Positions 1 to 33,647 of a stretch of DNA of 33,647 nt are shown here, in pieces. This DNA comes from Geobacter sp. (lineage in GTDB: Bacteria; Desulfobacterota; Desulfuromonadia; Geobacterales; DSM-12255). A program made the translations under genes and the position numbers. The notes below the pieces were generated by a model, which did not search any database, had not been told where the DNA came from, and saw only the letters and a program-made list of their open reading frames with translations. The stretch's first letter is position 1; each line of letters starts with the position of its first letter. The stretch covers positions 1 to 33,647 of the forward strand of contig VFJK01000028.1 in the NCBI GenBank assembly GCA_009886125.1, read 5' to 3'.

Positions 1-1095
1 ACGGATGTCGGCTTCGGAATGGCGGGCGTCGGAGGCGGAGTTGGCCATGACCAGCGCTGCCCTCCCTTCCGGTTTCAGGGAGGTGGCAAATAGGTTGATC
101 CAGAGATAATTGCCGTTGGGCACGGTCTCTTTTCCCTGGTCTCCCGTCTTGGCCTTGGTCTTGTTGCGCGGCAGGCCGTAGGTGTTGAAGCGCCGGTCCT
201 TCTCCACGGAGCTGATGCTGACGTCGTCCACGTTGAAGGGGGGATTGGCCAGGACATAATCGAACCGGCCGAAACTGTCGTGGGGGTCTTCGTAATAGGT
301 GTTGGCCTGTTTGACCTCGCCCCGCAGGCCGTTGACCGCCAGGTTCATCTTGGCCAGCTTGACCGTCTCCAGGGTCTTTTCCTGGCCATAGACAAAGATA
401 TCGCCGTCATCCTTCTGCAGTTCGTGACGGTGCCGTTCGATGAAGTTGGCCGACTGAACGAACATGCCGCCGGAACCACAGGCCGGGTCATAGACCGTCC
501 CCTTGTGCGGTTCGATGATCTCCACCATCAGCCGTACCACGGAGCGCGGGGTGAAGAACTCGCCGCCCCCTTGCCCTTCTGCCATGGCGAAGTTGCCGAG
601 GAAGTATTCGTAGATCTGGCCGAACATATCGCCGGAAGCATCCTGCGGGATGTCGGCAAAGTTCTTCAGCAGCTGCTTGGGGATGGTGTTGTCGGTGCGG
701 GTCAGGCGAAAATACTCTTCCTGAGGCAGAACCCCCTTCAGCTCCGGCTTGTACTCCTCAATCGCCTCCATTGCCTTCTTGATCGCCTTGGCGATGTCTT
801 CCTTGTCCGGCAGCCTTAGCAGGTTGTCGTAACGGGCATGGTCCGGCAGATAGAAACCGCACTTCTCGATGGCGATCTCCGACAGCTGCTTTTCCCGTCG
901 CGACCCTTTCAGCTTGCTGTACTCAGCCATAATCGCCTTTTCATGTTGGCGATACTTGTTGTCGGCGAACTTGAGAAAGATCAGCCCCAGAACCGGGGTG
1001 GAGTATTCCGAAGCCTTCAGGTCGGAGTTGGCGCGCAGGGTGTCGGCGCTGCGCCAGAGGTCTGATTCCAGTTGTTTCAGGTCAGCTGTGGTCAT
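1..1095 (-). CDS. hsdM: Type I restriction-modification DNA methyltransferase subunit (HsdM), 3' part outside the window
   Basis: An open frame runs uninterrupted from ATG at 1095 to the left edge (365 codons); the C-terminus and stop are outside the window. The N-terminus (MTTADLKQLESDLWRSAD) and the helical region up to about residue 165 match the HsdM N-terminal domain, which helps bind the DNA-recognition subunit. The N6-adenine methylase core follows: the AdoMet-binding motif DPACGSGGMFV near residue 207 and the catalytic NPPFN motif near residue 290. In the family, HsdM methylates adenine within a bipartite target as HsdM2HsdS. The matching hsdS and hsdR would lie to the left and are not visible. 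Type I systems are usually accessory genes, and this one sits beside unrelated housekeeping genes, so horizontal acquisition is a reasonable inference. Identification is firm; activity cannot be judged from a partial gene. Confidence 0.93.
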   Translation of the reverse strand, partial: MTTADLKQLESDLWRSADTLRANSDLKASEYSTPVLGLIFLKFADNKYRQHEKAIMAEYSKLKGSRREKQLSEIAIEKCGFYLPDHARYDNLLRLPDKEDIAKAIKKAMEAIEEYKPELKGVLPQEEYFRLTRTDNTIPKQLLKNFADIPQDASGDMFGQIYEYFLGNFAMAEGQGGGEFFTPRSVVRLMVEIIEPHKGTVYDPACGSGGMFVQSANFIERHRHELQKDDGDIFVYGQEKTLETVKLAKMNLAVNGLRGEVKQANTYYEDPHDSFGRFDYVLANPPFNVDDVSISSVEKDRRFNTYGLPRNKTKAKTGDQGKETVPNGNYLWINLFATSLKPEGRAALVMANSASDARHSEADIR

Positions 1096-1130
1096 GTCGC
1101 TCCTGTCAGGTGAGATTCTCCATCAACACA

Positions 1131-1157
1131 AAAGGCCGCCCCGGTGGGAACGGCCTT
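1131..1157 (-). terminator. Probable terminator between the queH/DUF2905 pair and hsdM
   Basis: Read on the minus strand, AAGGCCG (1157-1151) pairs with CGGCCTT (1138-1132) around a 12-nt loop and is followed by a short T tract. It sits just downstream of the DUF2905 gene and about 35 bp upstream of the hsdM start, so it could end the queH-DUF2905 transcript. The stem is only 7 bp, so this is moderate evidence. Confidence 0.45.
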
Positions 1158-1277
1158 GTCGGGCTGAAAAGCGTAAGGTTGATTTTTGAATGAGACGGGT
1201 AATTGCGACGACTGATTACCGGAGTGATAATTCGCATAACTGGACGCAAATGTAAACAAATATCAATGATTCCGGAG

Positions 1278-1490
1278 TTATTTGCGGATCATCCAGAGAA
1301 TGAAAGAGATGACAACCGAGACGATGATACAGGTGGTGATGGGGAAGAAAACGGTGAAGTTCTCACGCTTCACGTAGATGTCGCCGGGGAGCTTGCCCAG
1401 CCAGGGGAGCTTGCCGGAGAGCATCAAAACCGCGCCGACAACGGCGATCAGGCACCCCAGTATGAGAAGTGTTCTGCCGAGATCAGTCAT
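1278..1490 (-). CDS. DUF2905 family small membrane protein
   Basis: This is a 70-residue protein with two hydrophobic segments (about residues 5-27 and 46-67). They are separated by a short polar stretch containing KLPWLGKLPGDIYVKRENF. That GDI(Y/F)-(V/I)KREN signature and the two-helix layout are typical of DUF2905 proteins, whose function is unknown. The start codon lies 2 nt beyond the queH stop, so the two genes are almost certainly co-transcribed and probably translationally coupled. Length is normal for the family. No function should be assigned beyond small inner-membrane protein. Confidence 0.85.
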   Translation of the reverse strand: MTDLGRTLLILGCLIAVVGAVLMLSGKLPWLGKLPGDIYVKRENFTVFFPITTCIIVSVVISFILWMIRK

Positions 1491-1492
1491 TA

Positions 1493-2032
1493 TCAGCCCT
1501 TTTGCAGATACCGCTCTTTTTCACTGTAAATACAGCCGCAGTACTGCTGCCGGTACAGCCCCATCTCTTTGGACTCCCTGATCCCCTCCTGCCACCCCGG
1601 CCGGAAATCTTCATAATAAAAGTCTATGCCATGCCTCTCTGCGGCTCTCTTTGCAGAGTGAATAATCATATCGTGATTCTGGTAGCGGCTGTAAAGAAGT
1701 GAAGATGTAAATGCGTCGAATCCCAGTTCGGCGGCTTTTTCTGCGGTGGCGTCCAGCCTTGAGAAGTAGCAGTAAGCGCAGCGTTCAGTAGGGTTCCCAG
1801 CCACTGCGGCGAGGAACTTCTCAAGAGCGTACTCATCCCGGTAGATCATCTCCAGAGATTTTTGCCCGGCAAAGTCGTGGACAGCATCAAGTCGTCGGCG
1901 ATACTCCTGATACGGGTGGATGTTGTGGTTATAAAAGAAACCGGTTACGGAGAACCCTTTTTCAAGCAGTTTCCTGAACGGGTAGAGGGAGCACGGAGCG
2001 CAACAGGTATGGAGCAGGATTCTTCTGCTCAT
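1493..2032 (-). CDS. queH: Epoxyqueuosine reductase QueH
   Basis: The 179-residue product matches QueH (formerly DUF208), which carries out the last step of queuosine synthesis by reducing epoxyqueuosine in tRNA. It is unrelated in sequence to the cobalamin-dependent QueG. Visible hallmarks are the N-terminal LLHTCCAPCS motif (adjacent Cys10-Cys11 plus Cys14), a CAYC pair mid-protein (ERCAYCYFSRL), and QQYCGC near the C-terminus. In the family these cysteines bind metal/Fe-S and form the redox-active pair. The N-terminal segment has the expected HUP-like start. It precedes the DUF2905 gene by 2 nt. Its start codon overlaps the stop of a possible 25-codon ORF (ATGA). QueH is cytoplasmic. Confidence 0.93.
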   Translation of the reverse strand: MSRRILLHTCCAPCSLYPFRKLLEKGFSVTGFFYNHNIHPYQEYRRRLDAVHDFAGQKSLEMIYRDEYALEKFLAAVAGNPTERCAYCYFSRLDATAEKAAELGFDAFTSSLLYSRYQNHDMIIHSAKRAAERHGIDFYYEDFRPGWQEGIRESKEMGLYRQQYCGCIYSEKERYLQKG

Positions 2033-2106
2033 GCGTGAACACGGAGTTCTTCTTCAGTGCCGTCTCCGGGGTCTGGAATGTTCAACTTCTTCAGTAACGA
2101 TTTCAT
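2029..2106 (-). CDS. Possible 25-codon ORF coupled to queH
   Basis: A short frame begins at ATG 2106, preceded by a GAGGGC purine run at a suitable distance, and ends in TGA overlapping the queH ATG (ATGA). It encodes MKSLLKKLNIPDPGDG followed by TEEELRVHA. An in-frame ATG at 2121 would give 30 codons but lacks a good ribosome site. I do not recognise the peptide. The overlap suggests translational coupling, either as a leader ORF or a genuine microprotein. Without comparative data it could equally be chance. Confidence 0.3.
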   Translation of the reverse strand: MKSLLKKLNIPDPGDGTEEELRVHA

Positions 2107-2229
2107 GAAAGCCCTCGCCATATTTGCAACACTTTATCACATTTTGCTGAAAGTGCCAGTATGAAGAGCGCTCAAGCGGTCTAAAATCTATAACTTGTAA
2201 TCTCTTCAGCTCTCCTTTAGATTTACTCC

Positions 2230-4725
2230 ATGAAGCTGAACCTGTTCAAAAAATTCCTGATAGCGCTCTTTCTGATTGCACTCCTGCCACTTGTCCTTTC
2301 ATCAGCGATTCTGTTTCTGAATCTTCGAAACACCGGTACGCAACTTGCCGCAAAAATTTCCGACGCTACAGACCGTCAGGCCTCTGAAAGTCTTCAAAGC
2401 AGGGCGCGGCAGATTGCCGAGGATGTTGCCCAGTTTCTTGCCGAGACTGAAAACGATCTTCGCCTTGTTGCTGCTCTTCCCAAGGATAGCTCGACACTGA
2501 GCACTTTTTATGACAGCCGGAATCTGGAGATTTGGAGAAGGGCCGGCAGCGCAGAAAAACCTTCCGAAGAGCGAGTTACCATCCCCATATATGCCTCTCT
2601 GGAGCTTATCGATAAGAGCGGCCGGCAGCGTTTTGTTATAAAAGAGGGGAAAGAGCTCCCTGCTGAACAGCTCAAAAATGTATCCATTCCTTCAAACACC
2701 GAATTTCGAAGTGAAAACTATTTCGAAAAGACGGCAGCCTTAAAAAAAGGGGGAATTTATGTTTCCCACCTTACCGGTTTTCATGTTGCTAAAAAAGAGC
2801 AGCTCGGGAGTGCATCCGACTCTGAACATGCATTTGGAGGAAAGGAGTACCGGGGCGTTATCCGCTTTTCAACCCCGATCTACCGTACAGGCGGAACGTT
2901 TGACGGAGTGGTGGTCCTCTCTCTCGATCATCGTCACCTTATGGAGTTCAGCCAGCATGTCTTGCCGGGAAGCGTTGAAAAAACCGTCTTCCCCTCGTAC
3001 ATGAGCGGGAATTATGCCTTCATATTTGATGATGAAGGGTGGATCATCACCCATCCGAACTTCTGGGATATCCGCGGTTTTTATCCGGACGGTGCACCGG
3101 TGCCGCATTATAGCAGCAGTTCGTCAAAAGAGGATGTCGCGACAGGCCGGATTCCGTTCAATCTGGATTTTGCCGGATTCATTCATCCGAACTACCCTGT
3201 TGCCGCTCGTGCGGTCAGGGAGAGGAAGAGCGGTTACGTAGATACGACAAATGTCGGCGGCGCCAGGAAGGTTATGGCGTATGCCCCGATTCTTTACAAT
3301 TCGGGAGAGTATTCGCGCTACGGTATATTCGGTGGGGTCACCATCGGTTTCCAGACCGATCTCTTCCATGAACCGGCAAAAGCAGCGACAGCAATAATTC
3401 ATGAGCAGATGCGGGATCACCTGAAAAAGAGCGGCCTGATCCTTGCTTTGACAACTGCGCTTGCGCTGCTGGCAGCATGGAGGATCTCCCGCGGGATAAC
3501 CCGTCCCCTGGCGCTTCTTACTGAACAGGCACGGGCTCTGGCAGGCGGCACCGGAAGCAGCCGGGTTGAAATAAGCTCCGGTGATGAAGTCGGCGGGCTG
3601 GCGGCTGATTTCAACAGTATGGCAGCTGAGCTGGAGCGAAGAAACAGCCATCTGCTCGAAACACTGACGGAGCTTGACCGTTCAAGGCATGAGGTGACCG
3701 GGGAGAGAAACTTTATGGAGGGGGTTGTAAACAGTATCTCCAGCGCCATACTCCCCTTTTCCTGTAGCGGAGTTCTGATATCGATAAATACGAACGGGAG
3801 GGCGATCCTGGGAGAGGCGCCTGTAATCGGTGAGCACTACCGTGCGGTATTTGACAGATGGCCGGAACTGGTCGCGAGAATTGATGATACCGTGGCCGGA
3901 GTACGCTCTTTCGGCAGGAGTTCGTTTACCGCCGATGGCCGGTATTTTGATGTCGGAGTATTCCCGATAGGCAAGGATATGGAGCAGGGAATCACCGTAA
4001 CGATCAGGGATGAGACTGAAAAGGAGCGGATGCGCGAAGAGATGATCAGGATGGATCGGCTTGCTTCACTTGGGAAGCTCTCAGCCGGCATAGCGCACGA
4101 GATCAGGAACCCTCTTACCGGCGTTACACTTCTGCTTGATGACCTCCATGATCGTCCGGAGTTTGATCCGGAGAGCCGGGAGATGATGGGGAGAGCACTT
4201 CAGGAGATCGAACGGGTCGAGAAGCTTGTAAATGCCCTGCTGAGTTATGCATCGCCTCCACACACAGAGCTCAGGGAAGGAGAACTCAACAGGGTGATTG
4301 AAGAAACCCTGCTCTTTTTCCGGAAAGCCTGCGAAAAAACCGGAGTGTCACTTTTATCGACTCATGCGGATATCCCTCCATTTGTCTTTGACCAGGACAA
4401 AATCCGTCAGATGCTTTTGAATCTGCTCCGCAACTCTCTGATAGCAACGGGCAGCGGAGGGGTTATCTCTGTCACTGCCGGGATCGAAGATACTATGGTG
4501 GTCTTGACGGTAAGCGATACCGGTCAGGGGATTCCTGCAGATGATATCCCCAATGTTTTTGAGCCGTTTTTTACAAGGAGTCAGGGCGGGACCGGCCTGG
4601 GTCTCTCGATCACCCAACGGATTGTAGAGGAGCATCATGGAGTGATCTCGGTACAGAGCATAGAGGGTGAGGGGACGGTTTTTACGGTGAGACTCCCATT
4701 GCCACTCAGATCAGAGGATACATAA
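2230..4725 (+). CDS. Membrane-bound sensor histidine kinase (NtrB-like, with large extracytoplasmic sensor and HAMP)
   Basis: The 831-residue protein has an N-terminal transmembrane helix (about residues 8-28). A long extracytoplasmic sensor region (about 30-395), likely Cache-like in size and placement, follows. A second transmembrane helix lies at about 398-415, then a HAMP linker (RISRGITRPLALL onward), a PAS-like stretch (about 490-600) and the kinase core. The HisKA phospho-acceptor box is LGKLSAGIAHEIRNPLTG with His623. The HATPase domain shows the N box (LLNLLRNSL), G1 box (DTGQGIP), F box (FEPFF) and G2 box (GGTGLGLSI). Its TAA stop overlaps the next gene's start by one base (TAATG), so kinase and regulator are a cognate pair. 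The ligand is unknown; the downstream transporter suggests an amino acid or small carboxylate. The ribosome site before the chosen ATG is weak, but the start fits the first transmembrane helix. Confidence 0.93.
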   Translation: MKLNLFKKFLIALFLIALLPLVLSSAILFLNLRNTGTQLAAKISDATDRQASESLQSRARQIAEDVAQFLAETENDLRLVAALPKDSSTLSTFYDSRNLEIWRRAGSAEKPSEERVTIPIYASLELIDKSGRQRFVIKEGKELPAEQLKNVSIPSNTEFRSENYFEKTAALKKGGIYVSHLTGFHVAKKEQLGSASDSEHAFGGKEYRGVIRFSTPIYRTGGTFDGVVVLSLDHRHLMEFSQHVLPGSVEKTVFPSYMSGNYAFIFDDEGWIITHPNFWDIRGFYPDGAPVPHYSSSSSKEDVATGRIPFNLDFAGFIHPNYPVAARAVRERKSGYVDTTNVGGARKVMAYAPILYNSGEYSRYGIFGGVTIGFQTDLFHEPAKAATAIIHEQMRDHLKKSGLILALTTALALLAAWRISRGITRPLALLTEQARALAGGTGSSRVEISSGDEVGGLAADFNSMAAELERRNSHLLETLTELDRSRHEVTGERNFMEGVVNSISSAILPFSCSGVLISINTNGRAILGEAPVIGEHYRAVFDRWPELVARIDDTVAGVRSFGRSSFTADGRYFDVGVFPIGKDMEQGITVTIRDETEKERMREEMIRMDRLASLGKLSAGIAHEIRNPLTGVTLLLDDLHDRPEFDPESREMMGRALQEIERVEKLVNALLSYASPPHTELREGELNRVIEETLLFFRKACEKTGVSLLSTHADIPPFVFDQDKIRQMLLNLLRNSLIATGSGGVISVTAGIEDTMVVLTVSDTGQGIPADDIPNVFEPFFTRSQGGTGLGLSITQRIVEEHHGVISVQSIEGEGTVFTVRLPLPLRSEDT

Positions 4726-6101
4726 TGGAAAAGATACTGATAATCGATGACGAGGCTTTTATCCGTGAGAACGTGAACCGGGTCCTTCGCGATGATGGAT
4801 ATCAGGTGATCCCGGCACTGAACGGCAGCAGCGCTCTGGAACTGGTAGCCTCAGAAGAGATCGATCTGGCGCTTCTCGACCTTAATCTCGGCACAGAGAA
4901 CGGCATCGATGTCCTTAAGTCCATGAAAGAGATCGACCCGGATCTTCTTGTCATTGTCATTACCGGATACGGGTCGGTTGAGAGCGCCGTGGAGTCGCTC
5001 AAGCTGGGTGCATTCCACTATATGAAAAAACCTTTCAAGGCAGATGCATTGCGCCTTATCGTCAAGCTTGCCCTGCAGACGAACAGTCTGAAACGCGAAG
5101 TGCGTGCCATCAGGAAAGGGGAGCTGGAGTTTTTCGAGAAAGTCCCAATGGTCGGGGTCAGCAGCGCACTGAAGGAGATAATGCATCAGGCACGGGAGGT
5201 TGCCCGGCACTCTGATGCGACGGTTCTGATCACGGGTGAATCCGGAACAGGTAAGGAGCTGATCTCAAAGAGTATTCACCATCTGTCCGAACGGCGAGAG
5301 GCGCCTTTTATAGAGATAAACTGTGCTTCGATACCGGTCAATTTGCTAGAAAGCGAGCTTTTCGGGTATGAGAAAGGGGCATTTACCGATGCAGGGAGCC
5401 GGAAGCCGGGACTTTTCGAGACGGCGAACAAGGGGACTATCTTCCTTGACGAAGTCGGCGAGATGGAGCCGGCCATGCAGGCAAAACTTCTGCGGGTGCT
5501 GGAAAACCGCACGATAAGGCGGATCGGGGGGACAAAGAGCATCGAAGTCGATGTCAGGGTGATAGCTGCCACAAACCGGAATCTGAAAGAGGCAATACAG
5601 AGCGGGGCCTTCAGGGAGGATCTCTATTACCGGCTGAACGTGTTTCCGATCCATATACCTGCTTTACGGGAGCGGCGTGAGGACATACCGGTTCTGGCAA
5701 AATTCTTCCTTGAAATTTACAGCCGGAAGTTTTCACGGGCTTTTTCGATGATTGACTCCAGGTCTCTTGATATGCTGATCGGATATCGGTGGCCGGGCAA
5801 TATCCGTGAGCTGAAGAATGCGATAGAGAGGATCTGTATCATGCACTCCGGGCCGTCACTCCTTCCCGAGCACCTCCCGGTGGAGATGAAGATGTCTGAA
5901 GCAGAACTTCTGCGTTCGAACAAAATTGGGACAGCATTCGAACTCGGACTTGAAGAGGCAGTGAACCTCTTCGAAAAAGAGATTATCTCATCCGCCCTGC
6001 AACAGAGCTGCGGCAACGTGCTGCAGGCAGCTCAGTTGCTGAAAATACCCCGCGGGACCCTGCGTTACAAAATGTTGCGACACTCCATGTCTGAATCATA
6101 A
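4725..6101 (+). CDS. Sigma-54-dependent response regulator (NtrC family)
   Basis: The protein has 458 residues. The receiver domain (about 1-120) has the acidic pair D8/D9, phospho-acceptor Asp52 in LALLDLNLG, and conserved T80 and K102. The AAA+ domain (about 140-370) has Walker A GESGTGKE (171-178), a GAFTDA sigma-54 contact loop at 219-224, Walker B GTIFLDEVGE (237-246) and an R-finger region (REDLYYRLNVFPI). A Fis-type helix-turn-helix ends the protein (about 425-455, NVLQAAQLLKIPRGTLRYKM). The loop differs from the usual GAFTGA at the fifth residue. It should activate sigma-54 RNA polymerase when phosphorylated by the overlapping kinase. The closest candidate target is the downstream liv operon, which has a -24/-12 promoter and two upstream dyads. 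Confidence 0.95.
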   Translation: MEKILIIDDEAFIRENVNRVLRDDGYQVIPALNGSSALELVASEEIDLALLDLNLGTENGIDVLKSMKEIDPDLLVIVITGYGSVESAVESLKLGAFHYMKKPFKADALRLIVKLALQTNSLKREVRAIRKGELEFFEKVPMVGVSSALKEIMHQAREVARHSDATVLITGESGTGKELISKSIHHLSERREAPFIEINCASIPVNLLESELFGYEKGAFTDAGSRKPGLFETANKGTIFLDEVGEMEPAMQAKLLRVLENRTIRRIGGTKSIEVDVRVIAATNRNLKEAIQSGAFREDLYYRLNVFPIHIPALRERREDIPVLAKFFLEIYSRKFSRAFSMIDSRSLDMLIGYRWPGNIRELKNAIERICIMHSGPSLLPEHLPVEMKMSEAELLRSNKIGTAFELGLEEAVNLFEKEIISSALQQSCGNVLQAAQLLKIPRGTLRYKMLRHSMSES

Positions 6102-6129
6102 TCCTGCCGTTACCGATAATGACCCAATA

Positions 6130-6169
6130 TGGCGAAAACTTGCCATCTTTAGATGGCTGATTCTCGCCA
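6130..6169 (+). promoter_or_regulatory. Tandem 16-bp dyads TGGC-N8-GCCA, candidate enhancer sites for the adjacent regulator
   Basis: Two dyads with identical outer halves lie side by side: 6130-6145 and 6154-6169, both TGGC-N8-GCCA, with centres 24 bp apart. Reversing the second aligns 12 of 16 bases with the first. They lie about 105 and 130 bp upstream of the expected livK transcription start, where NtrC-type activators normally bind. The same stretch can also fold into a nested hairpin (inner GCCATC-TTTA-GATGGC) followed by GTTTTA, so it may additionally or instead terminate the regulator transcript. Confidence 0.6.
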
Positions 6170-6240
6170 GTTTTACCCCGAGCTGCCTCCTGCCCGATAT
6201 TATTCTTATGAAAATCAGACCGTTACAAAAATTAAATTCA

Positions 6241-6256
6241 GGGCACACAGCTTGCA
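6241..6256 (+). promoter_or_regulatory. Sigma-54 (-24/-12) promoter of the liv operon
   Basis: The sequence GGGCAC-ACAGC-TTGCA matches the sigma-54 consensus TGGCAC-N5-TTGCA at all fixed positions except the first, with the required 12-base spacing between the GG and GC elements. Transcription would begin near 6266, giving a 5' leader of about 54 nt with an AGGAGG-like site (CGGAGG) before livK. It is immediately downstream of a sigma-54 activator gene, which strengthens the call. Confidence 0.75.
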
Positions 6257-6319
6257 AACATAAGCGAAGTCGATATAATCCTAGAATATTTATTTATCAT
6301 TACTAAACGGAGGTAAGTC

Positions 6320-7474
6320 ATGACGCGTAATCTTTTGGCACTTTTATTGGCGGCATCCTTGGCTGTTCCGGGGATGGCGAGCGCAGCACCGGTGAAAATC
6401 GGCTTCATCAACTCCATAACCGGCCCCGAGGCACCGATCGGCGAGAACCTGACAAACGGCGTAACGATGGCAATCGAGGACCTCAAAAAGAAAGGGGTCG
6501 AAGTGCAGCTTATGAAGGAAGATGATACCGGCAAGCCGCAGATTTCCATGAGCGCCATGGAAAAACTGGCCGGGCAGGGAGTAGCAGGAGTGGTTGGGCC
6601 TTATACCTCGGCCTGTGCCAATGCCGTCTCGAAGCTTGCAGAAAAGTACAAGGTTCCTCTTCTCGTACCGGCAGCTGCAAAGGAAGAGATTACCCGTCAG
6701 GGTCTCAAATATGTTTATCGCCTCAATGCCCCGGCCGACAAGTATGCCTCCTCACTTATTGATGCCGCACTTGTTATGGGTAAGCCAAAGACCATCGCTT
6801 TTATTTATGAAAATACCGATTTTGGCACATCTACTGTAAAAACCGCGAAAGAGTACATAGCCAAGAAAGGGATCAAAATGGTAGCCGACGAATCCTACTC
6901 CAAAGGCTCCCCTGATTACCGCTCTACCCTGAGCAAGATCAAGGGCCAGAATCCCGATCTGGTCTTCATGGTCTCCTATGTTGCCGACGCCATCCTCTTG
7001 ATGCGCCAGTCCCGTGAAATCGGTTTGCAGCCTCAGGCCTTCCTCGGCGGCGGCGCCGGCTTTACCACCGTACAGTTCGCCAAGGAAACCACTATCTCCA
7101 ACAACGTTTTTTCCACCACCCAGTGGACAGACGACGTGAGCTGGCCGGGCGCCAAGGACTTCTTCAACCGCTACAAAGCAAAGTTCGGCAAAGAGCCGAC
7201 CTATCACGCAGCCTGTGCTTATCAGGCAATGCTCATCATGGGCGAGACCGCCAGCAAAAACGGCGGTGATCGTGAAAAAACAAAAGCCGGACTGAAGAGC
7301 GGCTCATGGAAGGGGATCATGGGTGATACCAAGTTCGAGGACTATGACGGTTTTACTAATCAGAACAAACATCAGATGCTCGTTCTGCAGATTCAGGACG
7401 GCCAGTTCGAAACTGTTTTCCCGACCAATTTCGCGTCCAAGAAGCCGATCTTCCCGTTCCCGAAGTGGAAATAA
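6320..7474 (+). CDS. livK: ABC transporter periplasmic substrate-binding protein, LivK type
   Basis: The 384-residue protein starts with a clear Sec signal peptide (MTRNLLALLLAASLAVPGMASA, cleavage before APVKIGF). It then follows the type I periplasmic-binding fold of the Leu/Ile/Val family: VKIGFINSITGPEAPIGENLTNGV at the N-terminal strand and later VVGPYTSACANAV in the ligand-site region. It delivers substrate to LivHM. It is the first gene of livKHMGF and is separated from livH by 126 bp of repeat sequence. CGGAGGT precedes the ATG. Family members bind branched-chain amino acids, but related clusters handle urea, amides or aromatic acids, so the substrate is not certain. Confidence 0.92.
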   Translation: MTRNLLALLLAASLAVPGMASAAPVKIGFINSITGPEAPIGENLTNGVTMAIEDLKKKGVEVQLMKEDDTGKPQISMSAMEKLAGQGVAGVVGPYTSACANAVSKLAEKYKVPLLVPAAAKEEITRQGLKYVYRLNAPADKYASSLIDAALVMGKPKTIAFIYENTDFGTSTVKTAKEYIAKKGIKMVADESYSKGSPDYRSTLSKIKGQNPDLVFMVSYVADAILLMRQSREIGLQPQAFLGGGAGFTTVQFAKETTISNNVFSTTQWTDDVSWPGAKDFFNRYKAKFGKEPTYHAACAYQAMLIMGETASKNGGDREKTKAGLKSGSWKGIMGDTKFEDYDGFTNQNKHQMLVLQIQDGQFETVFPTNFASKKPIFPFPKWK

Positions 7475-7481
7475 GCAGGTA

Positions 7482-7587
7482 GAAGGCTGAAGGTGGAAGG
7501 CTGAAGGAAAACACGCCTTCAGTCTTCAGCCTTCACCTTCAGCCTTCAGTCTTCAGCCTTCACCTTCAGCCTTCAGTCTTCAGCCTT
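7482..7587. repeat. Heptamer repeat locus A with inverted arms, between livK and livH
   Basis: The left arm (7482-7509) is four heptads of the form GAAGGNN. The right arm (7516-7587) is built from CTTCAGY heptads arranged in a 27-bp higher-order period, twice complete plus a partial third. The left arm is complementary to the right with a one-base slip, so the transcript could form a long hairpin. It fills nearly the whole gap inside the liv operon, and a GGAG site follows just before livH. Confidence 0.9.
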
Positions 7588-7600
7588 ATTTGGAGTTTTT

Positions 7601-8467
7601 ATGCTCGTTTTCATGCAATCCCTAATCAGCGGCATCCTCATCGGCGGCGTCTATGCCCTGATCGGGATCGGCCTGACCATCATCTTCGGTGTTATGCGTG
7701 TGATCAACTTTGCACACGGTGACATCCTGATGATAGGCATGTACATGACCTACAGCCTGTTTACCTTCTTCGGGATCGATCCCTTCGTCTCCATTGTCAT
7801 TACCATCCCTCTCATGTTTATGTTCGGCGCGTTCCTGCAGAAGGTCTTCATCAACCGGATGCAGGGTGCGCTGCCGCAGAACCAGATTCTGCTGACCATC
7901 GGCCTGGGGATGATCATGAGCAACACCATGATGCTGGCCTTCACCTCCGACTATAAAATACTGTCGACCGACTACTCTTCCAGCAGCATCAAACTTGCCG
8001 GAATCTCAATTTCGACACCTCTGGCCATTTCCTTTCTCATAACGGCTGCCATCACTGCCATGCTCTACTGGTTCCTGCTGAAAACCGATACCGGCCAGGC
8101 TATCAGAGCCACGGCGCAGGACCGGGAAGCGGCCCAGCTCATGGGGATCAATGTTAAATGGATGTCGATCCTGGCATTTGGTATGGGATCTGCTTTGGCA
8201 GGCACTGCCGGGGCGCTGATCTCGCCGACCTACTACATATTTCCGCAGATCGGCAGCACCTTTACCCTGAAGGCCTTTGTCATAACAGTGCTCGGAGGTA
8301 TGGGAAGCATCGTCGGTGCCACTATAGGCGGAGTGATCATCGGGATAGCCGAATCTGTCAGTGCCGTATACATCTCTTCAGGGTGGAAGGACGTTGTCGT
8401 CTTTGTCCTCTTCCTCCTCGTTCTGCTCTTCAAGCCGGCTGGCTTGATGGGCAAGTCAAGAATGTAG
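7601..8467 (+). CDS. livH: Branched-chain amino acid ABC transporter permease LivH
   Basis: This is a 288-residue, very hydrophobic inner-membrane permease with about eight transmembrane segments. It carries the LivH signature near the N-terminus (LISGILIGGVYALIGIGL and VMRVINFAHGD) and the cytoplasmic coupling loop (AIRATAQDREAAQLMGINV, about residues 167-185) that contacts the ATPases. Length is normal for the family. The start follows TTGGAGTTTTT. The next gene, livM, begins 10 nt after its stop. It pairs with LivM to form the translocation channel. Confidence 0.94.
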   Translation: MLVFMQSLISGILIGGVYALIGIGLTIIFGVMRVINFAHGDILMIGMYMTYSLFTFFGIDPFVSIVITIPLMFMFGAFLQKVFINRMQGALPQNQILLTIGLGMIMSNTMMLAFTSDYKILSTDYSSSSIKLAGISISTPLAISFLITAAITAMLYWFLLKTDTGQAIRATAQDREAAQLMGINVKWMSILAFGMGSALAGTAGALISPTYYIFPQIGSTFTLKAFVITVLGGMGSIVGATIGGVIIGIAESVSAVYISSGWKDVVVFVLFLLVLLFKPAGLMGKSRM

Positions 8468-8477
8468 GGGGACAACA

Positions 8478-9554
8478 ATGAAACCTGCTATTTCGATTAT
8501 TCGCAGTTCTGCCGGCGCCTCACCGGTTGCCATTGCTCTGGGGCTGGCAGTCCTGGCAGGACTTTTCCTTTTCCCTCAATTCGTCCAAAGCCCCTATGCG
8601 CTGCATATCATGATCCTGATTTTCCTCTCCGTCATAATGGGTGAGGCCTGGAACGTGATTGGCGGTTACACCGGTCAATATTCGGTAGGCCATGCCGCCT
8701 ATTTCGGCGCCGGGGCCTACACCACCATGATCCTGCTCCAGTACAAACAGATTAGCCCCTGGTATGGTGCATTGGCCGGCATCGCCGTATCTCTTGTGGT
8801 ATCGCTTATTATCGGTTCGATCTGCTTCCGGCTGCGGGGACCATACTTTGTTCTGGCCTCGATTGCAGTCGCCGAAATCATGCGACTCTCCGCCATGAAT
8901 CTCAAGGATCTCACAAATGGTGCGGAGGGGATACTGATTACCGAGATTCCTCACCTCAAGTTCGGCGATACTCTTATTACCGATTTTCTCACCAAAGTCC
9001 CATTTTATTACATCGGTCTGGTCATCGCCATCGTCACCATCCTGGTCACCTGGCTGATGCAGAACTCCAAACTCGGCTACTATTTCCAGGCCATCCGTGA
9101 AGATCAGGATGCAGCCCATTCGCTGGGCATCAGTTTGTCACTCTTCAAGAGCAGCGCCCTGGCCATTTCAGCGGTATTCACGTCGCTGGCCGGGAGTTTT
9201 TACGCCATCTACATCGGTTTTATCGATCCGCCGACAGTGCTGGCGCTGGACATCTCCGTGCAGATCGTTCTCATCTGCATTATAGGTGGCATCGGCACCA
9301 TCTGGGGGCCTGTGGTCGGCGCACTGGTACTGGTGCCACTCTCCGAGGCGCTTCGGAGCAACATGATCGCCCAGGGGATCTTCAAGATCGGACTTGCCTC
9401 CGAAGAGTCCGGGGTCGGCATATTTCTCAAAGAACATTTGTCTCACGCCCATGCGCTCATTTACGGCATTCTGGTCGTGGTGGTTATCCTCTTCATGCCG
9501 GACGGGGTCCTGGGTTGGGCCAAAAAGCTGGCAGCGAAAAAGGGGAAGGAGTAA
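8478..9554 (+). CDS. livM: Branched-chain amino acid ABC transporter permease LivM
   Basis: The 358-residue polytopic membrane protein is the second permease of the importer. LivM hallmarks are AWNVIGGYTGQYSVGHAAYF (about residues 57-76), the FVLASIAVAEIMRL helix, and the coupling loop AIREDQDAAHSLGI (about 210-223), followed by GGIGTIWGPVVGALVLVPL. It lies 10 nt after livH and 3 nt before livG, so it is in the same operon. Length is within the range for LivM proteins without a long N-terminal extension. It acts in the inner membrane with LivH. Confidence 0.94.
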   Translation: MKPAISIIRSSAGASPVAIALGLAVLAGLFLFPQFVQSPYALHIMILIFLSVIMGEAWNVIGGYTGQYSVGHAAYFGAGAYTTMILLQYKQISPWYGALAGIAVSLVVSLIIGSICFRLRGPYFVLASIAVAEIMRLSAMNLKDLTNGAEGILITEIPHLKFGDTLITDFLTKVPFYYIGLVIAIVTILVTWLMQNSKLGYYFQAIREDQDAAHSLGISLSLFKSSALAISAVFTSLAGSFYAIYIGFIDPPTVLALDISVQIVLICIIGGIGTIWGPVVGALVLVPLSEALRSNMIAQGIFKIGLASEESGVGIFLKEHLSHAHALIYGILVVVVILFMPDGVLGWAKKLAAKKGKE

Positions 9555-9557
9555 ATC

Positions 9558-10283
9558 ATGACACCGATCCTGGAAATCAAACAAGTCAGCAAATTCTTCG
9601 GCGGCCTGGCTGCCAATTCCGATGTTTCCTTTCACATGGACGAAGGGATGATCATGGGACTTATCGGTCCTAACGGAGCCGGCAAGACCACGCTTTTCAA
9701 CTGCATCACCGGCTATTATCCACCATCGAAAGGGGATGTTCTCTTCAAGGGGCAGAAGCTGAATGGACTTCAGCCGGACCGGGTCTGCAAGCTTGGCATG
9801 GTCCGGACCTGGCAGAAGGTGCGTCCTCTTACCAAGCTTTCAGTGTTGGACAATGTCATGGTCGGCGCACTCTGCCGCACCAACTCCCTTAAAGTGGCAC
9901 GGGAAATAGCTCACGAGCAGCTGAAGGTTGTTCGCCTCGATCATAAGGCCGACTTCATTGCCGGCGGGCTTCCAATAGGGGAACGGAAAAAACTGGAAGT
10001 CGCACGGGCGTTGGCGACAAAACCCGAACTGCTGCTCCTCGACGAGGTCATGGGCGGGCTTAATCCGGCAGAGAGCGACGAAATTATCCAGCTTATTCTG
10101 GATATCAAAAAAGCTGGAGCCATTACTCAGATGGTTATCGAGCACGATATGAAGGCCATCATGCGGATATCGGACCGGATAGTGGTCCTGAACTCAGGCG
10201 AAAAGCTTGCTGAAGGGTCGCCAGCTGAGATAGTCAGTAATCCGGAAGTGGTCAGGGCGTATCTGGGGGATTTCCATGCTTAA
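9558..10283 (+). CDS. livG: Branched-chain amino acid ABC transporter ATP-binding protein LivG
   Basis: This 241-residue ABC ATPase has Walker A GPNGAGKTT (about residues 37-45), a Q-loop region typical of LivG (MVRTWQKVRPL) and Walker B LLLLDEVMGGLNPAE. The H-loop lies in IEHDMKAIM, near the C-terminus, and the protein ends with the LivG tail SNPEVVRAYLG. The ABC signature reads LPIGERKKLEVARAL rather than LSGGQ-like; LivG proteins often diverge here. The gene overlaps livF by 8 bp. It energises the LivHM permease from the cytoplasmic side together with LivF. Confidence 0.95.
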   Translation: MTPILEIKQVSKFFGGLAANSDVSFHMDEGMIMGLIGPNGAGKTTLFNCITGYYPPSKGDVLFKGQKLNGLQPDRVCKLGMVRTWQKVRPLTKLSVLDNVMVGALCRTNSLKVAREIAHEQLKVVRLDHKADFIAGGLPIGERKKLEVARALATKPELLLLDEVMGGLNPAESDEIIQLILDIKKAGAITQMVIEHDMKAIMRISDRIVVLNSGEKLAEGSPAEIVSNPEVVRAYLGDFHA

Positions 10284-10980
10284 GGTCGATAAACTGAATT
10301 TCAGCTACGGTGATATGCAGGTCATATGGGATCTTGATCTGGTTGTGAACGCCGGGGAGATTGTCACCGTTGTCGGCGCCAACGGCGCCGGTAAATCAAC
10401 CACCCTGCGCAATATCTCCCGACTGGTTAAATGGCAGTCGGGGTCGATCAGCTTCAACGACGCCGATCTCGCAAAGTTCGAGCCCCACGAGGTGGTGGAG
10501 ATGGGGATCGTCCAGGTGCCGGAGGGACGCAAAATATTTCCCGAAATGACCGTGATCGAGAATCTCCGTATGGGCTCATTTATCAAGAGTGCCCGCCCGA
10601 AGCGGGACGAGAATATCGACAGGGTATTTACCATGTTTCCGCGCCTCAAAGAGCGGGAAAAACAGCTAGGTGGAACCATGTCTGGCGGCGAGCAGCAGAT
10701 GCTGGCCATAGCTCGCGGACTCATGACCAACCCCAAACTGATTCTGCTTGACGAACCTTCCCTCGGTCTGGCCCCACTTATGGTCAAGTTCATTTTCGAC
10801 ATTATTCAGGAGATCAACAGGCAGGGCGTGACGGTCTTGCTGGTTGAGCAGAACGTTTATCAGTCACTCCGTATAGCTCACCGGGCTTATGTTCTGGAGA
10901 CTGGCCGGGTGGTAATGACCGGAGTTGGGGAAGAGTTGCTAAACAACGACCATGTGAAGAAAGCGTTTTTAGGGATGTAA
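10276..10980 (+). CDS. livF: Branched-chain amino acid ABC transporter ATP-binding protein LivF
   Basis: This 234-residue ABC ATPase has Walker A GANGAGKST (about residues 34-42), a VPEGRKIFPEMTVIENL segment typical of LivF, signature MSGGEQQMLAIARGL, Walker B LILLDEPSLGLAP and an H-loop region LLVEQNVYQSL. It is the second ATPase of the importer. Its start overlaps the end of livG by 8 bp, indicating coupled translation. It is the last gene of the operon: a TAATAA double stop is followed by a 17-bp perfect inverted repeat (10991-11062). Confidence 0.95.
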   Translation: MLKVDKLNFSYGDMQVIWDLDLVVNAGEIVTVVGANGAGKSTTLRNISRLVKWQSGSISFNDADLAKFEPHEVVEMGIVQVPEGRKIFPEMTVIENLRMGSFIKSARPKRDENIDRVFTMFPRLKEREKQLGGTMSGGEQQMLAIARGLMTNPKLILLDEPSLGLAPLMVKFIFDIIQEINRQGVTVLLVEQNVYQSLRIAHRAYVLETGRVVMTGVGEELLNNDHVKKAFLGM

Positions 10981-10990
10981 TAAATTATCT

Positions 10991-11062
10991 GAAAGGTGAA
11001 AAGTGAAGGGTGAATAAAAACCTGCCTGCAGCGCGTTTCGCTTTTTTCACTTTTCACCTTTC
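10991..11062. repeat. Repeat locus B: 17-bp perfect inverted repeat after livF
   Basis: GAAAGGTGAAAAGTGAA (10991-11007) is perfectly complementary to 11046-11062 across a 38-nt loop. The left arm continues as GTGAANN heptads (GTGAAAA, GTGAAGG, GTGAATA), which resembles the other heptad loci in this window. It lies between livF and the CBS gene and may act as a 3' end structure for the liv transcript, though it lacks a proper T tract after the second arm. Confidence 0.85.
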
Positions 11063-11092
11063 ACGTCTCACCGTTTTCAGAGGAGAATAATT

Positions 11093-11527
11093 ATGCTTAA
11101 CGTATCAGACTGGATGACACCTAACCCAATAACTATCGACGAAAACAGCTCTGTTATCGAAGCGATTCACCTGATGAAGGAGAAAGACATCCGCCGGTTG
11201 CCGGTGACTGGCAACGGCAAATTTTGCGGACTGATAACGGACAGGATGCTGAAAGAGTATACGCCGAGCAAGGCAACCTCGCTGGATACCTGGGAGGTTC
11301 ACTATATTCTTTCGAAGACACCGGTGAAGGAGGCCATGAATTCAAAGCCGTTCACGGTCCGTCCTGACACATGGCTGACGAATGCTGCCCAGTTGATTCA
11401 CGACAACAAACTGTACGGCCTCTGCGTTACGGATCAGGACGACAATCTTGTCGGAATACTGACCACAACTAACATTATGGAAGCGCTGATTACTATCTGC
11501 AATAGTCAGTCAAACTGCAATCAGTGA
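11093..11527 (+). CDS. CBS-pair domain protein
   Basis: The 144-residue protein consists of two CBS motifs. The first (about residues 5-55) contains VSDWMTPNPITID and DIRRLPV; the second (about 78-135) contains PVKEAMNSKPFTVRP and LVGILTTTNIM. Such stand-alone pairs bind adenine nucleotides and usually regulate a partner protein or transporter; the partner here is unknown. AGAGGAG precedes the ATG, and a strong terminator follows at 11550-11583, so it may be monocistronic. Its position between an ABC importer and a Na+/H+ antiporter is suggestive but does not prove a regulatory link to either. Confidence 0.9.
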   Translation: MLNVSDWMTPNPITIDENSSVIEAIHLMKEKDIRRLPVTGNGKFCGLITDRMLKEYTPSKATSLDTWEVHYILSKTPVKEAMNSKPFTVRPDTWLTNAAQLIHDNKLYGLCVTDQDDNLVGILTTTNIMEALITICNSQSNCNQ

Positions 11528-11549
11528 AACCTGCAGAACATCTCTTGAT

Positions 11550-11583
11550 AAAAAAGGCGTGGAGGCAACTCCCCGCCTTTTTT
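11550..11583 (+). terminator. Rho-independent terminator after the CBS gene
   Basis: AAAAAAGGCG and GGAG pair with CTCC and CGCCTTTTTT around a GCAA loop, with one mismatch in the stem and a run of six T at the end. The symmetric A/T ends would also allow function in the opposite direction. Confidence 0.9.
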
Positions 11584-11669
11584 GTCCACAATCGGCATGA
11601 GTTAGAGTATAAACATCCTTGAAGTTCCAAGTCCGAGAGACTCTTGGTATACCTCCCCCGGAGTAACCC

Positions 11670-12956
11670 ATGCTCACCCTCACAGTTATAATTTTTGTTA
11701 TCGTTTATGCCGTGATCGTGCTGGAGCAACCGCTTAAAATTAACAAGTCTGCTTCGGCTCTTATCGGTGCCGGTCTCCTCTGGACGATTTATGCCCTCGC
11801 TTCGGGTGACCATGACCAAGTCAACAGACAACTCGGCGATTCTCTGACGGGAATCGCCCAGATTGTCTTCTTCCTCATTGGGGCCATGACCATTGTCGAG
11901 GTTGTGGATGCCCACAACGGTTTCGAAGTTATCACTTCACGCTTTAAAACCACCAGGCTGCCCACTCTCATGTGGCAGATCGGCTTCGTCACCTTCTTCC
12001 TCAGCGCAGTCCTGGACAACCTGACCACCACCATTGTCATGATCTCTCTTATCAAGAAGCTGCTTGACAAGCATGATGACAGGCTCTTTTTAGCTGGCAT
12101 CATCGTTATCTCCGCTAATGCCGGCGGTGCCTGGTCACCCATCGGCGACGTTACGACCACCATGCTCTGGATCGGCGGTCAGATCACGACCCTCGCCATC
12201 ATGAAAGGAGTTTTCCTTGCTTCCATGGTCAACATGGTCGTGCCGCTGGCAATTTCCAGTTACCTCCTGCGCGGAAGGGATGTGGTCAGCCCGGTCAAAA
12301 AGGCTGTACGTGGGCATCGGGATAAAGCCACTCCTTTTGAACAGAACCTGATGTTTGCCATGGGTCTCGGAATACTGCTCTGTGTGCCGATCTTCAAGAC
12401 CGTCACCCACCTCCCCCCGTTCATGGGAATTCTTTTCGGGTTGGGAATTCTCTGGCTGGTGGGTGAACTGCTGCACAGCAAGAAAGAAGACGAAGACAAG
12501 GAGCACCTGACCCTGGTTCGGGCATTGCGGCAGATCGACATGAGCTCGATAGTCTTTTTCATCGGCATCCTCCTGGCAGTCGCGAGCCTGGAGCATACCC
12601 ATATCCTGAGATCACTGGCCAGATGGCTTACTAACACTGTCGGCCGCGAGGATGTCATTGTCACCATAATCGGCCTGGCCAGCGCCATTGTTGACAACGT
12701 ACCACTGGTGGCCGCCTCCATGGGGATGTACAGCCTGTCTCAGTACCCGCCAGACAGCTTTCTCTGGGAATTCATGGCTTACTGCGCCGGCACCGGCGGT
12801 TCTATCCTCATTATCGGCTCTGCAGCTGGTGTCGCTGCAATGGGGTTGGAGAAGATTCACTTCTTCTGGTATGTCAAAAGGATCAGCGGACTGGCATTGA
12901 TCGGATATTTTGCGGGAATTTTTGTCTATATTCTGCAGTTCCGTCTGCTTAACTGA
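11670..12956 (+). CDS. nhaD: NhaD-type Na+/H+ antiporter
   Basis: The 428-residue polytopic membrane protein belongs to the NhaD/ArsB ion-transporter superfamily. Motifs that point to NhaD are FFLIGAMTIVEVVDAHNGF (about residues 69-87), FFLSAVLDNLTTTIVMISL (about 109-127), ANAGGAWSPIGDVTTTMLW, and, in the second half, ASAIVDNVPLVAASMGMY and GTGGSILIIGSAAG. The paired DNLTT/DNVPL elements in the two halves are the expected inverted-repeat ion-site segments. It exchanges cytoplasmic Na+ (or Li+) for protons. CCGGAG precedes the ATG. It stands alone between a terminator and an AT-rich 243-bp gap, in which I see no clear terminator. Confidence 0.92.
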   Translation: MLTLTVIIFVIVYAVIVLEQPLKINKSASALIGAGLLWTIYALASGDHDQVNRQLGDSLTGIAQIVFFLIGAMTIVEVVDAHNGFEVITSRFKTTRLPTLMWQIGFVTFFLSAVLDNLTTTIVMISLIKKLLDKHDDRLFLAGIIVISANAGGAWSPIGDVTTTMLWIGGQITTLAIMKGVFLASMVNMVVPLAISSYLLRGRDVVSPVKKAVRGHRDKATPFEQNLMFAMGLGILLCVPIFKTVTHLPPFMGILFGLGILWLVGELLHSKKEDEDKEHLTLVRALRQIDMSSIVFFIGILLAVASLEHTHILRSLARWLTNTVGREDVIVTIIGLASAIVDNVPLVAASMGMYSLSQYPPDSFLWEFMAYCAGTGGSILIIGSAAGVAAMGLEKIHFFWYVKRISGLALIGYFAGIFVYILQFRLLN

Positions 12957-13199
12957 TTTCTGCTACTCACAATTTCTGCATTACTCACACCTTTTTCAGG
13001 CCACGCCAAATTAAAATCTAAATATATATCCAGCTTTATAACTTGTTAAATCAATATGTTATGGTACAGATAAAAAATTAAATGAGATAATGTATCAGAA
13101 AAAGATGAAATAATTCTTTCTCGGTATATACTTCAAAAAAGTTTTTTAGATGCTTTGGAGTGTTCAGGATCGAAAAGCAGAAATCTCGGGAGTGCTCAT

Positions 13200-14516
13200 A
13201 TGAAACTTGAAACTAGGGCAGTGATATTGACAGTTTTTTTGTCATTCTGGATTTCCTCAGCTTCAGCGGCCCAGCTGTCTATTGACTCAAGCACTATCTT
13301 CAGAGTTGAACAGCGTGATCTCGGCTTCGGAGACAAGCAGAAATTGATGCCTGTCACCCAGTTTTTGGGGCTTGATGCTGAAAAACTTGCTGATGGCAAT
13401 CTCTCGCTTCATCTGTACGGGTGGGGCAGGGGGGATCTTGGTGACAAGAGTTACAATGATGATAAGGTTGACGGTACGTTGACCTACGGATACCTCAGGT
13501 ACCGCTTCAACAGCGCCAATGCTGATATCCGCGGCGGCCGGTTTTTCATAAACCAGGGGATAGCCAATGAGCAGCTCGATGGGGTCAACCTCCGGACCGA
13601 CCTTCCTGGCGGCTTTGGTGTATCAGCTTTCGGTGGAGCGGTCGTGCATAATAAAAACCTTTTTGGCGAAAGCAGCGACGGCAAAGGCGATTATCTGTAT
13701 GGAGGAAGATTCCACTATCGTTATGCACGCCTGCTCGAACTGGGACTCTCCGGAGTATATGAAGCTGATGCTCCTGTCCTTGTACACTATGCAAACGGCA
13801 GCCATAGAGCAGTCGGTCTGGACATCTGGTTACATCCCATGGCCGCTGTCGAGCTTATCGGTCACACGAGCTACAATACTGAAACAGCTGAAATTTCCGA
13901 ACACTCCTACCTCCTGAACTTTAAGGCTCTTCCCGGGCTGTTGCTCTCCGGTGAGTTTGACGAGCATCGCGACCGGGATTATCTTTACTCCTGGTCGATG
14001 TTTTCAGGTGCAGGGCTGAACCCGGCTGACAAATCCCGCTCAACCGGCGGCACTATCTCATATGCGCTGAACAGTAAGGCGATCCTCTCCACAGATTACA
14101 AACATTACGACCGGCAGTATGGCAGCGCTGACCGGTACGGCGGTGACCTCAAGCTCTCCTTCCTCGAAAACTCTTTGCGGAGCGGAATCGGTTATCACTA
14201 TCTGAATGCTGGGGCTACATTCGCTGTCAGCGGTAACCCTTCTGCGTCCTACCAGCAACTGCGCCTTTATTCACTCCATGACACAAAGGGTTACTTTGCG
14301 TCTGTCGATCTTCTCGGGTTTTTCTTCAAAGACAAGATATACGACACAGCTAGCGATCTTGAGGCTTCTCTTTCACTCGGGTATCATCTGACGACAGATC
14401 TGGCGATTTCCGGAGATGTGAGCTATGGAAGAAACCCCGAGTTCAGCAAGGAGATAAAAGGGCTGATACGTCTGACATACAATCCGGTCTTTTCAGGTAA
14501 AGGAGAGAAACGATGA
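13200..14516 (+). CDS. Outer-membrane beta-barrel (porin-like) protein of a porin-cytochrome conduit
   Basis: The start chosen is ATG 13200 (after CGGGAG), because it opens a clean signal peptide (MKLETRAVILTVFLSFWISSASA, then AQ). A TTG 45 bp upstream would add an unlikely hydrophilic prefix. The mature protein (about 415 residues) is dominated by alternating amphipathic strands rich in Tyr, Gly and Asp, such as LSLHLYGWGRGDLG, YLRYRF, YLYGGRFHYRYARL and GLIRLTYNPVF at the end, as expected for a barrel of about 16 strands or more. Its stop overlaps the pentaheme gene by 4 bp (ATGA), and a giant multiheme lipoprotein follows. This matches the known Geobacter barrel plus inner and outer cytochrome organisation (Pcc/Ext type), where the barrel sleeves the electron wire. 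The role is inferred from context and topology. Confidence 0.85.
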   Translation: MKLETRAVILTVFLSFWISSASAAQLSIDSSTIFRVEQRDLGFGDKQKLMPVTQFLGLDAEKLADGNLSLHLYGWGRGDLGDKSYNDDKVDGTLTYGYLRYRFNSANADIRGGRFFINQGIANEQLDGVNLRTDLPGGFGVSAFGGAVVHNKNLFGESSDGKGDYLYGGRFHYRYARLLELGLSGVYEADAPVLVHYANGSHRAVGLDIWLHPMAAVELIGHTSYNTETAEISEHSYLLNFKALPGLLLSGEFDEHRDRDYLYSWSMFSGAGLNPADKSRSTGGTISYALNSKAILSTDYKHYDRQYGSADRYGGDLKLSFLENSLRSGIGYHYLNAGATFAVSGNPSASYQQLRLYSLHDTKGYFASVDLLGFFFKDKIYDTASDLEASLSLGYHLTTDLAISGDVSYGRNPEFSKEIKGLIRLTYNPVFSGKGEKR

Positions 14517-14986
14517 GACTTCCACCGCTGCTTTGCGGAGCACTATTGTTGATCATGGGTACAATGCTGGCAGCCTGCGCAGGTATGCGGGCTCTTCCCG
14601 GGCTCCCTGAGTCCCACCCTGAAGCGCTTGCAGTCGGGCAGCAGGTAAGCTGCTCCGAGTGCCATGACGACAATCAGAAAGGGAGTCTCCGGCCGCAGGC
14701 ATCCTTCAGTCATACCCCTTCCTTCGTCAAGAACCACCGGCTGTATGCGGCTTCTGATGATCGGCTCTGCGCTGTCTGCCATAAAAGTTCATTCTGTAAT
14801 GATTGCCATGCCGGCAAAGTAGAAATAAAACCCTCGACAAAGTACGGGTATCGGCCTGACAGGGAGATGCCGCATCGCGGGAACTTCATGACGCTGCACA
14901 GGATTGAAGGCAAACTTGATCCGGCAAGCTGTTATCGCTGCCATGGCCGTGCCAATAACGAGCGCTGCATAGCCTGCCATCGTTAG
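14513..14986 (+). CDS. Pentaheme c-type cytochrome lipoprotein
   Basis: The 157-residue product begins with a lipoprotein signal ending L19-A20-A21-C22, followed by Ala rather than Asp, favouring the outer membrane. It has five CXXCH heme-binding motifs: CSECH (47-51), CAVCH (86-90), CNDCH (95-99), CYRCH (140-144) and CIACH (152-156). Extra histidines (for example in FSHTP, KNHR, MPHRG and TLHR) can serve as distal ligands, suggesting bis-His hemes. The gene overlaps the barrel gene (ATGA), so equal or coupled expression is likely. By analogy with Geobacter conduits it would hand electrons from the periplasm to the surface cytochrome through the barrel; that role is inferred. Confidence 0.92.
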   Translation: MRLPPLLCGALLLIMGTMLAACAGMRALPGLPESHPEALAVGQQVSCSECHDDNQKGSLRPQASFSHTPSFVKNHRLYAASDDRLCAVCHKSSFCNDCHAGKVEIKPSTKYGYRPDREMPHRGNFMTLHRIEGKLDPASCYRCHGRANNERCIACHR

Positions 14987-15035
14987 GAGCCGTTACGAAA
15001 TAAGTGCTACATCCCAAGTTATTTCGTTGCGGCTC
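14987..15035 (+). promoter_or_regulatory. Long intercistronic hairpin between the two cytochrome genes
   Basis: Arms 14987-15003 and 15019-15035 are complementary at 15 of 17 positions across a 15-nt loop. The left arm starts at the base after the pentaheme stop codon. No T tract follows the right arm, so it is not a standard terminator. It could stabilise the upstream mRNA, mark a processing site or partly attenuate the downstream gene. The 112-bp gap has no other obvious signal apart from the AGGAG ribosome site before 15099. Confidence 0.75.
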
Positions 15036-15098
15036 TAATGCCGTTCTTTCCACAGCATATGTAACAGTTATTTTATACCGACGGCTTAGGAGAATTAT

Positions 15099-18038
15099 AT
15101 GAGATTAGCCGCTATTCTGATCGTGCTGGGTGTTCTTTTCGGTTGCAGTAATGCCAATGACAAGGCTCCAAATCTGAATCCGGTTACCGGTAAGCACCCT
15201 GCAGGGTGGGCTGTTGCATCGACCGGCGGACTGCATCCTGCAGCATACATTGCAGGGCCAAGTGCTTGCCTTGAATGTCACGGCAGGAACATGGGGGGCG
15301 GCATCAGTGGGGTGAGCTGTTTCAGCAGCACTTATAAAGGCATCGGCTGCCACCCTGACGGCCCATCCGGTCATCCTCAGGGATGGTCCGCACCGATCAG
15401 ACACGGGTTATCTGCAAAAGCTGTTTTGCAGGGGCGGGACGGCTTTTCACACTGCACAGTCTGTCACGGCTCAGATTACGCCGGAGGTGTTGTCAACAAG
15501 TCGTGCCTTAACTCAGCCGGATGTCATGGAGTCGGGGTCATGGCCCCGCACTCACCAAAGCCGTGGAGATCTACGCTGGGAGGACGTTCACATGCCAGCA
15601 CTGATGCAAGTAATGCTGCAGCGTGTGCGCTCTGTCACACAGCAGGTGCGAATTCGGTCAGGCAGCCGTCAGTGACTCCCCCTGCAGGCACTGCTGTCGG
15701 ATGTTTTACTAATACGCTCTGTCATGGTGTTGAAGGGCATCAGCAGGGTTGGGCTCTACCTGCTGTCCATGGTGCCTCGGCGATTTCACTGGCAAGCGGT
15801 GACAAAGGGTTCAAATCGTGTACCTATTGCCATGGGGCACTCTATGATGGCGGTCTGGCAGAACAGAGCTGTCTGAATACGACCGGATGCCATACGGTTA
15901 ATGCGCCTCACCCTCCAAAACCGTGGCGTTCTGCTACAGGTTTCTCGCATACCAGATGTGATACCAGTAATGCAGAGCAGTGTGCCCTCTGTCATACTGG
16001 CGGTGCCAACTCAACGCTTCAGCCGGTTACAAATGCTCCTGCTGCGCTGACAGGCTGCTTCAACAATACCTTGTGCCATGGGGCACGGGGTCACGCTGCC
16101 GGTTGGCAGGCTCCAGCTGCCCACGGAGCGGAAGCAAAGAAGGCGCCGACCCCGTCAACAGGGTTTTCTTCTTGTCAGATCTGTCATGGCGCAGCATTTA
16201 TAAACGGTGCAGCAATAACCTGTTTCAAAGGTTTAGGTTGTCACGGATTCGGAGTGAACGCTCCTCACTCAGCCAAACCCTGGTCTTCATTAACCGGAGG
16301 AGCTTCTCATGCTAACACCGACTCAGCCAATGCCGGGACATGTGCAATCTGTCATACTGCCGGGGCAAATTCAACCATCAGGCCGCCGTTCCCGGCAACC
16401 AATACGATTGCGAACTGTTTCAACAATACCTTGTGTCATTTTCATCAAATACCTTTTGCACCTTCAGCAACCATACCGCCGACCCTTCATGGCGGGGAGG
16501 CAAAAAAGGATCTGACGATCTGCCAGGTGTGCCATGGGACTGCAGGAAGTACCGCATTTGACGGTGTGAGGCTTGCTGACGGCACGAGAACAATTGCCTG
16601 TTCATCATGCCATTTGAATGCAAAAGCACATCCGACAGACTGGCAGGGAGACGGCACCTATTCGCATCGTACTGCAGGCAACAAGGCTGCAGCCTGTTCA
16701 TTGTGTCATGATGTCCGGCAAGGAGCATCAGCCCCGCTTTCCACTTCACCAAGCTGTTACAGTACAACTTTTACCAACGCACTGGGGCAGACCAGGACAT
16801 GTCATGCCAATGGCCCGGGATCGGCTTCTCATACCGTCCCCTACAACAATCATAATGCGACTGCCCGCTCAAACTTCACCTACTGTCTCGGCTGTCACCA
16901 GATCGCGGCAAACAGTGCCTTGCCTCCCGGTTGTATGAACTGCCATCTCCAAAGCCCGCAGGCAAATCCGAACAATTGTGTCTCCTGTCACTCCAAACCG
17001 CCGAACGGCTCTGCGTATCCCAATTTGGCACGTTCGCACACTGCTCATGGTGCCATGAATGTCTCCGATCTCTGTGCTGAGTGTCACAGCGGACTCGGGC
17101 TTGGCACTGTCGATCATCTGAACAGGGCAAGGCTGCGGGCATCCTCTGTTCAGGCAAATCCAGTCGCTTTCGGCACACTCGCGAAAACAGGCGCTTTAAC
17201 GCCGAGTTACTCTGCTGCAGGAACATGTCTGAACACTTACTGCCATGGGGCTACACTCGTCGGCGGGAGCAACAAGTCACCTCAGTGGGGCCAGGTCAAC
17301 TATCTGCAAGGTTGCGGGACGTGCCATGGGTTCCCGCCGGCCAACGCTGCTCACGGGAGTGTAACGTCATCAACGCCTTGTGCAGGCTGTCACACGCATG
17401 TCAACCCGACCAATACAGGTTTCACTGTTCCGACGAAGCATATCAACGGGTCAATAGATGTTTCCGGGTCTGCACATGCGGCACCGTACTTTACTCATAA
17501 CACTGCTGCTGCGGCTACCTGTCTCAAGTCAGGCGGAGGTTGCCATAACACCGGCAACGGGACGGTCCTCTATCCGTTGGCAAAGGACAGTGTTACCGGT
17601 GCTCCGGACTGCAGGTCCTGCCATACCCTTGCAGACCCTCTGGCTGCAGGCAACGGTCTGGGAAACTGCAAATCATGTCATGGCACCGGAGGGACAGGAA
17701 CCCTTGCCGCACCTACAGGAACAACCTGGCCGAATATAAGGGGGAGCAACTCAAATGCTCGACACCCCAGTCATCAAGGCTCTGTCTGCGGTACCTGCCA
17801 CCCGGGGGTAGACAACACCGGCAGGTCAACTACCGGTGCAGCAGGTTCCGGCGCAGGAGTGAATCACGGCCCGAATAAAACCAGGCTCTCGGCTACGACT
17901 CAAACCAACGTGACTCAGACGGTAACCGGAATTGTCCCTAACGCTGCAAGGGGCACCGGCTCGACATGTACTCATGGCAGTATCCCGAGCACGTCATGCC
18001 ATGGAGGCCCGGGAACCAGGACCTGGACAGCTCCATAA
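15099..18038 (+). CDS. Giant multiheme c-type cytochrome, surface lipoprotein (19 CXXCH plus 11 longer C-Xn-CH motifs)
   Basis: This 979-residue protein has a lipoprotein signal (L13-F14-G15-C16, then Ser-Asn). I count 19 CXXCH motifs beginning with CLECH at 57. There are also 11 spaced variants: six CX5CH (for example CLNSAGCH, CFNNTLCH), one each of CX4CH, CX6CH and CX14CH, and two CX9CH. The N-terminal half is three to four related modules in which a CXXCHG is followed by a CX5CH, the anchor APHxxKPW, then CALCHTxGANS and another CX5CH. Around residues 710-750, CLNTYCH plus GCGTCHGFPP matches the Geobacter CxxxxCH...CXXCH motif domain (TIGR01904 type). With the barrel and pentaheme genes it probably forms an outer-membrane electron conduit with this protein outside. 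The heme total is uncertain because the longer motifs are unproven. Confidence 0.93.
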   Translation: MRLAAILIVLGVLFGCSNANDKAPNLNPVTGKHPAGWAVASTGGLHPAAYIAGPSACLECHGRNMGGGISGVSCFSSTYKGIGCHPDGPSGHPQGWSAPIRHGLSAKAVLQGRDGFSHCTVCHGSDYAGGVVNKSCLNSAGCHGVGVMAPHSPKPWRSTLGGRSHASTDASNAAACALCHTAGANSVRQPSVTPPAGTAVGCFTNTLCHGVEGHQQGWALPAVHGASAISLASGDKGFKSCTYCHGALYDGGLAEQSCLNTTGCHTVNAPHPPKPWRSATGFSHTRCDTSNAEQCALCHTGGANSTLQPVTNAPAALTGCFNNTLCHGARGHAAGWQAPAAHGAEAKKAPTPSTGFSSCQICHGAAFINGAAITCFKGLGCHGFGVNAPHSAKPWSSLTGGASHANTDSANAGTCAICHTAGANSTIRPPFPATNTIANCFNNTLCHFHQIPFAPSATIPPTLHGGEAKKDLTICQVCHGTAGSTAFDGVRLADGTRTIACSSCHLNAKAHPTDWQGDGTYSHRTAGNKAAACSLCHDVRQGASAPLSTSPSCYSTTFTNALGQTRTCHANGPGSASHTVPYNNHNATARSNFTYCLGCHQIAANSALPPGCMNCHLQSPQANPNNCVSCHSKPPNGSAYPNLARSHTAHGAMNVSDLCAECHSGLGLGTVDHLNRARLRASSVQANPVAFGTLAKTGALTPSYSAAGTCLNTYCHGATLVGGSNKSPQWGQVNYLQGCGTCHGFPPANAAHGSVTSSTPCAGCHTHVNPTNTGFTVPTKHINGSIDVSGSAHAAPYFTHNTAAAATCLKSGGGCHNTGNGTVLYPLAKDSVTGAPDCRSCHTLADPLAAGNGLGNCKSCHGTGGTGTLAAPTGTTWPNIRGSNSNARHPSHQGSVCGTCHPGVDNTGRSTTGAAGSGAGVNHGPNKTRLSATTQTNVTQTVTGIVPNAARGTGSTCTHGSIPSTSCHGGPGTRTWTAP

Positions 18039-18056
18039 GATTTGCCGGGAGAAGTC

Positions 18057-18098
18057 AAAGAAAGAGGGGAAGGCTCGTCAGCCTTCCCCTCTTTCTTT
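18057..18098 (+). terminator. Strong terminator of the porin-cytochrome cluster
   Basis: A perfect 19-bp stem (18057-18075 with 18080-18098) encloses a CGTC tetraloop and ends in a T-rich tract. It closes the transcript 18 bp after the multiheme stop codon. Its A-rich left side means it could also work for the convergent zinc-ribbon gene. Confidence 0.93.
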
Positions 18099-18129
18099 GT
18101 GTCAAAGCAGTATGTAAAAATGGCCTACA

Positions 18130-18279
18130 CTATTTTAAACCAAGATTCCTGCTCCTGTTGGCAATAATAGTCGAATCGAGGAGCTCTCCGCAACAGGTGC
18201 ATTTCCAGGCATCAAATGAGCGTACAAAGTCATAATACTTCTCGGCAAACATTTTTCCTCTGCATTTTGGACATTGCAT
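18130..18279 (-). CDS. 49-residue zinc-ribbon protein
   Basis: A short frame on the minus strand starts at ATG 18279 after a very good ribosome site (AGGAGGGG) and ends at TAG 18130. The protein begins MQCPKCRGKMFAEKYYDF, continues into VRSFDAWKCTCCGELLDS and ends NRSRNLGLK. Two CXXC pairs (C3/C6 and C27/C30 in KCTCCG) form a classic zinc ribbon. No function can be assigned. It points toward the terminator of the cytochrome cluster and stands alone. The ribosome site and paired cysteines make it a believable gene. Confidence 0.8.
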   Translation of the reverse strand: MQCPKCRGKMFAEKYYDFVRSFDAWKCTCCGELLDSTIIANRSRNLGLK

Positions 18280-18509
18280 GGTGACCCCTCCTGATTAAAT
18301 AATAGTCTGAATGTTTAGGTGAAGTTGTATTTACACCATACGTGCCAAAATGTTTTGAATTTAAAAAGTAAATTTAAATCATCCTAATTAAATTGATAAG
18401 CCTAATGTTTTAAGTGGGTTAGCATTGGATGAATCTGCAGTGGTGCGGGCAGAGGATCAATGTATGTAACGGAGTGAAGGTCGCTCTGAGGCAGCAATCC
18501 GGGATAATC

Positions 18510-18524
18510 GTCAATAAAATGACA
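18510..18524 (+). repeat. GTCAATAAAATGACA repeat, copy 1
   Basis: This 15-base unit is itself a short palindrome (GTCA-N6-TGAC). It recurs exactly at 18735-18749, and its first 13 bases recur at 18767-18779. The right flank, ATTGCTCGGGA, resembles the right flank of copy 2 (ATTGCTGGCGA), so the similarity extends beyond the core. Confidence 0.85.
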
Positions 18525-18721
18525 GATCATTGCTCGGGAATCTTTTGTGACTCTTTGGTTAATAGAAATGCCAGTAAAAAGTCCGGATAAATTTAGTCAT
18601 TTAAGCAAGTCTAATGGGCCTGCGTTGGTATTGAATTGCAAGGAAAAGCGTTGCCAGCCCAATTTCAACCAAAAAATTACACCATACCTATCTGCTGTCG
18701 GCTTGTTGTTCCCCTTACGGG

Positions 18722-18779
18722 TCGCCAGTAATATGTCAATAAAATGACAAATTGCTGGCGAGTGCCGTCAATAAAATGA
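18722..18779 (+). repeat. 40-bp palindrome containing repeat copy 2, followed by copy 3
   Basis: TCGCCAG (18722-18728) pairs with CTGGCGA (18755-18761). Inside it, TGTCA pairs with TGACA around ATAAAA (core copy 18735-18749). A third core copy lacking the last two bases lies at 18767-18779. Closely spaced terminal repeats of this kind are seen at the ends of IS21-family elements, but no istA/istB sequence is present, so that origin is only a possibility. Confidence 0.75.
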
Positions 18780-18831
18780 TGAAACTGTTAATTCCTGTTT
18801 TTAAGCGTGCTATTGATGTGATTTAAATTAA

Positions 18832-18865
18832 AAAAAACCGGCTACAGTAAAGTAGTCGGTTTTTT
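18832..18865 (-). terminator. Terminator downstream of cimA
   Basis: AAAAAACCGGCTAC pairs with GTAGTCGGTTTTTT (one G-T wobble) around AGTAAA. It lies about 70 bp beyond the cimA stop in the direction of its transcription, and because of the symmetrical A/T ends could act in both directions. Confidence 0.88.
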
Positions 18866-18936
18866 AGCAGTTACTTGGAAAGTCAGGTCAGGCCCAGGAT
18901 TATCAACTCCGGTCAGCTGAACTGTTCATTGATCGA

Positions 18937-20517
18937 TTATCTGCCGGATTCATCCTCGGATTTATGGAGTTTGAATTCAATGCTGTCGATCAGAGCCTGA
19001 TAAGAAGCTTCAATTATATTATCTGAAACGCCTACTGTTCCCCAGCGGGTCTCCTTGTCGCCAGACTCTATCAGAACCCTTATTGCGGAAGCAGTCCCCT
19101 GCCCGGCAGGAAGGACGCGCACCTTGTAGTCGAGCAGCTTGACTTCTTTCAGTTTGGGGTAGAACTTCTCAAGCGCTTTACGGAGTGCATTATCAAGAGC
19201 GTTTACCGGGCCGTTCCCTTCTGCTGCTGTATGCTCGACCTTGCCGCCTACTCTTACCATGACAGTGGCCTCAGAAACAGGCTGTTTGTCTTCATGGCGT
19301 TTTTCATCGATAACCCTGAACCCGGTGACAGAGAAGAATTTCCTGTGTGTTCCAAGAGCCCGCTTCATCATCAGCTCAAAAGTCGCTTCAGCGCCTTCGA
19401 ACTGATAACCGCGGTTTTCCATCTCCTTGATGCTGTCAAGGATATCCATGGTTACCGGGTCCTTGCTGTCGAGGTTAATGTTGAATTCCTGGGCCTTGGC
19501 AAGAATATTGGACCTGCCGGAGAGATCGGAGATCAGCACGCGTGTAGAATTGCCGACAAGTTCCGGTCTGATATGCTCGTAGGTTTCGGGGTGGCGCTGG
19601 ATAGCACTGACATGGACGCCACCCTTGTGGGCAAAGGCTGCATTGCCGACGTACGCCTGATGCTTGGGTGGCGCAAAGTTTGCCAGCTCATAAACATAAC
19701 GGGAGAGATCCCTCAGTTTTCTAAGCTGTTCGTCACTTATGCAGTCTTTCTTCATCTTCAGTTTGAGAGCCGGAATGATTGAGCAGAGGTTTGCATTGCC
19801 GCACCGTTCGCCGAAACCGTTGATTGTACCCTGAACCTGTATAATACCTAGATCAACTGCGAGAAGTGAATTTGCAACTGCACACTCGCCGTCATTGTGA
19901 GTGTGAATCCCGAGAGGAGTCTTGATCTGTTTTTTTATCTTGGAGATTATTTCTGCGAGCTCAAACGGCATTGTGCCGCCGTTTGTATCACAGAGCACGA
20001 TGCAGTCGACCTTCGCCTGCTCGGCTGCCTTGAGGGTCTTGATAGCATATTCAGGGTTTGCCCTGTAGCCGTCAAAGAAATGCTCAGCGTCGTAAAAAAC
20101 CTCCGGTGCACGAGCCTTCAGATATTCGAGGGAGTCGAAAATCAACTCCAGGTTCTCTTCAAGAGAGATTCGCAAGGCTTCCCTGACATGGAAATCCCAG
20201 GTTTTCCCGAAGATGGTTATTGCATCGGGCTCCGCCTGAACCAGAAGTTTAATGTTCTGGTCCTTGTCAGGGGTAACCTTGGCACGGCGGGTAGAGCCGA
20301 AAGCGGCTATCTTCGCATGATGCAGCTTCTCCTTCTTGATCTCCTTGAAAAAGGCAACATCTTTCGGATTGCTGCCGGGCCAGCCACCTTCGATGTAGTG
20401 GATGCCGGATTCGTCGAGGCGATGCGCAATCCTGATCTTGTCTTCAAGGAGGAACGAGATGTCTTCAGACTGGGTCCCGTCACGGAGCGTTGTATCGTAA
20501 AGTTTCACTTGACTCAT
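18937..20517 (-). CDS. cimA: (R)-citramalate synthase CimA
   Basis: The 526-residue enzyme condenses pyruvate and acetyl-CoA to (R)-citramalate, the first step of the threonine-independent isoleucine pathway used by Geobacter. The HMGL-like TIM barrel starts with [19 protein letters not shown] (catalytic Arg12-Asp13 in the family pattern). It continues through [11 protein letters not shown], the [16 protein letters not shown] metal-binding HxH segment near residue 200, and [12 protein letters not shown]. The C-terminal half is the LeuA-type allosteric domain, expected to sense isoleucine. The reading [11 protein letters not shown] and the length above 500 favour CimA over isopropylmalate or homocitrate synthase. 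GGAAGGTG precedes the ATG. It is 240 bp downstream of lysC, with a terminator in between. Confidence 0.95.
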
Positions 20518-20563
20518 GGTTCACCTTCCCGCAGATGAAAATAAAAACAATGGAGCAGATATT

Positions 20564-20590
20564 TCTATAACGATTTTAGAAACTTTTCAA
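20564..20590 (-). promoter_or_regulatory. Weak candidate sigma-70 promoter for cimA
   Basis: On the minus strand TTGAAA (20590-20585) and TATAGA (20569-20564) are separated by 15 bp, shorter than the ideal 17. It lies between the lysC terminator and cimA in an AT-rich stretch, where a separate promoter would be needed. Confidence 0.3.
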
Positions 20591-20694
20591 CCGTGAAATT
20601 GCAGAAAAAAGTTCTTAGAGTTCAATATGTCAGAGTAATTTAGTTGCAGTAAATTATGTGGAAGGAAACTTACTGAAACTGAAATCTGTAGAGT

Positions 20695-20731
20695 AAAAAA
20701 GAGCGTGATCGACAATTTCAACCACGCTCTT
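20695..20731 (-). terminator. Terminator downstream of lysC
   Basis: On the minus strand AAGAGCGTG pairs with CACGCTCTT around a 15-nt loop, followed directly by a T run. It lies 28 bp beyond the lysC stop and separates lysC from cimA transcriptionally. Confidence 0.88.
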
Positions 20732-20758
20732 CAGAGAGTTCGACCGGATTAAAAAATA

Positions 20759-21976
20759 CTATTTACCGGACATCCCGAATGCATCATGCAGAACCCTGAC
20801 CGCAAGTTCTGTATATTTGGAATCGATCACAACCGAGACCTTGATCTCCGAGGTCGAGATCATCTGGATATTGATCCCCTCTTTGGCAAGAGCCTGGAAC
20901 ATTTTGGTTGCGACTCCGGCATGGCTGCGCATGCCGACGCCGACGACAGAGATCTTGCTGATGTTCTCATCGGAGATCATCTCTTTGGCTTCGACACCCT
21001 TTGCAGCTTCGCCGGTAATCTGAAGCGCCTTCTTGAAGTCTGCTTTTGTGACGGTGAAGGTAAAGTCGGTGAAGCCGTCCATACTTACATTCTGGACTAT
21101 CATGTCGACAGAAATATTTGCATCTGAAAGCGGTGTCAGCAGTTTTGCAGCGATCCCCGGCTTGTCAGGCACATGCATGACTGCGATCTTTGCCTCATTC
21201 TTGTCATAAGCGATACCTGAAACGAGAACAGCTTCCATCTCCTTATCCTCCTTGGTGACAATTGTCCCTTGATTATCATTGAAGCTTGAGCGGACATGAA
21301 TATCCACATTATATTTTTTGGCGAACTCTACTGAACGGATCTGCAGGACCTTTGCGCCGAGGCTGGCAAGTTCCAGCATCTCATCGTAAGAGACTTTTTC
21401 AACCTTACGGGCATCGGTGCAAATATTGGGGTCTGTCGTATAGACACCGTCGACATCTGTATAAATCTCGCATACATCAGCCTTCAGCGCGGCTGCCATG
21501 GCAACGGCAGAGGTATCCGATCCACCGCGACCGAGAGTGGTGACATTCCCCTGTCGGTCTATGCCCTGGAATCCGGCGACAATGACGATCACGCCGTCCT
21601 TGAGGTCAGCCCTGACCTTTGTATCCGGGATCTCCTCGATCCGTGCCTTGCTGCTTACGCTGTCGGTGATGATAGGAACCTGCCAACCGTGATACGACTT
21701 GGCCTTGTATCCCATGCCGATCAGAGTCATCGCCAGAAGAGCAATAGAGACCTGCTCGCCGGCTGCGACAAGAACATCATATTCGCGCAGATCCGGGAAT
21801 TCAGAGGTATCATTTCCCAGGGCAACAAGTTTGTTGGTCTCGCCTGACATGGCTGAAACAACGACAATCATCTCGTTCCCTTCATCAAAACCTTTTGCAA
21901 CCCTCCGGGCAACATTCTTGATACGTTCAATGCTCCCCATGGATGTGCCGCCGTATTTCTGAACCACCAGAGCCAT
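20759..21976 (-). CDS. lysC: Aspartate kinase
   Basis: The start is ATG 21976, preceded by GGGAGGG. A more upstream ATG at 22009 would add 11 residues without a ribosome site. The 405-residue protein opens with [14 protein letters not shown], the aspartokinase signature, and contains [17 protein letters not shown] and [16 protein letters not shown] in the catalytic domain. Two C-terminal ACT domains (about residues 265-405) would bind lysine and/or threonine for feedback control. It phosphorylates L-aspartate, the entry to Lys, Met and Thr synthesis. A single alpha/beta-type aspartokinase of this length is typical. The 122 bp before tsaE may hold its own promoter (TTGACC is visible with a poor -10). 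Confidence 0.95.
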
Positions 21977-22098
21977 CAGTATGACCCTCCCTGAAAGTAA
22001 GATATTCAAAATGCTATCAAATCCAAATCGATAGCCATTATGTAGAAGTGAGTTTCTTATCAGGAAAGCAGCGTATGGTCAAAAGAAATTTACAGACA

Positions 22099-22572
22099 TT
22101 AACCATAATTATCGCCAGAAGAGAGCAACTCAAGCAGGCGATCGTGTCTCGGTGACGTAGAAATCAGATCGATATCCCGGCTTTCATCGTCTACGTACGT
22201 GAAGCAGATTTCCAGCCTGGACTGCGGGAGCTCGCTATCAATACGTTCTGACCACTCTACAAGGCAGATCCCGTTGCCATGAAAATACTCTGAAAACCCG
22301 AGTGCAATAACGTCATCGTCTCCGGAGAGCCTGTAAAGGTCGAAATGATAAAGGGGAATCCTCCCCTCATAGATATTCAGAAAAGTATAGGTCGGGCTGG
22401 TTATCGGTATTGACGGATCTATCCCTAGTCCCCGGGCAACCCCGCGAGCAAATCTCGTCTTGCCGGCGCCGAGTTCACCGTGGAGTGAAATGAAGTCCCC
22501 GGGTTGGAGCAGCTGCGCCAATCTTCCGGCTAACGTCTCCGTTGCTTCAGGTGAATCAGAGCGAATCCGCAT
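22099..22572 (-). CDS. tsaE: tRNA threonylcarbamoyladenosine synthesis ATPase TsaE
   Basis: The 157-residue P-loop ATPase has Walker A GELGAGKTRFARG (about residues 35-47). It continues with ITSPTYTFLNIYEG (the conserved SPTF/Y motif), YHFDLYRL and CLVEWSERI, which are the family landmarks. It works with TsaB and TsaD to place t6A at position 37 of ANN-decoding tRNAs. The gene begins 6 nt after the CBS gene stop and ends the acpS-nnr-CBS-tsaE run. The nnr-tsaE association is common in bacteria, where the two are often neighbours or fused. Confidence 0.94.
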   Translation of the reverse strand: MRIRSDSPEATETLAGRLAQLLQPGDFISLHGELGAGKTRFARGVARGLGIDPSIPITSPTYTFLNIYEGRIPLYHFDLYRLSGDDDVIALGFSEYFHGNGICLVEWSERIDSELPQSRLEICFTYVDDESRDIDLISTSPRHDRLLELLSSGDNYG

Positions 22573-22578
22573 GGGACA

Positions 22579-23028
22579 CTAACCTGCCATAGACCTTATA
22601 AGATCGATTCTGGAGATAATGCCGACGAGCTTACCCCCTTTAACGACCGGAATGGCAGTAATCTTCCTGCTGATGAGCAGGTCTGCCACATCTGAGATCG
22701 AGGCCTCCGGTGAAACGGTCACGACCTCGCTGGAGTAGATGTCACCTACGCTCTTGCCGGTCATTTTTTTAAGCTCTTTTTCAAACTTCTTGTCACTCTC
22801 GAGATAGATGACCCAGTCGAAAATGGAAATTACAGTCGGGATATGAAGATTTTTGTCCTGCTCCACCAGATCTGTTTCAGTGACTATACCGATCAGATCA
22901 CCATTTTGATCAAGAACAGGCAGAGAGCTGATGTGTTGCTTGGCATAGATTCCGGCAAGCTCCAACACGGTTGTCTCTTTTGTCACGGTGACAACTTTTT
23001 TCGTCATGATATCTTTTACTTTAAGCAT
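22579..23028 (-). CDS. CBS-pair domain protein
   Basis: The start is ATG 23028, preceded by CGGAGGT. An upstream frame continues into the octamer repeats at 23041-23106 and would add an artefactual Ser/Thr/Asn-rich prefix. The 149-residue protein has two CBS motifs: MLKVKDIMTKKVVTVTKE with LIGIVTETDLV, and DIYSSEVVTVSPEASISD with LVGIISRIDLI. Between them is a helical insert of about 35 residues (VISIFDWVIYLESDKKFEKE). Such pairs bind adenosyl ligands. It sits between nnr and tsaE with 6 nt to the latter; its partner is unknown. Confidence 0.92.
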   Translation of the reverse strand: MLKVKDIMTKKVVTVTKETTVLELAGIYAKQHISSLPVLDQNGDLIGIVTETDLVEQDKNLHIPTVISIFDWVIYLESDKKFEKELKKMTGKSVGDIYSSEVVTVSPEASISDVADLLISRKITAIPVVKGGKLVGIISRIDLIRSMAG

Positions 23029-23040
23029 GAAACCTCCGGT

Positions 23041-23128
23041 TTTGAGTCTTTGTTGAGTAGTCGAGTAGTTGAGTGGTTGAGTGGTTGAGTGGTTGAGTGG
23101 TAACACTTAACGACTCAACCACTCAACG
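23041..23128. repeat. Octamer repeat locus C with inverted arm, between nnr and the CBS gene
   Basis: On the plus strand GAGTGGTT repeats four times in phase (from about 23071). It is flanked by diverged copies (GAGTAGTC, GAGTAGTT) and opposed by an inverted arm ACTCAACC at 23112-23127. Read on the minus strand the element begins GTTGAGTG, GTTGAGTC, GTTAAGT right at the nnr stop codon: the nnr TGA (23125-23123) is part of the first unit. It is homologous to locus D after folD. Confidence 0.92.
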
Positions 23129-24679
23129 GTTCTGTTTTTCGGCCAGTATTTTAAAGGCATACGGCAGCATCTCCTGGACATCAGTTGCTACAAGCCCGAG
23201 CTCCCCTTTTTCTTCTGCAGCCATGTCTCCGGCAAGCCCATGGCAGAAAACTCCGAGACAGCACGCTTCAAATGGCGGGTATCCTTGTGCGAGAAGGGCT
23301 GTAATAACCCCTGTGAGGACATCACCCATCCCGCCCGATGCCATGCCGGGGTTGCCGCTGCCGTTCACGGCCAGCCGCCCGTCAGGAGCAGCGATAACGG
23401 TTCTTGCCCCCTTCAGGATCAGATAGCAGTTGTATCCCCTGGCAAAGCTTTCGGCAGCTTTTATCCGGTCAGCTTCGATTGCTGCGATGCTTACTCCGGC
23501 AAGCCTGGCCATCTCTCCGGGATGAGGGGTTAAAATCAAAGCAGGCGACGTCGAGGTCCTCAGAATGGATATATCTTCTGCAAGTGCATTCAGTGCATCT
23601 GCATCGACCACCAGCGGCACTCCGGCAGTTAATACGATCTTCCGGGCAACGGTTTTTGTCTCATCATGAAGCCCCAGTCCGGGGCCGACTGCAGCTGCAT
23701 CTTTTCCTTCGAGCAGCTTCCTGATCCCGTCAAGTGAGGTAAGGGCAAGAGTCCCGCTGGTACTCTCCGGAAGCGGGACGGTCATGACTTCAGTTGTCTT
23801 GAGTTCGATTACCGGATGAATACTGCAAGGGACTGCAAGAGTGACAAGCCCGGCTCCGCTGCGCATGGCACTGTTGGCCGCCATCGCAGCAGCTCCGCTT
23901 TTCCCGCAGGAACCGGCAATAATCAGCGTATGACCGCAGCTTCCCTTGTGGTCGGTTTTTTCCCGTTGAAGTAACAGGCCGGCAGCAAATGTCATATCGA
24001 CATACTCGACACCAGGGGCCGTTTCGAGGAGCTCAGGCGGTATTCCTATATCGGTGACAATAATTTCACCGGCATATTCAGCTCCCGGATAAAGGATGTG
24101 ACCGAGCTTCGCAATGCCGAACGTGACCGTGATACTGGCTTTTACGGCATTTCCGCAGGTCTTTCCGGTTGTGGCGTCAACTCCGGAAGGTATGTCGACA
24201 GCAACCACCGGTTTACCCGCAGCGTTTATTATTCCGACTGCGTCTGCATAGATTCCTGAAAGTGCGCTTTTAAGCCCTGTGCCGAAGATTGCATCAATAA
24301 TGACATCCTTATTCTGAGACAGGTCATGGAGTTCCTTGGCGGAGGTGTTTGAAAAGGTGTGCAACTCAACTGATCGGGGCAGGCGGTCAAGGTTGCTCCT
24401 GGCGTCTCCAGAGTACTCTTCAGCTGAGGCGAGTATTGCCAGCGCAACTGACCATCCGGAAGCAGCAAGCAGTCGGGCAACAACAAATCCGTCTCCGCCG
24501 TTGTTCCCTTTTCCCGCGAATATAAGTGCAGATCGTAATCCGGGTCCGGCGAATCGGGCTGCCACAATGTCTGCAACATGGCGTCCTGCGCGCTCCATCA
24601 GCTCAAGCCCCGGTATGCCGAACCGGTCTATTGTCTGACGATCCAGCTGCTGCATGGTCTCCGAAGTGACGCTTTTCAT
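23123..24679 (-). CDS. nnr: Bifunctional NAD(P)H-hydrate epimerase / ADP-dependent dehydratase
   Basis: The start is ATG 24679 after GGAGGGGAG, overlapping the acpS stop by 4 bp. The 518-residue protein fuses two repair domains. The N-terminal YjeF epimerase (about 1-215) has [13 protein letters not shown] and [16 protein letters not shown]. The C-terminal carbohydrate-kinase-like dehydratase (about 225-515) has [28 protein letters not shown] and the catalytic [17 protein letters not shown]. It epimerises and dehydrates damaged NADHX/NADPHX back to NAD(P)H in the cytoplasm. The stop codon lies inside repeat locus C. acpS-nnr adjacency is widely conserved. Confidence 0.95.
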
Positions 24680-25056
24680 CTCCCCTCCAGTATGACCATG
24701 GCGACAGCACACCCTGCATCATGAGAAAGGGAGAGGTGGCAGGAATCACCTCCGGCAGCGGCAAATCTCTCTGCTGCCTTACCGGAAACAGAAAGGAACG
24801 GTTTGCCGAGGTCGTCATTACGGACCTCCATATCAAGCCAGTTTATTCCGTCGCGCAGGCCAGTGCCAAGCGCTTTCAGAAAAGACTCCTTTGCGGCAAA
24901 ACGGAGTGCGAAGTGCTGTGCAGCAAGTCTTCGTGCTGAACAGTATTCAATCTCAAGAGAGGTGAACAGCCGGTTCAGGAGCGCATGATTGTTCTCGGTC
25001 ACAAACCGTTCGAATCGTGCAATCTCTGTTATGTCAATCCCTGTTCCGATGATCAA
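24676..25056 (-). CDS. acpS: Holo-[acyl-carrier-protein] synthase AcpS
   Basis: The 126-residue enzyme transfers 4'-phosphopantetheine from CoA to ACP. It opens with [17 protein letters not shown], the AcpS signature with the metal-binding Asp8. It carries [16 protein letters not shown] (Glu of the second metal ligand) and the C-terminal [15 protein letters not shown]. The start is TTG at 25056, with GGGAG at a good distance; no ATG is available at the conserved N-terminus. It is the first gene of the acpS-nnr-CBS-tsaE operon, with a good sigma-70 promoter just upstream. Confidence 0.95.
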
Positions 25057-25088
25057 GTGCTTCTCCCTTGAGGCCTATTCATCTGTGG

Positions 25089-25116
25089 ATTATACCTTTT
25101 TACTCATCAAAGGCAA
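25089..25116 (-). promoter_or_regulatory. Sigma-70 promoter for the acpS operon
   Basis: On the minus strand TTGCCT (25116-25111) and a perfect TATAAT (25094-25089) are 16 bp apart. Transcription would start near 25082, giving a short leader of about 25 nt before the TTG start. Confidence 0.65.
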
Positions 25117-25211
25117 TCATCAAGGAGAGATAAAAAACTCCCCGATGCTTGACTGAGAGATATCGGGGGGCATAATTACACAAAGTAAGAAAATGAATCG
25201 GGAGGGTTGTC

Positions 25212-25916
25212 ATGCCAGATAAGCAGCTTATGCCATCGATAGAAAACAGACTTGCAGGGCTCATTGAAGTCAGCCGGAGAGTAAAGGCAGAAGGTGACCT
25301 GATTGACCGTAAAGTCCTGAAACCGACTATCACCATTTCCAGAGAGTTCGGCTGCGAAGGTTACCCTGCTGCCGAAAAACTTAAAAAAATTCTGGAAGAG
25401 GAAAGCGGCGAGACCTGGGCTCTTGTTGACAGACACTTGATAGATGAAGTCGCACGGCATCATGACCTTGAAGCCGACATTCTCCATAATCTCGGCAAAA
25501 GACCACGCTGGCTTGATGATATGCTGTCGTCGCTTTCAAGCAAATGGAAAAACGAGAGGGAGGATTTTCAGCTGCTTGCCCAGAAGGTCGTATCTATAGC
25601 GACAGGAGGGAATGCGATCATAGTCGGTCTCGGAGGCGCTGTCATTACCCAGTCGCTCAAAAACTGCTATCACTTCAGAATATTCGGTTCTCAGGAGTTC
25701 AAGATTCATTCGATCGCACAGAGAGCAAGGGTCTCTGAATCAGAGGCGCTGGCAATGATCGAAAAACGTCAGAAGGCGCGGGAGAAATTCGTTCGGGATT
25801 TTCTCGACCAGGACATTAATGACAGCCATTTCTTCCACCTGCTTTTCAATAATGATCGGAACAGCGCAGAAGCTGTGGCCGAAACAGTGGCATCATACGT
25901 TTTTGCTCATCAATAA
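25212..25916 (+). CDS. Cytidylate kinase-like family protein
   Basis: The 234-residue protein resembles the cytidylate-kinase-like family (PF13189 type). The core starts at about residue 38 with PTITISREFGCEGYPAAEKL, equivalent to the ISREFGSGG nucleotide-loop of the family, followed by ALVDRHLIDEVARHH. The central region contains GNAIIVGLGGAVITQ, and the lid-like part is RARVSESEALAMIEKRQKAREKFVRDFLDQDINDS. A charged 35-residue N-terminal extension precedes it. True CMP kinase (Cmk) is a separate family, so phosphorylation of CMP should not be assumed. GGGAGGG precedes the ATG. It is monocistronic: a terminator follows 5 bp after the stop. Confidence 0.82.
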   Translation: MPDKQLMPSIENRLAGLIEVSRRVKAEGDLIDRKVLKPTITISREFGCEGYPAAEKLKKILEEESGETWALVDRHLIDEVARHHDLEADILHNLGKRPRWLDDMLSSLSSKWKNEREDFQLLAQKVVSIATGGNAIIVGLGGAVITQSLKNCYHFRIFGSQEFKIHSIAQRARVSESEALAMIEKRQKAREKFVRDFLDQDINDSHFFHLLFNNDRNSAEAVAETVASYVFAHQ

Positions 25917-25921
25917 ACAGT

Positions 25922-25953
25922 AAAACCGGGGGGCAACCCGCCCCCCGGTTTTT
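25922..25953 (+). terminator. Rho-independent terminator after the cytidylate-kinase-like gene
   Basis: AAAACCGGGGGGC pairs with GCCCCCCGGTTTTT around an AACCC loop, a very stable GC stem ending in five T. Confidence 0.93.
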
Positions 25954-25996
25954 ATCTCTCCTCCTCTCAAGTTGCGTATCTAACCTTTCGCCTTTC

Positions 25997-26025
25997 TTGA
26001 CTCAATTTCCTCTCTGCTGTATATT
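25997..26025 (+). promoter_or_regulatory. Sigma-70 promoter for the yggT operon
   Basis: TTGACT (25997-26002) and TATATT (26020-26025) have the ideal 17-bp spacer. Transcription would begin near 26033, about 20 nt before the yggT ATG, which has its own GGAG site. Confidence 0.7.
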
Positions 26026-26052
26026 GCGATATCCCATTTTATCGGAGTCCGG

Positions 26053-26364
26053 ATGTTCATTCTCGGCAATCTGCTCATATCTGCTGCAAAAATAGCTGAC
26101 ATTCTTCTGTCCCTCTACATGTACATGATTATCGGCAGTGCGATCATCTCCTGGGTCAACCCTGATCCATACAATCCGATCGTACGGTTCCTTCACCGGG
26201 CCACTGATCCTGTACTCGACAGGATCAGAAGCAAAATGCCGTATATGGGGGGTATCGACCTCTCTCCTCTGGCGGTTATCCTTGCAATCTACTTCCTGCA
26301 GAGCTTCGTCGTCAGGAGCCTCGCTGATATCGGTCTCAGAATCAAAGGGGGAGGGCTCTTATGA
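26053..26364 (+). CDS. YggT family membrane protein
   Basis: The 103-residue protein has two hydrophobic regions (about 1-32 and 68-92). The YggT signature lies between them: IIGSAIISWVNPDPYNPIVRFLHRATDPVLDRIRSKMP, with the conserved W-x-N-P/D and DP-x-L elements, and GGIDLSPLAVIL near the end. Family members are inner-membrane proteins linked to osmotic balance or to septum/chloroplast division; the exact role is unsettled. It overlaps divIVA by 4 bp (ATGA), and the order yggT-divIVA-DUF167 supports a cell-envelope or division context. Confidence 0.93.
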   Translation: MFILGNLLISAAKIADILLSLYMYMIIGSAIISWVNPDPYNPIVRFLHRATDPVLDRIRSKMPYMGGIDLSPLAVILAIYFLQSFVVRSLADIGLRIKGGGLL

Positions 26365-26807
26365 ATATTACTCCGCTCGACATACAGCAGCAGCAGTTCA
26401 AGGGGAAGATGCTGGGCGGGCTTGATCCGAACGATGTCGATGCGTTCCTGCAGATGGTCGCTGCCGAGATGGAGTCTCTCATCCGGGAAAACAGTGAGCT
26501 GAAGGATGAGGTACGGAAATTTTCGTTGCAGCTTGAAGAGCTGTCGCAACGTGAAGTGACATTGAGAGAGACGATGCTGGCTGCTCAGAAGGTCACCGAA
26601 GAGATGAAGGCAAATGCCCAGAAAGAGGCACATCTCACTGTTTCCGAGGCGGAGCTGAAAGGCGAGCGTATTGTAGCAGAGGCAGAAAACAGACTTCTCC
26701 AGCTTAACAACCAGATTTACGAGGCAAGAAGACAGAAGCTTCAGTTTGAGACAAATCTGAAATCCATGGTTGAGGCGCATCTGAAAATGCTCTCAATAGA
26801 AGAATGA
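26361..26807 (+). CDS. DivIVA domain-containing protein
   Basis: The 148-residue protein starts with the DivIVA N-terminal motif ITPLDIQQQQFKGKMLGGL then DPNDVDAFLQMVAAEM (residues about 3-40). A long coiled coil rich in Glu, Lys, Leu and Gln follows through to about residue 140. DivIVA homologues bind curved or negatively charged membrane and recruit partners at poles or septa. This short form lacks a large C-terminal domain. It is coupled by ATGA overlaps to both yggT and the DUF167 gene. Confidence 0.92.
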   Translation: MNITPLDIQQQQFKGKMLGGLDPNDVDAFLQMVAAEMESLIRENSELKDEVRKFSLQLEELSQREVTLRETMLAAQKVTEEMKANAQKEAHLTVSEAELKGERIVAEAENRLLQLNNQIYEARRQKLQFETNLKSMVEAHLKMLSIEE

Positions 26808-27115
26808 TCGAAAATCTTCCTGCTGGGCTGCTGACGGAAACAGCAGAAGGTGTCGCAGTGCGGCTGCATCTGCAGCCCCGTGCATCCAGAACCGGGATCT
26901 GCGGAATTCACGGGGATGAACTGAAGGTCAGCGTTACCTCCCCACCGGTAGATGATGCAGCAAACAGGCTCTGCATCGAGTTTTTCGCAAAGGTTTTCAA
27001 GCTCCCCAAGTCCGCAGTCAGCATCATTTCCGGTCAGAAATCACGCCACAAGAGGCTGCATATCAGCGGGTCGACCCTGAAAGAGGCAGCTGATCTTTTT
27101 GCAACTTTCTCCTGA
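26804..27115 (+). CDS. DUF167 (YggU-like) protein
   Basis: The 103-residue protein carries the DUF167 landmarks: VRLHLQPRASRTGICGIHGDELKVSVTSPPVDDAANRLCIEFFAK (N-terminal two thirds), then VSIISGQKSRHKRLHISG. The fold is known but the function is not. The start overlaps the divIVA stop (ATGA), so it is translationally coupled at the end of this three-gene operon. Confidence 0.92.
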   Translation: MIENLPAGLLTETAEGVAVRLHLQPRASRTGICGIHGDELKVSVTSPPVDDAANRLCIEFFAKVFKLPKSAVSIISGQKSRHKRLHISGSTLKEAADLFATFS

Positions 27116-27130
27116 AAAGTTCCCAAAGCA

Positions 27131-27160
27131 TTGACAAAACCATAGCTTAACCATTATATT
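27131..27160 (+). promoter_or_regulatory. Sigma-70 promoter for fmdB-type gene and folD
   Basis: A perfect TTGACA (27131-27136) is followed by TTATAT at 17 bp or TATATT at 18 bp (27154-27160). Transcription would start near 27167, about 37 nt before the zinc-ribbon start. folD follows 28 bp after that gene and is probably on the same transcript. Confidence 0.75.
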
Positions 27161-27203
27161 TACTGTTCATGTTTCAGAAATCAAGTCTGTGAGGGTTATA
27201 GAA

Positions 27204-27461
27204 ATGCCGATGTATGAGTACAAATGTGAATCATGTGGCGATCAATTCGAGCTTCGTCAGAAATTTTCCGACCCACCTGCTACCGAGTGCCCTCAGTGCG
27301 GCGGCCACGTTGCCAAGCAGATCTCAGCCGTTGCCTTCGCCCTGAAAGGCGGTGGCTGGTACAACGAGGGGTATGGCGCTGGTAAAAGTGAAGCTCCTGC
27401 CGCCTGTCCTGCTGCATCCGGCGGCGGTTGTGCCGGATGTCCCTCAGCAGCTGCTCACTGA
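27204..27461 (+). CDS. FmdB-type zinc-ribbon protein
   Basis: The start is ATG 27204, 8 nt after GAGGG, giving MPMYEYKCESCGDQFELRQ, the standard FmdB opening. An in-frame GTG at 27189 is less likely. The 85-residue protein has the zinc-ribbon pairs C8/C11 and C29/C32, then a Gly/Ala-rich tail with extra cysteines (CPAASGGGCAGCPSA). These proteins are called regulatory from an old fmd operon annotation, but their actual function is not established. folD follows by 28 bp with its own AAGGAG. Confidence 0.92.
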   Translation: MPMYEYKCESCGDQFELRQKFSDPPATECPQCGGHVAKQISAVAFALKGGGWYNEGYGAGKSEAPAACPAASGGGCAGCPSAAAH

Positions 27462-27489
27462 CCTAAGAGTTACAACAAGGAGATAAACG

Positions 27490-28338
27490 ATGGCCCGAGT
27501 AATAGACGGCAAGGCGATTGCCGCCAAGATCAGGGGTGAGCTTACTGTCACTGTGGCTGATCTGAAAACAAAAGGTGTTGTCCCAGGGCTCGCTGTTGTG
27601 CTTGTCGGTGAAGATCCTGCCAGCAAGGTATACGTAAGCATGAAGGAAAAAGCATGCTCGGATGTGGGTATTTTTTCGGATGAATACAAGCTCTCTGCCG
27701 AAACTTCCGAGGCCGATCTGCTCTCTCTGATTGCGAAGCTTAATGCTGACCCGAAAATTCACGGTATCCTGGTACAGTTGCCGCTTCCGAAACATATTGA
27801 CACCGAAAAGGTCCTTGAGGCCATATCTCCTGACAAGGATGTTGACGGTTTCCACCCCTACAATGTCGGACGTCTCATGGTCGGCAAGCCTACCTTTCAG
27901 CCATGCACCCCTTACGGCGTTATGATCATGATGAAAGAGATCGGGCTGGATCTGACCGGTAAGAGTGTCGTTGTGGTCGGTCGTTCGAACATTGTCGGCA
28001 AACCCGTTGCCCTGATGTGTCTTCAGCAGCATGCCACCGTGACGATCTGTCACTCCCGGACGAAAAACCTTGCCGATGTCGTACGCTCGGCTGATGTGGT
28101 TATCGCGGCTGTCGGCATCCCTGAGATGATCAAAGGTGACTGGATCAAGGAAGGCGCAGTCGTCATCGATGTAGGAGTGAATCGAGTCGGCGAGAAGAAG
28201 CTTGTCGGTGATGTCGAATATGCAGCTGCTTTTGAGCGTGCCAGCGCCATAACCCCTGTTCCTGGCGGGGTAGGGCCTATGACCATAACAATGCTCCTTT
28301 ACAATACGGTTGAGTCCGCGAAGAAACAGAAGCGTTGA
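27490..28338 (+). CDS. folD: Methylenetetrahydrofolate dehydrogenase / methenyltetrahydrofolate cyclohydrolase
   Basis: The 282-residue bifunctional enzyme interconverts 5,10-methylene-, methenyl- and 10-formyl-THF. Family marks are [15 protein letters not shown] (with the catalytic Lys of the YxxxK element), [29 protein letters not shown], the NADP-binding [17 protein letters not shown] and the C-terminal [14 protein letters not shown]. Length is typical. Its TGA stop (28336-28338) is formed by the first unit of repeat locus D. With metV and metF directly downstream, this is a one-carbon module feeding methyl-THF. Confidence 0.96.
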
Positions 28339-28396
28339 GTTGTCGAGTTGTTAAGTCGGGGCTGCCCAACCACTCAACTATTCAACCACTCAACTA
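28334..28396. repeat. Octamer repeat locus D, a second copy of locus C, after folD
   Basis: The element starts GTTGAGTT, GTCGAGTT, GTTAAGT and, after a short GC-rich loop (CGGGGCTGCC), continues with inverted units (AACCACTC, AACTATTC, AACCACTC, AACTAACT). Aligned with the minus strand of locus C it shares the units and order, and the upstream gene end as well: AAACAGAANCG precedes both. It fills the folD-metV gap. Confidence 0.92.
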
Positions 28397-28416
28397 ACTA
28401 CCGCCCTCGGATTTCC

Positions 28417-29064
28417 ATGATCATCAGCCAGCAAAAGCCTTTTGAAGAAATACTTTCAGCCCTTGGAGACAGCCGCTCTGTCTTTATTGTCGGCTGTGCC
28501 AAATGTGCAACCGTCTGTAAGTCAGGCGGAGAGGAAGAGGTCTGGCAGATGCAGGAGGCGCTCACCTCCTCAGGACGTGAGGTCACCGGCTCCATCATCA
28601 TCGACGAGGCCTGCCATATGCTCCGTGTCGGACGTGATCTGCGGAGCAAGCAGCAGATGGTTGATGATGCGGATGCCCTTCTGGTCATGGCCTGTGGCGC
28701 CGGGATACAATCGGTCTCTGCTGCGATCCCTAAGAAAACCGTTGCCGCACTCGACAGCATGTTTCTTGGCAACATAAAGCGTTTCGGGCATTTCGAACAG
28801 AAATGCTCTCTCTGCGGAGATTGTATCCTTAACGAGAGTGCCGGCATCTGCCCGGTGACTGCCTGCTCCAAAGGGCTGTTGAACGGCCCTTGCGGAGGCA
28901 TGGATGAAGGCAGATGTGAAACCGATCCGGATGCCGAATGTGCCTGGGCACTGATATTTGCCAGGATGAAAGAGTCCGGCGATACTTTGAATCTGGTTAA
29001 ATCATCCCCACCCAAAAACTACACGAAGATCCCGAAACCGGGGAAGCTGAAGCTCTCCAAATGA
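28417..29064 (+). CDS. metV: Methylene-THF reductase small/zinc subunit-like protein (MetV family)
   Basis: The likely start is ATG 28417. An ATG at 28348 would translate through the octamer repeat and is rejected. The 215-residue protein matches the methylene-THF reductase C-terminal-type family (PF12225), with cysteine clusters VGCAKCATVCKSGG (C27, C30, C34) and, near the C-terminus, CSLCGDCILNESAGICPVTACSKGLLNGPCGG. In acetogens MetV binds metal/Fe-S centres and pairs with MetF. Here it overlaps metF by 4 bp (ATGA), strong evidence for a MetFV-type complex. The ribosome site is weak, so translation may depend on context after the repeat. Confidence 0.85.
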   Translation: MIISQQKPFEEILSALGDSRSVFIVGCAKCATVCKSGGEEEVWQMQEALTSSGREVTGSIIIDEACHMLRVGRDLRSKQQMVDDADALLVMACGAGIQSVSAAIPKKTVAALDSMFLGNIKRFGHFEQKCSLCGDCILNESAGICPVTACSKGLLNGPCGGMDEGRCETDPDAECAWALIFARMKESGDTLNLVKSSPPKNYTKIPKPGKLKLSK

Positions 29065-29939
29065 CAGAGATTACGTCAAATCTAGAGAGAAAGCTTGCCC
29101 GGGGCGAGTTCGTACTGACTGCCGAGGTCTGCCCTCCCAAAGGTACGGACTGCTCTGACTTCCTCAAGTGGTCCAGGACACTCGCAGGGGTCATTGATGC
29201 GATAAACGTTACCGACAATCAGGGGGCTAATATGCGGATATCTCCGCTCGCTGCCTCCCTGATCCTGCACCGTGAAGGTGTCGAGCCGTTATTCCAGATC
29301 ACCTGCAGGGACAGGAACCGGCTTGCACTTCAGAGCGACCTTCTCGGGGCTGCTGCACTCGGGATCAGGAATGTCCTTGCCCTGACCGGAGACCATATAT
29401 CCTTTGGTGACCACAGGGAGGGTAAGGCGGTATTCGATCTTGACTCTGTTCAGCTGCTGGAGAGCATGAAGGTCTTGGAAAGCGGGTTTGACCTTTCCGG
29501 GAAAAAGCTTGCCGGGACGCCTTCCTTTTTTGTCGGTGCAGCAGCAGCTCCAGAGGCAGAGCCCTTTGAGCTGACCCTTTTCAAGCTTCGGAAAAAGGCG
29601 GCTGCCGGTGCGAAATTCTTTCAGACGCAGGCTGTATTCAGGCCTGAGAAGATGGCCCGCTTTGCGGACGCGGTTGCTCCCTCAGGAGTAAAAATCATAG
29701 CAGGGGTTCTGCTCCTGAAGTCTGCCGGAATGGCTCGTTACATCAACAAAAATATCCCCGGATTGACTGTCCCTGACGAGATCGTCGCAGAACTCGAGCA
29801 GGCTGCAAATCCAGCTGAAACCGGTGTCGAGATCGCCTGCCGCCTTGCAAACGCTTTGAAGCCATACTCTGATGGCATTCATATCATGGCTATGGGGCGG
29901 GAAGAGGTTATCCCGGAGATCGCCCAAGCATTAAAATAG
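29061..29939 (+). CDS. metF: 5,10-Methylenetetrahydrofolate reductase MetF
   Basis: The 292-residue TIM-barrel flavoprotein reduces methylene-THF to methyl-THF. It opens with FVLTAEVCPPKGTD (the catalytic Glu of the family's E-x-x-PPKG motif), then INVTDNQGANMRIS, PLFQITCRDRNRLALQSDL and NVLALTGDH. FFQTQAVFRPEKM lies in the second half, and the protein ends DGIHIMAMGREEVIPEI. Its start overlaps metV (ATGA). The pairing with a MetV homologue suggests an electron donor other than, or in addition to, NADH, by analogy with acetogen enzymes. A heptad repeat locus follows the stop by 4 bp. Confidence 0.93.
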   Translation: MTEITSNLERKLARGEFVLTAEVCPPKGTDCSDFLKWSRTLAGVIDAINVTDNQGANMRISPLAASLILHREGVEPLFQITCRDRNRLALQSDLLGAAALGIRNVLALTGDHISFGDHREGKAVFDLDSVQLLESMKVLESGFDLSGKKLAGTPSFFVGAAAAPEAEPFELTLFKLRKKAAAGAKFFQTQAVFRPEKMARFADAVAPSGVKIIAGVLLLKSAGMARYINKNIPGLTVPDEIVAELEQAANPAETGVEIACRLANALKPYSDGIHIMAMGREEVIPEIAQALK

Positions 29940-29943
29940 GTCC

Positions 29944-30053
29944 GAGGTTTGAGATTTGAGGTTCGAGGATCGAGGAACGAGGTTCGAGGTTCGAGGATCT
30001 GTCTTTAGTTTTTCACTGCCTCTAGCCTCGTTCCTAGAGCCCCGATCCTGTCT
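29944..30053. repeat. Heptamer repeat locus E between metF and galU
   Basis: Eight in-phase heptads of GAG-NNNN type (mainly GAGGTTC, GAGGATC, GAGGAAC) run from 29944 to 29999. Downstream, a diverged inverted arm (about 30020-30050) keeps complementary pieces such as CCTCGTTCCT and GATCCT. It fills the metF-galU gap up to the galU ribosome site. Same architecture as loci A, C and D but a different unit sequence. Confidence 0.88.
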
Positions 30054-30068
30054 TTAAGGAGGTTACAC

Positions 30069-30935
30069 GTGCAGGTCAAAAAAGCCGTATTTCCAGTTGC
30101 CGGTCTTGGGACCCGCTTTCTTCCTGCGACAAAAGCGTCTCCGAAGGAGATGCTGGCGCTTATTGACAAGCCACTGGTGCAGTATGTCGTTGAGGAGGCT
30201 GTCGCTTCCGGGATAGAGCAGATTCTCTTTGTGACGGGCCGCGGCAAAAGGGCCCTGGAAGACCATTTCGATATCGCGTTCGAGCTTGAGGCGCTTCTCT
30301 TCGATAAAGGGAAAGAGGCGGAACTTTCCCAGGTACGTGAGATCGCAGAGATGGTTGATATCTTCTATGTCCGCCAGAAACAGGCACTCGGACTTGGCCA
30401 CGCTATTCTCTGCGCAAAGGATTTTGTCGGTAACGAGCCTTTTGCTGTTCTCCTAGGAGATGACATCATCGACTCTGACAAACCCTGCCTTTCACAGCTG
30501 CTGGAGGTCTATAACAAGTATCGTGGTTCAGTGCTCGCTCTGGAGCAGGTTCCGCTGCAGAATATCTCCTCGTACGGCTGTGTAAAGGCGAACCATATAT
30601 CCGACAGGGTCTTCGAAGTAACCGACATGGTCGAAAAACCGAAACCGGGTGATGCTCCTTCGGATCTTGCCATTATCGGCAGATATGTTCTGACTCCCGA
30701 GATATTTCCGATACTTGCCAGGCAGGAACCGGGCAAGGGGGGTGAGATCCAGCTTACCGATGCGATACTGAAGCTTTCGAAAAGTCAGGCGATATATGGG
30801 TGCAGGTTCGAAGGGGTCCGTCATGACTGCGGTGACAAGCTGGGTTTCCTGAAAGCGACGGTCGATCTGGCGCTGAAGCGCGAAGAGTTCAACGGCGAGT
30901 TCGAGAAGTATCTGCGGGAGAGACTGGGCTGTTAA
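30069..30935 (+). CDS. galU: UTP-glucose-1-phosphate uridylyltransferase GalU
   Basis: The start is GTG 30069 after an excellent AAGGAGG. The 288-residue enzyme makes UDP-glucose for envelope polysaccharides. The N-terminal nucleotide-binding segment is VFPVAGLGTRFLPATKASPKEM, followed by DKPLVQYVVEEAVASGI, ALGLGHAILCAKDFVGNEPFAVLLGDDI, and VEKPKPGDAPSDLAIIGRYVL with the sugar-binding EKP. The C-terminal LGFLKATVDLAL is also typical. Its TAA stop shares TTAA with the convergent DUF294 gene, so there is no room for a separate terminator between them. Confidence 0.95.
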   Translation: MQVKKAVFPVAGLGTRFLPATKASPKEMLALIDKPLVQYVVEEAVASGIEQILFVTGRGKRALEDHFDIAFELEALLFDKGKEAELSQVREIAEMVDIFYVRQKQALGLGHAILCAKDFVGNEPFAVLLGDDIIDSDKPCLSQLLEVYNKYRGSVLALEQVPLQNISSYGCVKANHISDRVFEVTDMVEKPKPGDAPSDLAIIGRYVLTPEIFPILARQEPGKGGEIQLTDAILKLSKSQAIYGCRFEGVRHDCGDKLGFLKATVDLALKREEFNGEFEKYLRERLGC

Positions 30936-32161
30936 ACAATGTGGAAGTTGGCGTGAATGACCTTCTGCAGGTCTTCTATCCGGATGATTGCCTGACGCAT
31001 CTTTTCCCGCTCTTCAGCCGGCAGCAGATACGGGTTGATGTAGTGTGAATCCTTCTGAATCCCCTTGATCACCTTGATCTGCTGTATAATACGGTACCGG
31101 GTGAGAATATGGTACGCGTCTTTAAGCCCCTCCGCCATTGAAGCAGAGAAGCTCCCTTCCTTTTTGAGCAGTTCGATCCGTTCCAGAGTCGATGTTGCCG
31201 GGATCCCCTGATTAATCGAAATGATCCGGATGTTCATCACCAGCGGTGCCCATGCCAGAAGCTTCAGGTTGAACTCCCCTTTATGCTCGCCCGACCCCTC
31301 AATCCAGATCCCCTTCAGAAAGCCTAGCGCAAGTTTCATCTCTGTCGCTGCTTTCGCCATACCCCACAGTGCATGAAAATACTCTTTTTCAAGATCACGG
31401 ATCAGATCAACCAGCTCTTCCGCCAACATCCTGTCGCCGGCAACATGCCGGGCATCCGAGAGGACGATAAGGTCCATCAGATTTTTAGCGTAATCTTCGT
31501 ACTCATAGCGGACAATTGATAAAAGCTTCTTTTTCCACTGGCTCATAGAGCCGCGCCATGTAGGGTTGCACGGCATTATTCCACCGGTGCATTTTTTGAA
31601 GCCCATCTCTGCCAGCCGCTCGACAAGAAGATCTGAAAAGCAGGTGAAATAGTAGTCAGCCTCTTTTCCTCCTCCGTCGCCATAGACAATCAGGTAGTCC
31701 TGATCGGTAATAAGGGTCTGCTCTTTCCGGCCGTCGCTCCCCATACTGATAAGGGCAAAGGGCATTCGAGGCTGTATCGAGCCTGAAGCAGTCATCTCTG
31801 CAATGACAAGCTCCAGAGCTTTGCCAGCCAGGATGTCCCGGTAGTCCGTGCAGCTTTCATGCAGGACCGGTACCGAGGGGAGTTTCAGGAAACGCTCCAT
31901 TTCGATCCTGTTCAGTTCTGAATGGATCTCGCCGAGTATTATTGCGGAGTGAACGTCAGGTATGGAACCTACTTGTCGATCCCGTGCGGAGGTGTCTTCT
32001 TCGATCAGGCTGATGGTGCTGTCAATGCTGTTCGTAAGGTTCCCCAGCAGATCAGCAATCTCGTCGGGATTGAGCAGTGGAAGGATATCGCGAACTCTTC
32101 CCATGAGCCCGGCGATAAACTCCTGATTTGAAACTCTTCCCGTGTGATGATGATCAGGCAT
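30932..32161 (-). CDS. DUF294 nucleotidyltransferase-like protein (GlnD-like domain)
   Basis: The 409-residue protein has a helical N-terminal part (about 1-130). A DUF294 nucleotidyltransferase domain follows, with ISMGSDGRKEQTLITDQDYLIVY (the GSxxR and DxD catalytic pattern of the GlnD-like superfamily), then the DUF294 C-terminal helical domain. Many relatives carry cNMP-binding and CBS domains in front; none is visible here. It is downstream of actP on the same strand, an association seen with cation/acetate symporters in related bacteria, so it may regulate transport. A strong terminator lies between the two, and the ribosome site at ATG 32161 is weak (AGAGGC). Its stop overlaps the convergent galU stop. 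Confidence 0.87.
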   Translation of the reverse strand: MPDHHHTGRVSNQEFIAGLMGRVRDILPLLNPDEIADLLGNLTNSIDSTISLIEEDTSARDRQVGSIPDVHSAIILGEIHSELNRIEMERFLKLPSVPVLHESCTDYRDILAGKALELVIAEMTASGSIQPRMPFALISMGSDGRKEQTLITDQDYLIVYGDGGGKEADYYFTCFSDLLVERLAEMGFKKCTGGIMPCNPTWRGSMSQWKKKLLSIVRYEYEDYAKNLMDLIVLSDARHVAGDRMLAEELVDLIRDLEKEYFHALWGMAKAATEMKLALGFLKGIWIEGSGEHKGEFNLKLLAWAPLVMNIRIISINQGIPATSTLERIELLKKEGSFSASMAEGLKDAYHILTRYRIIQQIKVIKGIQKDSHYINPYLLPAEEREKMRQAIIRIEDLQKVIHANFHIV

Positions 32162-32215
32162 TTGTACGCCTCTGCTGTTCTTGAATCAAATATACCACAA
32201 AGAAGAAAAGCGGAT

Positions 32216-32243
32216 AAAAAAAAGGGGAAGGTTTCCCTTCCCC
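32216..32243 (-). terminator. Rho-independent terminator after actP
   Basis: On the minus strand GGGGAAGG pairs with CCTTCCCC around a GAAA tetraloop, followed by eight T. It lies 27 bp beyond the actP stop and before the DUF294 gene, which would need read-through or its own promoter. Confidence 0.93.
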
Positions 32244-32269
32244 CACTGCATATGATCGGAAAACAGTTT

Positions 32270-33647
32270 CTAGTGATCGATTGCTTTCGCCATGCCGAGG
32301 CCGGTGTTCTGGCGGACATAGACTTCGTCGAACATCTCTTCTGAACGCCTGTTCGGGAATGCAAGAGCGCCAAAAATAGCAGCTGCAAAGCCGAGAGGAA
32401 TAGAGAAGATGCCGGGGTTTTTCAGCTTGAGGATCGGTTTGTCAAGACCCATGATGGACTTGCCGTCCTTGTTCTTCTCGAAATCTACTTTTGCTTTGTC
32501 GTAAGCTTTCTGATCTTTCTCGCCAAGGGTTGTGCCAGGAGCAAGTTCAGCCTGTTTCTTCTCCATGGCAGTAATAACCTTCTGTGCGCCAGCTGCAACC
32601 AGTTTCGGATAGGTCATGTTCGGGGAAACCATAACCAGGCCGATGGAAGCGACTGTGCCGATAACAAGACCGGAGATAACACCGGCTGTGTTCATCTTGC
32701 GCCAGAAGAGCGAAAGAACAACGACTGGCAGGTTGCCGGATGAGGCAACGGCAAATGCAAGGGCAACCAGGTGGGCTACGTTTGCTTTCTCGGCGATGAT
32801 GCCGATGACGATGCCGGCGGCGCCGACAACGAGGGAGGTAATACGTGCTGCCATGACCTGCTCGTGCTGGTCAGCATGACCGTCCTTGATGACGTTAACA
32901 TAGATGTCATGAGCAATAGCTGCAGAAGCTGCGAGAACCAGACCGGAAACAACGGCAAGGATCGTAGCAAAGGCAACTGAGCAGAGGAAGGCAAGGAAGA
33001 TATCGCCGATGATCGGGGCGATGTCAGCACCAAGCTGCTGGGCGAGGAGCAGTGTAGCCATGTTCCCGCCAGGGTCAACCTGCTGAATGCCCTGAGGAGT
33101 GACATGGATGGCAGCGCCAAAGCCGAGCAGGGTGGTGATAACGTAGAAGCCGCCGATGATCCACATGGCGATGATAACGGATTTACGAGCTGCCTGTGCT
33201 GTCGGAACAGTGAAGAAGCGCATAAGGATATGCGGCATCCCGGCTGTACCGAGAACAAGAGCCATGCCAAGCGAGATCTGGTCGAGCGGCGCCTTCATGA
33301 AGAGGGCCGGCTCAAGGAAACGCTGGCCGGCAGCTTCACCGGTCATGGTGACACCGTCTTTCAGCATCAGCAGTTCGACATGTTTCTGGATGTCAGGGCT
33401 GTTGACGATCTGCTCAAAGAAAGTCATCGGATTGAAGCTGGCCTTCATCATGACCAGGAACGCAAGCAGCAGAGCACCGCTGACGAGCAGGCCGGCCTTG
33501 ATGATCTGGACCCAGGTAGTGGCGGTCATGCCGCCGAAAACAACATAACCTACCATCAGGATACCAACGCCGATGATGGAGGTCTTGTAAGGTAAACCGA
33601 TCAGCAGCGCCATCAGCTTGCCTGCGCCAACCATCTGGGCAGTCAGG
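32270..33647 (-). CDS. actP: ActP-like cation/acetate symporter (sodium:solute symporter family), N-terminus outside the window
   Basis: The frame is open to the right edge, beginning LTAQMVGAGKLMALLIG, so the N-terminal third is missing. About 459 residues are visible, with roughly nine transmembrane segments. SSS/ActP features are TAQMVGAGKL, GVGILMVGYVVFGGMTATTWVQIIKA, MPHILMRFFTVPTAQAARKS and VALAFAVASSGNLPVVVLSLFWRKMN. Before the last helix is a hydrophilic insert of about 55 residues (from ITAMEKKQAELAPG to about KLKNPG) that is absent from E. coli ActP as I recall it. The C-terminal tail has QNTGLGMAKAIDH. It would import acetate with a cation, the central electron donor for Geobacter. 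Confidence 0.92.
   Translation of the reverse strand, partial: LTAQMVGAGKLMALLIGLPYKTSIIGVGILMVGYVVFGGMTATTWVQIIKAGLLVSGALLLAFLVMMKASFNPMTFFEQIVNSPDIQKHVELLMLKDGVTMTGEAAGQRFLEPALFMKAPLDQISLGMALVLGTAGMPHILMRFFTVPTAQAARKSVIIAMWIIGGFYVITTLLGFGAAIHVTPQGIQQVDPGGNMATLLLAQQLGADIAPIIGDIFLAFLCSVAFATILAVVSGLVLAASAAIAHDIYVNVIKDGHADQHEQVMAARITSLVVGAAGIVIGIIAEKANVAHLVALAFAVASSGNLPVVVLSLFWRKMNTAGVISGLVIGTVASIGLVMVSPNMTYPKLVAAGAQKVITAMEKKQAELAPGTTLGEKDQKAYDKAKVDFEKNKDGKSIMGLDKPILKLKNPGIFSIPLGFAAAIFGALAFPNRRSEEMFDEVYVRQNTGLGMAKAIDH

Follow-up and report, generated by a model that had tools for sequence, protein, structure and literature searches.

Comparison of sequences within the order Geobacterales points to a single regulatory cassette that would drive interchangeable transporters: usually the TRAP importer dctPQM, sometimes dctA and, in the Geobacter sp. 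genome considered here, a LIV/HAAT-class ABC importer. We read this locus with good confidence as a DctBD-like sigma-54 switch for organic-acid uptake, in which the ABC importer replaces the TRAP transporter; for the predicted sigma-54 circuit alone, our confidence is very high.

Organization of the locus

The window (the whole stretch of DNA analysed, 33,647 nucleotides) encodes on its forward strand a membrane sensor histidine kinase (2230-4725), with periplasmic dCache, HAMP, HisKA and HATPase_c domains assigned by Pfam, and an NtrC/AtoC/DctD-type response regulator (4725-6101), identified by Pfam and NCBIfam and composed of a receiver, a sigma-54 AAA+ module and a Fis-type helix-turn-helix (HTH). 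As noted in a preliminary description of this DNA, the two genes overlap: their open reading frames share one base. The domains of the regulator (PF00072, PF00158 and PF02954) are those of an NtrC-type enhancer-binding protein, its AAA+ loop reading GAFTDA instead of GAFTGA; by NCBIfam it shows general family similarity, AtoC giving the best score, below cut-off.

A gap of 218 bp (from the regulator's end at 6101 to the livK start at 6320), containing the dyads and the -24/-12 element discussed below, leads to livK (6320-7474, forward strand). Its product is a LivK-type periplasmic binding protein of Pfam family Peripla_BP_6, devoid of the amino-group-binding Glu226 of LivJ/LivK. The genes livH, livM, livG and livF (7601-10980, same strand) follow and encode the permeases and ATPases of a HAAT-type ABC importer; livH was assigned through a Pfam match, livM, livG and livF through NCBIfam matches under the LIV family cut-offs, and their synteny is kept in relatives. 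A Peripla_BP_6 binding protein, two permeases and two ATPases thus share a single gene cluster, as in the HAAT class. The CBS-domain protein encoded next (11093-11527, forward strand) lies downstream of liv in most relatives too.

Farther downstream of liv stands an NhaD-type Na+/H+ antiporter (11670-12956; NCBIfam NF038006 above cut-off, TIGR00775 below), whose homologs also occur near several TRAP loci; it would make sense beside a sodium-driven importer. A 453-aa protein (13155-14516) resembles an outer-membrane barrel, with no match in Pfam or NCBIfam. Its homologs are close to liv or TRAP genes at three loci (L031, L034, L035), and at another (L033) a dyad pair lies upstream of the homolog, with no recognisable -24/-12 element there. 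Two genes encoding multihaem cytochromes c of 157 and 979 aa (14513-18038) come immediately after the barrel-like protein and possibly form an extracellular electron-transfer cluster.

Tandem dyads, IHF-type site and promoters

The two TGGC-N8-GCCA dyads reported earlier are present as described: TGGCGAAAACTTGCCA at 6130-6145 and TGGCTGATTCTCGCCA at 6154-6169, both exact, conserved and without strand, their centres 24 bp apart. They are the only exact matches in the window, and their number alone is weak evidence, since 18 of 100 shuffles of the window also reach two or more anywhere. The tandem pair, however, is unique in the 3.57-Mb genome, and it is the arrangement and its conservation that lift both the dyads and the -24/-12 element above chance.

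The -24/-12 element of the preliminary description, GGGCACACAGCTTGCA (6241-6256, forward strand), bears scrutiny: it has sigma-54 spacing and the GG-N10-GC signature, with one mismatch to TGGCAC-N5-TTGCW, where G replaces the first T. Such matches are weak evidence taken alone (three in the window, for 1.46 expected). The dyads at 6130-6169 lie where paired activator sites are expected, about 80-150 bp upstream of a sigma-54 promoter, and by the sigma-54 convention transcription of livK would start at about 6267.

Two elements had been missed earlier. The first is an IHF-type site, AATCAGACCGTTA (an exact WATCARNNNNTTR), at 6213-6225 on the forward strand, between enhancer and promoter and 28 bp upstream of the -24 hexamer. 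An IHF site in that position is common, though not obligatory, at sigma-54 promoters. The second is a sigma-70-like promoter, TTGCAA-N16-TATAAT (6252-6279, forward strand), which overlaps the -12 element, matches the consensus at 10 of 12 positions and has a predicted start at about 6286.

Conservation of the cassette in relatives

The search of 58 relatives returned regulator orthologs at 60-83% identity, along with a large paralog set at 49% or less. Most orthologs have this dyad pair downstream, directly or one to three genes away, and a -24/-12 element after it. Pair and element lie within set distances in 52 of 76 regions upstream of livK, dctP or dctA orthologs, which is not an unbiased rate as the regions include loci L175-L192, chosen for having the pair; the combination is found in 0 of 15,200 dinucleotide shuffles. 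Conservation of dyads and promoter in orthologous loci, the test put forward in the preliminary description, thus gave a positive answer.

Across these 52 cassettes the dyad consensus is approximately TGGCNRAWWTYNGCCA, and the centre-to-centre spacing is 21-24 bp without exception. The gaps between dyads and promoter fall into three clusters (71-75, 81-87 and 96-98 bp) about one helical turn apart; such phasing is what would be expected of an activator that has to face the polymerase. In the promoter, the GC at -12 is kept in 52/52 cassettes and the GG at -24 in 51/52, the TGC positions being conserved as well; G as the first base of the -24 element is found in the promoter of the window only. 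IHF-type sites are enriched: exact ones occur in 11 of 52 cassettes (0.5 expected) and those with at most one mismatch in 29 of 52 (8.3 expected). On the plus strand, 25 of 27 begin 27-29 bp upstream of the -24 hexamer.

These comparisons bear on the overlapping sigma-70-like promoter, from which livK could be mainly transcribed, the sigma-54 element being secondary or decaying in this genome. The exact TATAAT and the ten consensus matches speak for such a start, as does the loss of the first T from the -24 element of the window. Against it, dyads, IHF site, GG and TGC positions and the spacing of -24 and -12 are all intact here and conserved in the lineage. None of the other cassettes has an exact TATAAT in the corresponding position, and chance alone would yield 1.3 promoter-like sites over the scanned region. 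We consider it quite improbable as the main origin of livK transcripts; the element remains a rival or second start.

Co-occurrence of dyad pair and regulator

A count over 112 genomes of the order, free of the selection that affects L175-L192, gave 62 genomes with both regulator and exact pair, 12 with the regulator only, 3 with the pair only and 35 with neither (Fisher p = 2e-15, a value inflated by shared ancestry, since members of the same order are not independent samples; many of these genomes are drafts). Among the 12 regulator-only genomes, four have a pair with one mismatch (G005, G020, G077, G114) and in two the regulator lies where a contig ends (G009, G052). As to the pair-only genomes, a partial regulator is present at the edge of a contig in G096, and the match in G073 was dismissed as fortuitous, judging from its sequence alone. 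A refined version of the pair is found in 61 of 194 genomes of the class, all 61 within the order, and in none of the 88 sampled genomes of the class outside it; the reversed pattern, used as a control, has no match in the 194 genomes. Conservation, shuffles and reversed-pattern controls together lead us to reject a chance origin of the pair. Exact pairs at two further loci (L193, L194) were set aside as chance matches: they overlap predicted open reading frames, with no such promoter or transporter downstream.

There is generally one pair per genome, and it follows the presence of the regulator, not that of a given transporter gene. Where transporter and regulator are widely separated, the pair stays with the former: this holds for remote liv (G017, G024, G069), remote TRAP (G035, G060) and remote dctA (G017, G035, G069). 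The exact pair is missing from all 18 liv genomes in which no regulator was detected. Of 17 liv regions read in regulator-negative genomes, 11 have neither pair nor -24/-12 element; one has a pair with one mismatch (G094), three have partial pairs (G016, G086, G088) and two a -24/-12-like site with no pair (G007, G010). Conversely, two regulator-positive liv genomes, G066 (L213) and G067 (L218), have no dyad pair that could be recognised ahead of livK. Missing contigs or loss possibly account for these exceptions, the pairless loci and the partial dyads without regulator alike.

One might still suppose that some other protein binds the dyads, or that they are a fortuitous or structural repeat, and that the adjacent regulator acts elsewhere. 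A palindrome as simple as TGGC-N8-GCCA may well turn up twice in a window of this size; but the pair tracks the regulator, usually as one per genome, and the recognition helix of its HTH, IPRGTLRYKM, is nearly invariant in 47 orthologs. A near-invariant helix accompanied by a near-invariant half-site counts against service to another protein, and we give this alternative very little credence. Altogether, the regulator-linked sigma-54 cassette proposed initially is strongly supported: its elements and spacing are conserved, it tracks the regulator, and it is mostly absent from liv genes that lack one.

Exchange of transporters behind the cassette

The initial reading as a liv operon has to be revised after the comparison: the cassette is not confined to liv, and relatives use it for TRAP dctPQM and for dctA. 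Most relatives have TRAP dctP behind it, about a dozen have liv, and three genomes have dctA (DctP and DctM identified by NCBIfam, DctA by NCBIfam above cut-off); for the TRAP binding protein of relatives, the nearest solved structures are C4-dicarboxylate-binding DctP proteins. Orthologs of livK and dctP are nearly exclusive of each other: of 112 genomes, one has both, 32 have livK only, 58 have dctP only and 21 have neither (p = 7e-13, again overstated by common descent). On a regulator tree with 42 labelled tips, built by a quick method without bootstrap, the liv/TRAP state changes at least eight times, and one such change separates the genome of the window from its congener G002. This alternation is the pattern of functional equivalents, which would suggest equal cargo.

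The sole genome with both genes (G083) carries liv and TRAP dctP in tandem after the regulator (L215), possibly an intermediate of the exchange. At five loci (L175, L177, L181, L183, L195) a UbiD-family gene, assigned from a Pfam match of the L175 copy, is oriented divergently from the transporter. The slot beside it holds liv in some genomes and TRAP in G068, which suggests that the transporters were exchanged in place.

The dCache domain of the kinase sensor is conserved in 22 orthologs irrespective of transporter type. In an AlphaFold model of kinase residues 1-420 (pLDDT 83.8), the fold matches dCache sensors in general; DctB is absent among the matches listed, which does not exclude a resemblance to it. 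By sequence, the sensor has no match among solved structures, nor among plasmid-borne sensors, a collection that includes those of S. meliloti pSymB, which encodes DctB.

The LivK pocket and the probable cargo

In LIV-binding proteins, it is Glu226 that binds the ligand's amino group. When the LivK family is aligned with E. coli LivJ and LivK, Ser79 and Tyr202 are kept in all members compared; Glu226 is replaced by Gly or Ala in 32 of 32, and in all of them Thr102 has become Ala or Ser, and Asp121 Ala or Thr. The LIV-I amino-acid pocket (Ser79, Thr102, Glu226) is therefore not preserved in this family. The AlphaFold model of LivK (pLDDT 84.4) has as its nearest structure SAR11_0655, solved with L-pyroglutamate, for which our search of the open-access literature returned no paper; amino-acid and aromatic-acid binders come close behind. 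Judging from alignment and model, the pocket argues against branched-chain amino acids and would fit a carboxylate without a free amino group, the identity of which it does not name.

Because the cassette is shared with dctPQM and dctA, and LivK lacks the amino-group residues, we read the cargo as a C4-dicarboxylate or related organic acid, which the equivalence of the transporters makes probable. The main alternative keeps the same sigma-54 circuit and has the importer carry amino acids, branched-chain or acidic, with the kinase sensing an amino acid, in line with the liv naming of the preliminary description. It draws on the HAAT class of these proteins, on the many amino-acid binders among the nearest solved relatives of LivK (E. 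coli LivJ and LivK included), on the frequent binding of amino acids by dCache domains and on the control of an amino-acid ABC importer by AauR and RpoN in Pseudomonas (PMC7962211). It has to contend with the replacement of Glu226, Thr102 and Asp121 in every LivK-family member compared, with DctP-type and DctA transporters as the equivalents on the same cassette, and with the ligand of the top structural match, L-pyroglutamate, which has no free amino group. We regard amino-acid transport as rather unlikely. The proposal that the regulator turns on livKHMGF is thus strongly supported in its regulatory half, while "liv" in the sense of a branched-chain amino acid importer probably needs revision; the contrast once drawn with the textbook Lrp arrangement is beside the point, a branched-chain cargo being unlikely.

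Proposed mechanism and significance

In the pathway that we infer for organic-acid uptake, from ligand and regulator-DNA binding to sigma-54 dependence and cargo, the dCache sensor of the membrane kinase would detect an external carboxylate, and the kinase, as is usual in its family, would phosphorylate the partner regulator. The Fis-type HTH of the latter would bind both TGGC-N8-GCCA dyads, IHF, at 6213-6225, would bend the DNA, and the AAA+ ring would act on sigma-54 RNA polymerase at 6241-6256, starting livKHMGF near 6267.

A more specific proposal is offered tentatively, with a slightly less than even chance of holding: a liv-type ABC importer for C4-dicarboxylates that has been repeatedly swapped with TRAP under an unchanged sigma-54 cassette, so that the energy source (ATP or ion gradient) is exchanged and the regulation kept. 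Annotation of the liv-labelled genes behind the cassette as importers of branched-chain amino acids is probably wrong. If these readings hold, predictions of what Geobacter-like bacteria take up would be corrected, and the locus would clearly exemplify non-orthologous replacement with regulation conserved. The reassigned cargo of the importer is the most testable of the new claims.

Comparison with known systems

Control of dctA and dctPQM by DctB/DctD and sigma-54 is known in rhizobia and Pseudomonas. The present locus resembles that system in its kinase with a periplasmic Cache-type sensor, its NtrC-type regulator, its tandem activator sites and its sigma-54 promoter, and in having dctA and dctPQM as predicted targets in relatives. 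It departs from it in the LIV-type ABC importer that is the target in this genome, in a regulator nearer AtoC by family score and a sensor with no plasmid-borne sequence match, and in the dyad TGGCNRNNNNYNGCCA pair, which is specific to the order in the genomes sampled. With E. coli LIV-I (livKHMGF, livJ), the locus shares the gene set and the fold of the binding protein, as well as its permeases and ATPases; it differs in a LivK without the amino-group-binding residues and in its regulation by a sigma-54 cassette.

In the open-access literature searched, we found no description of this cassette, of a liv-type dicarboxylate importer or of a dct regulon that includes an importer of the liv type; related arrangements are on record. 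In Pseudomonas, AauR-RpoN controls the glutamate/aspartate ABC importer aatJQMP (PMC7962211), likewise a dedicated sigma-54 enhancer-binding protein over an ABC importer; that importer is of another ABC class, and the text consulted describes no TRAP or DctA exchange. In G. sulfurreducens, dcuB is RpoN-dependent (PMC2725144), and attempts to delete rpoN in that species were unsuccessful (PMC4641369). The Desulfovibrio DVU2827 sigma-54 regulon includes C4-dicarboxylate transporter genes, whose place an MFS transporter takes in some species (PMC4641369): there too transporters are exchanged under an enhancer-binding protein, although the regulator and targets, among them a pyruvate formate-lyase operon, are others. 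The wiring of kinase, enhancer-binding protein, tandem dyads, IHF and sigma-54 is classical; what is new is the evidence that, within a single bacterial order, one fixed cassette is joined to three or more unrelated classes of transporter.
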